Positions 1 to 64,000 of a stretch of 64,000 bases of DNA are shown in pieces. This DNA comes from Gammaproteobacteria bacterium. Lineage in GTDB: Bacteria; Pseudomonadota; Gammaproteobacteria; Pseudomonadales; Azotimanducaceae. Made by a program: the position numbers and the translations under genes. Position 1 is the first letter of the stretch; every line of letters begins with the position of its first letter. The notes beneath the pieces were generated by a model. The model saw only the letters and a list, made by a program, of their open reading frames with translations, searched no databases and was not told the DNA's origin. Location of the stretch: the NCBI GenBank assembly GCA_012269545.1, contig JAAXKB010000028.1, forward strand, positions 101,481 to 165,480. The letters run 5' to 3'.

Positions 1-769
1 TTTCTTGCCGTGTTTCGTGCGGTTTTTCTTGTTGTGCTTCTTGAGCACCCTGCTTTTGCCAGAGGGCCAACTGCTCATGTAGAGGCTGCATAAGGTCGTA
101 AGATGTTTGGGAGGCTTCGGCCAGACATAGCTCGATATGGTTAACCGGCCAGCCACCCTTGCGCTTGATGATGTCCAATGACAGCCGGTCGACACTGTGT
201 GCAGGCCGCAAGGCCAGACGCAGTTCCGCTAGACTCGATCGCGTGATGGCGCTGATCGGGCGAAAAAACAGGGCCAGTGTACGTCCGCTGCGGGCGGCCA
301 ACTGTATGCGCCGTGTTTCTTTGATGTTGAGCTTGCGCTCTTCTGGCCAAGCCAGCACGCCAGCACAACCGCTGGACAAACAGCAACGCTCCATGCCCCA
401 CAGCGTGTCTTCGTGGGACCGTGTGCGCACGACCAGAATGTTGCGGGTGTTTACGCCGCAGGCTTCAAGGGCCGTCGCGTAAGGGATGAAGGGAGGGTTA
501 ATCCATACCACATAAGCGTTTTGGGTCAGTTGCTGTAAAACGGGCAGTATCAGACGCAGTTCGCCAATACCGGCCTGTGGCAGCAGCAGATCAACCAGCC
601 CTTGTTGGGGCCAGCCTCCGCCAAGTAGGTGACGGTCCAATTCGGCGTAACCACTGGTGAAAACAGCGTGCTGCGAGGAGTTAAGATCTGTGGCCGATAA
701 TAAGTCTTTGCCACGCCAGAGCATCGGATGGGTGAGGGCGTCGATGTCGGATTTTTTTTCTGCTGACAT
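1..769 (-). CDS. imuA: ImuA-type translesion synthesis protein (partial, 3' end outside window)
   Basis: The minus-strand frame opens at ATG 769 and stays open to base 1, giving 256 codons with no stop, so the C-terminus lies outside the window. The protein has a RecA/SulA-like layout: an early tyrosine-rich stretch ending in LDRHLLGGGWPQQ, then a strand reading YVVWINPPFIPY, then LVVRTRSHEDTLWGMERCC, and a Gln/Glu-rich tail. This matches ImuA, the RecA-like partner of ImuB and DnaE2 in the SOS-induced mutasome that bypasses DNA lesions. imuB and dnaE2 would be expected just beyond base 1. A perfect CTGT-N8-ACAG box lies about 50 bases upstream of the start, supporting LexA control. The alternative reading is a cell-division inhibitor SulA-like protein, since the families are related. 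Confidence 0.8.
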   Translation of the reverse strand, partial: MSAEKKSDIDALTHPMLWRGKDLLSATDLNSSQHAVFTSGYAELDRHLLGGGWPQQGLVDLLLPQAGIGELRLILPVLQQLTQNAYVVWINPPFIPYATALEACGVNTRNILVVRTRSHEDTLWGMERCCLSSGCAGVLAWPEERKLNIKETRRIQLAARSGRTLALFFRPISAITRSSLAELRLALRPAHSVDRLSLDIIKRKGGWPVNHIELCLAEASQTSYDLMQPLHEQLALWQKQGAQEAQQEKPHETRQE

Positions 770-820
770 GATGGATGCGAACGCTTAAAAATTAACTGCC
801 GGTTTCAGTAACAGCAGGTG

Positions 821-838
821 ACTGTATGTTTATACAGT
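821..838 (-). promoter_or_regulatory. LexA (SOS) box upstream of imuA
   Basis: The sequence ACTGTATGTTTATACAGT contains the exact half-sites CTGT and ACAG (822-825 and 834-837) separated by eight AT-rich bases, the gammaproteobacterial LexA operator pattern. It sits about 52 bases upstream of the imuA start, and a TATAAA-like hexamer on the minus strand overlaps it, so bound LexA would occlude the promoter. It is closer to imuA than to gor on the other strand (start 1049). Confidence 0.85.
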
Positions 839-1048
839 ATTTATACCCTAACTGCGATCAAGCTGTCCATCAAAGTGCTGTCCGGCTTGGTTTAAGTCTT
901 TGGGTACTGGTTATTTTGATGAGGCTTGTTCAGACTCCGACACGCAGCAGCGTCTGAGGAATGTGTACTCTTCACGGTTTTGGGGGCGCTGTGTTACACG
1001 GTTTGCACTATGCGTTAGCGCACGCAAAAACTCTGCGGGAATAAAAGC

Positions 1049-2413
1049 ATGGATTTTGATTACGATTTATTTGTTTTGGGTGCCGGTTCTGGTGGTGTCC
1101 GCGCCAGCCGCATGTCGGCCAGTTACGGGGCTAAGGTGGCGGTAGCGGAATCGATGTTTCTTGGCGGCACCTGCGTCAATGTTGGCTGTGTGCCGAAGAA
1201 GTTGTTTGTCTACGGTTCGCACTTTCACGAAGAGTTTCAAGATGCCCAAAACTACGGCTGGGATGTGCCGGACAGCGCCTTTCATTGGCCGACATTAAGA
1301 GACAATAAAACTAAAGAAATCAGTAGATTAAACGGTATTTATAGTAATCTACTTAACGATGCGGGTGTGACGTTATACGATGCGCACGCGCGTTTGCTTG
1401 ATGCTCATACGGTTCAGGTTGGCGAGGAAACTGTAACCGCCCGCTACATTCTTGTGGCTACTGGAGGCTGGCCGGACATGCCTGATATTCCCGGTATTGA
1501 GCACGCTATCAGCTCCAATGAAGCGTTCTATCTGCCCGATTTTCCGGAACAAGTGACGGTCATTGGAGGTGGTTACATTGCCGTAGAATTTGCCGGTATT
1601 TTTGCCGGTCTGGGTGCAAAAACTACGCTGCTGTATCGCGGTGAAATGTTCTTACGAGGCTTTGATGACTCGATTCGCTCCTTTGTGAAGGAGGAAATTG
1701 AGAAAAAGGGCGTCGAACTTCTGTTTGAAACCGAGGCAACTCATATTCACAAGCAAGACGATGGTTCATTGCGCCTGGATTTAACCAACGGCAATACACT
1801 GATAGCGGACACGGTGCTGTGTGCTACCGGCCGCAGCCCGAAAACTCAAGATATTGGCTTGGAGGATGCTGGTGTGGCGTTGGGCGATAACGGTCAAGTC
1901 CTAGTGAATGCCGACTATCAGACCAATGTTGAGAACATATACGCGATTGGTGATGTCACGGACCGTGTTCAACTCACGCCGGTTGCTATTGAAGAGGCCA
2001 TGTGTGTGTCGAGTAATTTATTTACCGATCAGCCCAAGCGCCGGATGGATTACCAAAACATCGCAACCGCGGTTTTCTGTCAGCCCAATATCGGTACTGT
2101 GGGTCTTACCGAAGCTGAGGCAATGGTTGACCATGCCGGGGATTTGGATATTTACGAATCTCAATTCAAGCCCATGAAACATACACTATCGGGCCGTGAC
2201 GAACGCACGCTATTGAAGATGATCGTATGTCGCAGCTCCGATCAGGTGCTGGGCATCCATATGGTTGGCCCGGATGCCGGTGAAATTGTGCAGGGGCTGG
2301 CGGTTGCCATGGTCGCAGGCGCAACCAAGGCGCAGTTCGATGCCACAGTGGGTATCCACCCGACCGCAGCCGAAGAGTTCGTCACTCTGCGCAGTGTCAG
2401 CAGGGCAGCCTGA
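1049..2413 (+). CDS. gor: Glutathione-disulfide reductase
   Basis: A 454-residue flavoprotein of the pyridine nucleotide-disulfide oxidoreductase family, reducing oxidised glutathione with NADPH in the cytoplasm. An FAD-binding [11 protein letters not shown] motif lies at the N-terminus, the redox-active CVNVGC pair at about residues 44-49 in the [13 protein letters not shown] context typical of glutathione reductase, a second Rossmann motif [11 protein letters not shown] in the middle, ATGRSP and AIGDVT FAD contacts, and the C-terminal HPTAAEE sequence carrying the active-site His-Glu. Length is normal for Gor. It starts 13 bases after a weak GGGAA ribosome site and is followed closely by an alkaline phosphatase gene; no functional link is evident. 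Confidence 0.95.
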
Positions 2414-2446
2414 GCTGAGGCCGTCGTGTCATTAGAGGAAAAAACA

Positions 2447-3877
2447 ATGAATCAACCAAGCCACTGGACTCATGCCTGCTGGCAGGGCGCTGCACAGCTG
2501 GGTCTCGTGCTGGCGCTGCTGTTGGCTAGCGCCCAGAGCTATGCGAAAAACGTAATCTTTTTTCTTGGCGACGGAATGGGCATTAGCACCGTTACGGCAG
2601 CGCGTATTTATGCAGGACAAGCAGGCGGAGCGACGGGTGAAGAGTACAGCCTAGCCTTCGAGGAGTTCCCCCATCTGGCGTTGATCAAAACGTACAATAC
2701 GGACGCTCAGGTGCCCGATAGCGCCGGCACCATTACCGCCCTCGTCACGGGCGAAAAAACCCGCATTGGTGTGCTTGGTGTCAATGACAGCGTGGCGCGG
2801 GATGATTGCGCTGCCGCGCTGCGAAATACCTTGCCAACGCTGGCAGAACTGGCGGAACAGGCAGGCATGGGCACAGGCATTGTTTCCACAGCACGTATTA
2901 CCCACGCAACCCCTGCGGGCGCCTACGCTCATACGCCCAACCGCAATTGGGAAAGCAGTGCGACGACTCCGGATGATGCCGAGGCGCTGGGCTGTCGGGA
3001 CATCGCCAGCCAGTTAGTGGCGATGCCTTTTGGCGATGGCTTAGACGTGATTTTGGGCGGCGGTCGTCGGGAGTTCATGCCATCGGATACTCAGGACCCT
3101 GAGTACTCGGGCAAGCAGGGTGCCAGGGATGACGGTCGTCATTTGATTGATGAGTGGCTTGCCGCCGACGCGAATCGGCGCTACGCGTGGAACGGCGACA
3201 CCGTGGCCGAATGGCTCGCGTCACCAACACCGGTGCCGGGTCAGTTGATGGGCCTATTTGAACCTTCGCATATGCAGTACGAGGCTGATCGAGCCCGAGA
3301 TCCCGGCAATGAGCCGTCGCTGCGCGACATGACTGCACTGGCGGTCAAGCAGTTGTCGGCTAGGGAAGAAGGTTACTTTTTGCTGGTCGAAGCCGGGCGT
3401 ATTGATCATGCCCATCACTTTTCGAATGCTTTTCGTGCGCTGGGAGACACCGTGGCCCTGTCTGATGCCGTCCAATGGGCGGTGGACAATGTGGACCTAA
3501 CCGACACCCTAATCCTTGTTACCGCCGATCACAGCCACACCATGACCATCAGCGGCTATCCACGACGTGGTAACCCGATTCTGGGAACCGTAGAGACGGA
3601 GCCGGGTAAGCCGATGTTGGACGCGACCGGAAAGCCCTACACCACCCTGAGCTATGCCAATGGCCCGGGTTATAGGAAACAACGACCAGACCTCAGCAAA
3701 GTGGACACGCAAGCGCGGAATTTTCAGCAGTTGGGGACTGTGCCGATGCAGGCAGAGACCCACGCCGGCGAGGATGTGGCAGCTTTCGCTGCTGGTGCTA
3801 ACGCATCGGCTGTGCGCGGTGTCATGGAGCAAAATCGGCTCTTTAACGTGATGTACGATGCATTGTTTGGACAATAA
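2447..3877 (+). CDS. Exported alkaline phosphatase
   Basis: A 476-residue phosphomonoesterase of the PhoA superfamily. I chose ATG 2447 over an in-frame GTG at 2426 because AGAGGA sits about 7 bases before it and the resulting N-terminus is a clean signal peptide (charged start, LGLVLALLLASA core, cleavage near SYAKN). Metal and catalytic motifs are visible: FFLGDGMG after the signal, VPDSAGTITAL with the nucleophilic serine near residue 92, EAGRIDHAHH, TADHSHT, and a late ETHAGEDV histidine. It acts in the periplasm or outside the cell, releasing phosphate from organic esters. No Pho box was identified nearby. Confidence 0.9.
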   Translation: MNQPSHWTHACWQGAAQLGLVLALLLASAQSYAKNVIFFLGDGMGISTVTAARIYAGQAGGATGEEYSLAFEEFPHLALIKTYNTDAQVPDSAGTITALVTGEKTRIGVLGVNDSVARDDCAAALRNTLPTLAELAEQAGMGTGIVSTARITHATPAGAYAHTPNRNWESSATTPDDAEALGCRDIASQLVAMPFGDGLDVILGGGRREFMPSDTQDPEYSGKQGARDDGRHLIDEWLAADANRRYAWNGDTVAEWLASPTPVPGQLMGLFEPSHMQYEADRARDPGNEPSLRDMTALAVKQLSAREEGYFLLVEAGRIDHAHHFSNAFRALGDTVALSDAVQWAVDNVDLTDTLILVTADHSHTMTISGYPRRGNPILGTVETEPGKPMLDATGKPYTTLSYANGPGYRKQRPDLSKVDTQARNFQQLGTVPMQAETHAGEDVAAFAAGANASAVRGVMEQNRLFNVMYDALFGQ

Positions 3878-3906
3878 CAGCGTGACGCTATGGCGTTTGG
3901 TAAACA

Positions 3907-3924
3907 GCAGGGGCTTGCTCCTGC
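3907..3924 (+). terminator. Possible hairpin after the alkaline phosphatase gene
   Basis: GCAGGGGC and GCTCCTGC can pair with one G-T wobble around a very short TT turn. There is no T-run after it, so it may be a mRNA-stabilising hairpin or a weak terminator rather than a strong intrinsic terminator. Confidence 0.3.
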
Positions 3925-3977
3925 CTCAACTCATGTTGGCGGCTACCTAGCCCCCAGATCAAAGCCCGGGAGATCCT

Positions 3978-5660
3978 ATGGCGCTCATCACTGACTTCTT
4001 CTCAATGCTGGATAGCTTGCTGGGAAGCGCTGCTTATTTTCCGATTGCGCTGCTGGGTATGGGTCTGTTGTTTACGATTTATCTGGGTTTCCCACAAATT
4101 CGTTTCTTTGGACACGCGTGGTCTGTGGTTACCGGAAAGCACACGAGCTCTGATGATCCCGGCGACACCTCTCATTTTCAGGCCTTGTCCACCGCGCTGT
4201 CTGGCACGGTTGGCACCGGTAACATCGGCGGCGTGGCTTTTGCGATTTTTTTAGGCGGTCCTGCGGCGCTGTTCTGGATGTGGGCAACCGCGTTCTTGGG
4301 TATGACAACGAAATTTGTCGAAGTCTCGATCAGCCATAAATATCGCAAAAAGGATGACCAGGGCTTTATGGCCGGAGGTCCCATGTACTACATGGAATAC
4401 GGGCTTGGATTGAAATGGCTGGCGGTCTTTTTTGCCGTCGCCACGGTCATCAGTTCCTTTGGCTCTGGCAACATGCCTCAGGCTAACAACATGGCTTCGG
4501 GAATTGAGACGTCTTTTGGTGTGCCCACGTATCTGAGCGGGCTGATCTTTGCGGGCTTGATGGGTTTCGTTATTGTCGGTGGCGTGCGTCGTATCGCGGC
4601 CGTAGCCGCTGCCTTGGTGCCTACCATGGCTATGCTGTATGCCTTGGGTGCCTTTGCGGTGATCTTCTCTAATCTGAACCAAGTCATACCAGCGTTTTCT
4701 TCAGTCTTTGAATATGCCTTTACAGGCTCGGCTGCGGCGGGCGGTTTTTTGGGGGCGTCTTTTGCTTATGCCTTTAATCGTGGCGTCAATCGTGGACTGT
4801 ATTCAAATGAGGCGGGCCAGGGTTCCGCACCGATTGCGCACGCAGCGGCAAAAACCAAGGAGCCGGTTGCCGAAGGCATGGTGGCCATTCTTGAGCCCTT
4901 CATCGATACCCTGATCATCTGCACGCTGACGGGATTGGTGATTTTGTCCTCGGGCGTCTGGCAGGAAAAATACCCCACAGCTTTCAGCCAGACTGATACG
5001 GAAATCATCGCCGGTGCGTACAGTGACCAAGACCCCGTGCATGTGCGTCAACTGTCTGCGCACTTAGACCTAATGCCGCCGGCAAACGACCCTGTCCGGG
5101 CGTTCAGCGGCACACTGACCGTTCAGGCCGGTGTGCCTGATTTGAGCAACGTCACGATCCTCCACAATCGCTCCGTGGCTGAGAACGTACGGGTTTCCGC
5201 CCAAGGAGAACCCTTCGACGGAATGATGGTAGTCGAAGAAGGTGAGTTGATGGACGGTTCACTGAGCCTGAGCGGTGATTCGCTTTTGCATTCGGTGCCT
5301 CTGACCAGCAAAGCGTTCGAGCAGAGCTTCCTCGGCAGCTATGGCGGCTTACTGGTGGCCCTTGGTTTGACTCTGTTCGCTTTCTCGACGGCGATCGCCT
5401 GGTCTTACTATGGGGACCGTGCGGTCACCTACTTGTTGGGTACCACGTGGGTTTTGCCTTATCGGTGTCTGTATGTGCTTGGGTTTTTCCTAGCGACCAT
5501 TGTCGATACCTCGCTGATTTGGTTGATCTCGGCGGTAACTGTTGCGCTGATGACCCTGCCTAACCTGATTGGCATGTTCTTGATGCGTAAAGAGGTTAAG
5601 CAGATGACTCATGACTATTGGCAGAAAGTTTCTTCTTCCGCGGAGTCCAGCCGAAGCTAG
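3978..5660 (+). CDS. AGCS-family sodium:alanine/amino-acid symporter with inserted domain
   Basis: A 560-residue inner-membrane carrier of the alanine-or-glycine:cation symporter family. Family signatures include GTGNIGGVAFAIFLGGPAALFWM, read in two parts, and the AGGPMYYMEYGL and NRGVNRGLYSNEAGQGSAP segments. Usual members are about 450 residues; here about 115 mostly hydrophilic residues (roughly 330-447) are inserted between two membrane segments before the conserved AFSTAIAWSYYG motif, including a stretch rich in Val, Ser and Asp that looks beta-stranded. GGGAG six bases before ATG 3978 supports the start. Its stop codon overlaps the stop of the convergent sppA gene in a single CTAG. Substrate cannot be told from sequence; alanine, glycine and glutamine are typical. 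Confidence 0.88.
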   Translation: MALITDFFSMLDSLLGSAAYFPIALLGMGLLFTIYLGFPQIRFFGHAWSVVTGKHTSSDDPGDTSHFQALSTALSGTVGTGNIGGVAFAIFLGGPAALFWMWATAFLGMTTKFVEVSISHKYRKKDDQGFMAGGPMYYMEYGLGLKWLAVFFAVATVISSFGSGNMPQANNMASGIETSFGVPTYLSGLIFAGLMGFVIVGGVRRIAAVAAALVPTMAMLYALGAFAVIFSNLNQVIPAFSSVFEYAFTGSAAAGGFLGASFAYAFNRGVNRGLYSNEAGQGSAPIAHAAAKTKEPVAEGMVAILEPFIDTLIICTLTGLVILSSGVWQEKYPTAFSQTDTEIIAGAYSDQDPVHVRQLSAHLDLMPPANDPVRAFSGTLTVQAGVPDLSNVTILHNRSVAENVRVSAQGEPFDGMMVVEEGELMDGSLSLSGDSLLHSVPLTSKAFEQSFLGSYGGLLVALGLTLFAFSTAIAWSYYGDRAVTYLLGTTWVLPYRCLYVLGFFLATIVDTSLIWLISAVTVALMTLPNLIGMFLMRKEVKQMTHDYWQKVSSSAESSRS

Positions 5661-7495
5661 CGCGCAACGCAGCTTAGGCACAGGGCATAGAGGTGTCTGG
5701 GGTCATTAAACGCTGAAAGCTTCTCCATACTGCTCTGCAGGGGTTCAAACCACGGAAACTTTGAGGCCCATCGTTCCCGTTCGCGTCCCGCAGGGGAGGG
5801 TCCCATGGCCTGCATCAGTTCCATCATAATCAGGCTCTGAGGGTCTAAGGGCATCCGAATGTCTTCAGTGCTCCAGTTCGCCAAACCGGCAAGTTGTGCT
5901 GCGTGGGCTGCGGCTCTTTGCAGGCCGCCCAGTTCATCGACCAGGCCGAGATTTTTGGCGGCGAGGCCACTCCACACCCGTCCTTGGGCAATCTTTTCCA
6001 CCTCTGTCTGCGGCATGCCGCGACCGTTCGCTACCAAGTCAATGAATTCTGCATACCCGTGCTCTACAGAGAGTTGAAGGATGTTTTTCGCCTGATCGCT
6101 CAGGCTGCCGACCACGCTCATGCCGCGAGCAAGAGGCGCGCTGGATACGCCATCGGTGTAAATGCCCAAGGCACCCAAACTCTCTGAGAAGTTTGGCACA
6201 ATGCCGAAGATGCCAATGGAGCCGGTAATGGTTGTGGGTTCCGCGTAGATTGCATCCGCGCTGGCGGATATCCAGTAGCCGCCAGATGCTGCTACCGCGG
6301 CAAATGACGCCACAACAGGCTTGCCGGTCGCTTGGAGGGCCAGCAGTTCCTCTCGAATCAATTCCGAAGCAAACGCGCTGCCGCCGGGGGAATCAACGCG
6401 CAAGACCAAGGCCTTAATACGATCATCGTTCTTGGCGATGCGAATTTGTTCCACCAGTTCTTCCGCGCTGGCAACGTCGCTGCTGGGCAGGCCCGACTCC
6501 ATGATGGCGCCTTGCACGGTGATGACGCCAACGGCGTTTTTTGACCAGGCTGGCATTGCGCTGGGGTTTATCGCCAGATACGACTGGAAGTCAATGCCAT
6601 TAAGCATGTCGCCCTGCCAGCCCACCTGAGCGCCGATTTGCTGTCGGAATTCTTCAGCTGTGACCAAGCCATCCACCAGATTGCTGTTGAGAGTAGCCCT
6701 TGCGGCATCCCCTTGAGCGTCTTGCAGCAGGACATCGAAGGCGTTGGCAAAGGTAGAGACGGTATCGGTACTCAAACCGCGATTGTTGGCAATGGTGTCG
6801 GTAATGGTTTGCCAGATACCGTCAACCAGTTGCTGGCTGTCTTGGCGGGAAGCATCCGACATGGCATTGCGTGAGAATGGTTCGGTGGCAGATTTGAATT
6901 CGCCTACGCGAAAAATGTGCATTGTGACCCTGAGCTTCTCCAGCATGCCGGCAAAGTAGAGCCTGTCACCGCCTAAGCCCGAAAGCACAATGCTGCCCAT
7001 CGGGTGCAAAAAGACTTTGTCAGCATAGCTTGCGGCCAAGTATTGGAATTGCCCACTGTATCGGGTGTAGGCGAGAACGGTTTTGCCGGTTTCACGGAAG
7101 GCGGCGAGCCGTTCGCCAATACTGATGGCGCGGCTCGACGTGAGGCCAGACAGCTGATCTAGCTTCAATACTAAGGTCGTGATTCGGTCGTCCTGTGCCG
7201 CCAGATCAATACTGTTGAGCACGTCACCAATTTCGATCAGCCCCTGATCTGCGGGCTGGAAAATTAAGTCCCGCCAATCTTTAGGCGGGTTTACCTGCTC
7301 GACTAGGGCGCCAGTCGGCGCGATAAATAATGCGCTGTTGGCAGAAATTTCAGGTTGATCTGGAGTGCTCAGCAAGGTACTGAGAATCACCACGACAAAG
7401 AGCAGAAAGACGGCGTTGACGATAAAGTTTCGCAGGCTGGTGATACGGCGGCCCCAGCGTGAGAAAAAGCCCTCGTTATGCGGGGTGTCTGACAT
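5657..7495 (-). CDS. sppA: Signal peptide peptidase SppA, 67K type
   Basis: A 612-residue tandem-domain membrane serine protease that degrades cleaved signal peptides at the inner membrane. There is a single N-terminal membrane anchor near residues 22-42. The catalytic lysine lies in FKSATEPFSRNAMS in the first half-domain, and the catalytic serine in AASGGYWISASADAIYAEP in the second, the same arrangement as in E. coli SppA (Lys209/Ser409). TITGSIGIFG follows as expected. GGAG precedes ATG 7495 by about 8 bases. Convergent with the symporter gene; divergent from the murF-like gene. Confidence 0.93.
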   Translation of the reverse strand: MSDTPHNEGFFSRWGRRITSLRNFIVNAVFLLFVVVILSTLLSTPDQPEISANSALFIAPTGALVEQVNPPKDWRDLIFQPADQGLIEIGDVLNSIDLAAQDDRITTLVLKLDQLSGLTSSRAISIGERLAAFRETGKTVLAYTRYSGQFQYLAASYADKVFLHPMGSIVLSGLGGDRLYFAGMLEKLRVTMHIFRVGEFKSATEPFSRNAMSDASRQDSQQLVDGIWQTITDTIANNRGLSTDTVSTFANAFDVLLQDAQGDAARATLNSNLVDGLVTAEEFRQQIGAQVGWQGDMLNGIDFQSYLAINPSAMPAWSKNAVGVITVQGAIMESGLPSSDVASAEELVEQIRIAKNDDRIKALVLRVDSPGGSAFASELIREELLALQATGKPVVASFAAVAASGGYWISASADAIYAEPTTITGSIGIFGIVPNFSESLGALGIYTDGVSSAPLARGMSVVGSLSDQAKNILQLSVEHGYAEFIDLVANGRGMPQTEVEKIAQGRVWSGLAAKNLGLVDELGGLQRAAAHAAQLAGLANWSTEDIRMPLDPQSLIMMELMQAMGPSPAGRERERWASKFPWFEPLQSSMEKLSAFNDPRHLYALCLSCVAR

Positions 7496-7593
7496 GTTGA
7501 GTCTCCAAAGACGTATCTTTCAAAGAATACCGTCACGGGACTAACAAACCCATGACTGTTTCGGGTAATTGTGCATTTCAAGCGCAGTTAACC

Positions 7594-7610
7594 CCTGATT
7601 GTTAATCAGG
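7594..7610. promoter_or_regulatory. Perfect inverted repeat CCTGATT-GTT-AATCAGG before murF-like gene
   Basis: Seven-base arms with a three-base centre end 13 bases before the murF-like ATG (7624), in the divergent gap with sppA. It could be an operator or a small leader hairpin that affects ribosome access. No protein is assigned. Confidence 0.4.
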
Positions 7611-7623
7611 CTACTATGGCGCA

Positions 7624-9006
7624 ATGGAACATCAGGTTAGTCAGCAGCCCCTGTCTTGGACGATGGCGGATCTCTCGGAACTGTTTGCCGGCGGAGCTAG
7701 GTCAGGTCAGCACGTTACAGGTGTCACCGTGGACAGTCGTCTGGTGAAGGCCGGCGACCTCTTCGTCGCTTTGGCAGGGGACCCAGGCGAGCGTTTCCAT
7801 CCCAGTGCGCGGAGCACCGCGGACGGTCACGACTATGTCGCTGACGCGCTGGCGCGCGGTGCATCTGCGGCCTTGGTCTGTAAACCTCAAGACGTAGCAA
7901 TTGCGCAGTTCACGACGCCGGATACCTACACGGGCCTGTGGCAGCTTGGTGCAGCAGCGAGAGCCCGTTTGCCGGGTCCGGTCATTGCAGTGACCGGCAG
8001 CAGCGGTAAGACCACGGCGAAGACCTTTCTGTCCGCAGCGCTGGAAGGCTACGCTCCGCCCGGCAGTTTCAACAATCACATTGGTGTGCCGCTTTCGCTC
8101 GCCAACGCTTGGCAGCAGGCCCCGGCTTGGGTATTCGAAATTGGCACCAGTTATCCCGGTGAAATCCAGCCGCTCACGGAAATGGTTCAGCCGGACCTAT
8201 CGATTCTGCTCAACGTGCATAGTGCTCACATTGAAAATTTCGCTTCGCGGGATGCACTGATTAAGGAAAAAGCAGCGATTTTCTCGACCCTGCCCAGTTC
8301 GGGCCTGCGGGTTGTGCACGATGCGCTGGACATGTCTGGCTACCGTTTTGGCCATGCTTTTGACAGCGATGCGCGAATCATCTCGATTCACGGCGATAGT
8401 ATGTCGCTGTCATTGTTTGGTGAGTCTTTGACGGCGCGCGTACCCGGCGGCGGTGCCCATCGGGGGCTGACTCTGAGCGCCTGCTTATTGGCAGCAAAGC
8501 TGTTGGACTTTGATATCGCTCCCGCGTTGCATTTAGATAGCGCCATCGTCCCTAGGGGGCGCGGGGACGTCCATGTTAGGAGCGGGATAGAAGTGGTAGA
8601 TGACAGCTATAACGCTAATCCCAGCAGTATGAAAGCCGCGCTGTCTGCCTTTCTTGCAGAGCCCGTCCAGGGCAAACGTTACGCCTGCTTAGGTGATATG
8701 CGAGAGTTAGGGGGGCAGAGTGCATCCGCTCACCGAGAACTGCTGGAATCCGTCGCCGATGATCCAGCATTACATGGTATTGTCTTGGTCGGACAAGCCA
8801 TGCAGCAAGCTTGGTCAGAGATAGAGCCCAGAGAGACGAAAGACAAACTCAGCGAAAAGGTATTGGCGATATACGACGCCCTAACCCCTCACACTGCCAC
8901 TGAACTGGCCGGCAGATTCGCGGCCGGAGATCGAATTCTGGTCAAAGGGTCGAATCGCGTTTTTTGGGCTGAGGATTTTGTTGAGCAGCTGCTCGCGCAG
9001 TTGTAG
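7624..9006 (+). CDS. murF: MurF-type Mur ligase (UDP-MurNAc-tripeptide:D-Ala-D-Ala ligase family)
   Basis: A 460-residue ATP-dependent ligase with the three Mur domains: an N-terminal VDSRLVKAGDLFVAL substrate-binding segment, the P-loop VTGSSGKTTAKT near residue 124, FNNHIGVPLSLA, EIGTSYPGEI, NVHSAHIENF, and the C-terminal DDSYNANPSSM and LGDMRELG motifs characteristic of MurF. MurF adds D-Ala-D-Ala to the peptidoglycan precursor in the cytoplasm. It is oddly placed: no other mur, fts or ddl gene is adjacent, and a MoaA-like gene follows after 39 bases. Details such as NNHIG and SAHIENF diverge from classical MurF, so this may be a second, specialised Mur ligase rather than the housekeeping enzyme. 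Confidence 0.8.
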   Translation: MEHQVSQQPLSWTMADLSELFAGGARSGQHVTGVTVDSRLVKAGDLFVALAGDPGERFHPSARSTADGHDYVADALARGASAALVCKPQDVAIAQFTTPDTYTGLWQLGAAARARLPGPVIAVTGSSGKTTAKTFLSAALEGYAPPGSFNNHIGVPLSLANAWQQAPAWVFEIGTSYPGEIQPLTEMVQPDLSILLNVHSAHIENFASRDALIKEKAAIFSTLPSSGLRVVHDALDMSGYRFGHAFDSDARIISIHGDSMSLSLFGESLTARVPGGGAHRGLTLSACLLAAKLLDFDIAPALHLDSAIVPRGRGDVHVRSGIEVVDDSYNANPSSMKAALSAFLAEPVQGKRYACLGDMRELGGQSASAHRELLESVADDPALHGIVLVGQAMQQAWSEIEPRETKDKLSEKVLAIYDALTPHTATELAGRFAAGDRILVKGSNRVFWAEDFVEQLLAQL

Positions 9007-9045
9007 CCACCGGATTGGGTTTGCGAAGCAAACTGCAGGAATTTT

Positions 9046-10041
9046 ATGCAAGAAATACACAGCGATAAGCAGCATTTAATTGTTGATCGAATGGGTCGTC
9101 GATTCCGCAATTTGCGGTTAAGTCTGACCGCTGCCTGCAATTACGCATGCACCTATTGCGTGCCTGACGGCAAACGTCTGCAGGCTGCCGCATACGAACT
9201 CAGTGGCGAAGAAATGGTTCGCGCAACGCGCTTACTCATCGCGACCGCGGGCATCGACAAAGTACGTATTACCGGCGGCGAACCGCTGCTGTCGCCAAAG
9301 TTTGCGGACACGTTGCAAGGCATCATGGCCCTCGGACTGACCGATGTGTCTCTGACGACCAACGGGCAACTGTTGCCGCGCTATGCTCCAGCGATCATCG
9401 ACTCTGGCATGAAGCGCATTAACGTCAGTCTGGACACCTTGAATCGAGAGCGTTTTCGCGACATCGCACGTTCTGGCGATCTGAACACGGTGCTTCACGG
9501 CATCGAATTGATGCAGGCAGGTGGTCTGAAAGTAAAGATCAATATGGTGCCCATGAATCATGTGAATGACGACCAGATCCTGCCAATGCTCGATTACGCT
9601 TTGGAGCGGGGTATTGAGCTACGCTTCATTGAACTTATGAACATGGGCCACCTGCAGGCAAGCCCGACATACGATCAAGAATTTTTCTCTATGGAGAAAA
9701 TTCTCGACCTTATCGCCTCGCACTATACGTTTAGCCGGACGGACGCACCCTTTGACTCAACCGCTGTACGCTACGAGATTCCTGAGAAGGGTACTTTCGG
9801 CATCATCGCCAATGAAAGCGAGCCATTTTGCCGCAACTGCACACGGCTGCGGCTGTCATCCAATGGGGCGCTGTATGGGTGTTTGTCCAGTGCGCGCTCA
9901 TCTGACATTCGGCATCTGCTGAACTTGCCAGACGACGAAGCCCAGCAGGAATTGCATCAGATTTTGCTGGGAGCGTTAGCGGATAAGCAAAGCGAGAATT
10001 TTCAAGGCGAAGTCACCGTGATGAAATTCATTGGAGGTTGA
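9046..10041 (+). CDS. moaA: MoaA-type radical SAM enzyme
   Basis: A 331-residue radical SAM protein. The SAM cluster motif is CNYACTYC (C-x3-C-x2-C) after GRRFRNLRLSLTAA, then ITGGEPLL, VSLTTNG and INVSLDTL. The C-terminal second cluster FCRNCTRLRLSSNGALYGC (C-x2-C-x13-C) with the CxRxR arrangement and a terminal Gly-Gly are hallmarks of MoaA, the GTP 3',8-cyclase that starts molybdopterin synthesis. AGGA precedes ATG 9046. No other moa gene is nearby, and the upstream partner is a Mur ligase, so a different substrate is possible even though the sequence features fit MoaA. Confidence 0.8.
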   Translation: MQEIHSDKQHLIVDRMGRRFRNLRLSLTAACNYACTYCVPDGKRLQAAAYELSGEEMVRATRLLIATAGIDKVRITGGEPLLSPKFADTLQGIMALGLTDVSLTTNGQLLPRYAPAIIDSGMKRINVSLDTLNRERFRDIARSGDLNTVLHGIELMQAGGLKVKINMVPMNHVNDDQILPMLDYALERGIELRFIELMNMGHLQASPTYDQEFFSMEKILDLIASHYTFSRTDAPFDSTAVRYEIPEKGTFGIIANESEPFCRNCTRLRLSSNGALYGCLSSARSSDIRHLLNLPDDEAQQELHQILLGALADKQSENFQGEVTVMKFIGG

Positions 10042-10168
10042 TCAGTCTGCCGCTGAATTAGCGGTAAGCTGAGGCAGAGGTGAAGAAAAGTCGTAATCCC
10101 CGATCAATTTTCGGCCTCGTTAGCGTTTACCCTTCGCCCGTTAATCCAGCCAGCCGCCAAGGTGCGAC

Positions 10169-10702
10169 ATGTCCGACATCGACGATTTATTCGAGACGCT
10201 AACCAACCTGCAACGCAGCAAGCGGCTGCCGCCGCTGCATCTGTGGCAGCCGGAGCATGTTGGCGTCATTGATATTCGTATTGATCGAGAGGGTATTTGG
10301 TATCACGAGGGCACTCGTATCGAGCGGCAGCCCTTGGTGGACTTGTTTGCGACCATTCTGCGTCGTGAAAAAGACGACTATTATCTGGTGACACCGGCTG
10401 AAAAAATGAGGATCGTGGTAGAGGAGGCACCCTTTATCGCGATTGATCTGGACGTCAGGGGGGTGGGTGAGGCCAAACAGATGCTTTTCAGCACCAACGT
10501 GGGTGACTACGTTATCGCCGATCAGGAACACCCGATTGTCATGCGCGGCGAGCGCCCCTTTCTGCATATTCGAGACCGGCTAGAAGCCAGAATACAGCGC
10601 AGTGTGTTTTACCGTTTGGTGGAAGAGGGTGAACAGCGAGGCGACGACCTGTGGGTCTTCAGCAATGGCAGCGCGTTCAACCTAGGCTCGGTGATCGCCT
10701 GA
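10169..10702 (+). CDS. DUF1285 family protein
   Basis: A 177-residue soluble protein with no signal peptide or membrane segment. Its sequence (RSKRLPPLHLWQPE, IRIDREGIWYHEGTRIER, YLVTPAEKMRIVVEEAPF, RLEARIQRSVFYRLVE) matches the DUF1285 family, small beta-rich proteins common in Proteobacteria with no established function. AAGGTG six bases before ATG 10169 supports the start. It lies convergent to the ETF-QO gene with a hairpin between them. Confidence 0.85.
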   Translation: MSDIDDLFETLTNLQRSKRLPPLHLWQPEHVGVIDIRIDREGIWYHEGTRIERQPLVDLFATILRREKDDYYLVTPAEKMRIVVEEAPFIAIDLDVRGVGEAKQMLFSTNVGDYVIADQEHPIVMRGERPFLHIRDRLEARIQRSVFYRLVEEGEQRGDDLWVFSNGSAFNLGSVIA

Positions 10703-10762
10703 AGCGCTGCTTGCAGAACTTTGCTTATAAAATTGGCAAGGCGGGGTAAACGCTACAAAAGA

Positions 10763-10784
10763 AAGCGCCAGATGGCTGGCGCTT
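10763..10784 (-). terminator. Intrinsic terminator for the ETF-QO gene
   Basis: A nine-base-pair stem (AAGCGCCAG and CTGGCGCTT around ATGG). Read on the minus strand it is followed by TTTCTTTT, giving the usual U-rich tail after the ETF-QO stop (10804). It may also slow transcription coming from the DUF1285 gene. Confidence 0.75.
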
Positions 10785-10803
10785 CGTGTATGAGGTTGCC
10801 TCC

Positions 10804-12468
10804 CTACATGTTCGGGTAGTTGGGTCCACCGGCACCCTCTGGAACTACCCAAGTAATGTTTTGTGACGGGTCCTTAATGTCACAGGTTTTACAGTGTACG
10901 CAGTTCTGCGCATTGATTTGGAACCGCGGCCCATCAGTTTCCTCAATGATTTCATACACACCGGCAGGGCAATAGCGTTGGGCCGGCTCTGCGTACATGG
11001 GCAAGTTATCTCGAATCGGCACGTCAGCGTCTCTCAGCGTCAGGTGACAGGGCTGATCTTCTTCGTGATTGGTATTGGACAAAAACACCGATGACAGCTT
11101 GTCGAAAGACAGCACGCCGTCGGGCTTGGGATAGTCAATCGGCTTGCTGGCTGCCGCTGGCTTAAGCGTGGCGTAATCGGGTGTCGGATCTGTCAGGGTC
11201 CAAGGCTGGTTGCCGGCGAAAAATTGGTCGGTGAAGGCATAGCCTGATCCGCCTAAAACCCCAAGCTTGTGAAGTGCCGGGCCGACATTACGGGAGCGGT
11301 GTAACTCGTCGTATAACCATGAGTTTTCGAAACGAGACTGAAAAGTCGTGGCTTCGGTTTGGGCATGGCCTTGAGCAAGCTCATCGAATGCGGCTTCGGC
11401 GGCCAACATACCGGACTTCATGGCCGTATGACTGCCCTTGATTTTGAGCACGTTGAGGAATCCTGCGTCATCACCGGCAAGCAGAGCGCCGGGCACGGTG
11501 AGTTTCGGTAACGCCTGCAGACCGCCCTTGGAAATGGCGCGAGCGCCATAAGAAACGCGTTCTCCGCCTTCTAGCACATCGGCAATCAGCGGATGGTGTT
11601 TCCAGCGCTGCATTTCGTCAAACGGTGACAGGTGCGGGTTTTTGTAGCTGAGGTCGACAATCAGCCCTAGCGACACTTGATTGTCCGGCAGGTGGTAGAG
11701 GAAGGAGCCGCCAGTGGCGCCGCCGGGCATGTGGTCCAGCGGCCAGCCGATACTGTGCATCACCTTGCCGGGCTTATGCTTGGCAGGATCAATGGTCCAC
11801 AGTTCCTTCAGGCCGATAGCGTAGTGCTGGGTGCCGCTGTCTGCGTTGAGGTCGAATTTGCTGATCAGCTGCTTGCCCAGATGACCTCGGCAGCCTTCTG
11901 AGAAAATGGTGTACTTGCCGAGCAATTCGTAGCCGGGGGTGAAGCTGCCCTTTTGCTCGCCCTCCTTGCTGATGCCCATGTCACCGGTTGCGACGCCGCG
12001 CACGGCACCGTTTTCATCGTATAAAACTTCTGACGCAGCGAACCCGGGGAAAATGTTCACGCCCATGTTTTCGGCTTGTTCGCCAAGCCAGCGACACAAA
12101 TTCGCCAAACTGATGGCGTGATTGCCGTCATTGTGCGCGTCGCTTGGAACGAAAAAGCTTGGCACCTTGATGCGATTGGTGTCGTTGACCATGTAATAGA
12201 TCAGGTCTTCGGTGACTGGGTTGTTGAGCGGGGCGCCTCGTTCTTCCCAGTCCGGGAATAGCTCGTTCAACGCTGTGGGTTCGAAAATCGCACCAGACAA
12301 AATGTGGGCCCCAATTTCAGAGCCTTTCTCAACCAGACAAACTGAGAGCTCTTGGCCACTACTTTCACCCAGCTGCATCAGACGGCAAGCGGCTGCTAGG
12401 CCAGCTGGACCACCTCCCACAATGACCACGTCAAATTCCATGGATTCGCGCTCTACTGGTTGTTCCAT
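10804..12468 (-). CDS. Electron transfer flavoprotein-ubiquinone oxidoreductase
   Basis: A 554-residue membrane-associated FAD/4Fe-4S enzyme that passes electrons from reduced ETF to ubiquinone. It opens with the FAD-binding FDVVIVGGGPAGLAAACRL segment; the middle carries GCRGHLGKQL and LAGDDAGFLNVLKIKG; the C-terminus has the iron-sulfur ligands CPAGVYE followed by NCVHCKTCDIKDPSQ. Length is typical. The gene is divergent from etfBA across about 446 bases, and two acyl-CoA dehydrogenases that would feed ETF lie further along. An internal ATG at 12441 is an alternative start. Confidence 0.95.
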   Translation of the reverse strand: MEQPVERESMEFDVVIVGGGPAGLAAACRLMQLGESSGQELSVCLVEKGSEIGAHILSGAIFEPTALNELFPDWEERGAPLNNPVTEDLIYYMVNDTNRIKVPSFFVPSDAHNDGNHAISLANLCRWLGEQAENMGVNIFPGFAASEVLYDENGAVRGVATGDMGISKEGEQKGSFTPGYELLGKYTIFSEGCRGHLGKQLISKFDLNADSGTQHYAIGLKELWTIDPAKHKPGKVMHSIGWPLDHMPGGATGGSFLYHLPDNQVSLGLIVDLSYKNPHLSPFDEMQRWKHHPLIADVLEGGERVSYGARAISKGGLQALPKLTVPGALLAGDDAGFLNVLKIKGSHTAMKSGMLAAEAAFDELAQGHAQTEATTFQSRFENSWLYDELHRSRNVGPALHKLGVLGGSGYAFTDQFFAGNQPWTLTDPTPDYATLKPAAASKPIDYPKPDGVLSFDKLSSVFLSNTNHEEDQPCHLTLRDADVPIRDNLPMYAEPAQRYCPAGVYEIIEETDGPRFQINAQNCVHCKTCDIKDPSQNITWVVPEGAGGPNYPNM

Positions 12469-12861
12469 TGCTCTGTCATCCCTCTCTTTCCGAAATAATC
12501 ATAATCGCTCGTGCGGATTTAAAAGCTCGCCGATGGCTCGACCTTGGGCTCTCGCACTCTGCGATCTCTTGACCTATGCCCGAGGCACAGGGACAATACG
12601 CCGCCCATTTTGCTGGTTTCGGCAGTGGGCCCGCAGGCGGCAGATTAATCGGTTTGCGTGCTTTCGTCACCTGACTTTCGTGGTTCAAAGGCTCTGAAAG
12701 GGTCTGCAAGGCAGTGGGAACTTACCCAAAGACGCGACAGGACGCTGCAATTATGCGGCGTGCGCCGCGGCTTGGTTGAGAATTGAAATGATGATTTGCG
12801 CCCTAAGCCCCCCAGTCATTGAGGGATTGGCATGTTGGCCGAAGCATTGTAAATCGCTTGT
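12469..12861. other. Intergenic region between ETF-QO and etfB
   Basis: About 446 bases separate the two divergent start codons, including the hairpin described next. Both promoters should lie here. I see no convincing sigma-70 hexamer pair and no coding frame with good codon use, so the rest is left unassigned. Confidence 0.6.
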
Positions 12862-12895
12862 TTGGCAAAGGCAGGACCCTTGCCTTTCAGGCCAA
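12862..12895 (+). promoter_or_regulatory. Leader hairpin upstream of etfB
   Basis: TTGGC-AAAGGCA and TGCCTTT-CAG-GCCAA pair to form a 12-base-pair stem with a CAG bulge and a seven-base loop. It ends 19 bases before the etfB ATG, next to the GAGGA ribosome site, and has no T-run. A role in mRNA stability or translation is inference. Confidence 0.4.
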
Positions 12896-12914
12896 CAGAT
12901 GAGGATCAGATTCA

Positions 12915-13667
12915 ATGAAGGTAATTGTACCTGTCAAGCGAGTGGTGGATTACAACGTCAAAGTGCGTGTAAAGCCCGACAACACCGGTGTTGATCTCAG
13001 CAACGTGAAAATGTCCGTAAACCCGTTTTGCGAAATTGGTATCGAAGAAGCCGTCCGCTTAAAAGAGGCGGGCGTTGCGGAGGAAGTGATCGCCGTTTCC
13101 GTGGGCAGCACTGCCTGCCAGGAACAGCTTCGCACCTGTCTTGCGCTAGGCGCAGACCGGGCAGTTTTGGTGGAAACCGACGTTGACGCGCAACCACTGG
13201 GTATTGCCCGAGCATTGGTGGCGGTTCAGGAGCGGGAGCAAGCCGGCATGGTGATCTTCGGGAAGCAGAGTATCGACGGCGACAACAGTCAAACGGGGCA
13301 AATGTTTGCTGCCCTGACTGGAATGCCGCAAGCCACTTTTGCATCTGAAGTGACAGTTGCCGATGGCAAGGCCCAAGTATTGCGCGAAATCGACGGGGGC
13401 ATGCAAACCCTATCTGTGACGCTGCCTGCAGTGGTTACAACAGACCTGCGTTTGAACGAGCCGCGCTACGCGTCTCTACCAAACATTATGAAGGCGAAGA
13501 AAAAACCACTGGACGTGTTAACTCCAGAGGAGTTGGGCGTGGACTTGTCCCCAACGGTTGAGGTGTTGAAAGTCGAGGCGCCAGCGGAGCGGGCGGCCGG
13601 CATCAAGGTGGAATCTGTTGAACAACTGGTCGACAAACTGAAGAACGAAGCTAAGGTGATCTCATGA
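12915..13667 (+). CDS. etfB: Electron transfer flavoprotein subunit beta
   Basis: A 250-residue soluble subunit that with EtfA carries electrons from acyl-CoA dehydrogenases to ETF-QO. Typical ETF-beta sequence begins with [20 protein letters not shown] and includes [31 protein letters not shown] (AMP-binding region), [20 protein letters not shown] and the recognition-loop region near [14 protein letters not shown] precedes ATG 12915. The stop overlaps the etfA start (ATGA), implying translational coupling and equal subunit production. Confidence 0.96.
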
Positions 13668-14593
13668 GCATATTGGTAATTGCAGAACACGATAACAAAG
13701 ACAACAAGAGCGCAACGCTGGTAACCATCGCTGCGGCTCAGGCCATTGGCGGTGATATCGACGTTTTGGTTGCGGGCAGCGATATTGACGGAGTGGCGAG
13801 TCAGGTTGCTGCTGTTCCCGGTGTGAACAAGGTACTGGTCGCTGACAATGCCGTTTACGAGCATCAGTTGGCGGAAAATCTAGGGGACTTGGTTGCGGAA
13901 ATAGCGGCTCCCTACAGTCATGTAATGGCACCGCATACGGCCAACGGTCGGAGTTTCCTGCCGCGTGTGGCCGCAAAGCTAGGCGTCGCACAAATCTCTG
14001 ACATCGTGTCAGTGGAAAGCCCCGATACGTTCAAACGTCCGATATACGCCGGCAACGCCATCGCTACGGTTAAATCGAATGACGCTGTAAAGGTCGTGTC
14101 TGTCCGCGGTACGGCATACGATGCCGTCGCTTCAACCGGTGGCAGCGCAAGCATAGAGGCCATTGCGAACGTGACCGATGCGGGTGTCTCAAGTTTTGTT
14201 TCGCAGGAAATCGCAGAATCCGAGCGGCCTGAGCTGACCGCGGCGAGTGTGATCATCTCTGGTGGCCGGGGTATGCAGAATGGTGAAAATTTCGGCATGC
14301 TGGACGGCATCGCAGATAAGCTCGGGGCTGCTATTGGCGCATCTCGCGCCGCGGTGGACGCAGGCTTCGTGCCAAACGACATGCAGGTCGGACAGACGGG
14401 TAAAATCGTCGCTCCGGATCTGTACATTGCTGTGGGTATCTCCGGAGCGATTCAGCATTTGGCCGGCATGAAGGACAGTAAGGTCATTGTGGCCATCAAC
14501 AAGGACGAAGATGCTCCCATCTTCCAGGTTGCCGACTACGGTTTGGTCGCTGACTTGTTTACGGCGCTGCCGGAACTGGAGTCGCAAATTTGA
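13664..14593 (+). CDS. etfA: Electron transfer flavoprotein subunit alpha
   Basis: A 309-residue FAD-carrying subunit of ETF. The N-terminal domain ([18 protein letters not shown]) is followed by the conserved C-terminal FAD domain: [53 protein letters not shown] and [18 protein letters not shown]. Start codon overlaps the etfB stop in ATGA. A strong terminator follows, so etfB-etfA appears to be a two-gene operon. Confidence 0.96.
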
Positions 14594-14611
14594 CTCCGGC
14601 GTGATCAATAG

Positions 14612-14638
14612 AAGGGCTCTGATTGAGCCCTTTTTTTT
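14612..14638 (+). terminator. Intrinsic terminator of etfBA
   Basis: AAGGGCTC and GAGCCCTT form an eight-base-pair stem with a TGATT loop, followed directly by a run of T residues. It lies 18 bases past the etfA stop. Confidence 0.9.
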
Positions 14639-14653
14639 GCCTGCTAACAGCGA

Positions 14654-15670
14654 TCAGCGATGTCGCTTGTCGGTATACCAAGTAACCGGTTGCGCGTGGT
14701 TGTCGACTTCGTCCACAACGTCGAGAATCAGAGCAAACAGGGCCATGCGGATCAGCATGCCGTTATCGGTTTGCCGGAAAATCGCCAGATTTGGGTTTTG
14801 ATTCAGGTCCTCGTCCAGTTCTTGAGCCTGAGCACGGGAATCTCTGGGCAACGGATGCATGATCACCGTGTTCGGAGCGCAGTTTTGCGTGTACACCGCC
14901 TGATTCAGCCGGAACAGCCCGCGATAACGATCCGCCTCCTGCTGTGACGGAAATCGTTCTTCCTGAGTGCGGGTTACATAGAGAATATCAACACCCTGAA
15001 TGCCTTCAGCCATGTCGTTAAACTCGTGCACCTCATGTCCGGCTGCTCTTAACAGTTCGATAATATCGTCGGGCAGGGCTAATTCGGGTGGCGAGATGAG
15101 GTGCAGGCGAATGTCGGCATACAGGCACAACAGTTTGCACAGAGAATGTACAGCACGGCCATAGCGCAGGTCTCCGATCAGGGCGATGCTCAAACCATCG
15201 ATGGATTGACCTTGCGCCGCGATCTCTGTGCGCATGGTGTACAGATCAAGCAGGGCCTGACTGGGGTGTTCATTGGGACCGTCGCCGCCATTAATCACGG
15301 GTACGCGGCTGGCTTGTGCAAACTTGGCAACGCTGCCAGAGTCCGGATGGCGCATGACGATGACGTCGCTGTAGCCTGAAAGCACTCGAGCGGTGTCATA
15401 CAGTGATTCGCCCTTGGCCAAAGACGATGAAGCCGCCTCAGTGGTTTCTCGTACTTCGCCGCCAAGCAGGTTAAAGGCAGAGCCAAAGGATACTCGTGTA
15501 CGAGTACTTGGCTCGAAAAACATGTTGGAAAGAATCGCCCCCTGCAGTACTCGAGTGATGCGTTGGCGCATGGCATAGGGCTGCATTTTATCAGCAACCT
15601 CGAAAACGCGATCAGCGGCGGCGCGATCGAACTGATCTACTGAAATGATATGAGACCCGACAAAATTCAA
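14654..15670 (-). CDS. pyrB: Aspartate carbamoyltransferase catalytic subunit
   Basis: A 338-residue enzyme joining carbamoyl phosphate and aspartate in pyrimidine synthesis. FFEPSTRTRVSF binds carbamoyl phosphate; KGES, GGDGPNEHPSQALLDLYT, GDLRYGRAVHS and MHPLPR are further active-site segments. It is slightly longer than the 311-residue E. coli subunit because of a C-terminal extension. No pyrI or pyrC is adjacent; the neighbour across a 213-base divergent gap is gspE. Whether it works as a free trimer or with a regulatory chain encoded elsewhere cannot be seen. Confidence 0.95.
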   Translation of the reverse strand: MNFVGSHIISVDQFDRAAADRVFEVADKMQPYAMRQRITRVLQGAILSNMFFEPSTRTRVSFGSAFNLLGGEVRETTEAASSSLAKGESLYDTARVLSGYSDVIVMRHPDSGSVAKFAQASRVPVINGGDGPNEHPSQALLDLYTMRTEIAAQGQSIDGLSIALIGDLRYGRAVHSLCKLLCLYADIRLHLISPPELALPDDIIELLRAAGHEVHEFNDMAEGIQGVDILYVTRTQEERFPSQQEADRYRGLFRLNQAVYTQNCAPNTVIMHPLPRDSRAQAQELDEDLNQNPNLAIFRQTDNGMLIRMALFALILDVVDEVDNHAQPVTWYTDKRHR

Positions 15671-15883
15671 ACTGGGCGGTCCTTGTGGTGCAGTGAGCGC
15701 AGATACTATGGATGCAATCCTCGAAGCGCCAGTGTTAATGCTTGCTGTGACCAGAGCAGGTTATCGGCATGGAGGACAATCCTAGGAAATTCCTCACACT
15801 TCTTTGAACGAAAAGGCCACGTTGCCCCTCCCGTGGGGTAACATTGCGAATCGGCATCTCGCGCAAGAACAGGCTGGTTATCC

Positions 15884-17446
15884 ATGTCACATGACGTCGC
15901 TTCCGACCAAGTAGGGCACAGGTTGATTCAGGATCAGAAAGCTGCCCAACAGCGCAGTCATATGGAAGAACAGATCACGGCACCCGAGCCTAAATTACCT
16001 TTTGCCTTCGCGCGAAAATTTGGGGTTGTATTGGTATTCGACGAGCAGGGCGAAAACCCCCAAGCCTGCGCGAAAAGTCAGCTTAGTCTGTCTACCTTGG
16101 CCGAGATCCGTCGATACACGCAGCAGCACGTCAAGGTTCGGCTCGTCTCTTCGGAAGACTTTGATGAACTGCTCAGTGCTGCGTACGCGCGAGATTCCAG
16201 CGAAGCAAAGCAGATGGTGGAAGATCTGGGTGACGAGATGGATCTTGCCAGTTTGGCCAGTGCCTTGCCTGAAACCGAGGATTTGCTTGAACAGCAAGAT
16301 GACGCGCCGATTATCCGGTTGATCAACGCCTTGCTCTCTCAGGCCATACGTGAAAATGCGTCTGATGTGCATATCGAAACATTTGAGCAAGCGCTGGTAG
16401 TCCGGTTCCGGGTTGACGGGGTTATGCGTGAAGTTGTTCGACCGCGCCGCGAGTTGGCGTCTTTGCTGATCTCGCGAATTAAAGTGATGGCGCGCCTAGA
16501 TATTGCTGAGAAGCGAGTGCCTCAAGACGGACGGATCTCTCTGCGTATTGGCGGCCGCGAGGTCGATGTGCGCGTTAGCACGCTGCCAGCGAATTTCGGT
16601 GAACGCGTGGTGCTTCGCTTGTTAGACAAACAGGCCGGTCGATTGAAGCTGGAAAAGCTGGGTTTGGCTCCGCATACGCTTGAGGCTTTGCAGCAGACCG
16701 TGGGCAAACCCCACGGTATCTTCCTCGTCACGGGCCCAACAGGTTCCGGCAAAACCACGACGCTTTACGCTTCGCTGGCAGAGCTTAACGGCCACACCAT
16801 CAACGTCCTGACGGTGGAGGATCCGATCGAATACAGCCTACCGGGTATCGGACAAACCCAAGTGAACAATAAGGCGGATATGACCTTTGCGCGAGGCCTC
16901 AGAGCGATTTTGCGCCAAGACCCTGATGTGGTGATGGTTGGAGAGATTCGGGATTTGGAGACCGCAGAAATAGCGGTGCAAGCGAGCCTGACCGGCCACC
17001 TCGTGATGTCAACTCTGCACACCAATACCGCAGTGGGCGCCGTGACCCGATTGATTGATATGGGGGTTGAGCCGTTCTTACTCAGCTCCAGTCTGATTGG
17101 TGTGCTGGCCCAACGACTGGTGCGGGTGCTTTGCCATGAGTGCCGTGTGCCAAGACGGGCCAATGCCGTAGAAGCCTCTTTTCTGCAGGCCCCCGATGCC
17201 ACCGTGTATGAGGCGCGTGGTTGTGCTGCCTGTTCCCAGTCGGGTTTTTCAGGACGCACGGGTATCTACGAGATGGTTACGGTAGATGAAAAAATGCGCC
17301 AGCTCATCCACGACTCAGCCAGCGAGCAGGAATTGGCGCGCTACGCACGCAGCCTGGCACCGAGCATCAGTGAAGACGGTAAGCAAAAAGTCCTTGCTGG
17401 TTTGACCAGTGTTGAAGAGGTGTTGCGGGTGAGTCTGGATGACTGA
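15884..17446 (+). CDS. gspE: Type II secretion system ATPase GspE
   Basis: A 520-residue cytoplasmic ATPase powering pseudopilus assembly. Visible elements are SDVHIETFEQALVVRFRVDG in the N2 domain, the Walker A GPTGSGKTTTLYASL near residue 285, the Asp box TVEDPIEYSLPG, Walker B RQDPDVVMVGEIRD, the His box SLTGHLVMSTLHTN, and a zinc site built from CHEC and CAAC. ATG 15884 has only a weak ribosome site; Met at 15962 is an alternative. It is the first gene of a tight gspE-M series. Confidence 0.94.
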   Translation: MSHDVASDQVGHRLIQDQKAAQQRSHMEEQITAPEPKLPFAFARKFGVVLVFDEQGENPQACAKSQLSLSTLAEIRRYTQQHVKVRLVSSEDFDELLSAAYARDSSEAKQMVEDLGDEMDLASLASALPETEDLLEQQDDAPIIRLINALLSQAIRENASDVHIETFEQALVVRFRVDGVMREVVRPRRELASLLISRIKVMARLDIAEKRVPQDGRISLRIGGREVDVRVSTLPANFGERVVLRLLDKQAGRLKLEKLGLAPHTLEALQQTVGKPHGIFLVTGPTGSGKTTTLYASLAELNGHTINVLTVEDPIEYSLPGIGQTQVNNKADMTFARGLRAILRQDPDVVMVGEIRDLETAEIAVQASLTGHLVMSTLHTNTAVGAVTRLIDMGVEPFLLSSSLIGVLAQRLVRVLCHECRVPRRANAVEASFLQAPDATVYEARGCAACSQSGFSGRTGIYEMVTVDEKMRQLIHDSASEQELARYARSLAPSISEDGKQKVLAGLTSVEEVLRVSLDD

Positions 17447-17473
17447 GCAAATGCACCGATCTGCGGCAGTCTA

Positions 17474-18685
17474 ATGGCCGCCTTTGAATATCAGGCCCTT
17501 GACCCATCAGGGCGCAGCAAGAAAGGCGTTATCGAAGCCGACAGCGCCCGGCATGCGCGGTCGTTGTTGCGCGATCAATCCCTCGTGCCGACCAAGGTCA
17601 GTATTACCTCAAGTCAGGTAGCGAAAAGTAGTCGCTCGTTTACCTTCCAGCGTCATTTAGGTCACTTGGACCGAGTCTTGTTTACCCGCCAATTGGCAAC
17701 CCTTGTAGGTTCCAGCTTGCCCATCGAAGCCGCCTTGGCTGCTGTGGCTGAACAAGCAGACAAGCAGCATGTGAAAGGGTTGATCATGGCGATTCGCAGC
17801 AAGGTGCTTGAAGGCTACAGCTTGGCCGTCAGCCTTGGCGACCATACGGGCAGCTTTAACTCGCTGTATCGAGCCACGGTGTCAGCTGGCGAACAATCGG
17901 GTTTTCTCGACAAGGTGCTGGAGAATTTAGCGGATTATGAAGAACGGCAATTTGCCGCGACCCGAAACGTTGAGATGGCCATGATTTATCCCGCCGTCCT
18001 ACTGGTAATGGCGGTTCTGATTATTTCGGGATTGATGGTCTACATCGTGCCGGATATGGTCAATGTCATCGTTGACACGGGCCAAGAATTACCGTGGTTT
18101 ACCTCGGTGCTAATTGCGATGACCGAGTTTATGGCGAGCTTCTGGTGGTTGCTGATGCTTTTGACCGGAGCCGTGATCGCACTGACGCGCTGGCTCCTGT
18201 CTCAACCTAGCTTGCGATTACGCTGGGACAGGCTGAAGTTTGATATGCCGCTGGTTCAGCGCGTTGCGCGCAGCGCCAATGCCGCTCGCTACACCAACAC
18301 GTTGTCCATCTTGACCCGCTCAGGCGTGCCGCTGGTCGAAGCCATGCATATTGCCAGCGGCGTGGTATCAAATCACTGGTTGCAGCGCGCTTTAACCGAA
18401 GCAACCCAGCGCGTCAGCGAAGGCATCAGTTTGCACATCAGCTTGGCCAAGGTCGGGCAAATGCCGCCGATGCTGCTGCATATGGTGGCGGCGGGGGAGC
18501 AAAGCGGTACTTTGGATACCATGCTGGGCAGAGTGGCGGATTTTCAGCAGTCAGAAGTTGAGCGGGTGGTTGCAACCATGGTGAAACTGTTTGAACCTCT
18601 CATGCTACTGCTGATGGGCGGCGTCGTACTGTTTATCGTCATGGCAATTTTACTGCCCATGCTGAGCATGAATCAGTTGGTTTAG
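17474..18685 (+). CDS. gspF: Type II secretion inner-membrane platform protein GspF
   Basis: A 403-residue polytopic protein with the two repeated GspF cytoplasmic domains and three membrane segments (around residues 170-195, 215-240 and 375-400). Typical sequence features are the AAFEYQALDPSGRSKKGVIEAD start, FTRQLATLVGSSLPIEAAL, VSAGEQSGFLDKVLENLADY and its repeat AAGEQSGTLDTMLGRVADF, ending with LLMGGVVLFIVMAILLPMLS. It anchors GspE and couples ATP use to pseudopilin movement. Confidence 0.95.
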   Translation: MAAFEYQALDPSGRSKKGVIEADSARHARSLLRDQSLVPTKVSITSSQVAKSSRSFTFQRHLGHLDRVLFTRQLATLVGSSLPIEAALAAVAEQADKQHVKGLIMAIRSKVLEGYSLAVSLGDHTGSFNSLYRATVSAGEQSGFLDKVLENLADYEERQFAATRNVEMAMIYPAVLLVMAVLIISGLMVYIVPDMVNVIVDTGQELPWFTSVLIAMTEFMASFWWLLMLLTGAVIALTRWLLSQPSLRLRWDRLKFDMPLVQRVARSANAARYTNTLSILTRSGVPLVEAMHIASGVVSNHWLQRALTEATQRVSEGISLHISLAKVGQMPPMLLHMVAAGEQSGTLDTMLGRVADFQQSEVERVVATMVKLFEPLMLLLMGGVVLFIVMAILLPMLSMNQLV

Positions 18686-18700
18686 AGAAAAGGAATACAG

Positions 18701-19165
18701 ATGGCACCAAGACAACGCGAACGGCGCATTCCTCATCAAGGCATCCATCCGGGCCATCAGGGAGGGTTTACCCTGATTGAGATATTGGTGGTCATTGTGA
18801 TCTTGAGCATTTTGGGTGGTCTCGCTGCGCAGACCTTGCTGTCACGACCTGACGCCGCGCGGGTTCAGGCAGCTCAAACCGACCTGCGCACCCTATCTGC
18901 GGCGCTGGATGTGTATCGGCTGGATAATTTTCGCTACCCATCGTCCGATCAAGGCTTGAATGCGTTGGTGGAACGCCCAAACGGTTCACCGGAAGCAAAA
19001 AATTGGAATCCGGGGGGCTACTTGAAGAAGCTGCCGGACGACCCTTGGGGTTCGCCCTATCTTTACGAAAACATTGATGGCCGCATCGAGCTGTCGAGTT
19101 TGGGTTCTGATGGTGTCGAAGGCGGCGAGGGTAACGCTGCGGATATTCGGCTTTCTGAGCTGTAA
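18701..19165 (+). CDS. gspG: Type II secretion major pseudopilin GspG
   Basis: A 154-residue prepilin-like protein. A rather long 24-residue leader ends at the peptidase site GG/FTLIEILVVIVIL, with the conserved Glu at +5. The C-terminal calcium loop DPWGSPYLYENIDGRIELSS followed by LGSDGVEGGEGNAADI is diagnostic of GspG. AAGGA lies 7 bases before ATG 18701. It forms the shaft of the periplasmic pseudopilus. Confidence 0.96.
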   Translation: MAPRQRERRIPHQGIHPGHQGGFTLIEILVVIVILSILGGLAAQTLLSRPDAARVQAAQTDLRTLSAALDVYRLDNFRYPSSDQGLNALVERPNGSPEAKNWNPGGYLKKLPDDPWGSPYLYENIDGRIELSSLGSDGVEGGEGNAADIRLSEL

Positions 19166-19197
19166 ATTTCTGCAAAGTGTCGAATCTCGGGGTGTCT

Positions 19198-19803
19198 ATG
19201 GACGCGCGAAAGCACAGAGTCGGCAGAGCCTGCGGTTTCACGCTGATCGAACTCTTGGTCGTGGTCCTAGTGATGGGTATTTTGATGGGCGCGGCAGCGA
19301 TCTCGTTTAATATGGGCGGTGATCAGCGCGGCATGCAGGCTTTCGGGCAGCGCATGGCCCAACGCATCGAGTTGGCGCGCGATCGGGCGATTCAAAATAA
19401 TCAGGAATGGGGCATGCGCGTAACCGAAGAAGAATACGTGTTTGTCGTTTTTGATGAGATGCAGCAACGGTGGATACCTCAGCTTCAGGCTCCATTCAAA
19501 CCCGATGAGCCACCTCAGCCTGTGCTTTATGATCTGAGCGTGCAGGGTGAAGGGGGCAACGAGTTGACCACCAGATTATTTGCCCAGCCTCAGGAACAAG
19601 ACCAGAGCGCACTGAGAGAGTCTCGCCCAGAGGAATTGCCGGATGTGGTGTTCTTCTCCAGCGGTGAAGCAAGTCATTTTACACTCGAAGTAACCCCGGA
19701 TAGCCCCTCAGGCGATGCCGCACAGGGCTTTCGGCTGGTGACGGATGGTTTCAGTCCAATCGAAGTAGAATCTCGTGATGAGTTCAGTCAAGGGGGGCGT
19801 TGA
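19198..19803 (+). CDS. gspH: Type II secretion minor pseudopilin GspH
   Basis: About 201 residues from ATG 19198; an in-frame GTG at 19177 lacks a ribosome site. After a short leader (MDARKHRVGRACG) comes the prepilin segment FTLIELLVVVLVMGILMGAA. The rest is a beta-rich soluble domain with the RMAQRIELARDRAIQNNQEWGM sequence usual for GspH, read here in parts. It is part of the pseudopilus tip complex. Its stop overlaps the gspI start. Confidence 0.92.
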   Translation: MDARKHRVGRACGFTLIELLVVVLVMGILMGAAAISFNMGGDQRGMQAFGQRMAQRIELARDRAIQNNQEWGMRVTEEEYVFVVFDEMQQRWIPQLQAPFKPDEPPQPVLYDLSVQGEGGNELTTRLFAQPQEQDQSALRESRPEELPDVVFFSSGEASHFTLEVTPDSPSGDAAQGFRLVTDGFSPIEVESRDEFSQGGR

Positions 19804-20180
19804 TGCGGGGCTTTACTCTTATCGAGATGCTCGTCGCGATCGCCATTGTCGGCGTAATCGGTGCTGGAATTTCCACCGCGATCGGCGGGATGGCGAATCA
19901 AACCCGAGGCTTGGAACAGCGCACGCTGGCCAACTGGATCGCCAGTAACCACCTGACGCGGATGCGCATGCTGCAGCGTCGCGAAGCACAATCGCTCGCT
20001 GAGGGAACAGAGCAAACCCGCTTGGTTTTCGCCGATCGACAATGGGAAGTCGAAACCAAGATTAAGACCACAGAGCACCCTTGGATCAGGCGGATAGAGG
20101 TCTCTGTGTTCGAAGCGACGGACGAAGAGGGCCGGCAGGGCCCTTACAGCCAGCTTTCTGGATTTTTGGGCCAATATTGA
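19803..20180 (+). CDS. gspI: Type II secretion minor pseudopilin GspI
   Basis: A 125-residue pseudopilin with an extremely short leader: Met-Arg-Gly then FTLIEMLVAIAIVGV, so the prepilin peptidase site lies three residues from the start. The following NQTRGLEQRTLANWIASNHL region is characteristic of GspI. Start ATG 19803 shares bases with the gspH stop (TGATG), and its own stop shares bases with the gspJ start. It nucleates the tip complex with GspJ and GspK. Confidence 0.93.
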   Translation: MRGFTLIEMLVAIAIVGVIGAGISTAIGGMANQTRGLEQRTLANWIASNHLTRMRMLQRREAQSLAEGTEQTRLVFADRQWEVETKIKTTEHPWIRRIEVSVFEATDEEGRQGPYSQLSGFLGQY

Positions 20181-20830
20181 TGACCTTGAGCGCTGCAATA
20201 GCGTCATCATCCTCAGGGCGTTCCGGGGCACGCGGCAGTTCTCAGAGGGGGTTTACCCTCATGGAAATTCTTGTGGCGCTGTTCATTTTTTCCGTTGTCG
20301 GCATTATCAGCGCGCAGCTGCTGGGCCGAACCCTGGACGCTTACGAGGTGCTGGAAGACCGAGGGAGTCGTTTAGCGCAAATACACAGGGCGATGTTCGT
20401 GGTGCAACGCGATATGCTTCAGTACCAAAAGCGTGCTATTCGTACGGCGAGTGGCGAGTCATTTCCACCGCTGATGATTGGTGATGAGGGTGCCCTAGAG
20501 ATGACCCGGGGAGGCTGGCGTAACCCCCTGCAGCGCCCTCGCTCGGAACTGCAGCGCGTGGCTTACCGCTTACAGGGTGACAATTTGGTTCGCGCCTATT
20601 GGCCCGTGCTAGACCGGCTGGGCGACGAGGAGCCTCTTACTCAAACGATTCTCGAAAACGTCGATGACCTCGAATTTTTTGTTATCGACGCCCGGGGCGA
20701 AGAACATAAATTCTGGCCGCCGGTCGCGATGCCCGAAGGCTCCTCGGCGGCGTTATCGGGGCTGATTTTGCGCATTTCCATGTCGCCTGTTGGCATTGTC
20801 GAACGTGTCTGGGAGGTGCCTGATGGTTAA
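20180..20830 (+). CDS. gspJ: Type II secretion minor pseudopilin GspJ
   Basis: A 216-residue pseudopilin beginning at ATG 20180 inside a TGATG overlap with gspI. A 23-residue Ser-rich leader ends at RG/FTLMEILVALFIFSVVG. The soluble domain shows the usual GspJ pattern: RAMFVVQRDMLQY, GGWRNPLQRPRSELQRVAYRL and ILENVDDLEFFVID. The end overlaps the gspK start by eight bases. Confidence 0.93.
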   Translation: MTLSAAIASSSSGRSGARGSSQRGFTLMEILVALFIFSVVGIISAQLLGRTLDAYEVLEDRGSRLAQIHRAMFVVQRDMLQYQKRAIRTASGESFPPLMIGDEGALEMTRGGWRNPLQRPRSELQRVAYRLQGDNLVRAYWPVLDRLGDEEPLTQTILENVDDLEFFVIDARGEEHKFWPPVAMPEGSSAALSGLILRISMSPVGIVERVWEVPDG

Positions 20831-21815
20831 ACCTACACCCGCAGCGCAACAGACAGCGTGGCGTGTTCACAAAGAGCGTGGCGTTGCACTGATTACCGTG
20901 CTCCTGATTACGGCGATCTTGGTTGGTTTGACGACGCAAATCTTGTCCAGCCACAACTTGGTGATAAACCAGCACCAAAATACCTTTGAGCACGCCCAAG
21001 CACTGCAATACGTCCTGGGGGCTGAAGAACTGGTGCGGCAGGCACTCTATGATGACGCCGTGAACTCAGGACCAAATGTGGATCATTTGGAGGAGATTTG
21101 GGCCCAGCCGCTTGTGCCCTTAGATCTGGACGGGGTGGGCGTGATGCAGGCCCAGGTCATCGATTTACATCGATGTTTCAATCTCAATAACTTGGCAGAT
21201 GATCCGAGCAATCACCACGTCGAGCGATTGCAGCGACTGGCTGAACGACTGAATTTATCGCCGAATTTGGCGGATCTGATTAAGGATTGGGTCGATTCGG
21301 ACCAAATTGTTAGCGGACTAGGAGCAGAGGATTCTGCTTATCAAATCAAGCAGCCCCCGCATTTGGCGGCCAATCAGATCATGCGCGACCTCAGTGAACT
21401 GAACATGCTGGCTGATGTCAGCGACGAGGATATTCGTTCTCTCTCTGCTCAGGTCTGTGTCGTTCCAGCGACTCAAAACAAAATTAACGTGAATACGGCT
21501 GACGCGCTGACTCTGTCCATACTGGATCCGGGTATCTCTCTCGCGGATGCGCAAGCGCTAACGCAGCAGTCTAGAAACTATCAAGACGTGGCCGAATTTG
21601 TATCTGCGAATCCAGCATTTCTGAATGTGCAGAGCGAGCTCACGGTCACAAGTGAGTATTTTTTGATGCAGGCGCAGGCGCAGCTCAGCCAGAGTCGTGT
21701 TAGCCTGTCTTCAACGTTCCTGCGGGATTCAACGAACGGGCAGGTAACACTGCTGCAACGCGATTTTGGCAAAAACTATCGTGCTAAGGTCGTTTTAGAC
21801 AGCAATTCACCTTAG
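20823..21815 (+). CDS. gspK: Type II secretion minor pseudopilin GspK
   Basis: A 330-residue protein, the largest pseudopilin, capping the tip. The leader ends at ERG/VALITVLLITAILVGL, lacking Glu at +5 as GspK proteins do. CFNLNNLADD, KDWVDSDQ, LSELNMLADVSDEDI and KINVNTADALTLSIL are typical GspK segments. ATG 20823 overlaps the end of gspJ, which is the normal coupling for this pair. Confidence 0.94.
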   Translation: MVKPTPAAQQTAWRVHKERGVALITVLLITAILVGLTTQILSSHNLVINQHQNTFEHAQALQYVLGAEELVRQALYDDAVNSGPNVDHLEEIWAQPLVPLDLDGVGVMQAQVIDLHRCFNLNNLADDPSNHHVERLQRLAERLNLSPNLADLIKDWVDSDQIVSGLGAEDSAYQIKQPPHLAANQIMRDLSELNMLADVSDEDIRSLSAQVCVVPATQNKINVNTADALTLSILDPGISLADAQALTQQSRNYQDVAEFVSANPAFLNVQSELTVTSEYFLMQAQAQLSQSRVSLSSTFLRDSTNGQVTLLQRDFGKNYRAKVVLDSNSP

Positions 21816-21839
21816 TCAGTAATCGAGCAGAAAAAATCT

Positions 21840-23081
21840 ATGCTGATGTTAAGTCCCAAACGGACTGTCGTTCCAAGCAAAGCCATCTGTACGTGGCACT
21901 GGTGCCACCAAGATGAGCAGGGGGGGCGTGTCGCGGGTGAGGTGAGCACTGCAGATTTACCGAGTTTAGTCGAGGCACACCCCGATTGGTTTGAACAGCC
22001 GGACCGCGTGGCCTTGGTGTTACCCAGTGAAGACGTGGTGTATCTCAACGTAAGCGTACCGGGCCGTACGGCAAACAGTATTCGTCAGGCCTTACCCTTT
22101 GCCCTAGAAGAATTCATCACCAGCGATATTGAGAATGTGCATATCGCTCATCGGCCGATTCGTCCGGGTCAACCTACGGCCTGTGCGGTCATTGAGGTTG
22201 ACCTGCTAAGAGCATGGCTTGGAATGATGTTTGATGCAGGTATAACGGCCGGCACGGCGGTATCTCAGGCGGAAGTGATACGCATGCAGGATTCAGACGC
22301 CGCCTTATTGTTTGATCAGGAGCAGGTTTTGGTGGTGACATCAGACCAAGATGCATTAATCGACCGGGCCGCGGTGCCCAGTATTCTGGATGCTCTGGCA
22401 ATCGATACGATCACAAGTATTGGCGGTGAATTATCCGACCTTGAGCTCGGCCAAATTTCGTCTGCACCGGAGCAAATCGTGATGCAGATGCCACCGGTGG
22501 ATTATCTGGCGCAGCGGCTGGCAGCTCCGGGTAATGCCGTGAAAATCAATTCAGGGCTGCTGAACCTGCTGCAGGGCGATTTTGCCGTGCGCTATGAAGA
22601 CAAAGGAGTGGGCGCCAAGTGGCGTAATACCCTTGCACTGGCCTTCGCATGGGTTGCCATAGCGGTTGTGGGTTTAGCCACTCAGGGACTGTGGTTTGAG
22701 TATCAGGCTAACGAACGTACAGCGGAGAATTTTGCGGCCTTTGAGACGTTATTTCCGGACGATAGTGTTCCGGTCACGACAACCCAGCTACAGCGCCGCT
22801 TGGCATCGAAAATTGGCGCCACCGCAGACGCTGAAGGTACGGTGAGCATGATGGATCTAATGCTGCGCACGACGTCGGTGCTTGGACCAAACAGCGAGCT
22901 TCAAGCGGTGCGTTTTCGCGCCAAGCAAATGGAACTCACCGCCGACGTCTTAATCAGCGGTTTTGATGAGCTAGATGCAATCAAAAACCGCAGTGCAGCG
23001 GCTGGAATTGTGGTGGAGGTGAGCGATGCAACGGCAGAACGTGACCGTGTACGGGCACGATTGAAGGGGACCTATTTGTGA
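21840..23081 (+). CDS. gspL: Type II secretion inner-membrane protein GspL
   Basis: A 413-residue bitopic protein with a cytoplasmic actin-like half (VALVLPSEDVVYLNVSVPG, RQALPFALEEFITSDIENVH), one membrane segment around residues 265-285 (LALAFAWVAIAVVGLATQG), and a small periplasmic ferredoxin-like domain. It links GspE to GspM and the pseudopilus. Position between gspK and gspM supports the call. Confidence 0.92.
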   Translation: MLMLSPKRTVVPSKAICTWHWCHQDEQGGRVAGEVSTADLPSLVEAHPDWFEQPDRVALVLPSEDVVYLNVSVPGRTANSIRQALPFALEEFITSDIENVHIAHRPIRPGQPTACAVIEVDLLRAWLGMMFDAGITAGTAVSQAEVIRMQDSDAALLFDQEQVLVVTSDQDALIDRAAVPSILDALAIDTITSIGGELSDLELGQISSAPEQIVMQMPPVDYLAQRLAAPGNAVKINSGLLNLLQGDFAVRYEDKGVGAKWRNTLALAFAWVAIAVVGLATQGLWFEYQANERTAENFAAFETLFPDDSVPVTTTQLQRRLASKIGATADAEGTVSMMDLMLRTTSVLGPNSELQAVRFRAKQMELTADVLISGFDELDAIKNRSAAAGIVVEVSDATAERDRVRARLKGTYL

Positions 23082-23103
23082 ACGGGCTCGTGAGGTTACA
23101 GAG

Positions 23104-23631
23104 ATGAACGTCTTGCTGCAAAACCTGGCAGATCAGTGGCGTAGAACCACCGCTCATCGATGGTATGCCGCCAAAAACACCACCGATCAGCGCATTTTGA
23201 AAGCGCTTGCCGCGCTCTGCGCGATATTGTTTTTCTATATCGGTGTGTGGCAGCCGTTAAGCGATTTCGCCGACGAACAACAGCGACGCGCTACGCAAAG
23301 CCAATCACTGGCCGACTGGATAGCAGCGAATCGACCGGCGCTTGTGCGAAGCGGCAGTCAAAACACGGACAGCACAGGCCTCCCGGTTCGCGGTGGCGCG
23401 CCAACAATCGCCCAGATAACCAGCAGCGCGGCTCAATTCGGCATAACGCTGACTCGTCTGCAACCCGAATCGGACGGTAGTGTTAGCGTCGCAGTGGAAC
23501 AGCAGCCGTTTAATGCTCTGGTGCAGTGGCTGGCGGGTATTGAAAACGATCAGGGCTACGCCATTGATCGCGCCAGTATCGATCGGGGCAGTGCAGAGGG
23601 GTTGGTGAACGGTCAGTTTCGTTTTCGCTGA
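23104..23631 (+). CDS. gspM: Type II secretion inner-membrane protein GspM
   Basis: A 175-residue bitopic protein: short cytoplasmic N-terminus, membrane segment near residues 36-54 (LAALCAILFFYIGVWQPL), then a coiled coil and a periplasmic ferredoxin-like domain (AAQFGITLTRLQPE, VEQQPFNALVQWLAGIEND). It binds GspL. It ends the gsp series; gspN does not follow. Confidence 0.9.
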   Translation: MNVLLQNLADQWRRTTAHRWYAAKNTTDQRILKALAALCAILFFYIGVWQPLSDFADEQQRRATQSQSLADWIAANRPALVRSGSQNTDSTGLPVRGGAPTIAQITSSAAQFGITLTRLQPESDGSVSVAVEQQPFNALVQWLAGIENDQGYAIDRASIDRGSAEGLVNGQFRFR

Positions 23632-23839
23632 TTCCTCATCTGGACCGATTAGGTGCCACCAGCCTGGAGTTCTTAGCCTAGCTGAAGGCAGCCCCCGACC
23701 AATTCTTGGTATCGCTGAGTAACCCATGCGCTCACAAAACATGAGAGCTGATAGACAATTGGGCTAAAGACCAACCTAATGAGCTAGCCGTAAATAAGAG
23801 CAGCATTCATTATTCACGTCCCTTGACTGGAGAACAGCG

Positions 23840-24352
23840 ATGAAATTCTCAACGGAGGTCGCAGTACCTCTGCTCGTTTTAGCGCTTGTCACTGGGTGCA
23901 GTTGGACAGAAATGAAATATGGCTCGAAAAAGCCACAAATGTCGTGGGTAACCGTTACGGATACGGGCGCTGTTCAGGCTGGCTTACTTGAGGAAAGTAC
24001 ACTAGCGCCGGGTACCAAAATTTTAGGATACGTAGTCACTTGGCCAGCTCAGTTCAATGCTGCATTTGTAGGACCAGATGGCTCCGGTTGCATTCAGCCG
24101 GCAGCTTATGTCACGACATCAACTGGAAGTATTACGACGCCTGCAGAATTGGTTGCCAGTGGAATAGCTGGAGGAGACATAAGCGGAGAATATTCTCAAG
24201 CGGTCACCGAGCTTTTAAAGGTTTCTGATGAACAAACAAGACTCAGCATTGGTATGTATGGCATTTGTCAGCTAGTTGTCGCTGGCGGACTAACCCAGGA
24301 GCAAGCGTCACGAGCAATTCAGAGCTTACTCGAGTACCAAGCCGCGCAATAA
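23840..24352 (+). CDS. Hypothetical lipoprotein
   Basis: 170 residues with a lipoprotein signal: MKFSTEVAVPLLVLALVTGC, the Cys at residue 20 being the predicted lipidation site. The mature part is Gly/Ser/Thr-rich with GPDGSGCIQPAAYVTTS, a central helical region and a C-terminal GLTQEQASRAIQSLLEYQ helix. I do not recognise a family. GGAGAA precedes ATG 23840. Base composition is visibly more AT-rich than the gsp genes before it and it stands alone before a 500-base gap, hinting at separate acquisition. Confidence 0.75.
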   Translation: MKFSTEVAVPLLVLALVTGCSWTEMKYGSKKPQMSWVTVTDTGAVQAGLLEESTLAPGTKILGYVVTWPAQFNAAFVGPDGSGCIQPAAYVTTSTGSITTPAELVASGIAGGDISGEYSQAVTELLKVSDEQTRLSIGMYGICQLVVAGGLTQEQASRAIQSLLEYQAAQ

Positions 24353-24478
24353 CCTGTCGCTAAAGCAGCAGGACTAAAGGCTGTTGGCAGGCTGCTGGCC
24401 TTGGGCGAACAAAGGGGGAGCGGCGGGTTAGCCGTGATCTGATATACGGTACGTTTGAAGACCTCGGAGAAAGTCGAG

Positions 24479-24640
24479 TCAGATATATAATTTAACATAA
24501 TATATATTATGCGAAATAAACGGGTTCCCGCCTGCGAAATCCAAATCAATAGCACCCACCTCTGTTTGACGCCACACTCTATGCTTGAGTGTGTCTTCAG
24601 CTGGTGCTTGATGTTCCAGATCAAGAAGTTGTTGAGCCAT
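24479..24640 (-). CDS. Possible small protein (53 residues) or gene remnant
   Basis: An open frame from ATG to TGA reading MAQQLLDLEHQAPAEDTLKH at the start and GAIDLDFAGGNPFISHN later. The first forty residues look protein-like while the last dozen run through the AT-rich palindrome, as though an older gene had been cut and the frame ends by chance. No family recognised and no clear ribosome site. Confidence 0.25.
   Translation of the reverse strand: MAQQLLDLEHQAPAEDTLKHRVWRQTEVGAIDLDFAGGNPFISHNIYYVKLYI
24496..24511. repeat. 16-base perfect palindrome
   Basis: CATAATATATATTATG is self-complementary and lies in a markedly AT-rich run. It could be a regulator site, a cruciform-prone element or a junction left by a lost insertion. 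Confidence 0.5.
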
Positions 24641-24907
24641 TAGCTTACAGGCCCGTTATTTTTGTTCTTGTTGGCGGTGAGCGCGCACCTCAAGTGAACA
24701 AGAGCCTAAGGGTTCATGCAACGCTGTAGAGCCAAATTGACTAAAGTCTTTAGACTGCTATTTGCAGCTGAGATCGATAAAAAATGAGCTGCAGAAACTC
24801 TGTCTTTGGTATCGCTTTGTATATCAGACAGTTAGAGGGGTATACTTCCAGCCCTCGGACCTTCCGTGCAGAGCAAGGTCTATCGATTAATCAGAGCGAA
24901 TTCGTAT

Positions 24908-25747
24908 ATGGCGATCAAGGAATCGGGATTGGATGTCACTTTCTGGGGCATACGAGGTTCAACTCCGGTGCCCGGCCCCCAGACCGCTCGATACGGCGGT
25001 AATACACCGTGTGTAGAAGTCAGGGCCGGTGACGACATACTCGTTCTGGATGCCGGTACCGGGATTCAAAGCCTCGGGCGTTCACTGAAAGAGACAACGA
25101 CCGGGCCGGTCAAGATCGACTTGTTTCTCACTCACACCCATTGGGACCACATTCAGGGCTTGCCCTTTTTTCAACTTGCCTACAATCCGCAAAATGAAAT
25201 CAACATTATCGGCCCTAAGAGAGATGGTCTGAGCCTCGTCGAGTGCTTAGAGCGACAAATGTTGGCCCCCAATTTCCCAGTGCCCTTCTCAGCCCTTCAA
25301 GGCGTTAAATCGGTGACGGAAATGGCGTCCGGTGAGTCTCGGGTATTCGGCGGTGCAACAGTTCATGCCCATTCGCTCAACCATCCCAACGAAAGCGTCG
25401 GGTTCCGTATTCAGCACGGTGACAGTTCGCTCGCCTATTGCCTTGACCATGAACACAGCGAATCGGACGTCATTCATCCGGGTGTCGCAGCGTTAGCGCA
25501 AGACGCTGATATGTTGGTTTTCGATGCGGCTTACTGCGATGAAGATTATCCTAGCTTTAAGGGTTGGGGGCACTCCACCTGGCAGGTCGGATACAAAACG
25601 GCCAGAGCCCTAAACGTCAAAACCCTCGCGTTGTCGGGTTTTAATCCGGGTGTTGTAGATGCGGATTTAGACGCTATCAAGGCTCAAGTGGAACGCTTAG
25701 AGGGTGAGACAATCATCGCGACGGAGTCGCAGACCTACTTACTATAG
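24908..25747 (+). CDS. MBL-fold metallohydrolase (phosphodiesterase-like)
   Basis: A 279-residue metallo-beta-lactamase-fold protein. It begins with VTFWGIRGSTPVPG and GGNTPCVEV, then LDAGTGIQSLG, the metal motif THTHWDHIQG, LNHPNESVGFRI, YCLDHEH and MLVFDAAYCDEDYPSFKGWGHST. This layout resembles the PhnP/class II cyclic-phosphodiesterase-like branch (COG1235). ATG 24908 was preferred; a GTG at 24866 would add 14 residues. The next gene, 63 bases on, encodes a cyclic-nucleotide-binding domain, suggesting a cyclic-nucleotide-related role (inference). Confidence 0.82.
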   Translation: MAIKESGLDVTFWGIRGSTPVPGPQTARYGGNTPCVEVRAGDDILVLDAGTGIQSLGRSLKETTTGPVKIDLFLTHTHWDHIQGLPFFQLAYNPQNEINIIGPKRDGLSLVECLERQMLAPNFPVPFSALQGVKSVTEMASGESRVFGGATVHAHSLNHPNESVGFRIQHGDSSLAYCLDHEHSESDVIHPGVAALAQDADMLVFDAAYCDEDYPSFKGWGHSTWQVGYKTARALNVKTLALSGFNPGVVDADLDAIKAQVERLEGETIIATESQTYLL

Positions 25748-25810
25748 GGGCTTGAGGGTTAACGGACTTTCCGACGGTTCGGCGAGGGATAAATCACAAG
25801 AGGCTACCAT

Positions 25811-26398
25811 TTGGAAAGTGCAGAAATAATTGAGATCGTGTCGCAAGTCATCCCTGATCTGGAGACAGATGAAGTGGCTACTCTTGTGGAAATCATGGAA
25901 CAACGTCATGCACAGGCCGGCACTATAATGCTCTCTCAGGGCGACAGCGACAGTCACCTGCTGTTGCTGCTGAACGGGGAATTTTCTGTTTTCTACAAAT
26001 GTCGCGTGAATTTGACAACCGTGGCGATGAATATCGGCAATTTCTCGGGTCCGGGCTTGCTGGGAGAAGTGAATTTGGTACTGCAAGCTTCTCGGACGGC
26101 GACCGTGGTCTCTCGGACCGAGGCAGACTATTTGTTTTTGGACGCTGAAGCTTACAACCGGATCATTCATGAACACCCGCGTATTGCCATTAAAATCGTC
26201 ACGAATATCGCGTCGCTGATTCAAAACCGTTCTGAGAGAACTCGGCGAACCATGTATCAAAACTTGATCAAAGAAAGCCCTAACCCCTCGGTAGGCATCA
26301 GCCGGCTTGGGCGTTGGTTGGGGAAATGGACCCGAGTGTCAGAAGACATGAGTAAGCGGCTATTTGGCAGCTTCGAAGGCGAAAACTTCAACAGTTAG
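25811..26398 (+). CDS. Cyclic-nucleotide-binding-domain protein
   Basis: A 195-residue protein starting at TTG 25811, supported by AAGAGG at normal spacing and absence of an in-frame ATG nearby. Residues about 20-140 form a CNBD/cupin fold (GTIMLSQGDSDSHLLLLLNGEFSV, read in parts; PGLLGEVNLVLQASRTATVVS; FLDAEAYNRIIHEHP). The phosphate-binding cassette position reads GEVNLVLQASRTATV, with the usual Arg kept. No DNA-binding helix-turn-helix follows; instead there is a short basic tail. It is likely co-transcribed with the MBL hydrolase and ends at a strong terminator. Confidence 0.82.
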   Translation: MESAEIIEIVSQVIPDLETDEVATLVEIMEQRHAQAGTIMLSQGDSDSHLLLLLNGEFSVFYKCRVNLTTVAMNIGNFSGPGLLGEVNLVLQASRTATVVSRTEADYLFLDAEAYNRIIHEHPRIAIKIVTNIASLIQNRSERTRRTMYQNLIKESPNPSVGISRLGRWLGKWTRVSEDMSKRLFGSFEGENFNS

Positions 26399-26432
26399 AA
26401 GCTTGGCCTAACGTATTTCACCGGCCCAAAAA

Positions 26433-26454
26433 AAAGGCGGGTTGCCCCGCCTTT
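26433..26454. terminator. Bidirectional intrinsic terminator
   Basis: AAAGGCGGG and CCCGCCTTT form a nine-base-pair stem with a TTGC loop. On the minus strand an unbroken T-run follows, serving the acyl-CoA dehydrogenase gene; the plus-strand tail is weaker but it also lies just after the CNBD gene. Confidence 0.85.
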
Positions 26455-26476
26455 ACGCTCGCTGATAGCGGAGCTT

Positions 26477-27691
26477 TTACAGGCCCAACACCAGTTTGGA
26501 CATGATGTTGCGCTGAATTTCGTTAGATCCCGCGTAGATGCTCACCTTACGCGTGTTGAGATACTCTTGCGTGACACCGTTAGAGGCCTGAGGCCCAACA
26601 GGCTGGAAGTTATCCCCGGGCGCTGGCGTTGATTGATCCAGTGGCGCAGCGTAGTGGCCGGTAATTTCCAATGCCAATTCGGTCACGGCTTGCTGCAATT
26701 CTGTGCCCCGGGTTTTCAGCATTGAGCTCTCTGGGCCAACGTTCTGCCCTGCTGCTAAGGCTCCTAAAATTCGCAACTCCGTCGCTTCCATCGCCAGAAT
26801 TTGGACTTCAACGTCATTAAACTTTTTCATGAAATCCGCGCTGTCTGCAAATGCTTGACCGGCGCCATCTTGCTCGGCAGCAGCAGCTTGTCTCAAGTGG
26901 GCCATGGCACCCTTCAGCGCGGGTGAATAAGCGTTGCCGCGCTCAAACTCAAGCAGGTATTTCGCACAGGTCCAGCCCTTGCCCTGCTCACCAACTAAGT
27001 TTTCCTTCGGGACTTTGACATCCTCAAAGTAGACCATGTTGATCTCTTGGTAGCCCTCGGCGGGTGTGTCCAGAGTAATAATCGGTTTTACGGAGATTCC
27101 GGGAGTTTTCATGTCAATAAGAATGAAGCTAATGCCCATCTGCCGGATGTCTTCGTTACTGGTGCGCACTAAGCAGAACATCCAGTCCGCATATTGAGCC
27201 AAGGTGGTCCAGGTCTTTACGCCGTTCACCAGATAGTGATCGCCCTTGTCTTCTGCCTTTGTCTTCAAGGATGCAAGATCGGAGCCAGAGCCGGGTTCTG
27301 AGTATCCTTGGCAGAACCAGATGTCGGAATTGAGAATTGGTGGCAAAAATTTTGCTTTTTGCTCCTCTGTGCCGAATTTCATGATCACTGGAGCGACCAT
27401 GGTGATACCAAAGGGCACAACGCCGGGGGCACCGACGCGGGCGCGCTCAGCATCAAAGATGTAGCTTTGCGTTGGAGTGAATGCGGCGCCACCGTATTCG
27501 GTTGGCCAGTTAGTAGCTGCCCATCCCTTTGCGGCGAGGCGCTTCTGCCAGCCCACAAGGTCATCCTTCGACAGCTTGCCCAGGGCGCTGCGCGCCTTTT
27601 TGTCCTGTATTTCCTGCGGCCAAGCTTCTTCAAGAAAGCTCCGTACTTCAGCCTGAAAAGCTCTGTCCTGTTCTGAAAAACTTAAGTCCAT
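26477..27691 (-). CDS. Acyl-CoA dehydrogenase (404 residues)
   Basis: An FAD enzyme introducing an alpha-beta double bond into an acyl-CoA and passing electrons to ETF. Landmarks are WPTEYGGAAFTPTQ, FCQGYSEPGSGSDLASLKT, VNGVKTWTTLAQYADW, FEDVKVPKENLVGEQGKGW and the C-terminal IYAGSNEIQRNIMSK. The residue that is the catalytic Glu in medium-chain enzymes is Ala here (YAG), whereas LEFERGN may supply a Glu from the alternative helix as in isovaleryl-type enzymes. AGGAG sits 6 bases before ATG 27691. It lies 80 bases downstream of a second acyl-CoA dehydrogenase gene on the same strand. Confidence 0.92.
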   Translation of the reverse strand: MDLSFSEQDRAFQAEVRSFLEEAWPQEIQDKKARSALGKLSKDDLVGWQKRLAAKGWAATNWPTEYGGAAFTPTQSYIFDAERARVGAPGVVPFGITMVAPVIMKFGTEEQKAKFLPPILNSDIWFCQGYSEPGSGSDLASLKTKAEDKGDHYLVNGVKTWTTLAQYADWMFCLVRTSNEDIRQMGISFILIDMKTPGISVKPIITLDTPAEGYQEINMVYFEDVKVPKENLVGEQGKGWTCAKYLLEFERGNAYSPALKGAMAHLRQAAAAEQDGAGQAFADSADFMKKFNDVEVQILAMEATELRILGALAAGQNVGPESSMLKTRGTELQQAVTELALEITGHYAAPLDQSTPAPGDNFQPVGPQASNGVTQEYLNTRKVSIYAGSNEIQRNIMSKLVLGL

Positions 27692-27771
27692 GACTGCTCC
27701 TAGTCTCTAATGCAATGTAAAAATGACGAAATCGAACGTTTCCTGCCCCATGGTTCGGGCTGATCCTGCGA

Positions 27772-29352
27772 TTAGTTTCGCGCTTGGTCGACGAGTGACT
27801 TGCCTACCACACGAATGGCCAGCGTCTCTTCTGCCCCTTCAAAAATCGAAAGGACGCGAGCATCCGCGAAATATCGACTTACTGCAACTTCTTCCGCGTA
27901 TCCCATGCCACCGTGCAACTGCACGCCCTCGCGCGTAACCCACTCTGCAGCTCGGCAAGAGAACAGCTTAACCAAGCTTGCTTCCATTTGGCCGAGCCCC
28001 TGATCCATCAGACCGGCGACGTGGGCAGTGAAGGCTTTGCAAGCTGTAATTAGCGCGCCCATACGAGCGAGCTTGGCTAACGACAGCGGATAGCTGGCAA
28101 CCGACCGGCCAAACACCATGCGGTCCTGGCTGTAGTTCAAACTCTCTTCAAAGGTCGCTCGCATCAGACCGCAGGCTCTCGCGGCTGTCTGCAGGCGTCC
28201 GCCCATAAAACCTCTCATCGTGAAATAGAAGCCTTTGCCCTCGCCTGCCTTGCCGCCAATGAGGCAATCGTCCGGAACAAAAAAGTCTTCGTAAGACATC
28301 TCGAAGGAGTGCATGCCGCGATAGCCCAATGTCGGAATGGCGCGGCCACTCATACGACCGCCACTGGGTTGCTTGAATTCAAAGCCGTGCCCGTCATAGG
28401 GAGGCTTTTCGACAACGAACAGTGACAGCCCTTTGTGTGCTGGCTTGGCGTCTGGATCGGTTCTAGCCAGCACCAATAACGCCCCGGCTGCCCCTGCGTA
28501 GGTGCACCACGTTTTGCCACCGTTAAGGTGCCAGCCACCATCAGTTTTTGTTGCTTTGAGCGCCACGGAAGCAACATCTGACCCCGTGTTGGGTTCCGTA
28601 ACGGAAACCGCACACAGCGTTTGGCCTGAAGCTATCTGAGGCAGCCATCGCGCTTGCTGCTCTTCCGTCCCACCCTCCAACAGGGCTCTGGCCATGATTT
28701 CCGGCCGAGTGATTAGACTACCAGCGGCACCGAGCGAACCGCGAGATAGCTCTTCAGTGACGATGACCATGCCCATGCTGTCCTCGCTTAGGTCCGGTTT
28801 CAGACCGCCAAACCGCTCCGGCACGCTCAAGCCAAAGACGCCCATTTCTTTCAGCGGATCGAGTATTTCTGCGGGCACCAATAAATCTTTACGGTGCACC
28901 TCTTCGGCCAAGGGTTTCACCACATCATCGGCAAAATCCTTAAAGGTATCCCGAATGATGCGCTTTTCATCGTCCAAACGGTCATCCGCGAGGCCTTGCT
29001 CAAGATAGTGCTGGCCCAAGGACGCTATTGATTTCGGGGCTAAGAAATCCTGCAAACCCTCTAATTCGGGCAGTTCGTCTCGCGTCAGGCCAAAGGTTTG
29101 TGGCCGTACGGAGAACTTCTGCGTTATCGAGACAATCGCATTTGCGCAGAAGTAGTTGCACGCAGCGGTCAAACCGTCGATTCGCTGCGCTTCAGCGATC
29201 AAGGTGCGAGCCGCCAGCAATTCCGCTTGGACGAAAGCCAAGTCGTAGAGTTCAATCTGCTCTTCGTCCAGATCACCGTCCAAATGCGCGCAGGCTTTGC
29301 GGACGAGTCCTTCGAGGGCTTCAATGTGCGGAATAAAATCGAGGTCGTTCAT
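27772..29352 (-). CDS. Acyl-CoA dehydrogenase with N-terminal extension (526 residues)
   Basis: A longer acyl-CoA dehydrogenase. About 140 N-terminal residues form an extra helical region before the core (FGLSVPERFGGLKPD, CAVSVTEPNTGSDVASVALK, LNGGKTWCTYAG, YEDFFVPDDCLIGG, QLHGGMGYAEEVAVSRYFAD, SIFEGAEETLAIR). The FEG near the C-terminus keeps the usual catalytic Glu. Upstream gene of the pair with the 404-residue dehydrogenase; both would feed ETF. Actual substrate is unknown. Confidence 0.92.
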   Translation of the reverse strand: MNDLDFIPHIEALEGLVRKACAHLDGDLDEEQIELYDLAFVQAELLAARTLIAEAQRIDGLTAACNYFCANAIVSITQKFSVRPQTFGLTRDELPELEGLQDFLAPKSIASLGQHYLEQGLADDRLDDEKRIIRDTFKDFADDVVKPLAEEVHRKDLLVPAEILDPLKEMGVFGLSVPERFGGLKPDLSEDSMGMVIVTEELSRGSLGAAGSLITRPEIMARALLEGGTEEQQARWLPQIASGQTLCAVSVTEPNTGSDVASVALKATKTDGGWHLNGGKTWCTYAGAAGALLVLARTDPDAKPAHKGLSLFVVEKPPYDGHGFEFKQPSGGRMSGRAIPTLGYRGMHSFEMSYEDFFVPDDCLIGGKAGEGKGFYFTMRGFMGGRLQTAARACGLMRATFEESLNYSQDRMVFGRSVASYPLSLAKLARMGALITACKAFTAHVAGLMDQGLGQMEASLVKLFSCRAAEWVTREGVQLHGGMGYAEEVAVSRYFADARVLSIFEGAEETLAIRVVGKSLVDQARN

Positions 29353-29533
29353 AGGGCAAGTATGCCCAATTTGGCTCCTTCGAGGAATTACTCAGTCCCG
29401 GATTTAACAACTTTTTCGTTCTCAAAGTTGGACAGGTCGACGGTCAAGCCACGGCTTTTAAAGATTCAAATAACCCAAATCGACGCGTTGCCCTTATACT
29501 GGGAGAGCCTCCTAACGTTTGGCTCTAGAGAAC

Positions 29534-30409
29534 ATGATTGAATCCGTCGTTAACTACTTCATGGCGCTGCAGACCACGATCTGTACCGCCTTAGAGACTT
29601 TGGATGGCAAGGCTGTATTTTCTCTCGAGCGGTTCATCCCGCCAAACGGCGGATTGTCCCAGCCCCGCGTACTTGCGAACGGCGCTCACATCGAGAAGGC
29701 CGCCGTACAGTTTACCCATTCCAAGGGGAGCGCATTGCCCCCAGCGGCAACCGAGCGTAACCCTCATCTGGCTGGCAGCGCCTTCCAAGCCGCTGCGATT
29801 TCACTGATCGTCCACCCGTGCAATCCGCACGTACCCATTACGCACATGAACCTGCGGTTCTTCTATGTCGAGGCCGATGAGCCGGTCTGGTATTTTGGCG
29901 GTGGTTACGACTTGACCCCGTGCTATCCCGAAGACGAGGACGTACGGTTTTGGCATCAAGCTGCCAAAGACGCGGTCGGCGATCATTACCAGCCGTTTAA
30001 AGAAACCTGCGACGACTACTTTTTTCTCAGTCATCGTGGCGAAACCCGCGGTGTCGGCGGGATTTTTTTCGATGATTGGACAGAGGGTGGTTTCGACGAC
30101 AGTTTTGCCTTAGTCAGGCGCGTCGGCGACTCTTTTTTAACGGCTTACAGGCCCATTTTTGCTCGCCGAATGCATACCTCTTTCACCGATGCACAGCGCG
30201 ATTTTCAGCTCTACCGTCGTGGCCGGTATGCGGAGTTCAACTTGGCCATCGACCGGGGCACAAAGTACGGTTTGCAAAGTGGACGCCGCATTGAGTCCGT
30301 GCTGGCGTCCTTGCCACCGTTAGTGAAGTGGGTCTATGACTACCAGCCAGAGCCCGGCAGTCGAGAGGCGGGGCTTGCGGACTATCTTAGGCCTAGAAAC
30401 TGGATATAA
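29534..30409 (+). CDS. hemF: Oxygen-dependent coproporphyrinogen III oxidase
   Basis: A 291-residue cytoplasmic enzyme that oxidatively decarboxylates two propionates in haem synthesis using O2. Signatures are GSALPPAATERNP, PITHMNLRFFYVE, WYFGGGYDLTPCYPEDEDV, FFLSHRGETRGVGGIFFDD, YRRGRYAEFNLAIDRGTKYG and a PLVKWVYDYQPEPGSREA tail, all as in HemF. I chose ATG 29534; a TTG at 29519 is weaker. It points to growth with oxygen. Confidence 0.95.
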   Translation: MIESVVNYFMALQTTICTALETLDGKAVFSLERFIPPNGGLSQPRVLANGAHIEKAAVQFTHSKGSALPPAATERNPHLAGSAFQAAAISLIVHPCNPHVPITHMNLRFFYVEADEPVWYFGGGYDLTPCYPEDEDVRFWHQAAKDAVGDHYQPFKETCDDYFFLSHRGETRGVGGIFFDDWTEGGFDDSFALVRRVGDSFLTAYRPIFARRMHTSFTDAQRDFQLYRRGRYAEFNLAIDRGTKYGLQSGRRIESVLASLPPLVKWVYDYQPEPGSREAGLADYLRPRNWI

Positions 30410-30447
30410 AACAATAAGATAGAAATTTTTATTAACTTAAAATCTAT

Positions 30448-30756
30448 TTATTCGACAATGGTTAGCCGATCCTCAACATCACGGACGCTACCTGTCTCAC
30501 CGGCGAGCCGGATCGCTTTTTCCCGAGCATAGTTGGACGGCACCCTCCCCTCTAGCGTGACGACGCCGCGAGATGTGGTGACATTAATCCGCCATCCCTT
30601 TACCTCAGGGTCATCTAAAAGCCTCAGTTTCACCATTGCGGTGATTTGGGCATCGTCTGTAACCTCGCCTATTGTTCGCTTTGAGCCGTCTACATACGAC
30701 TGACAGCCAAAACTGACTGTCAAGCCTAATAGGATCCAAGAAAGCGTTCGTATCAC
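30448..30756 (-). CDS. BON-domain lipoprotein
   Basis: A 102-residue protein starting at GTG 30756 (AAGGA eight bases before). The signal LLGLTVSFGC ends at a lipidation Cys, and a single BON domain follows: TDDAQITAMVKLRLLDDPEV, INVTTSRGVVTLEGRVPS and AGETGSVRDVEDRLTIVE. BON proteins bind envelope surfaces or phospholipids in the periplasm. Convergent to hemF, with an AT-rich 38-base gap. Confidence 0.9.
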   Translation of the reverse strand: MIRTLSWILLGLTVSFGCQSYVDGSKRTIGEVTDDAQITAMVKLRLLDDPEVKGWRINVTTSRGVVTLEGRVPSNYAREKAIRLAGETGSVRDVEDRLTIVE

Positions 30757-30817
30757 GGCGTTGTCCTTGCTATATCGGTTCGGTTGGAGTGGAATCTTGG
30801 GCTACAAGGAGAGTTGA

Positions 30818-31726
30818 ATGCAACCAGAACTCACGCTGATCGCATCCGGACTGGCGTTTCCGGAAGGCCCTATTGCTCTGCCAGACGGCAGCATAATCTT
30901 GGTCGAGATCAAGGCAGGCCGCTTGACTCGCGTCCGTGACGGTCAGAGAAAAACCATCGCAGACCTTGGCGGAGGCCCAAATGGCGCGGCTATCGGTCCT
31001 GATGGGCAGTGCTATGTCTGCAACAATGGCGGATTCCAATGGATCGAGCGCGGTGGCAAAGTTTATCCCGGCGAGCAGCCCGCTGATTATTCGGGTGGTA
31101 GTATTCAGCGGGTCAATCTCGATACGGGTTCGGTGACTACTCTGTACACTCACTGTGAGGGCGAGCCGCTGAAAGGCCCTAATGACATCGTGTTTGATGC
31201 GCAGGGCGGGTTTTGGTTCACGGATCACGGCAAAAATCGCCCTAGGGACAGAGACCGTACAGGTGTTTTTTACGCCCAGCCCGATGGCTCTCACATTGTG
31301 GAAGCCATCTTCCCCATGCAGGAGCCCAACGGCATTGGACTGGCGGCTGATGAAAAAGAACTGTTCGTCGCGGAAACGCCGACGGGGCGTCTTTGGGCGT
31401 ACGCGCTCAGCGCCCCCGGCGTTATCGACACCAGTAAACCCCGTCGCCTGTTAAACGGGCGCTCCGGTTTCTTTATGTTTGACTCGCTAGCGGTAGATGG
31501 TAACGGAGATGTCTGTGTGGCGACTTTGATCGACGGTGGCATCACGACTCTTTCTGCGGCAGACAACGCGCCCGCTTTCGTGCCGATGCCCGATCGTATT
31601 ACCACCAATATCTGCTTTGGCGGAGCGGACTTGAAAACAGCCTTCATCACCTTGTCGTCAACGGGACAACTGGTGAGCATGGATTGGCCCGTCGGCGGCT
31701 TACCGCTGAACTTTCTCAACAAATGA
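30818..31726 (+). CDS. SMP-30/gluconolactonase-family beta-propeller
   Basis: A 302-residue six-bladed propeller of the SMP-30/LRE family, calcium-dependent lactonases acting on sugar lactones. Metal and active-site candidates are EGPIALPDG near residue 16, GPNDIVFDAQGGFWFTDHG, EPNGIGLAADE and FDSLAVDGNGDVCVAT. AAGGAGA gives a strong ribosome site. It overlaps the next gene by ATGA and heads an operon with a TctCBA transporter, suggesting that the transporter brings in a sugar acid or lactone-related compound (inference). Confidence 0.88.
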   Translation: MQPELTLIASGLAFPEGPIALPDGSIILVEIKAGRLTRVRDGQRKTIADLGGGPNGAAIGPDGQCYVCNNGGFQWIERGGKVYPGEQPADYSGGSIQRVNLDTGSVTTLYTHCEGEPLKGPNDIVFDAQGGFWFTDHGKNRPRDRDRTGVFYAQPDGSHIVEAIFPMQEPNGIGLAADEKELFVAETPTGRLWAYALSAPGVIDTSKPRRLLNGRSGFFMFDSLAVDGNGDVCVATLIDGGITTLSAADNAPAFVPMPDRITTNICFGGADLKTAFITLSSTGQLVSMDWPVGGLPLNFLNK

Positions 31727-32691
31727 AGTGCCAGGTGCCGCTGTTGCGACGACTCGGGTTGCTCATTATCGCGCTGGCGCTAAGCAGTGCTCATGTGGCT
31801 GCAGAGCGCCTGCATCTGATCATTCCTGCGGGCCCGGGCGGTGGTTTGGATGCCACGGCAAGAGCGTTGGGCAATGCCGTGGTGACGATGGATCAGCAAG
31901 CGAAGGTCAGCTATGAAAATCGTTCTGGCGGCGGCGGCGGTAAAGCCATGGCCTACTTTGTATCCAACGCAGACACGTTAAAAAATACTCTGTTAGTGAA
32001 CTCAGCACCGTTGATTGTCCGATCCTTGCAGGGTTTGTTTCCGCACTCCTATCGAGATCTAACACCCATTGCTGGTCTAATTGCTGATCCCGGCGTGATC
32101 GCAGTTCGCAAGGACTCTAAATTTCAAAGTTGGCGGGATATTGCTGCAGCATTGAAAGGCGGTAAAGACAGGGTCTTCATCGCGGGTGGGTCGGTGAAGG
32201 GCAGCCTTGATCACATCACCCTGTCGTTACTGGCTCAGGCTGAGGGTATTGATCCGCGTCGGCTGCGCTACCTAGCCTATGACGGCGGCGCGAAAGCCCA
32301 GTTGGCGCTGCTCAGTGGTGAGGTAGATGTCATGGTAAGCGGTCTGGGAGAAACTTTGGCCGCCCATCGAGCAGGCACCGTTCGCATTTTGGGGGTGACT
32401 AATGATCGCGATGATATGGACGGCATGACGAGCTTTGTGGACCAAGGCCTCGACGTTGTGTTTTATAACTGGCGTGGCATTTTCGCCCCCCTCAGCACGA
32501 GTGCTGAACGACGAGAAGAACTTAAGGCCTTAATGAACACAGTGACGAACACGGCGGCGTGGCAGGAACAACTGGCGCGCTATGGATGGCAGCCAATGTT
32601 CTTATCCGGGGATGACTTTACGGCCTATCTCGCTGAGCAGGAAATCTTGCTCACTGGTGTGATGACGGGTTTAGGACTCATTCGCCCGTGA
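31723..32691 (+). CDS. Tripartite tricarboxylate transporter substrate-binding protein (TctC family)
   Basis: A 322-residue periplasmic binding protein. From ATG 31723, which overlaps the SMP-30 stop, a signal peptide reads LLIIALALSSAHVAAE. Mature features are IPAGPGGGLDATARALG, VSYENRSGGGGGKAMAYFV, DPGVIAVRKDSKF and LLSGEVDVMVSGLGET, as in TctC/Bug proteins that hold carboxylated ligands. Its stop overlaps the tctB-like start (GTGA). Confidence 0.9.
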   Translation: MKCQVPLLRRLGLLIIALALSSAHVAAERLHLIIPAGPGGGLDATARALGNAVVTMDQQAKVSYENRSGGGGGKAMAYFVSNADTLKNTLLVNSAPLIVRSLQGLFPHSYRDLTPIAGLIADPGVIAVRKDSKFQSWRDIAAALKGGKDRVFIAGGSVKGSLDHITLSLLAQAEGIDPRRLRYLAYDGGAKAQLALLSGEVDVMVSGLGETLAAHRAGTVRILGVTNDRDDMDGMTSFVDQGLDVVFYNWRGIFAPLSTSAERREELKALMNTVTNTAAWQEQLARYGWQPMFLSGDDFTAYLAEQEILLTGVMTGLGLIRP

Positions 32692-33125
32692 GCTTTCGCC
32701 TGCTGCTGCTCACGCTTTTTGCCATTGGAGCAGCCTATCTCACGCTTGTCGGTCAGATTGAGCTGGACCCTTGGAGCGCCCAAGACACGATAAATTCCCG
32801 CACCCTGCCCCAAATCTATGGCGCCTTGCTTTGCCTGGCCGTGCTTGGACTGGCACTTGGACAAAGAGATCGAACGGGTGATATGTCACACCCCTCGCTG
32901 CACAAGTTGAAGCCCTTGTTTTGGCTCAGCGCGCTGATCTGCGTATTTATCTTGAGTCTTGTGTGGCTAAACTTGTGGGTTGCGCTCGGTGGCTTGCTGT
33001 TCGGCACGCTTTGGACAATGGGCGAAAAACGGCTGCCTGTCATTGTTGCGCTGTGTCTCGCCATACCCCTGATCGGGTTTGTGCTTGTCGAGCAAGTACT
33101 GCAAATGACGGTACCTCTCAGCTGA
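32688..33125 (+). CDS. Tripartite tricarboxylate transporter small membrane subunit (TctB family)
   Basis: A 145-residue protein with four predicted membrane helices, beginning at GTG 32688 in a GTGA overlap and ending inside the next start (TGATG). Sequence conservation in this family is poor; the call rests on size, four-helix layout and position between TctC and TctA. Confidence 0.85.
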   Translation: MSFRLLLLTLFAIGAAYLTLVGQIELDPWSAQDTINSRTLPQIYGALLCLAVLGLALGQRDRTGDMSHPSLHKLKPLFWLSALICVFILSLVWLNLWVALGGLLFGTLWTMGEKRLPVIVALCLAIPLIGFVLVEQVLQMTVPLS

Positions 33126-34579
33126 TGGCCGAGGGGATTTTAACTGGCATTGGGACGGCCCTGACATTGCAAAACGTGCTTTGGGTCGCGTTTGGCTGCT
33201 TGGCGGGTACGTTGATTGGCATGATGCCCGGTCTCGGACCCATCAGCGCAATTGCCCTGATGATCCCCGTCTCTTATTCCCTCGACCCGACTGGCGGCCT
33301 GATCATGATGGCCGGCGTGTACTACGGTGCGGTTTTCGGTGGCTCGACCTCCTCGATTTTGATCAATGCGCCCGGGGTGGCGAGCACTGTCGCCACCAGC
33401 TTTGACGGCTATCCAATGGCACGGGATGGTCAGGCCGGTCGAGCCTTGGCGATAGCCGCCTATGCCTCGTTTTTCGGAGGCACCATGGGTGCGATCATTC
33501 TGCTGATCTTTGCGTCTTCTCTGGCCGCCATCGCACTGCATATCCAAAGCGCCGAGTATTCGGCCTTGGTGCTCCTCGCTATGACTTGCGTCGTGGTTTT
33601 TGCGGGCTCCAATGCGCGCCTGCCTAGCCTCATCACCTTGTTACTTGGATTAATGTTGGGGACAGTGGGCACGGACCCGATGGGCGGAGCCCAGCGTTTT
33701 ACCCTTGGGCTACTGGAATTGTCTGATGGCATTCCCTTTGTGCTATTGGTTATGGCGACCTTTGCTTTGGCGGAGGCCTTTCGCCTCGCCATTGGTGAAC
33801 CTCAGTTGCCCCGCGGCTCATTCTCGCTGCGCGACCTGCTAATACCCTTGGCATTGGCTCGGCGGCTGTTTCGCGTTGCCAGCCGCAGTTCAGTGCTCGG
33901 CTTCATCATTGGGATTATGCCGGGCGCCGGCGCCACGTTGGCCAGTTTCTTTGCCTACGACTTAGAAAAACGCATCGGCGATGGATCCCGAGAGGCCGGC
34001 GTTACTGCTCCAGAGGCAGCCAACAATGCCGCATCCACGGGCTCCTTTGTTCCCCTTCTCAGTCTTGGGGTGCCCGGTTCGGGCACCTCCGCGGTACTTC
34101 TGGGCGTTATGCTGGCTTACGGATTGCAGCCGGGGCCAACCTTGGTGACCGAACAACCGGAAATTTTTTGGGGTGTCATTATCTCCATGTACGTGGGCAA
34201 TGTTTTTTTGCTCGCATTGAATTTACCGCTCATTCCGTATTTGGCTCGCATTGTCAGTTTGCCCCAGCAGGTATTGATCCCCTTGGTTATTGTCTTTGCC
34301 TTGCTGGGGGTTTTACTTACAACGTTTAGCGTGTTTGATCTGGCTTTGATGCTGCTGCTGGCGCTGGGCGCAACCGTTCTCAGGGCATTTGGCTTTCCCC
34401 TTGCACCATTGCTGCTTGGGTTCATTCTCAGCGGGTTATTCGAAGAAAATTTGCAGCGCGCTCTAATGCTTAGCGATGGTGATGTCGCATACTTACTCAA
34501 TCGCCCCATTGCCCTCGGTATTTTGCTTATGAATGCGGCAATCTGTCTGCTGCCGCTATGGAATCGCAGTGAGTCATGA
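33125..34579 (+). CDS. Tripartite tricarboxylate transporter large membrane subunit (TctA family)
   Basis: A 484-residue permease with about 11-12 helices. Signatures include GCLAGTLIGMMPGLGPISAI, GVYYGAVFGGSTSSILIN APG read in parts, FDGYPMARDGQAGRALAIAA, GFIIGIMPGAGATLASFFAY, APEAANNAASTGSFVPLLSL and GVPGSGTSAVLLG. It uses an ion gradient to move substrate delivered by TctC. Start ATG 33125 overlaps the TctB stop. Confidence 0.94.
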   Translation: MAEGILTGIGTALTLQNVLWVAFGCLAGTLIGMMPGLGPISAIALMIPVSYSLDPTGGLIMMAGVYYGAVFGGSTSSILINAPGVASTVATSFDGYPMARDGQAGRALAIAAYASFFGGTMGAIILLIFASSLAAIALHIQSAEYSALVLLAMTCVVVFAGSNARLPSLITLLLGLMLGTVGTDPMGGAQRFTLGLLELSDGIPFVLLVMATFALAEAFRLAIGEPQLPRGSFSLRDLLIPLALARRLFRVASRSSVLGFIIGIMPGAGATLASFFAYDLEKRIGDGSREAGVTAPEAANNAASTGSFVPLLSLGVPGSGTSAVLLGVMLAYGLQPGPTLVTEQPEIFWGVIISMYVGNVFLLALNLPLIPYLARIVSLPQQVLIPLVIVFALLGVLLTTFSVFDLALMLLLALGATVLRAFGFPLAPLLLGFILSGLFEENLQRALMLSDGDVAYLLNRPIALGILLMNAAICLLPLWNRSES

Positions 34580-34622
34580 CATAACATGCTCCCCGACAAG
34601 TTTTTTGCATTGAGGGTTCGGG

Positions 34623-35030
34623 ATGAGAAGACCGTTTGGGCGAGGAAGAAGCGAAGAAGAAACCGAAGAGATCAACCTGACGCCAATGTTGGACGTGGTC
34701 TTCATCATGTTGATCTTTTTCATTGTGACTGCGACTTTTGTTAAAGAAGTTGGTCTGGATGTAAACCAGCCGGATGAGGATAAGCCGAAAACGGTTGATC
34801 CGGACAAGAAAAGCATCGTGGTTCGTATAACCAACCGTGATCGCATCATTATTGCCAGCCGTGATATCGACAAACGTTCTGTGCGCGCCAATATTGAGCG
34901 GCTGCATGCTGAGAACCCCGAAGCTCCCGTGATCATTCAGCCACACCCTGACTCGACGACGGACATGATGATCCACATTATGGACTCCGCTCGGCAAGCC
35001 GGCGTTTACAATGTGTCGCTCGCTCAGTAG
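34623..35030 (+). CDS. ExbD/TolR-family biopolymer transport protein
   Basis: A 135-residue bitopic protein: acidic N-terminus, EEINLTPMLDVVFIMLIFFI with the conserved membrane Asp used for proton coupling, and a periplasmic domain ending in IIQPHPDSTTDMMIHIMDSARQAG, read in two parts. It would normally work with an ExbB/TolQ channel and TonB or TolA. Neither partner is adjacent here, so it is an orphan gene; it ends at its own terminator. Confidence 0.88.
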   Translation: MRRPFGRGRSEEETEEINLTPMLDVVFIMLIFFIVTATFVKEVGLDVNQPDEDKPKTVDPDKKSIVVRITNRDRIIIASRDIDKRSVRANIERLHAENPEAPVIIQPHPDSTTDMMIHIMDSARQAGVYNVSLAQ

Positions 35031-35059
35031 AGCGGCCAGAACACGTCATGACACGCAGC

Positions 35060-35085
35060 AAAGGCCCCACAGCGGGCCTTTTTTT
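35060..35085 (+). terminator. Intrinsic terminator after exbD-like gene
   Basis: AAAGGCCC and GGGCCTTT form an eight-base-pair stem with a CACAGC loop and a T-run. An outer inverted repeat, AACACGTC (35040-35047) and GACGTGTT (35091-35098), brackets it and could extend the fold. Confidence 0.88.
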
Positions 35086-35126
35086 GTCGCGACGTGTTCC
35101 TTGACAACGCTGACAAACTTCGCCCT

Positions 35127-36140
35127 ATGACCTCGCCCCCCTACTCAGTCGATTTACGCAGCGATACGCTGACCTTGCCATCGTCCGGTATGCGTAAGGC
35201 CATGTATGAAGCTCCGGTGGGGGACGATGTTTATGGTGAGGATCCTACAGTCAATGAGCTACAGGACTATGCGGCCGCTCTTCTCGACAAAGAAGCTGCT
35301 TTATTCGCGCCAAGCGGCACCCAGTCGAATCTGCTGGCGCTTTTTGCCCACTGTGATCGAGGAGACGAATATCTGGTGGGTGATAATGCCCACACCTTCC
35401 GCTACGAAGGCGGCGGAGCCGCCGTATTAGGCAGCATTTCGCCCCAGCCGCTGCCCATGGCATTTGATGGCACGATGAGTCTTGGTGATCTTGAAGCCGC
35501 GATTAAGCCTGCAGATTTTCACTTTGCGCGCAGTCGCGTGATTTGTTTGGAGAATACTCACAGCGGCGAGCCGCTTCCTCTGGGCTACGCTGAGGCCGTA
35601 GCATCGTTGGGTGAGCGGCGCAGTCTCGCCATGCACCTTGATGGTGCTCGGCTTTTCAACGCGGCGCTGGCGCAAAACCGGACTCCTGCCGCGCTAGCGG
35701 CACCCTTCGACAGCGTCTCGGTCTGTCTTTCGAAAGGTTTGGGCGCTCCAGTGGGTTCGGTTTTGGTGGGTTCGCAGACGCTGATTGATGAAGCCAAGCG
35801 TTGGCGAAAGGTTCTGGGCGGCGGCATGCGGCAGGCTGGAGTCATAGCTGCCGCCGGCCTCTATGCGCTGAAACATCAAATCGATGACTTAGCGCAAGAT
35901 CATCGGCACGCTGAGCAACTGGCCCAATGCCTCACAGATAACTTTGGCGATAGTGCCGTTCGTACGGCAACGAACATGGTGCATCTGAGCCTGCCGGAAG
36001 AAACCTACTTGAGCCTCGCAGAGCACTTGGGCGAGAGCGGGATTCGAGTGGGACGACCCCGCTGGGTCCTGCATCGAGACATCAGTTCCGATGCCTTAGC
36101 AGCTCTCTGCCGCGCTATTCAAGGTTTCAGCACCGACTAG
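35127..36140 (+). CDS. ltaE: Low-specificity threonine aldolase-type PLP enzyme
   Basis: A 337-residue PLP enzyme that cleaves L-threonine/allo-threonine to glycine and acetaldehyde. Motifs are DLRSDTLTLPSSGMRKAM, VGDDVYGEDPTVNELQ, FAPSGTQSNLLAL, ENTHSGEPLPLGY, HLDGARLFNAAL and the PLP-lysine segment CLSKGLGAPVGSVLVG. ATG 35127 fits homologues better than a GTG at 35094, which would lie inside the terminator stem. Confidence 0.92.
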   Translation: MTSPPYSVDLRSDTLTLPSSGMRKAMYEAPVGDDVYGEDPTVNELQDYAAALLDKEAALFAPSGTQSNLLALFAHCDRGDEYLVGDNAHTFRYEGGGAAVLGSISPQPLPMAFDGTMSLGDLEAAIKPADFHFARSRVICLENTHSGEPLPLGYAEAVASLGERRSLAMHLDGARLFNAALAQNRTPAALAAPFDSVSVCLSKGLGAPVGSVLVGSQTLIDEAKRWRKVLGGGMRQAGVIAAAGLYALKHQIDDLAQDHRHAEQLAQCLTDNFGDSAVRTATNMVHLSLPEETYLSLAEHLGESGIRVGRPRWVLHRDISSDALAALCRAIQGFSTD

Positions 36141-36158
36141 CAGCATCGCTGCGCAGGG

Positions 36159-37388
36159 CTAGACAAGATAGACCAAGCCGACAATCGCGCCGGTGATCAA
36201 GTTGACTAAGGTGCCGCAGATTACGGATTTGGGCGCGATGCTCAAATACTCGCTTTTTCGCTCGGGCACCAAGACCGATAACCCGCCAATTAAAATACCA
36301 AGGCTGCCAACATTGGCGAAACCGCAAAGAGCGTAGAGCATGATCAGCCGGGAGTGTTCGGAAAAAAGATCGGCACTGGCAGCAAACTGCACGTAGGCCA
36401 TTACCTCGTTAAGCACGACCTTTGTGCCCAAAAGCGATCCCGCCAATCCGGCCTGCTCCCAAGGAATGCCGATCAACCACGCCAGCGGCGCAAACGCAAA
36501 CCCTAGAATCGATTCAATGGTCAAAGTTTCAGTACCCGCCAGGCCACCGAGAATCATGTTGCCCAGCGCGACGAAACTGATGAGGACTAACAACATAGCG
36601 CCGATATTGACTGCCATGGCCAAACCATCTTGAGTACCGCGAGTCAGGGCATCCATTGACGAGTCATAGCTCAAGGCAATATCTGAAGGACTAATCTCGA
36701 TGTTCTTCGTTTCCGGGATGAACAGGCGTGAAAGATAAATTGCCCCAATGGCGTTGATCATGGACGCTCCGACAATATGTCCGACAACGCCATCCAAAAT
36801 ATCGCCCAATACCGCGGCAAATAAAATCATAACCGTGCCGGCTACGGTCGCCATGCCAAGCGACATCACGGTAAAAAACTCTGAGCGGGTTAATTGACTT
36901 AGGTAGGCGCGGATGACCATGGGCGTCTCAATCATGCCAAGAAAGAGGCTCGCCGCTGCGGCGGTGGCCACGGTGCCGCTGATGTGGAATGTTTTGCGCA
37001 ACGCCCAACTTAACCCCTTGACCAGAGTAGGCAGCACCCGCCAATGCCAAAGCAAGGCGACCACGACCGAGAACACTACGACTTGAGGCAGCACTCGAAA
37101 AGCAAAGATGTAGGGCGACTGGGTGATGGATGGAACTGGGAAATCGCCGCCACCCAAGAAGCCGAACATGAACATGGTGCCAGCCGTTGTAGCCTCACCG
37201 ACTGCACTGACAAACCCGTTGATCGTCAGCAGAACTCCGCTCAGCCATGGAGCGCGCAGAAAGAGCGCGGCTAAAATACCTTGAATGACGATGCCAATGA
37301 AAACGAAGCGCCATGAAATGGCTCCTCTGTTCTCGCTCATCAACCAAGACAGTGCCAGCAGTACGATAATTCCGAGAAGCGCTTGCAT
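36159..37388 (-). CDS. NupC/CNT-family concentrative nucleoside transporter
   Basis: A 409-residue inner-membrane cation-coupled nucleoside carrier. The CNT segments FMFGFLGGGDFPV, FAFRVLPQVVVFSVVVALLWH, LFLGMIETPMVIRAYL, SLGMATVAGTVMILFAAVLG, GTKVVLNEVMAYVQF and LCGFANVGSLGILIGGL are all present. I start it at ATG 37388, 8 bases after the end of the phosphopantetheinyl transferase gene; an in-frame ATG at 37448 would overlap that gene. Likely co-transcribed with it. Confidence 0.92.
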   Translation of the reverse strand: MQALLGIIVLLALSWLMSENRGAISWRFVFIGIVIQGILAALFLRAPWLSGVLLTINGFVSAVGEATTAGTMFMFGFLGGGDFPVPSITQSPYIFAFRVLPQVVVFSVVVALLWHWRVLPTLVKGLSWALRKTFHISGTVATAAAASLFLGMIETPMVIRAYLSQLTRSEFFTVMSLGMATVAGTVMILFAAVLGDILDGVVGHIVGASMINAIGAIYLSRLFIPETKNIEISPSDIALSYDSSMDALTRGTQDGLAMAVNIGAMLLVLISFVALGNMILGGLAGTETLTIESILGFAFAPLAWLIGIPWEQAGLAGSLLGTKVVLNEVMAYVQFAASADLFSEHSRLIMLYALCGFANVGSLGILIGGLSVLVPERKSEYLSIAPKSVICGTLVNLITGAIVGLVYLV

Positions 37389-37396
37389 GGTTGGCG

Positions 37397-38062
37397 TTAT
37401 TCCTGAATCGAAAAAAATGTCAGCACGTGTTCGTTGGTCAGGCGCCAATGCCCGATGCCGGATTCTAGCGCCTTGTTGAGGTCATGCGAACCATGATATT
37501 GGATACGAAACTGCTGATGGGCCCAGTCCAATTTGATACTGGCTTCTTGAAAGCCGATAAACGTGGCCCCGATAGGGAAAATCGCCTTGTATCCAGCTTC
37601 TTTAGCAGAAAACGTGATGGCGGCCGCGGTATCAGGCTGCGTGTTAAAGGCGTCGATTTCGTCTGGCCGAAACAGCGCTGGGAACAGCTTGTTTGTGATC
37701 CGGTCAATGGCCTCAATGTCTACACCAATACTGCGGAACTGCGTCGACACGCCGGCGAATGCCCACTCTCGACAGTGGCTGATACTTCCACATTGGCCCG
37801 GCGGCCAGAGAGGTGAACGATTCACGCGCAAGATTGGCTGCTCCTCTAAACCCAACAGGCGTTGTGCTATGTGGGCACTGTGCCTGCCTGACGTGAAATC
37901 CATCAGGCGTTGGCTACTCATGCTGTCGGCAAGCTCGCTTTCTTCTGTCAGCAGTCGTGCATGGGGAGCGCCGTTAACAACGAGGGCGAGCGCCGTATCA
38001 TCAAGTATTGGCCAGCTTGGCTGCGCGTTGCGCAGGCTGTGGTCCTCACAATGCCACTGCAT
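37397..38062 (-). CDS. 4'-phosphopantetheinyl transferase (EntD/Sfp superfamily)
   Basis: A 221-residue enzyme transferring phosphopantetheine from CoA to carrier proteins. Motifs in order: CGSISHCREWAFAGVS, SIGVDIEAIDR (metal-binding Asp) and TFSAKEAGYKAIFP (the W/F-SxKEAxxK signature). No polyketide or peptide synthetase is nearby, so it may serve distant carrier proteins or fatty acid synthesis. Divergent from the CPT-like gene. Confidence 0.9.
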   Translation of the reverse strand: MQWHCEDHSLRNAQPSWPILDDTALALVVNGAPHARLLTEESELADSMSSQRLMDFTSGRHSAHIAQRLLGLEEQPILRVNRSPLWPPGQCGSISHCREWAFAGVSTQFRSIGVDIEAIDRITNKLFPALFRPDEIDAFNTQPDTAAAITFSAKEAGYKAIFPIGATFIGFQEASIKLDWAHQQFRIQYHGSHDLNKALESGIGHWRLTNEHVLTFFSIQE

Positions 38063-38164
38063 ATTGATCCTAAGTCTTTGCGTTGCGGGTCAGGGTCAGT
38101 ATCCTGCACTGCCCTCTCCGCAGGGTAAACGCCGTCTCATCAAAGACTTTTTGGGGAAAACAGA

Positions 38165-38791
38165 ATGTCCAACGTGATTTTGCTTAACGGGTGCTCCAGC
38201 GCGGGTAAAACCACGTTGGCGTTGGCCCTACAAAATCAACTTAAAGAGCCCTACCAGCATATTGCGCTAGATCAGTTCCGTGACGGAATGCCTAGCCGCG
38301 TTAGGGGGTTAAACTCTCCTGCCGGAGATCCGGGCGCATCTGGCCTAAATGTGGTGCCAGAAGAGCGGAACGGAGAATGGGTCACTCATATTCGATTTGG
38401 AGACTATGGCGAGCGGGTACTTGCGGGCATGCGCCGTACTGTCGCCTCTCTCAATGCACTGGGCTGCAATGTCATTGTGGACGATTTGTTGTTTAAACGC
38501 GCCTATTTGGACGATTACGTTGATGTACTGAATGCGGAAACAACATGGTTTATCGGGGTTAAGTGTCGTCTTGATGTAGTGCACGAGCGTGAGGCACTGC
38601 GTCCTGGGCGGTTTCCCGGAACTGCGGTATCCCACTTTGATCAAGTTCATGCTCATGGGGTCCCATACGACTTAGAAGTCGATACCAGTGACGCCAAGGC
38701 TTCGGATGTTGCTCGCTCAATTATCGCCCGGATAGGCAGTGCTCCCACCAGTTTTCGCGAGCTCCGCGCAGCAACTACTCAGGGGGGCTAA
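38165..38791 (+). CDS. Chloramphenicol phosphotransferase-like (CPT) kinase
   Basis: A 208-residue P-loop protein: NGCSSAGKTTLALALQ for ATP, ALDQFRDGMP with the Asp used as base in the CPT family, VIVDDLLFKRAYLDD, and GVKCRLDVVHEREALRPGR. The family includes a Streptomyces chloramphenicol 3-O-kinase, but most members in other bacteria have unknown substrates; drug resistance should not be assumed. GGGGA precedes ATG 38165. Its 3' end overlaps the convergent gene by 17 bases. Confidence 0.82.
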   Translation: MSNVILLNGCSSAGKTTLALALQNQLKEPYQHIALDQFRDGMPSRVRGLNSPAGDPGASGLNVVPEERNGEWVTHIRFGDYGERVLAGMRRTVASLNALGCNVIVDDLLFKRAYLDDYVDVLNAETTWFIGVKCRLDVVHEREALRPGRFPGTAVSHFDQVHAHGVPYDLEVDTSDAKASDVARSIIARIGSAPTSFRELRAATTQGG

Positions 38792-39785
38792 GCGTCAAGC
38801 GCAGCAGGTGCGCGTGGCGCATGCCGTATTCACGCTCATGAGTCAGGTAGGCGACTTCACCCTTATCGCCCGCGAAGGTAATCGCTTCACGCTGACCGAT
38901 ATAGGGTAGCGCGATGCGTTGGGGCGGCGCGGCCCAATTTCTCCGATCGTAGAGCAGTGCGTGCTCCAGCGTTGTCACGAGCAGTCGATTACCGTGCAAG
39001 CTCATGCCGGTCGGCATGGCTAAAAACGGCCACGCATCCCCATATAAGTCAGCAGCGGCTTGATCGGGCTTTTCTAACCCGTTCAAAGATGTGATTTTTT
39101 CAGCCACTCGATCAGGCGTAGGGCGCGGTGGACCAGAATTCCGGCCTAAATCCAGAGGCAAGCGATACAGCTCTATCGGCTTCGTCCGCTTGCTCATGAT
39201 GAGTATTTCGCCTTGATCGGCATCCACCGCAATGGCCTCACTGTCTCTGGGCCCGTCGGGATAGGTAAAGGTTTGGGTTTGCACCGGTTTGAGCCGCGCA
39301 TCCGGAGCAAGTTTTTCAATGTCCGGCTCTGGAATAATTGTATAGGAGACCTGCCCTCGCACCGCGAAGTTATCACCAATATCTGCGACCAGCAGGTACG
39401 GGTTTTGTTCCCAGACAAAACTGGTCATGGCTTCCCAGTCCGAGGGCTTCGGCATGTCGAGCATCCAACTGCCCAAGTGTTTCCCCGACGTGGATAAGGC
39501 GAACAGTTCGGCGTTGCCGCCGCTGTCATTCATCGACCAAAGGACATTTTGCTGCCGCTTACTGGCAGCCAAGCCGCTGGATTCGTTTAAACCTCTCGAT
39601 TCAATCACCCCAGCCCACTCTACCCTCGAATGAGGCGCTAACTCTTCAGCCTGAACCGTAACTATCTCGCAAAACAGGAGCGCGCCAGCGAAACACAACG
39701 CGATCATGCCTGAGCGAGATAAAGATGGATTTTTGTCGGTTAAACACATTCGTGGGTCCGCCGAGACGATTGGGAGATCAGGCAT
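38775..39785 (-). CDS. Exported beta-propeller-like hypothetical protein
   Basis: A 336-residue protein. GGAG seven bases before ATG 39785 supports the longest form, with a hydrophobic signal MIALCFAGALLFCEIVTVQA at residues 27-46; ATG 39707 would give a conventional signal peptide. Mature sequence shows repeated short strands: LNESSGLAASKRQQNVLWSMNDSG, read in parts, SDWEAMTSFVWEQNPYLLVADIGDN, GPRDSEAIAVDADQGEILIM and REAITFAGDKGEVAYLTHE, a pattern of blade-like repeats with an Asp-Glu motif. Family name not assigned; no catalytic claim. Confidence 0.75.
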   Translation of the reverse strand: MPDLPIVSADPRMCLTDKNPSLSRSGMIALCFAGALLFCEIVTVQAEELAPHSRVEWAGVIESRGLNESSGLAASKRQQNVLWSMNDSGGNAELFALSTSGKHLGSWMLDMPKPSDWEAMTSFVWEQNPYLLVADIGDNFAVRGQVSYTIIPEPDIEKLAPDARLKPVQTQTFTYPDGPRDSEAIAVDADQGEILIMSKRTKPIELYRLPLDLGRNSGPPRPTPDRVAEKITSLNGLEKPDQAAADLYGDAWPFLAMPTGMSLHGNRLLVTTLEHALLYDRRNWAAPPQRIALPYIGQREAITFAGDKGEVAYLTHEREYGMRHAHLLRLTLSPPE

Positions 39786-39859
39786 TCTTCTGCTCCGGCT
39801 TGATCTGACAACAATGGTAGCATTGCGCTTTAAAATTTTTGAGCTTCCGGGGAGATAAT

Positions 39860-40633
39860 GTGTCCGACATGAACACGAAAGAAGATGCCATTCAGTCTCT
39901 GACAGATCTGTTGCTGGCTAGCCGGAATACGGTGTTTTTTACCGGTGCAGGTATCAGTACGGAGTCAGGCATTCCTGATTTTCGCAGCCCGGGTACGGGC
40001 CTATGGAACAAGATGAAGCCGATAGAATTTCAGGATTTTGTAAATTCGGCTGAGTCGCGTCGGGAGTCTTGGGAGCGAAAATTCGCCAACGATGTGATGA
40101 CCCGCGCAGAACCCAATGCCGGACATCTCGCCATCCATCGATGGTTTGCCTTGGGCCACGCAGGAGGCGTGATAACTCAAAACGTAGACAATCTGCACCA
40201 GCAGTCCGGCCTGGAAGATCATCAGGTGGTTGAACTGCACGGCAATGCGACTTATGCGAGCTGTCTTTCCTGCGGTGCGCGCTACGGTTTGGAAAGCATC
40301 CGAGCAGAGTTTGAACAACGCGGCGAGGTAGCTCCCTGTCCCACCTGTGGCGGGCTGATTAAAACCGCCACAATCTCCTTTGGACAAAGCATGCCGGAAG
40401 CCGAGATGGCGAAGGCCCAGCAATTTACAGAAGGCTGTGACTTAATGATCGTCCTCGGTTCATCGCTGACGGTTTACCCGGCTGCAGGCTTTCCGCAATA
40501 CGCGAAACAACTCGGTGCATCATTGGTGATCATTAATCGAGAACCAACGGATCAGGACGGCATCGCCGACCTCGTTATCCACGAATCCATTGGCGAGGTT
40601 ATGAGTCAAGCCGTGGCAAAGACAGCGCACTAG
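39860..40633 (+). CDS. Sir2-family NAD-dependent protein deacylase
   Basis: About 257 residues from GTG 39860, preceded by GGGGAGA; ATG 39869 is nearly as good. Sirtuin motifs are GAGISTESGIPDFRSPGTGLW, read in parts, TQNVDNLHQQSG, the catalytic VELHGN, zinc ligands CLSCGARY and CPTCGG, IKTATISFGQSMP, LGSSLTVYPAAGFP and INREPT. It removes acyl groups from lysines using NAD. The downstream APH-fold gene starts 4 bases after its stop, and a nicotinamide riboside salvage pair lies just beyond on the other strand. Confidence 0.93.
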   Translation: MSDMNTKEDAIQSLTDLLLASRNTVFFTGAGISTESGIPDFRSPGTGLWNKMKPIEFQDFVNSAESRRESWERKFANDVMTRAEPNAGHLAIHRWFALGHAGGVITQNVDNLHQQSGLEDHQVVELHGNATYASCLSCGARYGLESIRAEFEQRGEVAPCPTCGGLIKTATISFGQSMPEAEMAKAQQFTEGCDLMIVLGSSLTVYPAAGFPQYAKQLGASLVIINREPTDQDGIADLVIHESIGEVMSQAVAKTAH

Positions 40634-40637
40634 TTTG

Positions 40638-41519
40638 ATGCCGCTGCTCTCAAGCTTGGTGGGCTTATCTGAGACAGAACTGTGCGAGATGATCTACTCG
40701 CTCGTGCCGGATTGGCGTGGCGATGCGCTGGAGGACTTCGATTTTCTCAGCGGGGGCTACAGCAACGCCAACGTTGTTTTCACTCATCGAGGCGGACAGA
40801 GACGCGCGCGCTATGTGCTGCGTATTCCCGTGCGTGCTCAGCCCTACGTGAATCGAGCTGCTGAATCGGCATGGTACAGAGGCTTACCTGAGTCCGTGGG
40901 CGTGCGCCCGATTGCTTTGGATGTAGCCACGGGCTTAATGGTTACCGCATGGGTGGACGGTGAATTGTTAGTGGACGTATTTGCGGACAGATTTGCGCAA
41001 GGCGATCTGCTGGCTTATTTGCACACCCTACATAGCGCGTTACCTGCAGTGGCACAGCGGTACTGCGTCCCGACATTACTTCCGGCATTTGTAGAACCTA
41101 ACGCGCAGTCGCAGACATTGCTGGGCTCTCTGCCTCCTGCTTTCACTCAACAGCTGCAACCGGCGCAAAGCATCACCTGCCACAACGATCTGAACCCGTG
41201 GAACATTCTCGTCACCCAGCATGGCTGGGTTACCTTGGACTGGGAATTTGTGGGCCAAAACGATGGCCTATTCGATTTGGTCAGCCTGCACCAAGGGTTA
41301 GGGCTTGATGTAGATTCGTTGCCAAACTTGGCCAGCCGTTGGGCCAGAGACTGGGCACCTGACTACACCAGCGAACGGCTGACTCGGGCTTTCGGACATT
41401 TTTGGCTGCGGGAATGGGCTTGGGCAACGTTTCAGATGAATGCTGGTAATCGTCGTGCAGAGGTATCGGAGCAAGCGGCTGTAGCAGAGGCCATGCTCGC
41501 CCAATTGCCCCAGTTCTAG
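40638..41519 (+). CDS. APH/choline-kinase-fold phosphotransferase
   Basis: A 293-residue kinase-like protein. An N-lobe FLSGGYSNANVVFTH leads to LRIPVRAQ, then the Brenner motif CHNDLNPWNILV and the metal site LDWEFVGQNDGLFDLVSL. These place it in the aminoglycoside phosphotransferase/choline kinase/thiamine kinase superfamily; the substrate cannot be told. It probably forms an operon with the sirtuin. Its stop shares a CTAG with the convergent NadR-type gene. Confidence 0.85.
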   Translation: MPLLSSLVGLSETELCEMIYSLVPDWRGDALEDFDFLSGGYSNANVVFTHRGGQRRARYVLRIPVRAQPYVNRAAESAWYRGLPESVGVRPIALDVATGLMVTAWVDGELLVDVFADRFAQGDLLAYLHTLHSALPAVAQRYCVPTLLPAFVEPNAQSQTLLGSLPPAFTQQLQPAQSITCHNDLNPWNILVTQHGWVTLDWEFVGQNDGLFDLVSLHQGLGLDVDSLPNLASRWARDWAPDYTSERLTRAFGHFWLREWAWATFQMNAGNRRAEVSEQAAVAEAMLAQLPQF

Positions 41520-42043
41520 ATATCCAGCTTGCGTTTGATCGCGGCTAAGGCATTTTTTGCCCGGGTGCTTCCGGTGCCATCACAAATCTCATATTGGCAG
41601 CCGCGCCGCTGCAGTTGCTGCTCATAGAGTCCGAAAAGCCGCTCTCGATCCTGCGGGTTTTCGCGCAGTGGATCCAATTCCCAAGGTAGATCCGGGCGGC
41701 AAAGAAGGTAAAAACGCGGCGCTTGACTCAACCACGCTTCGTTGAACAGTGCCGGTACCGGGCCGTATTTTTCCTGCCACCAAATCGTCAGCGTGAGCAG
41801 ATCAGTATCTGCAATGCAGTGGTCACTGGTGCGAGTCCGATCCTCTAGGTCCCCTTGTGCCTGCACCAAGGCGATGAGGTCGGAAGGTCGATAGCGATAG
41901 GCCCCTTGTGCGGTATCAATAGCGCGCTGGGTTAAGTAAGCGCGGGCAATTTCTGGTAACACGGGCCATCGCAGCTGTTTTGAGAGCGCCTCGGCCAGCG
42001 TTGTTTTACCGCAGCACTCGGGACCGGTCAGCACACAGATCAT
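41516..42043 (-). CDS. NadR-type ribosylnicotinamide kinase (AAA P-loop)
   Basis: A 175-residue kinase starting at ATG 42043, whose ATGA overlaps the pnuC stop. MICVLTGPECCGKTTLAEAL is the P-loop, followed by LPEIARAYL, CIADTDLLTLTIWWQEKYG and FYLLCRPDLPWELDPLRENP, typical of the kinase domain of NadR. Coupled to the PnuC transporter, it would phosphorylate incoming nicotinamide riboside to NMN. The NMN adenylyltransferase and repressor domains of full NadR are absent. Confidence 0.88.
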   Translation of the reverse strand: MICVLTGPECCGKTTLAEALSKQLRWPVLPEIARAYLTQRAIDTAQGAYRYRPSDLIALVQAQGDLEDRTRTSDHCIADTDLLTLTIWWQEKYGPVPALFNEAWLSQAPRFYLLCRPDLPWELDPLRENPQDRERLFGLYEQQLQRRGCQYEICDGTGSTRAKNALAAIKRKLDI

Positions 42044-42642
42044 GTTGCTAGCCTGCGGCGCCAGCTCGACCAGCCCCAAACCGCCATGATCAAGTAAACG
42101 GTGTACAGGGCCGCGTAAAAGAATAAGCCGGGATCACTGCTTAATCCTTTCAGCACGTATAAGCCTATTTGCACAACGTCGATCAGAAACCAGGCGATCC
42201 AGCTGCTGAGATACTTGCGCGCACTCATCCACATGGCGACGAAGCTTGCCACAGTGGTCAGACTGTCGGCATAGGCCATGTCCGCTTGAGTGTAGCGGGC
42301 AAAGAAATAGCCCATGAACACGCTGCCCAGCAGCGTAATGAACGTTAAGACAAGCACCGCTTTAACAGTGATTCTCTGCGGCAGTAACTCACCGGCCTGC
42401 TGGCGCAGCTGCTGGCCCCCGTATAGCCAGTAATACCAGCCGTAGGCGTTCATCAGCACATAGTAGAGATTGAGCAGGACATCGGCAAAGAGCAATGCTC
42501 GGGCTACGACAATGACCGTGACCACAGCATAGAGCATGCCAATGGGAAAGGTTAGGATATGTTCCTTGATCAGCAGCCAAACGCAAAGTACGCCGCTGAC
42601 CAGCCCGGCTGCCTCAAGCCAGTTTTCCATCAAAAATGCCAC
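42040..42642 (-). CDS. pnuC: PnuC-family nicotinamide riboside transporter
   Basis: A 200-residue membrane protein with about seven helices. Conserved PnuC features: FPIGMLYAVVTVIVVARALLFAD read in parts, NLYYVLMNAYGWYYW, SSWIAWFLIDVVQIGLYVLKG and LYTVYLIMAVWGWSSW, with the tryptophans that line the substrate channel. It brings in nicotinamide riboside by facilitated diffusion trapped by the coupled kinase. Confidence 0.92.
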   Translation of the reverse strand: MAFLMENWLEAAGLVSGVLCVWLLIKEHILTFPIGMLYAVVTVIVVARALLFADVLLNLYYVLMNAYGWYYWLYGGQQLRQQAGELLPQRITVKAVLVLTFITLLGSVFMGYFFARYTQADMAYADSLTTVASFVAMWMSARKYLSSWIAWFLIDVVQIGLYVLKGLSSDPGLFFYAALYTVYLIMAVWGWSSWRRRLAT

Positions 42643-42703
42643 GCGAAACCCCAGTATGTGTTCGCCAGAGATTGCCTATCAGGGCGTCATCGCGCAACGG
42701 TTG

Positions 42704-42997
42704 TTAGGCAGAAACAGGCTCCCAGTGGCCTCGTTTTAAGATACTTGGTGACATCCATTCTTGATCAAAGGGCACCAGTGTCAGCCCGGCGGCGTCACTG
42801 GCTTGATCAAACGCCGGATAGTTGCTGCTGTCCGAGTGAGATGGCTCGGCCTCCTGCCGCCAACACGGCATATTGCGCCTCGCCGAATCGAGCATGGTCT
42901 CGGAGAACGGCAGAAATACGACACGTGGATTCGTTCCGGAGAGCTGCTTGCGGCGGAGCTCAGGCGTGCCCGGTTGAAAAGCGGTCTGTGATTTCAT
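42704..42997 (-). CDS. Hypothetical protein (97 residues)
   Basis: An open frame upstream of pnuC on the same strand, 61 bases away. It reads MKSQTAFQPGTPELRRKQLSG then NPRVVFLPFSETMLDSAR and ends HWEPVSA, a natural-looking composition with no membrane segment or signal. No family recognised. Ribosome site is weak. It could be a small soluble partner in the nicotinamide riboside operon, or a chance frame. Confidence 0.5.
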   Translation of the reverse strand: MKSQTAFQPGTPELRRKQLSGTNPRVVFLPFSETMLDSARRNMPCWRQEAEPSHSDSSNYPAFDQASDAAGLTLVPFDQEWMSPSILKRGHWEPVSA

Positions 42998-43182
42998 GCG
43001 ACTTTCTTCTTGTTAGTAGCTGCGTTACGAAGCAGTACAGCAGACGCTGGGTTAGAACTTCAGGAGAACCGATTGAGAAGCAGTTGAGGTTAATGAAGAC
43101 AATCGTGAGGGCCAGTTCTAAGAGTGCATAAAGATTGGCTAAACGAGATAGACTAGGTATCGAGATAACCAAGGATTTGGAT

Positions 43183-43884
43183 GTGGCGAAACATATTGTC
43201 ATCGTCGAAGACGACCCGGATCAGCGTTCGAACTATGCTGATGCGATTACCAACAAGGGCTATCAGGTCAGCGCGTACGGAAGCCGAGAAGAGGCCCTCG
43301 CCGGGTTTGACGTTGCCCTACCGGATCTTGCGATTTTGGACATCATTCTTGGCGACGAGGTGGATGCTGGTTTTCAGCTCTGCCGAGAACTGCTCGCCCG
43401 GTCACCGAGCCTACCCGTGATTTTTCTAACGGAACGGATTAACGAAATCGACAAGATCTCGGGGCTTCGCCTCGGTGCATGGGACTATCTGCCCAAACCG
43501 ATCTCTTTAGAGTACTTGGCTGAACGCATTTCATCCCTCTTGCGCATTAACGAAGCACGCAGTGCATTGTCGAAATCAGAGAGCGCGTCGGAAAAAAATA
43601 TCGGCGACCTTGCCTTGGATCAGGATGCCCTGCTGGTGAGTTGGAAAGGTCAGCGAATTGACCTGTCCGGCACCGAGTTTCGCATGCTGGCAAAGCTGGT
43701 GCGAGCTCCCGGTCATGCGGTGAGTTACGAAACGCTGATGAACGCAACCATGCAATCGTTGGTGACGAACAACACGATTAATACGCACATGCGGAATATC
43801 CGCAAGAAATTTGAGGCCGCTGACCAAGCGTTTGCCTGTATCAAAAGTGAGTACGGGTTCGGTTACCGCTGGACTAAGCAGTAA
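43183..43884 (+). CDS. pdsR: OmpR-type response regulator resembling PdsR
   Basis: A 233-residue regulator from GTG 43183 (AAGGA upstream); TTG codons at 43135 and 43177 are alternatives. Receiver domain: HIVIVEDDPDQRSNYADAI, phospho-acceptor in LPDLAILDIILGDE, and LGAWDYLPKPISLEYLAERI with the conserved Lys. C-terminal winged helix ends NTHMRNIRKKFEAADQAF and SEYGFGYRW. The partner kinase follows after 12 bases. The pair resembles the proteobacterial dedicated sortase system regulators; symbol is tentative. Confidence 0.75.
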   Translation: MAKHIVIVEDDPDQRSNYADAITNKGYQVSAYGSREEALAGFDVALPDLAILDIILGDEVDAGFQLCRELLARSPSLPVIFLTERINEIDKISGLRLGAWDYLPKPISLEYLAERISSLLRINEARSALSKSESASEKNIGDLALDQDALLVSWKGQRIDLSGTEFRMLAKLVRAPGHAVSYETLMNATMQSLVTNNTINTHMRNIRKKFEAADQAFACIKSEYGFGYRWTKQ

Positions 43885-43896
43885 GGCAAGCTGCCA

Positions 43897-46113
43897 ATGA
43901 TGTGGGGGCTAAATATCCGCGGACCGAAGCTGGGCACCAAACTCGCTCTGATGGGGCTGGCCCTGCTCGTGGTGCCCTGGTTCAGTTACCTGCAGCTGGT
44001 GGAAATGGAACGACTGCTTATTCAAGGGCAGTCCCAAGCCCAGCTGCTCACCGCAGAAGGTATCTCCACGCTTTTCAATGGCCGGGAGGATTTGTTTAAT
44101 GACTTGCCCGTCACGCTGGAAGACTTCGAACCGCTTTATGCTCAGCCGCTGGAGAATACTATTCGACTTGATGGCAGTGCGGAGGATTGGGGAAAGGCTC
44201 GAGACGGCAACTATTTGTCTTTCGGTTCACCAGCTGGAACGCAGGACGCAGATTTTGATCTGCTGTTAGGTGAGCGCGCTGACTATTTGTATGCCCATAT
44301 GCGCATCAGAGACGATCGCCTGGTGTATCGAGACACCGAATATCTGCGCTTGGACAATGCAGATCACATTCGGCTGAACTTTATTGGTGCGGGCGGTCAG
44401 GATGCTCGCATGTCCTTGGTTTTCGACGAGTCCGATGTGGTGACTGGTTTTGCTATGGATAACGAATGGCGTTACGCAGCCACGGGGAACGCGGATAACC
44501 GCGTGCAGGGCGTCCTGCGTCGCTTAGCCGGTGCGAATGAAATTGTTTTAGAGTTCCGTATCCCCTTGAGTCTGCTGGGATCGCGACAGTATTTTGGCCT
44601 AACCTTTGTGGATGTCGACGATGTGCTACAGCGTGATGTCGTGCGCAGCACGCAAACATTGCCCACCAAGGCCAATCAAAATTTCAATTTAGTGGTGCTG
44701 CGAACACCAGAGGTGCGCAACATTGTCCAGGGCCTGGGTTATTCCGGTGCAAAAATTCTGGTCATAGACAGTCTGCAGCGGGTTAGGGCAGAAGTCGGTG
44801 CCACCCGGCAACAAACCAAGGAAGACGATACGACCATCCGCGCCGGGACAGTCACACGACAGCTGACTCGCGCGGGTGATTTTGTTCGCAGCGTGTTCTT
44901 GGGTGCTGGCGGCGAACGAGAGCCTAGTTTGGATGACAGTGCTGCGCTGCAGGAGAGCCCTGCTGACCGAGCCATTCGCATTAGCTTGCAGGGAGACCCA
45001 ATAGCCCTGCGTAACCGCGTATCCAGTAACGAGGAAATTATCCTAGCCGCCCACCCCATTGTGTCTGCGGATCAAGTGATTGGTACGGTGATCGTTGAAC
45101 AAAACATCGACGATATTCTGCGTTTCCAACGCACCGCGTTAGAGCAAGTTTTGCTGCTATCACTGCTGAGTCTGTTAGCAATTTTTCTAGCTCTAATCAT
45201 ATTTGCGGGTCGATTGGCTTGGCGCATTCGCAACTTGCGTCGAGATGCTTCAGCAGCGATTGATGTGCGGGGACGTCTGCGCCGAGGCGGGCTGTTGAAC
45301 GAGATCAATGCCGGGGATGAAATCGGCGACTTAGCGCGCAGCGTGTCCAACATGTTAGAAAAGCTAAAGCAGCACAATGGGTTTCTTGAAAATATGCCGC
45401 GAACTCTGCGTCATGAGATCAATAACCCCCTCAACACCCTAAGCACATCCTTGCAGAACCTTGCCGATGAGCACCCCGATATCGATTCCAGCAAGTACTT
45501 GGAGAGTGCCAAACGCGGGGTTAACCGCATTGGGTCCATTGTGCAAAATCTGGCCGATGCAGCTAATCTGGAGGAAGCCCTGGAAGCTGAAGAACTCGAA
45601 GAAATCGATCTGAACGAATTGTTAGCCAGTTATGTCGCCAATTGCGGCGGGGCCCACGCCATGGCTGAGTTTGAGTATCACGGCAGTCCTGCTCCAGCAC
45701 AGGCATTGGTATCCGATTTTCGTATAGAGCAAATGCTCGACAAGTTGATCGATAATGCCGTGGATTTTCACCGGGCGGGCACGCCTATTCGAGTTCAGCT
45801 GGAATGTTTTGGTGATCTGGCACAAATCGTAGTGGCTAACCGGGGGGCGGCACTGTCCGAGGCTAGCCTAAACACCATTTTCGATTCCATGGTGAGTCAT
45901 CGAGGTCCCGACAACAGGCTCCATTTCGGCCTAGGACTGCACGTTGTTCGCATCATTGCCGAGCACCATGGAGGTACGGTAACCGCCGTTAATTTGGAGG
46001 ATCGAAGCGGGGTCGCGTTTGTGATTAGGCTGCCGCTGGTCGTGCCCTTTAGCCGCCCCTCGACCATGAGCAGCAGAAGCGACGGTGACCGAGTTCTTCG
46101 AGCGGAACGGTGA
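43897..46113 (+). CDS. pdsS: Sensor histidine kinase resembling PdsS
   Basis: A 738-residue membrane kinase. First membrane segment about residues 15-37; a large periplasmic part with a CBM9/DOMON-like start (IRLDGSAEDWG, ADYLYAHMRIRDDRLVYRD, LEFRIPLSLLGSRQYFGLTF); second membrane segment near 420-445; HAMP; phospho-His in LRHEINNPLNTLSTSL at about residue 506; ATPase boxes RIEQMLDKLIDNAVDF and GLGLHVVRIIAEHHGG. The architecture and length match the marine dedicated-sortase histidine kinase family, yet no sortase or LPXTG-type protein is found nearby. Confidence 0.75.
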   Translation: MMWGLNIRGPKLGTKLALMGLALLVVPWFSYLQLVEMERLLIQGQSQAQLLTAEGISTLFNGREDLFNDLPVTLEDFEPLYAQPLENTIRLDGSAEDWGKARDGNYLSFGSPAGTQDADFDLLLGERADYLYAHMRIRDDRLVYRDTEYLRLDNADHIRLNFIGAGGQDARMSLVFDESDVVTGFAMDNEWRYAATGNADNRVQGVLRRLAGANEIVLEFRIPLSLLGSRQYFGLTFVDVDDVLQRDVVRSTQTLPTKANQNFNLVVLRTPEVRNIVQGLGYSGAKILVIDSLQRVRAEVGATRQQTKEDDTTIRAGTVTRQLTRAGDFVRSVFLGAGGEREPSLDDSAALQESPADRAIRISLQGDPIALRNRVSSNEEIILAAHPIVSADQVIGTVIVEQNIDDILRFQRTALEQVLLLSLLSLLAIFLALIIFAGRLAWRIRNLRRDASAAIDVRGRLRRGGLLNEINAGDEIGDLARSVSNMLEKLKQHNGFLENMPRTLRHEINNPLNTLSTSLQNLADEHPDIDSSKYLESAKRGVNRIGSIVQNLADAANLEEALEAEELEEIDLNELLASYVANCGGAHAMAEFEYHGSPAPAQALVSDFRIEQMLDKLIDNAVDFHRAGTPIRVQLECFGDLAQIVVANRGAALSEASLNTIFDSMVSHRGPDNRLHFGLGLHVVRIIAEHHGGTVTAVNLEDRSGVAFVIRLPLVVPFSRPSTMSSRSDGDRVLRAER

Positions 46114-46124
46114 ATTCGCTTTGG

Positions 46125-47027
46125 TTAGGCCCGTTTGTAGGAACTCTCCAAGGTCAGACCTTCACCCTGCACAACAACCTGTCTCTTGCGCACGAGATTT
46201 TCCATCGCTGCTAGAACGCTGCGGGCCGCTGCTGGGTACATGAACTCTGGCGTGTCGCGATACATCAAAGGCACCATGTCACGAATTTGATAGGTCCCTT
46301 GGTCGATACACGACAAAATTTGTTGCTCGCGCTCGAGGCGGTGATCGATGTAAGCCCGCACATGCGTTTTGGGATCGATGATTGATGGACCGTGGGTTGG
46401 CCAGTAAATTTCATCGTCTCGCTCCAAGAGCAGTTCTAGGCTTTGCATATAGTCCGCCATATCGCCGTCTGGAGGCGAAATGATGCTGGTGGACCAGCCC
46501 ATGACATGGTCGCCGGTAAACAGAGCTTTTTGTTCTTGCAGAGCAAAGCAAAGATGGTTGGATGTATGGCCCGGCGTGTAGACACACTCTACAGTCCAGT
46601 CTGCGCCTCGGATAATGTCGCCGTGTGTTACAAGATGGTCTGGCACGAAGTCCATGTCGCCGCCCTCTTCCACTTGCACACCCTGTTCAATTTTGCCGGC
46701 GCCGTGAGGGCCATAGGCGTAAGTCGGTGCGCCGGTTCTGGCCTGCAGCGGGCGGCATCCCGGAGAATGGTCCATGTGGGTATGGGTGACCAAAATATGA
46801 CTGACTTCCTCGCCGGGCAGCCCGGCCAAAATCGCGTCAATATGCGTCTCATCATTGGGGCCGGGGTCGATTACCGCAACCTTACCTGTCCCTAATATGT
46901 ATGTACCCGTGCCGTGAAAGGTGAAGGGTCCTGGGTTATTTGCGATGACCCTTCGAATGCCCGGTGCCAACTGCATCACCGTGCCGTAATCGAACTCGAG
47001 CTCTCGGCGATAAGGAATTTGGACCAT
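46125..47027 (-). CDS. LACTB2-like MBL-fold hydrolase with winged-helix tail
   Basis: A 300-residue metallo-beta-lactamase-fold protein: YILGTGKVAVIDPGPND, metal motif THTHMDHSPGC, VYTPGHTSNHLCF, LFTGDHVMGWSTSII and YWPTHGPSI, then a C-terminal winged-helix-like region (IRDMVPLMYRDTPEFMYPAA). The layout matches LACTB2/beta-lactamase-like hydrolases, some of which cut RNA and others thioesters. Convergent to the histidine kinase gene with 11 bases between. Confidence 0.85.
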   Translation of the reverse strand: MVQIPYRRELEFDYGTVMQLAPGIRRVIANNPGPFTFHGTGTYILGTGKVAVIDPGPNDETHIDAILAGLPGEEVSHILVTHTHMDHSPGCRPLQARTGAPTYAYGPHGAGKIEQGVQVEEGGDMDFVPDHLVTHGDIIRGADWTVECVYTPGHTSNHLCFALQEQKALFTGDHVMGWSTSIISPPDGDMADYMQSLELLLERDDEIYWPTHGPSIIDPKTHVRAYIDHRLEREQQILSCIDQGTYQIRDMVPLMYRDTPEFMYPAAARSVLAAMENLVRKRQVVVQGEGLTLESSYKRA

Positions 47028-47122
47028 GCGTTATACCTCGGTGTGTCAGTTAGCTGCGCGGGCTGATGCAAGCGCCGGGCAATATAGAATCCGCCCGCCG
47101 CAATTGCAATCTGGTGTCTTGG

Positions 47123-49399
47123 TTAAGAATCTGCCTGCCATTGAGTCATCCAGCGCAGCCATTGTTCGGATGCCGGACGCAGGGCAAGGGCTTGGGATAG
47201 ATAGTCGATGGCCTGTGCGTTCATCCCTGCTTCTCTGGCTTGCTGAGCGACTAAGGCCAGACGCGCTGCACACTGCGCCAACTGCACCAGTGCCTGTTCG
47301 TTTGCTGGGTCGAGCTCCAATACCTCTTGCAGTTTCTTAACCGCATTGTTGTCCGCAGGAAGCGTGATGTATCCCTGCTCGAACAGGACGTTGGCCTGTT
47401 CAAGGCCAATCGAGACTTGGCTCCGGCGGGTGATTTCTGTGTCGATGCGTTCCCGCATGTTGGCTATCGGCGTCGGGTTGAGCCCTTGAGCCTCCGCAAG
47501 AGCCACCATTTGCTGGGCTGCGGATAACGCACCTTCATCCAGCAGGCTTTGGGTTTTCTGCATAATCTCAGCAGTAATCGCACTCAGTCCGGTAGACGCC
47601 GGGGAATTGTCTGGATCGGTAGCCAATACCTGCAAATACAGCTCGGCAGCGTTTTCGCCCCTTGGCAGCATCAGTTGGCCTTGATCGCGCAAAGATTGAG
47701 CCTTGGCAAGCAACTCCGCAATTGCGCTCTGAATTGTCGTAGCCTCAGAGATCAAGCGTCGCACCTGATCCAACTCACGCAGGTCGCTGCGTGCTGCGGT
47801 GGCTCGCTGCAACAAGCGAATCGCTTTGGCGACTTCGCCTCCTTGGGCGGCCTGAGCGGCTAATTCGCCGTAGTGCCTGCTGATTTCCGTCAGGCCTTGA
47901 GCCGCCGCCGCATGATCTGGAGAGATCCGCAAAATTTCCTCAAACGCCTGCACGGCTGCAGCGGCACTGGCTTCGTCAGATAGGCCGCTGCTGCGTAACA
48001 GCGACTGTGTGCTGACCAACAGACGCTCTGCACGAAATCGGTTCTGCAGTCGCAGCGAAAGCACGGTTAGCTCAGGGTCCGACTCAAAAACGCTCTGAGC
48101 CTCTTCCAATCGAGTCGTGGCAAGCTCCAAATCGTTTTCCGCTGTTGCCTGTGCGATCGACTGCTTCCAGCTAACCGCTGTGTCGCGCAGCGCCTGCTGA
48201 GCGGGTTCATAGCCCGGGGCTACCTCGATCACTCTGCGGTAAGCTGCAACTATGGTCGTGAGACCTTGATTTGGATCCGAGGCCAATGATTGGGCTTCAC
48301 GCCAGGCAGCGGTCAGCTCTGGATTCTCGATGATGCCCAATGAGGCGGCTGCGTTTTCCACAACAGGCAAAAGCTCTGCGCGAAACGTAAAGAGCCCAGT
48401 GAGTATCGAACCGGTAAACAGGAGGGCTAGCGAGCTTTGCAACGCGATTCGACGCTGGCGCTTACGCCTCAGCCGTTTGTTCTGCAGCGCCAGTTCGTCC
48501 GGGCGCAAACGCAAATCGGCGAATAAGGCTGACAGTTCTAGCGTGTCGATTGCTGCGCTGCGAACGACCTGTGCTAATAGCTCCTTCTCCGTCTCTGCCT
48601 TATTGAGCACCGTTTTTAACTCAGTGGTATTGCCGATTCTTTGTTGCGGACTTTTTGCCATCAGGCCGTTTATAACCGGCTGTAAATTTTGCAGATGGCT
48701 AGGTAATTTCGGCACGCTGTCCTGCAGATGAGATTGCAGGACGGTTTCTCGAGACTCGTCTTCAAATGGCAGCCGACCGCTCAAGAGCTGAAATGCGATC
48801 ACACCGAGGGCGTAGTAGTCGGCAGCTCCAGAGGAACGTCTTTCATCATCTGGTAATGACAATGAGGCAGCTTGAATTCTTTCTGGGCTCAAATACGCAG
48901 CGGAGCCTGTTTGACCGCCAGAAGAGAGTAAATCCATATCGTCTAGCCGATAGGCAGAACCCAGATCAATCAAGACTGGTTGAGAATTGGGTGTAATCAA
49001 AACATGTTCGGGGCGCAGGTCTCCATGCGCAAATCCCTGCCGGTGCAGCGCATCCAATGCACCTGCAATCTGCAAGAGAAACTGCATCAAACTGCTGATC
49101 GTGATGCCGTCCTTCACGCGCTCCATCAGATTTTGCTGGCCGTAATAGGTCAGCAGCACATAGTCGTGCCCTTCGAAAATACCGCTTTTGAGCAACTGGC
49201 AAATACCCGGGTGATCAACAGCTTGAAGAGCATCTCGTTCGGTACTTCGCCGAGGAATAAATTTCAACACGGCCGCATCAGAACCATCCGAGCGTCTTAC
49301 CAATAGGGTGCTCGGCGGAGATTTATTGCCCATCGCTCTGATGACGCGAAAGCCGTCTATCATGCCGTCAGCCGGCGTTGGGCTGCCAGCATTATCCAT
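47123..49399 (-). CDS. Membrane Ser/Thr-kinase-like protein with TPR-like repeat tail
   Basis: A 758-residue protein from ATG 49399, which overlaps the end of the MORN gene by 8 bases. Residues about 12-290 form a eukaryotic-type kinase domain with the beta-3 Lys in AAVLKFIPRR, a catalytic loop HGDLRPEHVL, LIDLGSAYRL in place of DFG, and LSPERIQAA. The usual loop Asn is His, and the Gly-rich loop is degenerate, so activity may be weak or lost. A membrane segment lies near 318-340, followed by a long helical tail of TPR-like repeats; two copies share the pattern QG-x-LP...NA...L-x-DP-x-N. By topology the tail is periplasmic. Confidence 0.82.
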   Translation of the reverse strand: MDNAGSPTPADGMIDGFRVIRAMGNKSPPSTLLVRRSDGSDAAVLKFIPRRSTERDALQAVDHPGICQLLKSGIFEGHDYVLLTYYGQQNLMERVKDGITISSLMQFLLQIAGALDALHRQGFAHGDLRPEHVLITPNSQPVLIDLGSAYRLDDMDLLSSGGQTGSAAYLSPERIQAASLSLPDDERRSSGAADYYALGVIAFQLLSGRLPFEDESRETVLQSHLQDSVPKLPSHLQNLQPVINGLMAKSPQQRIGNTTELKTVLNKAETEKELLAQVVRSAAIDTLELSALFADLRLRPDELALQNKRLRRKRQRRIALQSSLALLFTGSILTGLFTFRAELLPVVENAAASLGIIENPELTAAWREAQSLASDPNQGLTTIVAAYRRVIEVAPGYEPAQQALRDTAVSWKQSIAQATAENDLELATTRLEEAQSVFESDPELTVLSLRLQNRFRAERLLVSTQSLLRSSGLSDEASAAAAVQAFEEILRISPDHAAAAQGLTEISRHYGELAAQAAQGGEVAKAIRLLQRATAARSDLRELDQVRRLISEATTIQSAIAELLAKAQSLRDQGQLMLPRGENAAELYLQVLATDPDNSPASTGLSAITAEIMQKTQSLLDEGALSAAQQMVALAEAQGLNPTPIANMRERIDTEITRRSQVSIGLEQANVLFEQGYITLPADNNAVKKLQEVLELDPANEQALVQLAQCAARLALVAQQAREAGMNAQAIDYLSQALALRPASEQWLRWMTQWQADS

Positions 49400-50288
49400 T
49401 GGTTGCAGAGCCTGTGATTGCTGGTCCGGCTGCCGGTGCTGTTTTTCGCCCGGGGCTTGCAGGAGGTCCAGGTAACGCCACGCGCGCTCCTTTGACTCGC
49501 TGGCCAAGTATCCAGCGACCTGCTGTCACCAAATGCTCGCCCGTCAGTGTGATCGCAAATCCGTCGCCGTGGGCCAGCCCGTTGATGCAAGCATCGGCTT
49601 TGACCATCCAGGCTCCGTCGGCATCATCGGCGCGGCATCGGGGATCAGAGGCAACGGTTTGAGCTTCCTGCAAAACACCGTCTTGCCATTGCTGCAGCGA
49701 CATCGAGCCATTGCTCCGGCGCTCAACACCTATGCCGTCACGCCTACCCTGCAAGAAATAACCGGAGAATGCAGTAGCGTCCGAGTCGATTAACATACCC
49801 AGACCTGAGCGGCGATCCTGCACAAAGGTGCCCTGATAGCGTGTCCCATCAGGCCACTGATAAAGACCCTGACCGTTCATCATTCCGGCCTCGAATAGCC
49901 CCTCGTAGCGTTCACCGCTTTGCCACTGCATCGTGCCTTGCCCAGCGCGTTTATTGGCAACAAAGCTGCCCTCATATCGGTCCCCGTTGACCCAAACGAA
50001 GACACCTCTGCCCTGCATTTGGCCATTGACGAAATTTCCCCGATAACGGTCGCCATTGGCCCAAGTCAGTGCCCCAAACCCTTCGCGTTTGCCTGCTGTA
50101 AAGTTCCCCTCATAGCTCTTGCCATCGGCCCAAATGTAACGCCCGAAACCCTCTAAGGAGCCGTCGATGACCTCGCCTTCGTAGCGATCACCGTTGGCCA
50201 GCGTCAGCTCCTGAGGTTCCGCCAAGGCATAGGATGCGGTGCCCAGTAACCATAGCGCCCAAAAGGCGACTGTGTGTCGATTCTGCAT
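49392..50288 (-). CDS. Exported MORN-repeat protein
   Basis: A 298-residue protein with a signal peptide (VAFWALWLLGTASYALAE). From about residue 36 to 190 there are six to seven MORN repeats with the YEGxFxxGxxxGxGxxxWxxGxxY pattern, for example YEGNFTAGKREGFGALTWAN and YRGNFVNGQMQGRGVFVWVN. The C-terminal part has Cys at two places (DPRCRADDADG, DACINGL) and a Pro/Ala/Gly-rich end. It should lie in the periplasm or outer leaflet. The kinase-like gene starts inside its 3' end, a sign of tight coupling. Confidence 0.85.
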   Translation of the reverse strand: MQNRHTVAFWALWLLGTASYALAEPQELTLANGDRYEGEVIDGSLEGFGRYIWADGKSYEGNFTAGKREGFGALTWANGDRYRGNFVNGQMQGRGVFVWVNGDRYEGSFVANKRAGQGTMQWQSGERYEGLFEAGMMNGQGLYQWPDGTRYQGTFVQDRRSGLGMLIDSDATAFSGYFLQGRRDGIGVERRSNGSMSLQQWQDGVLQEAQTVASDPRCRADDADGAWMVKADACINGLAHGDGFAITLTGEHLVTAGRWILGQRVKGARVALPGPPASPGRKTAPAAGPAITGSATNG

Positions 50289-51125
50289 ATTTCGAAACTC
50301 CGCTACACTGCGATACTGGCAACCGTACTGGAAAAAACCATTTTACTCCTCATCGCACTCTTTCTCATCGTTGGTTTATGCAGTGGATTTATCGGCGGTC
50401 TGCTAGGCATAGGCGGTGGCGTAATTATCGTACCCGTTTTGTATTTGCTGTTTTCTCGCACCGGCCTCTACCCGAACGACGTGGTCTTGCTCGTCGCTGT
50501 TGCCACGTCCTTAGCGTGTGTTGTTTTTACGTCGGCTTCCGCCGCTTACACCCAGATTAAAGGGCAACGCGTGCATTGGCCCGTCGTGCGCCAGCTCCTG
50601 CCGTTTGTGCTGCTGGGCAGCCTCACTGCCGGTTATGTTGCCCCCCAGCTTCCGTCACAAGCCCTAAAGCTAGGCTTTGCGCTGTTTATTTCAATCGTAT
50701 CGATGATCATGTTTTTTGATTGGAAACCTGCGCCGCACCGTCAATGGCGCCCGGGAGTTCGTGCCTTTCCAATTGGCCTGGGAGCGGGTCTCGTGTCCGG
50801 CTTGGCAGGTATCGCCGGTGGCAACGTGATCGTTCCAACATTGATTTATTTCAATATCCCGCCGCATCAAGCCACCGCCACCGCCAGTACACTTGGGGTC
50901 CCTATCGCTGCAGTGGGAGCCTTGGGCTATATGCTGCTGGCTCCGGCATCCAATCAGCTTGGCTTGATCGGCTATGTAGATCCGCAGGCGTTCGTCTTTA
51001 TCGTCGCTGGGGCTGTGGTCGCAGCCCCGCTGGGTGTGCGCTTCGCCCAACGCCTGCCAGGGGCAACTCTGAAACGAATTTTCGCAGTGATGCTGTTGCT
51101 CGTGGCCCTGCGTATGGTGTTTTAG
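50274..51125 (+). CDS. TauE/SafE-family permease
   Basis: A 283-residue membrane protein with about eight helices. The family hallmarks are the repeated GFIGGLLGIGGGVIIVPVLY and GLVSGLAGIAGGNVIVPTLI segments, followed by ATASTLGVPIAAVGALGYM. It exports sulfite, sulfoacetate or related organosulfur anions in known cases; substrate here is unknown. The GTG at 50274 overlaps the divergent MORN start by 15 bases, so the true start may be a later non-ATG codon. Confidence 0.88.
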   Translation: MSILHISKLRYTAILATVLEKTILLLIALFLIVGLCSGFIGGLLGIGGGVIIVPVLYLLFSRTGLYPNDVVLLVAVATSLACVVFTSASAAYTQIKGQRVHWPVVRQLLPFVLLGSLTAGYVAPQLPSQALKLGFALFISIVSMIMFFDWKPAPHRQWRPGVRAFPIGLGAGLVSGLAGIAGGNVIVPTLIYFNIPPHQATATASTLGVPIAAVGALGYMLLAPASNQLGLIGYVDPQAFVFIVAGAVVAAPLGVRFAQRLPGATLKRIFAVMLLLVALRMVF

Positions 51126-51134
51126 CCCGTCGCT

Positions 51135-52538
51135 TTAGTGCAGCTGCCGAATTTGAATCGCCTCGGTAGGCTGATCGGTGAGCACGTCAGAGATAACAAC
51201 CATTTTGGCATCAATGGGTACACCTTCTTTTTTCCTCAACAGGTCAAAGGCACGCTGAAGGGTTTTTTCAGGGTCATTGCTGAAGGCGATTCGGTGCGCA
51301 TAAAGGGAGCGGTTCAAGGCCAGGCGCCGACGGGTTTGACTGTCGTTGGTAAAGGCAAAAATTGGGACATGCTGTGGTCTTGCGGAAGTGACATAGTCTG
51401 CGGTGATTCCTCTGCGGGTGATTACAATAATGCCCTTGGCCTTGACCGCTTCGGCCAGCGCGACTGCATGAATGGCGACATGCTGTTTGTCGTTGTCTAC
51501 CTCCAGGGATTTTTCATAGCCCAGGCCAGGAAAACGCTCTGTTCGATCAGCGATTTTGGATAGCTGCTGGACACAACGCTGAGGATACTTGCCGACACTG
51601 GTCTCTCCGGAAAGCATCACCGAATCGGCTCCCTCGTAAATTGCGTTGGCGACATCGGTCACCTCAGCACGGGTCGGAATGGGATTGTCGATCATTGACT
51701 CCAGCAGGTGAGTTGCAACGATGCAGCGTTTGCCTTTTTTGGCGCAGGCGTGGACGATGCGGCGCTGAATATTGGGCAGATCGGCGATATCGGTTTCAAT
51801 ACCCAGATCGCCCCTAGCCACCATCACGCCGTCTGATACGGCGACGATTTCATGAATTCTGTTCACACCCTCCTGATCTTCAATCTTGGCAACGACTTTT
51901 ATCGACTGCTGTTTTTTTCCGAGAAATTCGCGCAGCTGTTGAATGTCATCCGGACTGCGGACAAAGGATAAGGCGATAAAATCGACGTCGTTAGCCATGC
52001 CGAAGGCAATATCCGCCCGGTCCTTTGCGGTAATTGCCGGCAGATTTACCCGCACACCAGGCAGGTTCACGTGCTTGCGGCTGCCCAAGGTTCCACCATC
52101 AATTACCTCACAGGTCAGTTGGCGGTCTTTTTTCTGCAGCACTTTGAAATTCATCAGACCGTTATCTACCGTGATGATGCGCCCGACCTCCACAACGTCC
52201 ACCAGTTCCGTGTAGTTCACATGAATGGAACGCTGCTCGACCAAGTCACCGTCACGAACGCTCAATGTGACCACATCTCCCGGATTAAGCTCCATGGGAT
52301 TGTCCAGCACACCTGTACGGATTTCCGGTCCTTGGGTATCCAGCAAAATCGGAATGGGATAGTCCACTTGGCGATTGAGCGTTTTAATCCAGTTGATGAT
52401 CTTGAGAGCACTGGCATGATCCGAGTGTGACATATTGATTCTCACAATGTTCATCCCGGCTTCGTAAAGGGCTTTGAGCCCGTCAAAGCTGGCAGTGGCC
52501 GGCCCGATGGTGCAAATAATCTTGGTGCGTCGTTTCAT
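51135..52538 (-). CDS. pyk: Pyruvate kinase
   Basis: A 467-residue glycolytic enzyme making pyruvate and ATP. Core motifs: RTKIICTIGPA, AGMNIVRINMSHSDH, LDTQGPEIRTG, FIALSFVRSPDD, the catalytic VVAKIEDQEG, GVMVARGDLGIE, GKRCIVATHLLESM, and RAEVTDVANAIYEGADSVML (K+/Mg2+ and effector region). Length fits the PykA/PykF family; the isozyme cannot be told. Convergent to the TauE gene with nine bases between. Confidence 0.95.
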   Translation of the reverse strand: MKRRTKIICTIGPATASFDGLKALYEAGMNIVRINMSHSDHASALKIINWIKTLNRQVDYPIPILLDTQGPEIRTGVLDNPMELNPGDVVTLSVRDGDLVEQRSIHVNYTELVDVVEVGRIITVDNGLMNFKVLQKKDRQLTCEVIDGGTLGSRKHVNLPGVRVNLPAITAKDRADIAFGMANDVDFIALSFVRSPDDIQQLREFLGKKQQSIKVVAKIEDQEGVNRIHEIVAVSDGVMVARGDLGIETDIADLPNIQRRIVHACAKKGKRCIVATHLLESMIDNPIPTRAEVTDVANAIYEGADSVMLSGETSVGKYPQRCVQQLSKIADRTERFPGLGYEKSLEVDNDKQHVAIHAVALAEAVKAKGIIVITRRGITADYVTSARPQHVPIFAFTNDSQTRRRLALNRSLYAHRIAFSNDPEKTLQRAFDLLRKKEGVPIDAKMVVISDVLTDQPTEAIQIRQLH

Positions 52539-52547
52539 GCGCGCAGC

Positions 52548-55094
52548 TTAATCGCCTGCCCTGTGGAAGTCATTCGACCAGAAGCCTTTCAGGTAATTTT
52601 CCGCGTCTTTTGCACTGCTTTGTTGTACTTGCCAGTGTTCTGGAAAAAATGCGGCCAGTTTCGGGTCGGCGAAACGCGGATCAACAAGACACAGCACGCC
52701 TTTGTCTTCAGGTCCGCGGATGACACGACCAGCGGCCTGCACGATGCGGGACAGCGCCGGTTGAAGATAGGCCACCTGCTGGCCCCAGCCGGCGCCGTGA
52801 GCTTGATCGAAGTGTTCGCTGGTCAGAGTTTTAAGTAAATCGCTTGGCGGCAGTGCCAGACTTACGACAACCACGCCGGCCAGCGCGTTCGAGCCCAAAT
52901 CAATGGATTCTCCAAAGATGCCGCCCATGACAATGCCTAACACGGCTTGATCCATGGCCCGGAAGCGCTGTAACAGTTCCTGCTGTTGCTTTTCGTCCAT
53001 GAATTGGGATTGACTGAGAAAATGCTCAGGAACATGAGCGCAATCTGCCAGTTGATTGAGGTATTGGTAGGACGGCATGGCGAGTAAATAACGCCCCGGC
53101 TGAGAGCGTTGCAGCATCTGCAGTAAGTGACAAACCTGCGGCAGAGTTTGCTGACGCTGGTGGTAGAAGGTGTTGATGTCGGTAACGGCGAGCACCTTGA
53201 TCTGTTCAGAGCGAAACGGTGTTCTTGCACGCAAGGCGATGGATGTAGCTGCCTGCTCCACATCCGCATTATCCAGCTGACCGTGCAGGCGTTGAAACAA
53301 TTCTAAAGGGGATACCGTGCCGGAAAAACGTACGACGGCCCTGTGCTCTGCCATGATTTGAGCACTGTATTGGCTGCTATCAATGCAGCGTCTGGCAACG
53401 CTAACGCGCTGCTCCTCCTTAGCGTAGCCAGCGCCTGCCTGAGGCGACTCTACTGTGACAATATGCCGATAGTTCTCTGTCTCGGTCCATTGCAGGGATC
53501 GCTGCCAGCGTAAGGCGATGAAGTACAGGTTCAGCAAAGCGCCGGATAACAGCTGTCCTGTGTTGGCTGATCCTGCGCTAGCCCCAACGCTTTCCGTATT
53601 GTTCCGTGCTGCGACTGAGTTACTGGTCTGGTGTGTTGCAAACAATGATTGGGTCTGACCGCGTTCCGCAGGCGTCTCCAAGTGAGTTGTGATTGCCGGG
53701 ACAGAGTCGACTGTGCCCATTATGGCATCGCAGCTTTGCAGCAAGACCCCCAGAGATTCCGTTAGGGTCTCCGTGTCGGTTAATTCCGCTTGTTGTCTTT
53801 GCCCCCCAGAAGCCCCAGCCTTCTCGGTCACTGCTCTGCCGGCGTCAAGGACATGGGTCTGTACTGACCGAATGGCCTGAGACAAAGACGCCGGTGCTTC
53901 AAGCAGAGCGGCGTCAATATCCGTTAACGTCAGCTCGACGCTGAGCATGTCGCACACTCTGGGGCTGATTTGATGGGCTTCGTCGATCAGCAATGATAGA
54001 TGCCGGCCGTAGGCGAATCGTTGTAGACGCACGGACGGATCGAAAACGTAGTTGTAGTCTCCGATGACGATATCGGCGGCGACCGCAGTATCCAGACTCA
54101 ATTCAAAGGGGCAAAGAGCGTGCGCCTTCGCCGAATCCTCAATGGCTTGTCGGTCAACCAAAGGAATTTGCTCCAGCTCAGTTAGGGCCTTCGGCAGGCG
54201 GGTGTAATAACCGGCTGCATTAGGACAGACACTGGCATCGCAGGTCATCTCCGCCATTGGACAGGTTTTTTCTTTCGCTGTGATGTGGACGACTCGCAGC
54301 GGTACTGACGGTTCGATCAATTGTTTGACCGCACTCAATATCGCGTCTGCACCGCGACTTCTGCTCGTCAAAAAGAAAAACTGTTCATCCGCTGCTTGGG
54401 CTTTGAGCGCGGGAAACAGCACAGCCATGGTTTTGCCGCTGCCTGTGACCGCTTCCAGCAGTAAGTTCTCCTGCCTGCGAACACTGTTGTATACCTGGCC
54501 CGCCATCGCCCGCTGATTCTTACGAAATGCCCGGTGAGGAAACTGCAGAGTCTCTGCCCAAGCCAGACGCTGCTTTGCTCGCTGGTTCAGGCGGTGTAAA
54601 TAGGTGTCAAAACAGGCCAAGACGTAAGCGAGAAATGTTCGGGCCATTGCCGCGCTCAGGGTGCTGGCAAAACTGCTGAGGACACTGCCTTGGGGACTGA
54701 TGTAGATCACCCGGGTTTGGAGTGTCGCGATGTTATCGTCAAGTGCAGCCAGCATGCCGGCGTACAGCCAAGCCTGGGCTTCATCCGCACCACGCAAAAC
54801 CGAGCGCGGATGGCGCGATGTTTTGTATTCCTCAATGACTGGCTGGCCTAAATCATTTTGTGTGAGTCCGTCGATCCGGCCCTGCAGCTGTCGTTCTTCC
54901 CCCATCAGCGTTACAGGCAGCTTCATGCTGACTTCCTTACGATAGTGCCGATCGTTTGTCGCCCGTAATTTTTGTATCGCCGTATGCGCCATGGTGCCTT
55001 CCCAAGCCTCTACGCTTCGGCCCTCACCGCTTGGATAGATGTCGCCGTAGCGAAAGACAAAGGCCACCAAATCTCGAACAGCAACTGGCGTCAT
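52548..55094 (-). CDS. Nuclease-helicase: PD-(D/E)XK domain fused to Rad3/DinG-type Fe-S helicase
   Basis: An 848-residue protein. Residues about 20-150 look like a RecB/Cas4-type nuclease: AHTAIQKLR, GRIDGLTQND and VIEEYKTSRH supply the His, Asp and Glu-x-Lys set. The helicase part has Walker A EAVTGSGKTMAVLF, Fe-S cluster cysteines in KTCPMAEMTCDASVCPNA and HALCPFEL, the DEAH box SLLIDEAHQI, GDYNYVFDPSV, and motif VI-like QAAGRVIRGPEDKG. It lies 1 base downstream of the FAN1-like gene, a known partnership for structure-specific or interstrand crosslink repair. Confidence 0.87.
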   Translation of the reverse strand: MTPVAVRDLVAFVFRYGDIYPSGEGRSVEAWEGTMAHTAIQKLRATNDRHYRKEVSMKLPVTLMGEERQLQGRIDGLTQNDLGQPVIEEYKTSRHPRSVLRGADEAQAWLYAGMLAALDDNIATLQTRVIYISPQGSVLSSFASTLSAAMARTFLAYVLACFDTYLHRLNQRAKQRLAWAETLQFPHRAFRKNQRAMAGQVYNSVRRQENLLLEAVTGSGKTMAVLFPALKAQAADEQFFFLTSRSRGADAILSAVKQLIEPSVPLRVVHITAKEKTCPMAEMTCDASVCPNAAGYYTRLPKALTELEQIPLVDRQAIEDSAKAHALCPFELSLDTAVAADIVIGDYNYVFDPSVRLQRFAYGRHLSLLIDEAHQISPRVCDMLSVELTLTDIDAALLEAPASLSQAIRSVQTHVLDAGRAVTEKAGASGGQRQQAELTDTETLTESLGVLLQSCDAIMGTVDSVPAITTHLETPAERGQTQSLFATHQTSNSVAARNNTESVGASAGSANTGQLLSGALLNLYFIALRWQRSLQWTETENYRHIVTVESPQAGAGYAKEEQRVSVARRCIDSSQYSAQIMAEHRAVVRFSGTVSPLELFQRLHGQLDNADVEQAATSIALRARTPFRSEQIKVLAVTDINTFYHQRQQTLPQVCHLLQMLQRSQPGRYLLAMPSYQYLNQLADCAHVPEHFLSQSQFMDEKQQQELLQRFRAMDQAVLGIVMGGIFGESIDLGSNALAGVVVVSLALPPSDLLKTLTSEHFDQAHGAGWGQQVAYLQPALSRIVQAAGRVIRGPEDKGVLCLVDPRFADPKLAAFFPEHWQVQQSSAKDAENYLKGFWSNDFHRAGD

Positions 55095-55095
55095 G

Positions 55096-56793
55096 CTACC
55101 GCTTCAGCTTAATCACGCGAGCACGGATGTGTAGGTTGGCGAACACCTCAAACCATGCCCGTTGCTGCGGTTGAAGCTGGTCTGTCGGTCCTTTCACCTC
55201 CACCAGTTCCGCGACCCCATCGGCGCCAAAAACAAAGAGGTCGGGAAAGCCTTTACGGTAATCGGCCAAATTACGAATCAGGAAATGACTCAGCTGGCGA
55301 ATCCAGCTAAGAGGCACCGCGTCCAGCCAATGTTGCAGGGGTATGGCCTCAAGCAGGCTCCAGTTGACTAGGGGGTTTGCAACGCCCCACTTAGCGCGCT
55401 CTATGGTCCGCAGATGTTCAAGCAATTCATCATCCGTTTTTGCTTCGATTTGTTCCAAGAACCCACTGCGTTGGGCAGCGAACTCGTGTTCCATCAGGTC
55501 ATGGGGGGCGGCTTGGAAGGGATTGGTAAAAGCGCCGGGCTCAGGTGCGAACACTGCATCCCAATACATCAGCCCCGTGAGCGTTTTAACCATGGCATTT
55601 TCGCTGTGAACACCCCATCCACCTTGAGCCGTGAGCCTTTCCAGAACGTAGTGTTCGACATGCTCCGGGGTGTTTTCAATCGGCCATATTGTCACAGGAG
55701 GTTGATAGCCCTGTCCCCGGCGTCCAAATCGTTGACTAAAGATTAGCTCTGTTGCGCTTTGTGGTTGAGCTGCGATGTCCGCCAAGAGAGCCCGACTACC
55801 TTCATGCTCGCCTTGTTTGTGCAAAATCCGAACTCGACGCTCTCGTGCTGGCGGGATCTCTGCATTGAGATAAACCTTAAGCGCGTCGTCTAGTGCCTGC
55901 TGTCGTTCGCACCATTTGCCGAGACGCAACACATTGCGTTGACGCAGACGCTTCGTCAGTTCGCCGTTGGGTGCCTTTTCTACCGCTGTAATCAGTGCGG
56001 GAAGCAATTGAGGATACTCGTCCAAACGATAGATCCGATGCTGCAACTCGCGTTCCTCAAGGTAGCTGAGCAAACTGACCCGATCTGCGAAACGGGATTT
56101 GGAAAGCTCGACGGGCTCGTAGCGGATATGACCAAGGTCTCGGCGAATATGAGCGGACCAATCCTTACCGCTGCTGCCAAAATACAGTAGCTGCACGAGT
56201 CGCCAATGGCACGGATTGCCCACCGTGCACCAGGGCTGCGTTGCGGCCACCACACAACAGATACGCCGATCAGGGTAGCGGCTGAGTATCCGTGTTTTTA
56301 ACGTGTCCTTGGAGGCAGATCGTAGGCTTCCTCCTGCGACAGGAAAAAGAGCAAGCAAGTCGCTCTTTGTGAGTTGGTTAAGTAACCATTCGGCAGGTAC
56401 GGGCGCGCTGCGCGTTATCAGCCCGCAATTTGATAGGCTGTCCAAGGCCTGATCGGTATCACCGACCTCGCGATAGTCCAGCCTGCTTTCAAAAAAGATA
56501 GGGCCTTTGCGGGTCAGCAATCGCGCAAAAAGCCGTTGAGCGCCGTCATCTGCCTGTAAGAACTGCTGCAGAGAGCCTGCGAGTTCTGTCGGCAGCAGTG
56601 CTTGATGATGGGCGAGCACGAAGTCGAAGACCTCAATACAATTGTTTTGGTAATAATCGTCTGGGGCCGCCTCATTGGGCTGTAGCAATGGCCTGTTTGC
56701 GCTGTCGAATCGTTCAGACTCACCTAGGATCACCCGCCCGCTGGATACATCTGCATTGATTGGGGAAAACGGGTTAGGATCGTTGGTCGCCAT
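55096..56793 (-). CDS. FAN1-like VRR-NUC structure-specific nuclease
   Basis: A 565-residue protein from ATG 56793; an in-frame ATG at 56889 would run into the divergent gene. The C-terminus carries the VRR-NUC catalytic core: YRKGFPDLFVFG, AELVEVKGPTDQLQPQQRAWF, with Asp and Glu-x-Lys metal ligands. The N-terminal half includes a SAP-like element (LNQLTKSDLLALFPVAGGSL and KDTLKTRIL) and a TPR-like helical middle, as in bacterial FAN1. FAN1 cuts flap and crosslinked DNA. The coupled helicase gene follows after 1 base. Confidence 0.9.
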   Translation of the reverse strand: MATNDPNPFSPINADVSSGRVILGESERFDSANRPLLQPNEAAPDDYYQNNCIEVFDFVLAHHQALLPTELAGSLQQFLQADDGAQRLFARLLTRKGPIFFESRLDYREVGDTDQALDSLSNCGLITRSAPVPAEWLLNQLTKSDLLALFPVAGGSLRSASKDTLKTRILSRYPDRRICCVVAATQPWCTVGNPCHWRLVQLLYFGSSGKDWSAHIRRDLGHIRYEPVELSKSRFADRVSLLSYLEERELQHRIYRLDEYPQLLPALITAVEKAPNGELTKRLRQRNVLRLGKWCERQQALDDALKVYLNAEIPPARERRVRILHKQGEHEGSRALLADIAAQPQSATELIFSQRFGRRGQGYQPPVTIWPIENTPEHVEHYVLERLTAQGGWGVHSENAMVKTLTGLMYWDAVFAPEPGAFTNPFQAAPHDLMEHEFAAQRSGFLEQIEAKTDDELLEHLRTIERAKWGVANPLVNWSLLEAIPLQHWLDAVPLSWIRQLSHFLIRNLADYRKGFPDLFVFGADGVAELVEVKGPTDQLQPQQRAWFEVFANLHIRARVIKLKR

Positions 56794-56874
56794 CGACCAA
56801 TAATAGCTCAGATCGCTCGCGATCGGAGACTTATGACCGCACCCGCGGAACAATGAACAGCGTCTGGAGGATGC

Positions 56875-57348
56875 ATGAGTATCGACCACAACGTATCGGA
56901 GTTTTGTTTAGCCACCGTCGTCACACCGAAAAGCATTGAGTCGATGTTGGAGGCTGACACGGGTGGCCTGTTTAAGGATCAAAATCTTTGGCGCGTCGCC
57001 AAAACTTTTTTTCTTCAGGCGCAGACAGCCCGTTTAACTGTCCCCTTGCTCTTTGCCGTGCGCGATGGCGAGGACACATGGTTTTCCCATTGGTCCATGA
57101 TCAACAGAATCGAAGTGTTGGAACTGCCGGATTCCCGTGGAGAAAGCCGCTGTTACTTTGATCGCTTAGCGCCCTTTAACCCAATCTGGCAGGCTATTGA
57201 CAGTCTGTCGCATAAACCCAGTGACGAACAGCTAAGCAGAGAAAAACTGGAAGGAGCGCGAACGCTGCGATGGCCGCTGCAGGACAATCAGCTTCATCCG
57301 TATACGATCTGCGAGACACCGGCCTTTATTCGCGCGCCAGAGAGCTGA
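56875..57348 (+). CDS. Hypothetical protein (157 residues)
   Basis: GGAGG five bases before ATG 56875 makes this a credible gene. The product is soluble with no signal peptide. FFLQAQTARLTVPLLFAVRD, DTWFSHWSMINRIEVLELPD and SRCYFDRLAPFNPIWQAIDS read as alternating strands and helices with many aromatic residues. I do not recognise the family. It starts divergently from the FAN1-like gene with an 81-base gap and converges on rmuC with six bases between, so it could share a promoter region with the repair genes. Confidence 0.75.
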   Translation: MSIDHNVSEFCLATVVTPKSIESMLEADTGGLFKDQNLWRVAKTFFLQAQTARLTVPLLFAVRDGEDTWFSHWSMINRIEVLELPDSRGESRCYFDRLAPFNPIWQAIDSLSHKPSDEQLSREKLEGARTLRWPLQDNQLHPYTICETPAFIRAPES

Positions 57349-57354
57349 TTCGAT

Positions 57355-58680
57355 TCACGTATTTTCTTCAGTACCGGCATGCGGATCCACGGAACTGGCC
57401 AGCAGCGGCGAGATGATTTTCTTCACCGGCGCACCCAGTTCTCTGAGTTTTTCGGCTTGGCCGACAAGGTTTCCGCGGCCGCCGGCTAGGCGGCCATAGA
57501 GCGTATCGTAGGTGCCCTGTACAGTACCCAATTGTTTACCGAGTTTGTCAACTTCCTCGACGACACCCTGCAGTTTGTCGTACAGGGCTCCGGCACGTTG
57601 CGCGATGTCCTGTGCATTACGATTCTGCTTCTCCACTTGCCAAAGGTTATCGATAATGCGCAGAGCCATCATCAGTGTGGTGGGACTCACCAGCATGATG
57701 CGTTTATTGAAAGCATCAACAAAAAGTTTGGAGTCCATTTCCATGGCCAAGGTAAACGCCGACTCAATCGGAATGAACAGCAACACAAAGTCCAAAGACC
57801 GTAAGTCCGGCAGCTGATCGTAATCTTGTTCCGCGAGTTTTTTGATTTGCCCCTTTACCGCATCCACGTGCTGTTTCATCAACACCTGACGCGCCTGCTC
57901 GTCCTCACAGCTCAGAGCTTGCTCGTAGGCCACCAGCGTGACCTTTGAATCCACCACAACATCCTTGCCTTCGGGCAATCGAATGACAATGTCGGGCCGC
58001 TTTGTGCGCCCTTGCTCATCGCGGCTGGACGGTTGCACAAAGTACTCGTGATCCTTGCGCAGGCCGGAGTCCTCCAGAATACGCTCCAGCACCAACTCGC
58101 CCCAGTTGCCCTGGATTTTATTGTCGCCCTTTAATGCCTTGGTTAAATTTTCAGCCTCAGTATTGATGCGGTCACTGGCTGACTGCAGGTTTTGCATTTC
58201 TTTGAGCAACGATGCCCGTTCCTTGGTGTCTGATCGGTACACCTCTTCAACGCGCTTGCGAAAATCGCCAATCTGCTCGCGAAATGGGTTCAACAAAACG
58301 TCCAGTGATTGTCGTTGTTGCGCACCCTGAGCGTTTAAGACCTTGGTAGCCAAGGATTCGAACTCCACTTTCATACGCTCGTTGGATTCTCGCAATAATT
58401 TTTCCCGAGCGGCAAAGCTGGCTTGAGCTTCATCCATGCGTCCTTGCAACTCCGAGACGTCGCTTTGCTTCTGTGACAGCTCGCCTTGCAGCTGGCCAAC
58501 TTGCTGGATCAATTCCTGTTGGCGGAGCTGCAAAACGCTCTCCTTGGCAGCCAACCCCGCCAGTTCGGTGTCTTTCGCGTGCAAGGCGTCTTGTCCGCGC
58601 GTTTTCAGGACCGCAGCTGCTGTGCCCGCGCCGACACCTATGCCGAGCGCTAGCATGACCCACGCGAAAATATCGGGCAC
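57355..58680 (-). CDS. rmuC: DNA recombination protein RmuC
   Basis: A 441-residue protein starting at GTG 58680 with AAGGA nine bases before. An N-terminal membrane segment (IFAWVMLALGIGVGAGTAAAV) is followed by a long coiled coil to about residue 130, then the RmuC nuclease-like domain: GNWGELVLERILEDSGL, GRTKRPDIVIRLPEGKDVVVDSKVTL and FIPIESAFTLAM. RmuC limits recombination at inverted repeats and has a predicted PD-(D/E)XK fold. Confidence 0.94.
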   Translation of the reverse strand: MPDIFAWVMLALGIGVGAGTAAAVLKTRGQDALHAKDTELAGLAAKESVLQLRQQELIQQVGQLQGELSQKQSDVSELQGRMDEAQASFAAREKLLRESNERMKVEFESLATKVLNAQGAQQRQSLDVLLNPFREQIGDFRKRVEEVYRSDTKERASLLKEMQNLQSASDRINTEAENLTKALKGDNKIQGNWGELVLERILEDSGLRKDHEYFVQPSSRDEQGRTKRPDIVIRLPEGKDVVVDSKVTLVAYEQALSCEDEQARQVLMKQHVDAVKGQIKKLAEQDYDQLPDLRSLDFVLLFIPIESAFTLAMEMDSKLFVDAFNKRIMLVSPTTLMMALRIIDNLWQVEKQNRNAQDIAQRAGALYDKLQGVVEEVDKLGKQLGTVQGTYDTLYGRLAGGRGNLVGQAEKLRELGAPVKKIISPLLASSVDPHAGTEENT

Positions 58681-58777
58681 CGTCTTATATCCTTAATGAC
58701 AATGTAGCGGCACAAGAATGAGATAACCCATCGACTTGAGCAAGCCTGTTAGACTCGTTCCGAGATATTTGCAGTCA

Positions 58778-59848
58778 ATGGGGAAATCGGTGGAAGCACA
58801 AAAAAAGAAAATCGGAATACAATTGCCTCGACAGGCCAACCCGGAAGAACTCGCCATTCGTTATTCGCTGGAACTGGAAGCACTGGATCCCGTTGCGGAA
58901 ATCATCGAAGTTGCCGCCAAAACACCGGAGGAATTTGCTGTTGGCGTGAAACATATGGACGCCATCATCACGTCTTGGGGCTTTCGAATCGACGCTCAGC
59001 TCATCGAACATCTAGAAAACTGTGTCGTCATTGGAGTGGGCAGCGTTGGCGTCGATATGGTGGATGTCGAGGCCGCGACCCGCGCCGGCATTGTGGTTAC
59101 CAATGTGCCTGATGTCTTTATCGAGGAAGTAGCCGACCATGCCATGATGCTCCTGCTGGGCTGTGCGCGACAGATGAAAACCATGAACCGCATGGCGGCC
59201 GAGGGGCAATGGTGGTCCGGACGGCCGTTACTCAACCACACACCGCGCTTGATGGGGCAAACATTGGGCTTATTTGCCTACGGCAATGTGGCTCGCTGCA
59301 CGGCGCGACGCGCCAAGGCATTTGGTATGCATGTAATTGCCTACGACCCCTATGTCAGTGAACTAACGATTTCTCAGGACGGTGTGGAGCCGGTGAGTTT
59401 GGACGAGCTGTTAGCCCGTTCGGACTTTGTCTCGGTTCACGCCCCGCACAACGAGGAGACTGATCACGCATTTTCCACTGACGCGTTCGCCAAAATGAAG
59501 AACAACGCGGTCATCATCAACACAGCGCGCGGACCGATCATCGACGAAGCGGCATTACTCGATGCGCTGCAAAGCGGTGCCATTGCTGGAGCCGGTCTGG
59601 ACGTATTGGAACAAGAGCCCCCCAGTAGCGAGAATCCGTTACTGCACATGGAGAACGTTTTGGTGAGTCCGCACGTCGCCTCAGCGACAACACGCATGCG
59701 GCCGGAAACTCGCCGTCGCGTTGGCCGTGAAGTGGCGTTGGTGTTGCGTAACAAGTGGCCGATGAGTTGCGTAAACCCCACGGTTTTGCCCCGGGTGCCC
59801 TTAGAGCGATGGCAGCCCTACCCTATGAACCGAGGGCCTAATCGATAG
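58778..59848 (+). CDS. D-isomer 2-hydroxyacid dehydrogenase family protein
   Basis: About 356 residues from ATG 58778; TTG 58736 and GTG 58790 (with GGGGA upstream) are alternatives. Catalytic residues are visible: Arg in INTARGPIIDEAALLDAL, Glu in GLDVLEQEPP and His in VSPHVASATTR. The nucleotide motif reads LGLFAYGNVARC, where two of the three GxGxxG glycines are Ala, which is unusual but may still bind NAD. The general sequence is close to C-terminal-binding-protein-like dehydrogenases. Substrate unknown. An MFS transporter follows on the same strand after 48 bases. Confidence 0.85.
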   Translation: MGKSVEAQKKKIGIQLPRQANPEELAIRYSLELEALDPVAEIIEVAAKTPEEFAVGVKHMDAIITSWGFRIDAQLIEHLENCVVIGVGSVGVDMVDVEAATRAGIVVTNVPDVFIEEVADHAMMLLLGCARQMKTMNRMAAEGQWWSGRPLLNHTPRLMGQTLGLFAYGNVARCTARRAKAFGMHVIAYDPYVSELTISQDGVEPVSLDELLARSDFVSVHAPHNEETDHAFSTDAFAKMKNNAVIINTARGPIIDEAALLDALQSGAIAGAGLDVLEQEPPSSENPLLHMENVLVSPHVASATTRMRPETRRRVGREVALVLRNKWPMSCVNPTVLPRVPLERWQPYPMNRGPNR

Positions 59849-59896
59849 TTTTGCGCTCATCGGGATCTGCTGGGTTAATCATCAAGGGGATTGGTC

Positions 59897-61201
59897 GTGT
59901 CCTGGTCTGATCTGCGCCTGACGCCGTCAATACAGCGCAGCTTTCGCGCCGAGCGAGCGGCCGAGCTCACAACGCCGGCCGCGCTCGTGTTGTTGGAAGG
60001 CGGGGTAGTCGGCGTTATCGCGGCGAAAATTTACGAGGTTGAACCGCTCACGCTGGCGCTTATCAGTGCCGCGCCAATGTTTGCCAACCTATCCAGTTTT
60101 TTCTGGAGTCGACTATCAGCCGGGCGTTCAAAAATCGCTTTCGCCTGCGCGCTGCAAGCCTTAATTATCGCCTGCGTCGTCTGTGTCGCCCTAATGCCCA
60201 GCGGCACCTGGGGTGCAGCGGTTTTGGTGAGCAGTATGATCGCCTCACGGGTGCTGCTGGCCGGCGTCGTGACGGTACGCAGTGTTATCTGGAGCCTAAA
60301 TTTTGCGAGGCATCAGCGTGCCCGAGCGACCAGTCAGCTGCAAATGATCAACGCCATCGTGACCGTGATTATTTCTTCCGCGATCGGCCCGCTACTCGAT
60401 CTTTACCCGGACAGTTTGGCGTGGATCTATTGGTCTGGTGCCGTTTTGGGAGGCCTTGGGCTGTTATTGTTTGCACAGGTTCGCGTGGTTGGAGAAGCCC
60501 GCCAGCGAGTACGTGAACGTCAGCAGCGACGCAGCCCTGCCCATTCGATGAGGTTCATCCAAATTCTCAGAACCGATAAATGGTTTCGTTGGTATCAGAT
60601 CAATATGTTTGGCGCGGGCTTTAGCAATATGCTGATTGAAGCGCCGTTAATTTTCATCATCACGCGGGAAATGCAGGCCTCCTACACGGTATCGATCATG
60701 TTGACCATGGTCATACCCTTTGCGGTCAGTCTCATCTGCATGCCGCTATGGGCGAACTACCTTGATCGCGTGCATGTCGCTCAATTTCGCGCCAGACAAA
60801 GTGTGCTTTGGATCTTGGCTCAGCTGCTGACGATGCTCGGTGCCCTGCTTGAGTCGCTAGTCTGGCTGGTGATCGCTCGAACGATCATGGGTATCGCGCG
60901 CGGGGGAGGTTCGTTAGCCTGGCAGCTCGGTCACAATGATTTTGCGCGTCAAGATCAGCTAGCCGCCTACATGGGTTTGCACGTCACCTTGACTGGTTTG
61001 CGTGGCTCTATTGCACCGTTTTTGGGCATCATACTATACGCTGGTTGGCAGCACGGAGGAGTGCTGCCGGGAGCCTGGGAAGGTATCGGGCCATGGGTTT
61101 TTGGCGCTGCGGGCATTATCAGCGGACTTTCTGGCTGGGGCTTTTATGGCCTCTACCGCGCCATGAAGCGCGAGGGCAAAATCGCCCTGCGCTCCATGTA
61201 A
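59897..61201 (+). CDS. MFS transporter
   Basis: A 434-residue protein with roughly 11-12 hydrophobic segments, starting at GTG 59897 seven bases after AAGGGG. It has the two-bundle layout with a basic central loop (VRERQQRRSPAHSMR). LASRVLLAGVVTVRS-like and GIARGGGSLAWQLGHNDFA segments occur, as in many uncharacterised MFS carriers. Substrate cannot be told; the preceding dehydrogenase suggests a hydroxy- or keto-acid (weak inference). Confidence 0.82.
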   Translation: MSWSDLRLTPSIQRSFRAERAAELTTPAALVLLEGGVVGVIAAKIYEVEPLTLALISAAPMFANLSSFFWSRLSAGRSKIAFACALQALIIACVVCVALMPSGTWGAAVLVSSMIASRVLLAGVVTVRSVIWSLNFARHQRARATSQLQMINAIVTVIISSAIGPLLDLYPDSLAWIYWSGAVLGGLGLLLFAQVRVVGEARQRVRERQQRRSPAHSMRFIQILRTDKWFRWYQINMFGAGFSNMLIEAPLIFIITREMQASYTVSIMLTMVIPFAVSLICMPLWANYLDRVHVAQFRARQSVLWILAQLLTMLGALLESLVWLVIARTIMGIARGGGSLAWQLGHNDFARQDQLAAYMGLHVTLTGLRGSIAPFLGIILYAGWQHGGVLPGAWEGIGPWVFGAAGIISGLSGWGFYGLYRAMKREGKIALRSM

Positions 61202-61284
61202 GCCTGAGAAATTCCTCAATTGGCGTCAGCGACTCCTTGGCTCAGCCTGTATTAGTTGCCAACCCTGCGCTGCACCGTAGGGTA

Positions 61285-61734
61285 TTATCTTTCGGTGGGG
61301 TCTCTGCCGTCCCGCGGCGCTCCGGTCCCTGAAGAGCCCATAAAGACTTTCCTGCCGTCCTGCAGCGTCACATCTCGACCATTGGCGCGTTTCGACCGAT
61401 CTTTTGATTGATAGCCGTCCACAATGATCATCGTGCCGGGCATCAAAGAACGTTTGTTCAGACCCCGTCGCAAGAGCGTATTCGGCGTGCCGCCTTCGAC
61501 CATCCAAACTTCTTTTTCACCGGCGTCTGTCGTGTGTTCCATGTGGATCCACGCGTGAGGATTCACCCACTCCACCTTGACAACGGGACCGCGTAAAATC
61601 AAAGGCCGGTTGGGGTCAAACTCTGCACCAAAGGCATGATGAGCAGAAACCTGCGTGCCTGCAGCAGCAAAAGCCGCACCGGCTAAGGCTACCTTCAGCC
61701 AGTGTTGCTGTGTCCAATTCATCAGTTTTTTCAC
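61285..61734 (-). CDS. Exported DUF6152-family protein
   Basis: A 149-residue protein from GTG 61734 (GGGAG upstream). A signal peptide (VALAGAAFAAAGTQVSA) precedes HHAFGAEFDPNRPLILRGPV, VEWVNPHAWIHME and MVEGGTPNTLLRRGLNKRSL, a conserved small beta-barrel-like domain of unknown function known as DUF6152. It is the last gene of a three-gene minus-strand operon for exported proteins. Confidence 0.85.
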   Translation of the reverse strand: MKKLMNWTQQHWLKVALAGAAFAAAGTQVSAHHAFGAEFDPNRPLILRGPVVKVEWVNPHAWIHMEHTTDAGEKEVWMVEGGTPNTLLRRGLNKRSLMPGTMIIVDGYQSKDRSKRANGRDVTLQDGRKVFMGSSGTGAPRDGRDPTER

Positions 61735-61805
61735 GGTTATCTCCCTGTGATTCAGATCCTAAAGTTCGATTTTAGTCTACGCGATGATTTAAGGCCATGC
61801 GCTGC

Positions 61806-62867
61806 TCAATCTCCGCCTGCTGAACTGGCGGCTTCCGCGTCCTGCTCCAGCAATCGCGCCCCACGCATGATGTTACCTAAGGCGTAATTACCCTCGTGAC
61901 AGGCGTATTCGTAAACCTTAGCGTCGGTCCTGGGCCAAGGAAAGTCTCCCTCCCAAGCCGAAGTCCATACGGTAGGATCCTCGACGCGAAAACTGTAGAG
62001 AAGTGACCCATCCTTGTCTTTCTTGAATCGCTCAATGACACGCAAGTTTTCGTCGGCACCGCCCAGCGCAGGATTAGATACAAAATTTATTGTATCGACG
62101 ACCAACGTATCGCCCTCCCAACGACCAACAGAATCACCCATCCAAGTACGCATATGACTCGGACGATGCTGCGCATTAAGGCGGATGACGCGGGCATCGT
62201 GAACCATTTCCGTCAAAATCATCACGTGGGAATCGGTTTGCACAATACGCTTAAGGTTGTTGTACAGCACTGGCAGCATGGGTGGGCCACCCACCGAACC
62301 AAAACCCAGCAAACAACGCTCGGCCAGCGGCCGCAGCTCCATGTCATCGTATGGGCCCTGACCGCCCTCTTCGACCCACCAAGCGGTGCCTTGGTTCGGA
62401 CGGTAGTTGCGATAGCGGGCAGCTCTGGCCTTCTTGCCTGCGGGTGTCAGCTCCGGCAGACGCCCATTTGCAGGCTTGGTGATGATCGAGGTGCGGAACT
62501 TTCCGTCAACGGCAAAAGTGGTATCGCCGTTGTCGATCCAGAACGCATTGTAGCCGCCCACATTTCCGGCTGCGCCGGGCGAGCCGTCGCCACCCGCAGG
62601 CGGAGCCTCCCGGTTCGGGTCACTGGCTTGATTATCAGCTGCCTTCCGTCGCTGGTCGGCCATGCGGATGTCTTCCGCCTCTTCGCGGCTTAAATATGTG
62701 TTGCTGCCAAAGGCCACCGGGCGTTGCAGCGGCGTCAAAGTGGCCAGATCATAAGTACCGGTTAGATCTGGTGTGTTGGCGGCGTGCAGACTCGTGCCAC
62801 AGCCCATTAGCAACAACAGCGCGCCCACAGCGGCAGCATTCAAAGACTTGCTCAATCTTATTTGCAT
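61806..62867 (-). CDS. Exported lipoprotein of unknown function, related to the next gene upstream
   Basis: 353 residues from ATG 62867, with AAGGGG eight bases before. The signal GALLLLMGCG gives a lipidation Cys at about residue 24. The mature part has a Gly/Pro-rich linker (APPAGGDGSPGAAGNVGG), a region EKGQ-like WVEEGGQGPYDDMELRPLAERCLLGFG, read in parts, and the motif MGDSVGRWEGDTLVVDTINF followed by VIERFKKDKDGSLLYSFRVEDP. The last motif matches the upstream gene, so the two are paralogous. Function unknown. Confidence 0.82.
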   Translation of the reverse strand: MQIRLSKSLNAAAVGALLLLMGCGTSLHAANTPDLTGTYDLATLTPLQRPVAFGSNTYLSREEAEDIRMADQRRKAADNQASDPNREAPPAGGDGSPGAAGNVGGYNAFWIDNGDTTFAVDGKFRTSIITKPANGRLPELTPAGKKARAARYRNYRPNQGTAWWVEEGGQGPYDDMELRPLAERCLLGFGSVGGPPMLPVLYNNLKRIVQTDSHVMILTEMVHDARVIRLNAQHRPSHMRTWMGDSVGRWEGDTLVVDTINFVSNPALGGADENLRVIERFKKDKDGSLLYSFRVEDPTVWTSAWEGDFPWPRTDAKVYEYACHEGNYALGNIMRGARLLEQDAEAASSAGGD

Positions 62868-62883
62868 CTTTGTCACCCCTTCG

Positions 62884-63717
62884 TTAACGAGGCAGTGGAT
62901 TGCGACGCCACTGACCAAACATCAACTCTTCCACGAATTCAACGCACTTGAATTCCATCAGTTGGGCGTTCTCTTCCATTCTGCGGTAGAGCGGCAGCCG
63001 AATGGTCCAAGGCTCGGTAAACGTCACCGGATCCTCGATCGTGGCCTCGTACATCAGATGATACGGGCTCATGGGTGTGAACCGCTCGGTAACCTTCATC
63101 TGATCGCTGTGATGGTTGCCGGCGCGATCAAACCAAGTGCTGTCGTATTGCCCCGTAACCTCAACGACCAGCGTGTCGCCTTCCCAGCGACCGGCAGACC
63201 ATCCCATCCAGCTGTCCACCGGCGCTTCGCCCGGGTCATCCATATAAACCTCTCGCACGGCCCCTGCGTACTGGTAGGCCATAAAAATCGAGTCGGCGCT
63301 TTGAAATATTTGGAACGGTTGAGGCATGTAGGTGGCGCGCGGAATCCCGGGCAAATAACACTTAATCTCCGGGTCTCGGTCCAGCCAATTTGCTTTGTTT
63401 TCAAGCTTTTTAGCTAACCCCTCTTCGGTGTAGGGTATTTTCCCGCCAACCACCACACCCATCCCCGGAGGCACGGCGCCGACAGCACCCAGATACAGTG
63501 TTTTTACTGAGGGAAGCGGCCCATGAGGACCTTCTCGCAGCTGCAGCGAGTGGCTCGCTGTATGCATTTCGATATCGTAGTGCGCCGAACCCAGCGCCTG
63601 CCATATTCCGTTCAAATCTGGGTGGATTCCATCGGCTCCTCTCGGCGCTTTGTAATCCTGCGCTATCGAGGACGCCGCCATCCCCAACAGAGCACTTAAA
63701 ATCAACAAAATTCGCAT
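62884..63717 (-). CDS. Exported protein of unknown function, paralogue of the lipoprotein downstream
   Basis: A 277-residue protein with a signal peptide (MRILLILSALLGMAASSIAQ) and AGGGG six bases before ATG 63717. HPDLNGIWQALGS near the mature N-terminus is a DxxGxW-type start shared by related proteins; MGWSAGRWEGDTLVVEVTGQ and KVTERFTPMSPYHLMYEATI, EDPVTFTEPW match its neighbour. The stop is 16 bases before the next start. Such proteins are seen in pairs in many environmental bacteria without an assigned role. Confidence 0.83.
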   Translation of the reverse strand: MRILLILSALLGMAASSIAQDYKAPRGADGIHPDLNGIWQALGSAHYDIEMHTASHSLQLREGPHGPLPSVKTLYLGAVGAVPPGMGVVVGGKIPYTEEGLAKKLENKANWLDRDPEIKCYLPGIPRATYMPQPFQIFQSADSIFMAYQYAGAVREVYMDDPGEAPVDSWMGWSAGRWEGDTLVVEVTGQYDSTWFDRAGNHHSDQMKVTERFTPMSPYHLMYEATIEDPVTFTEPWTIRLPLYRRMEENAQLMEFKCVEFVEELMFGQWRRNPLPR

Positions 63718-63953
63718 CGAGATCCCCTACTGATTTGTTGTGAAGCAGGCAGATGCTCCCACCGCAACATACGCCCGTCAAGAAGTCTGTCGTGCAGCAA
63801 GGATTGATTCGTAGCGGCTGTTGGCCCTTGCCCATACGACGGCAAGCCTGGCGGGAGCATGCTTGATTCGCAGGAGAACCAAGCTCACCATAACGAAACG
63901 GGGAGCGTCAGCTCGAACACTCAGGTTTACCGATCAAAAAAATGGAGAACTCA
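63718..63953. other. Divergent gap before a short-chain dehydrogenase gene
   Basis: About 236 bases between the exported-protein operon (minus) and the SDR gene (plus). It should hold both promoters; no clear operator or coding frame was seen. Confidence 0.5.
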
Positions 63954-64000
63954 ATGGGATTACTGGATGGAAAAGTAGCGATTGTCACAGGAGCTGGCGG
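63954..64000 (+). CDS. Short-chain dehydrogenase/reductase (partial, 5' end only)
   Basis: ATG 63954, preceded by GGAGAA, begins MGLLDGKVAIVTGAGG, the Rossmann strand and the start of the TGxxxGxG NAD(P)-binding motif of the SDR family. The rest lies beyond the window, so class and substrate are unknown. Confidence 0.8.
   Translation, partial: MGLLDGKVAIVTGAG

Follow-up and report, generated by a model that had tools for sequence, protein, structure and literature searches.

A pair of minus-strand genes in the 64,000-nucleotide stretch of DNA analysed here (the window) encodes a predicted exported MORN-repeat protein and a membrane kinase-like protein, and comparison with relatives supports the view that the two form a conserved unit. 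We propose, at about even chances, that this unit is a vertically inherited envelope module that arose as an FHA-signalling sensor and now persists as an assembly of MORN protein and TPR tail whose cytoplasmic domain is non-canonical. One syntenic locus, followed through approximately 100 species, shows stages that begin with canonical kinases accompanied by an FHA protein and reach a domain with 0 of 7 scored catalytic residues, and the MORN gene is present throughout these stages wherever the locus could be inspected.

Both genes reported by the first-pass annotation are present as open reading frames at the coordinates given there. The features of the locus are as follows.

49392 to 50288, minus strand: exported MORN-repeat protein, 298 aa (open reading frame, Pfam MORN, MORN1 fold match)
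50220 to 50288, minus strand: predicted Sec signal peptide of the MORN protein (MQNRHTVAFWALWLLGTASYALA, followed by E; from sequence)
49587 to 49637, minus strand: Cys pair C218/C234 in the C-terminal CINGLAHG module of the MORN protein (both Cys invariant, 9/9)
47123 to 49399, minus strand: membrane kinase-like protein, 758 aa from the ATG at 49399, a TTG at 49507 being possible (open reading frame, Pfam, alignment)
48602 to 49354, minus strand: Hanks-type kinase domain spanning residues ~16-266 and predicted to be cytoplasmic (Pfam over 53-258; alignment)
49004 to 49027, minus strand: catalytic loop HGDLRPEH, with Arg to Gly and Asn to His (alignment; HGD[LI][KR]PEH in 11/11 rows of the window's clade)
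48959 to 48967, minus strand: DLG metal motif (alignment; in the clade the Asp is invariant and the Gly variable)
48533 to 48544, minus strand: juxtamembrane T-x-E-[ILV] motif (TLEL, T286-L289; Glu in 103/103 loci)
48392 to 48448, minus strand: single membrane segment, predicted N-in (19-residue hydropathy 1.58; Lys/Arg bias)
47123 to 48325, minus strand: predicted periplasmic TPR-like tail (weak Pfam TPR matches, fold matches, tail profile)

The kinase-like protein thus runs from a Hanks-type kinase domain through one membrane segment to a TPR-like tail predicted to be periplasmic. The earlier observation that the kinase gene starts inside the MORN gene holds in that an overlap exists, but from the ATG at 49399 it spans merely 8 bp at the MORN stop (ATGGATAA); an overlap of 116 bp would result only from the TTG at 49507, which is simply the start of the longest open reading frame. 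Scans returned 4 promoter-like sites against 1.9 expected and 3 terminator-like sites against 3.9 expected, and no tRNA was found in the window.

The MORN reading frame matches Pfam MORN (PF02493) in six stretches (E 6.5e-41, 136.2 bits), the tandem repetition that characterises a MORN-repeat protein. Its fold matches MORN1 structures (T. brucei MORN1, E 6.7e-14), the single-chain model being weak (mean pLDDT 56) and good only over residues ~21-130. A signal-peptide-like start and two conserved Cys agree with the export proposed in the first-pass annotation. By a crude cut-off, a hydrophobic stretch precedes the first MORN motif in 83 of 101 loci, and a two-Cys pattern lies close to the C-terminus in 100 of 101; C218 and C234 likely form a periplasmic disulfide.

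The tail is predicted to lie in the same compartment from charge bias. Eight Lys/Arg lie on the N-terminal side of the window's membrane segment versus one on the C-terminal side, and among the 103 loci the N-terminal side is richer in 100, equal in 1 and poorer in 2. The tail is therefore predicted to be periplasmic in nearly all relatives examined, as had been suggested for the window. TPR matches in the tail are weak, most falling below the Pfam cut-off. The best PDB fold matches of the tail model are TPR proteins (E 1.1e-5), with the tail-bearing model poor overall (mean pLDDT 52.6) and block means of 70-84 at residues 361-520. Among the matches listed, only family members match the tail profile almost end to end.

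The kinase profile matched at 1e-30 in 167 of 206 genomes of the window's family, many of the matches being fragments or the kinase domain alone; our family set comprises 103 loci, among the matches listed, whose genes are complete or almost so, with L082 left out because its contig has the same length as that of L003 (24,465) and it was taken as the same record. At 101 of these loci a MORN gene immediately precedes the kinase gene, and in the remaining two the contig ends there. The neighbourhood conservation called for by the earlier reading is thus found at every locus where the contig continues (101/101). Outside the family, no MORN match was found at 20 kinase loci, three of which (L211, L214 and L216) are cut on the upstream side.

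Much of the surrounding neighbourhood is conserved as well: an MBL gene in 94 loci, pyruvate kinase in 83, histidine kinase in 79 and TauE in 69, all lower bounds over the 103 loci as the stretches mostly reach 3 kb on either side. Such conservation would also be expected if the MORN and kinase genes adjoined through frozen synteny and had no joint function, an explanation we consider very unlikely given the unbroken pairing, the frequent overlaps or few-base gaps between the two genes (longest-ORF starts) and the shared predicted compartment of the MORN protein and tail. Covariation in excess also argues against it. MORN distances correlate with those of the tail at a partial r of 0.55, given MBL and the kinase domain, versus 0.18 with the kinase domain (88 loci; L146, L170, L171, L172, L176 and loci without MBL or MORN were dropped).

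An FHA-domain protein gene follows the kinase gene at 29 of the 103 loci, and none adjoins it at 74. All 29 FHA-bearing loci retain the catalytic Lys, Asp, Asn and Asp, and none of the 50 loci that have lost at least one of these residues carries the FHA gene. The four residues are kept at 24 FHA-less loci, and L036 and L084 are canonical kinases without a neighbouring FHA gene. Because the C-helix Glu, HRD Arg or DFG Gly is lost in 11 FHA-bearing loci, the presence of FHA is no guarantee of a canonical kinase. Some FHA genes are incomplete at contig ends, and that of L106, split over two frames, was counted as present; L104, which holds an FHA remnant, is FHA-less in the T-x-E, tree-mapping and branch-length counts and is left out of the counts of FHA against catalytic residues. 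The G105 protein has three FHA domains (Pfam, E 2.2e-42), a domain number taken from that protein alone. In the window's genome the FHA profile has no match at 1e-20, and the window's locus lacks the kinase-FHA pairing.

On a tree of 98 loci (long branches L166, L170, L171, L172 and L176 dropped), rows without the Lys, Asp, Asn or Asp all fall in FHA-less clades, with at least 8 changes and 10 maximal clades. FHA-less branches make up 65% of the tree length, giving 0.65^8 = 0.03 if regain of FHA is assumed never to occur and losses to be proportional to branch length. When FHA presence was compared with the catalytic residues in independent-pairs sign tests, the result was not significant, the pairs being too few (average 1.3-2.7 concordant, 0 discordant). 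One sister pair suggests that FHA was lost before the kinase residues: L104 combines an intact kinase with the FHA remnant, and in its congener L156 (branch starred 99) the kinase is damaged and FHA is missing. For the clade that contains the window (18 tree rows), the loss of residues and the absence of FHA are placed on one and the same branch. As HRD is read at 18 of the 21 kinase loci from outside the family (no reading was made for the remaining three) and FHA-bearing loci are scattered over the tree, the ancestral state is likely an intact kinase. The envelope signalling or scaffold unit of the first-pass annotation is supported as to its conserved pair, its predicted shared compartment and the covariation of MORN with the tail over the kinase domain. 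Its pseudokinase was probably not one from the outset, with relatives that have canonical kinases followed by an FHA protein and an altered site that is itself conserved in the window's clade.

The juxtamembrane motif offers a candidate FHA docking site in the FHA-bearing relatives. Its Thr is present in 28 of 29 FHA-bearing loci, in 20 of 24 FHA-less loci that keep the four catalytic residues and in 22 of 50 FHA-less loci that do not. The Glu is retained where the kinase has decayed, and the motif should therefore have a role independent of phosphorylation.

Loss of catalytic residues is accompanied by a shift in selection. By dN/dS (Nei-Gojobori counts, with dS saturated for several pairs), the kinase domain evolves faster than the tail in 13 of the 14 degenerate pairs that could be measured (window-L003, 0.21 vs 0.08 for the tail), whereas it is the slower of the two in 3 of 4 intact pairs (L090-L095, 0.02 vs 0.12). 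In the intact pair L036-L084 it reaches 0.58 at a dS of 0.03, and in the degenerate pair L145-L147 it is slightly slower than the tail. By identity, the tail is the better conserved half in 16 of 16 degenerate pairs. By these measures, the more constrained half switches from the kinase domain in intact pairs to the tail in degenerate ones. A tail that outlasts its kinase could mean that the kinase domain has become a passive scaffold wherever FHA is missing, the window's lineage included, that MORN-TPR alone matters and that the residual site is inherited inertia. Three other degenerate clades fit such an account, with only 1-2 of 5 active-site columns invariant, no better than background (p 0.59-0.96). 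The window's clade keeps all five columns, however, and clade g3a keeps four, with Arg replacing Lys; we therefore judge the passive scaffold quite unlikely.

The window's kinase reading frame matches Pfam Pkinase (PF00069) over residues 53-258 (E 1.1e-24, 87.7 bits vs a cut-off of 31.7), which identifies a Hanks-type fold; the single-chain model of the domain is weak (pLDDT under 50). Lys46, Glu54, Asp127 and Asp145 are unaltered. The His at the position of the catalytic-loop Asn (H132) and the DLG reported previously are both read in the sequence. Active kinases with DLG exist, so DLG alone is not a lesion. What has truly changed is the Asn, now His, the HRD, now HGD, and the glycine-rich loop, which has one of three Gly left, and with the loop, the HRD Arg and the Asn lost the site is not a canonical Hanks active site. 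The replaced Asn would class the domain among pseudokinases, which have lost a canonical catalytic or binding residue, yet the altered site is conserved. Lys46, Glu54, Asp127, His132 and Asp145 are invariant in all 11 members of the 11-species clade of the window (SH-aLRT support only 82), that is, 5 of 5 active-site columns versus 14% of the domain (p 3.7e-5, columns treated as independent). The glycine-rich loop is degraded and variable, and the DFG Gly is free to vary. Because the Lys, the Glu, both Asp and the new His are invariant although merely 14% of the domain is, the alignment indicates that this site is remodelled and kept rather than decaying.

It is also conceivable that the window's kinase is still active in an unusual way, with metal bound by His132 in place of Asn and no need for the FHA effector. 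The invariance of the five residues and purifying selection on the domain (four within-clade pairs, dN/dS 0.13-0.21) are in keeping with activity, but the degraded glycine-rich loop, the freely varying DFG Gly, the loss of the FHA reader and the faster evolution of the domain relative to the tail make it rather unlikely. As an ordinary protein kinase the domain is unlikely to function; its site probably still binds nucleotide or metal. A tentative possibility is that the site was neofunctionalised, such that after FHA loss HGD[LI][KR]PEH, with its fixed His where the metal-binding Asn would be, the Lys-Glu pair and both Asp became a nucleotide- or metal-gated switch (or came to catalyse some other transfer) on the cytoplasmic side of a MORN-TPR sensor located in the periplasm. 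No envelope signalling unit joining a MORN-TPR sensor to a remodelled kinase site was found described in the open-access literature searched.

For the envelope module that we favour, we propose the following course. In the ancestor, the periplasmic MORN protein would bind the TPR tail of a transmembrane Ser/Thr kinase, and its state would set kinase activity, for example via clustering; an FHA effector would then be recruited by the phosphorylated kinase or the juxtamembrane Thr. Several lineages would then have lost the FHA effector, and under relaxed catalytic constraint their kinase domains would have decayed or been remodelled with presumed loss of kinase activity, the MORN-TPR envelope assembly being kept throughout. 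In the window's lineage, with the FHA gene gone, the Lys-Glu pair, HGD, His for Asn and the DFG Asp would form a fixed remodelled site, and the kinase domain would give the MORN-TPR complex a cytoplasmic end that acts in docking or is gated by a ligand.

Several familiar systems were considered and rejected. The T6SS pathway is rejected, as the sheath gene PF05943 is found in 0 of 8 genomes (among 14 control genomes, E. coli matched). A PASTA kinase (PknB/StkP) is rejected, with no PASTA match in Pfam at 0.1; NCBIfam PknB_PASTA_kin scores 97.2 bits against a cut-off of 450, on the kinase domain only. A defence system was likewise rejected: what PADLOC matches in the kinase (PD-T4-6 and mad6 among others) is mostly its kinase domain, and neither the MORN nor the FHA protein is matched. 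A sortase link, hinted at by the neighbouring two-component system, was dropped: PF04203 is unmatched in the window's genome and occurs once each in 2 of 8 genomes.

The locus amounts to a natural experiment in which a signalling enzyme turns into something else with its envelope-facing half intact. It allows us to ask why a kinase domain is retained once catalysis is gone, and whether the phospho-reader is the first part to disappear. A concrete candidate partner is also gained for the exported MORN proteins of bacteria, whose periplasmic function was not found in the literature searched.

The closest parallel is PpkA-TagR(RtkS)-Fha of T6SS threonine phosphorylation, in which, according to PMC10482370, a periplasmic protein activates a membrane Ser/Thr kinase that signals to an FHA protein. 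The same three roles are visible in our FHA-bearing relatives; here, the candidate periplasmic partner is a MORN protein, the tail is TPR-like and the FHA gene does not adjoin the kinase in 74 of 103 loci. Bacterial Ser/Thr pseudokinase families, given in the review PMC12599244 as ActPs1-3, GLW, CP1, DYD, DLHK and EssB/YukC, likewise combine a Hanks fold with lost motifs. In that review EssB/YukC is a transmembrane pseudokinase serving as a scaffold, and the M. tuberculosis MviN pseudokinase domain is phosphorylated by PknB and then recruits FhaA. CP1 and DLHK are described there as without membrane segments, unlike the window's protein and its relatives, which have a predicted one, and the DYD family as found in actinobacteria and firmicutes; the words MORN, TPR and periplasm are absent from its text. 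Other Gammaproteobacteria STK-TM-TPR proteins share the kinase domain and a similar, weaker tail match, but differ in the MORN match (0/20 loci, 3 cut upstream). MORN repeats are described in PMC7725318 as protein-protein interaction modules that mediate dimerisation. TbMORN1, MORN4 and junctophilin resemble the window's protein in these repeats and in the matching fold to T. brucei MORN1, whereas here the repeats belong to a bacterial protein that is exported, ends in a conserved module with two Cys and has a membrane kinase-like neighbour.

The two genes occupy the minus strand of the window, next to the neighbours in this list.

49392-50288, minus strand: MORN-repeat protein of 298 residues (Pfam MORN, six stretches, E 6.5e-41)
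47123-49399, minus strand: kinase-like protein of 758 residues (Pkinase, E 1.1e-24)
46125-47027, minus strand: metallo-beta-lactamase (MBL)-fold gene, 3' of the kinase gene on the same strand
43135-43884 and 43897-46113, plus strand: two-component pair (TIGR03787 and TIGR03785, below cut-off)

The first-pass annotation had described an exported MORN protein and a membrane pseudokinase-like protein as one envelope unit, and the two-gene observation is correct: the unit is real. The MORN protein has a signal-peptide-like N-terminus and two Cys in its C-terminal module, and the structure predicted for its repeats matches MORN1 structures; published work describes MORN repeats as modules for protein interaction and dimerisation (PMC7725318). 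In the kinase-like protein, a kinase domain is followed by a single membrane segment and then by a tail of helical repeats. Its gene does start inside the MORN gene, as had been stated, although the overlap with the MORN stop is small (8 bp). Alignment bears out the His at the catalytic-loop Asn position (HGDLRPEH), whereas the DLG metal motif, present as noted, is alone no lesion; what separates the site from the canonical one is His in place of Asn, HGD in place of HRD and a degraded glycine loop. The same genome holds a second Ser/Thr kinase (L002, G000:C2) with a canonical HRDVKPEN loop.

Searched with a kinase profile, 167 of 206 genomes in the window's family gave a match at 1e-30, many matches being fragments or kinase domains only; the 103 loci analysed are those first fetched plus 95 more, minus one duplicate. 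Neighbourhood conservation, a check named in the first-pass annotation, is clear: a MORN gene lies immediately 5' of the kinase gene, on the same strand, in 101 of the 103 loci, and the remaining loci, L174 and L175, have a contig end on that side. The MBL-fold gene (at least 94 of 103 loci), pyruvate kinase (at least 83) and a homologue of the window's histidine kinase convergent to the MORN–kinase genes (at least 79) recur as neighbours, and because this neighbourhood is stable the locus looks vertically inherited. The two-component pair is related to the proteobacterial dedicated sortase system (TIGR03787, 247.9 of 335.7 bits; TIGR03785, 437.9 of 612.2); sortase (PF04203) had no match in the window's genome and a match in two of eight genomes searched. 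With a tail-only profile (390 genomes of the order, 369 of the class), near-full-tail coverage was confined to the window's family among the matches listed, the best of these outside it scoring 133 bits over part of the tail. Outside the family, 20 loci matching the kinase profile (one a 175-residue ORF only) had no MORN match; at L211, L214 and L216 among them a contig end cuts the upstream side.

The tail had been predicted to be periplasmic, and Lys/Arg bias across the membrane segment agrees, placing it outside in 100 of 103 loci. Among the 101 MORN proteins, 83 have a hydrophobic N-terminus by a crude cut-off and 100 the two-Cys pattern. With MBL and kinase-domain distances removed, MORN and tail distances correlate at r 0.55, a value reached in 0 of 500 permutations, and covariation of MORN with the kinase domain is weaker (0.18); because pairwise distances are non-independent, the MORN–tail covariation is a pointer only. 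The contacts and function of the module are predicted from sequence.

Seven residues were scored across the 103 kinases (Lys, C-helix Glu, HRD Arg, Asp, Asn, DFG Asp, DFG Gly). All seven are present in 21 loci; the four catalytic residues Lys, Asp, Asn and Asp are kept in 53, and in 50 one or more of the four is missing. In L166 and L172 all seven are gone. One internal stop falls in the kinase-profile match of L109 (G391:C87), L110 (G405:C33), L120 (G404:C139), L159 (G293:C29) and G396:C113; since the ORF remains 728-820 aa in the four numbered loci, their stop is probably near an end.

A third gene, for an FHA-domain protein, follows the kinase gene in 29 of 103 loci and in G105 and G260 sits between it and the MBL-fold gene. 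The G105 protein, the one scanned, has three FHA domains (E 2.2e-42), and both FHA-protein sequences inspected carry a hydrophobic C-terminal segment. Two of these proteins were used to build a profile, which matches 34 of 206 family genomes at 1e-20, with no match at that threshold in the window's genome. The four residues are intact in 29/29 FHA-bearing loci, and the gene occurs in 0/50 loci missing any of them. The gene accompanies 18 of the 21 canonical kinases; of the other three, L104 retains a remnant and L036 and L084 lack it. A set of 11 further FHA-bearing loci is without C-helix Glu, HRD Arg or DFG Gly.

A 98-row tree of tail, MORN and MBL requires a minimum of five changes in FHA state and eight in the four-residue state; rooting on an FHA-bearing row gives 10 maximal residue-loss clades and five maximal FHA-less clades. 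No FHA-bearing row has lost a residue, and therefore all residue losses fall within FHA-less clades. FHA-less branches make up 65% of tree length, and on that share the value for eight losses is 0.03; independent-pairs tests of FHA against catalytic residues found no contrary pair and were far from significance. In the window's clade (18 rows), FHA loss and residue loss map onto the same branch. L104 (G373), with a canonical kinase and an FHA remnant on its 3' side, is apparently an intermediate stage of FHA loss. Because it stands beside its sister L156, whose kinase is damaged and FHA gene absent, the pair suggests that in this genus the reader was lost before the kinase residues. In L106 (G338), the FHA gene adjoining a canonical kinase on its 3' side is broken across two reading frames, either by decay or by assembly error.

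Immediately N-side of the membrane segment lies a T-x-E-[ILV] motif, its Glu present in 103/103 loci. The Thr is kept in 28 of 29 FHA-bearing loci; among FHA-less loci, it is kept in 20 of the 24 that have the four residues and in 22 of the 50 that do not. FHA targets include phosphothreonine with Ile at +3 (PMC4037201), and we propose the motif as a candidate binding site of the FHA protein.

Constraint shifts from the kinase domain to the tail where catalytic residues are lost. Among 28 selected pairs, the kinase domain evolves faster than the tail by dN/dS in 13 of 14 measurable degenerate pairs (window–L003, 0.21 vs 0.08; L174–L175, 0.27 vs 0.07; L145–L147 is the lone exception) and slower in three of four intact pairs (L090–L095, 0.02 vs 0.12), the exception being L036–L084, with a kinase-domain value of 0.58 at dS 0.03. 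Sequence identity shows the tail better conserved than the kinase domain in 16/16 degenerate pairs and less conserved in 4/5 intact pairs; intermediate pairs, with the four residues kept and other changes, are mixed. At 40-50% tail identity, mean kinase-domain identity is 0.62 for intact (108 pairs) and 0.28 for degenerate (346 pairs). Since every measured dN/dS is below 1, the degenerate kinase domain is, on these rates, still under selection.

The window's site appears to depart from general decay. HGD[LI][KR]PEH is common to 11 rows that group together as a clade on the tail tree (support 82). Of 240 comparable kinase columns, 33 do not vary within this clade, and Lys, Glu, Asp, His at the Asn position and DFG Asp are all among them (p 3.7e-5). 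Three other degenerate clades keep one or two of these five columns, the chance level, and a fourth keeps four, with Arg replacing Lys (p 0.03). With all five columns fixed against a variable domain, the window appears to have a remodelled site that is being maintained. Here lies our main departure from the pseudokinase-like reading: the motifs are altered, but the altered site is invariant across the clade. Outside the window's clade, His at the Asn position occurs in L099 (G468; HRDVKPEH, otherwise canonical, no FHA gene) and in the strongly degenerate L141 and L166.

Our searches of open-access papers brought up no report of a bacterial MORN–kinase pair, and the words MORN, TPR and periplasm are absent from the text of a bacterial pseudokinase-family review (PMC12599244). 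That review describes MviN as a pseudokinase that, once phosphorylated, recruits an FHA protein. Membership of the PpkA pathway of type VI secretion was rejected, a sheath gene being absent from 8/8 genomes searched. Our preferred reading of the unit is a signalling module that has several times turned into a mainly envelope-side assembly, with an unusual kinase site conserved in the window's lineage. In its MORN–kinase–FHA form, the arrangement may work like the PpkA pathway, where periplasmic TagR/RtkS leads to PpkA activation and Fha phosphorylation (PMC10482370).
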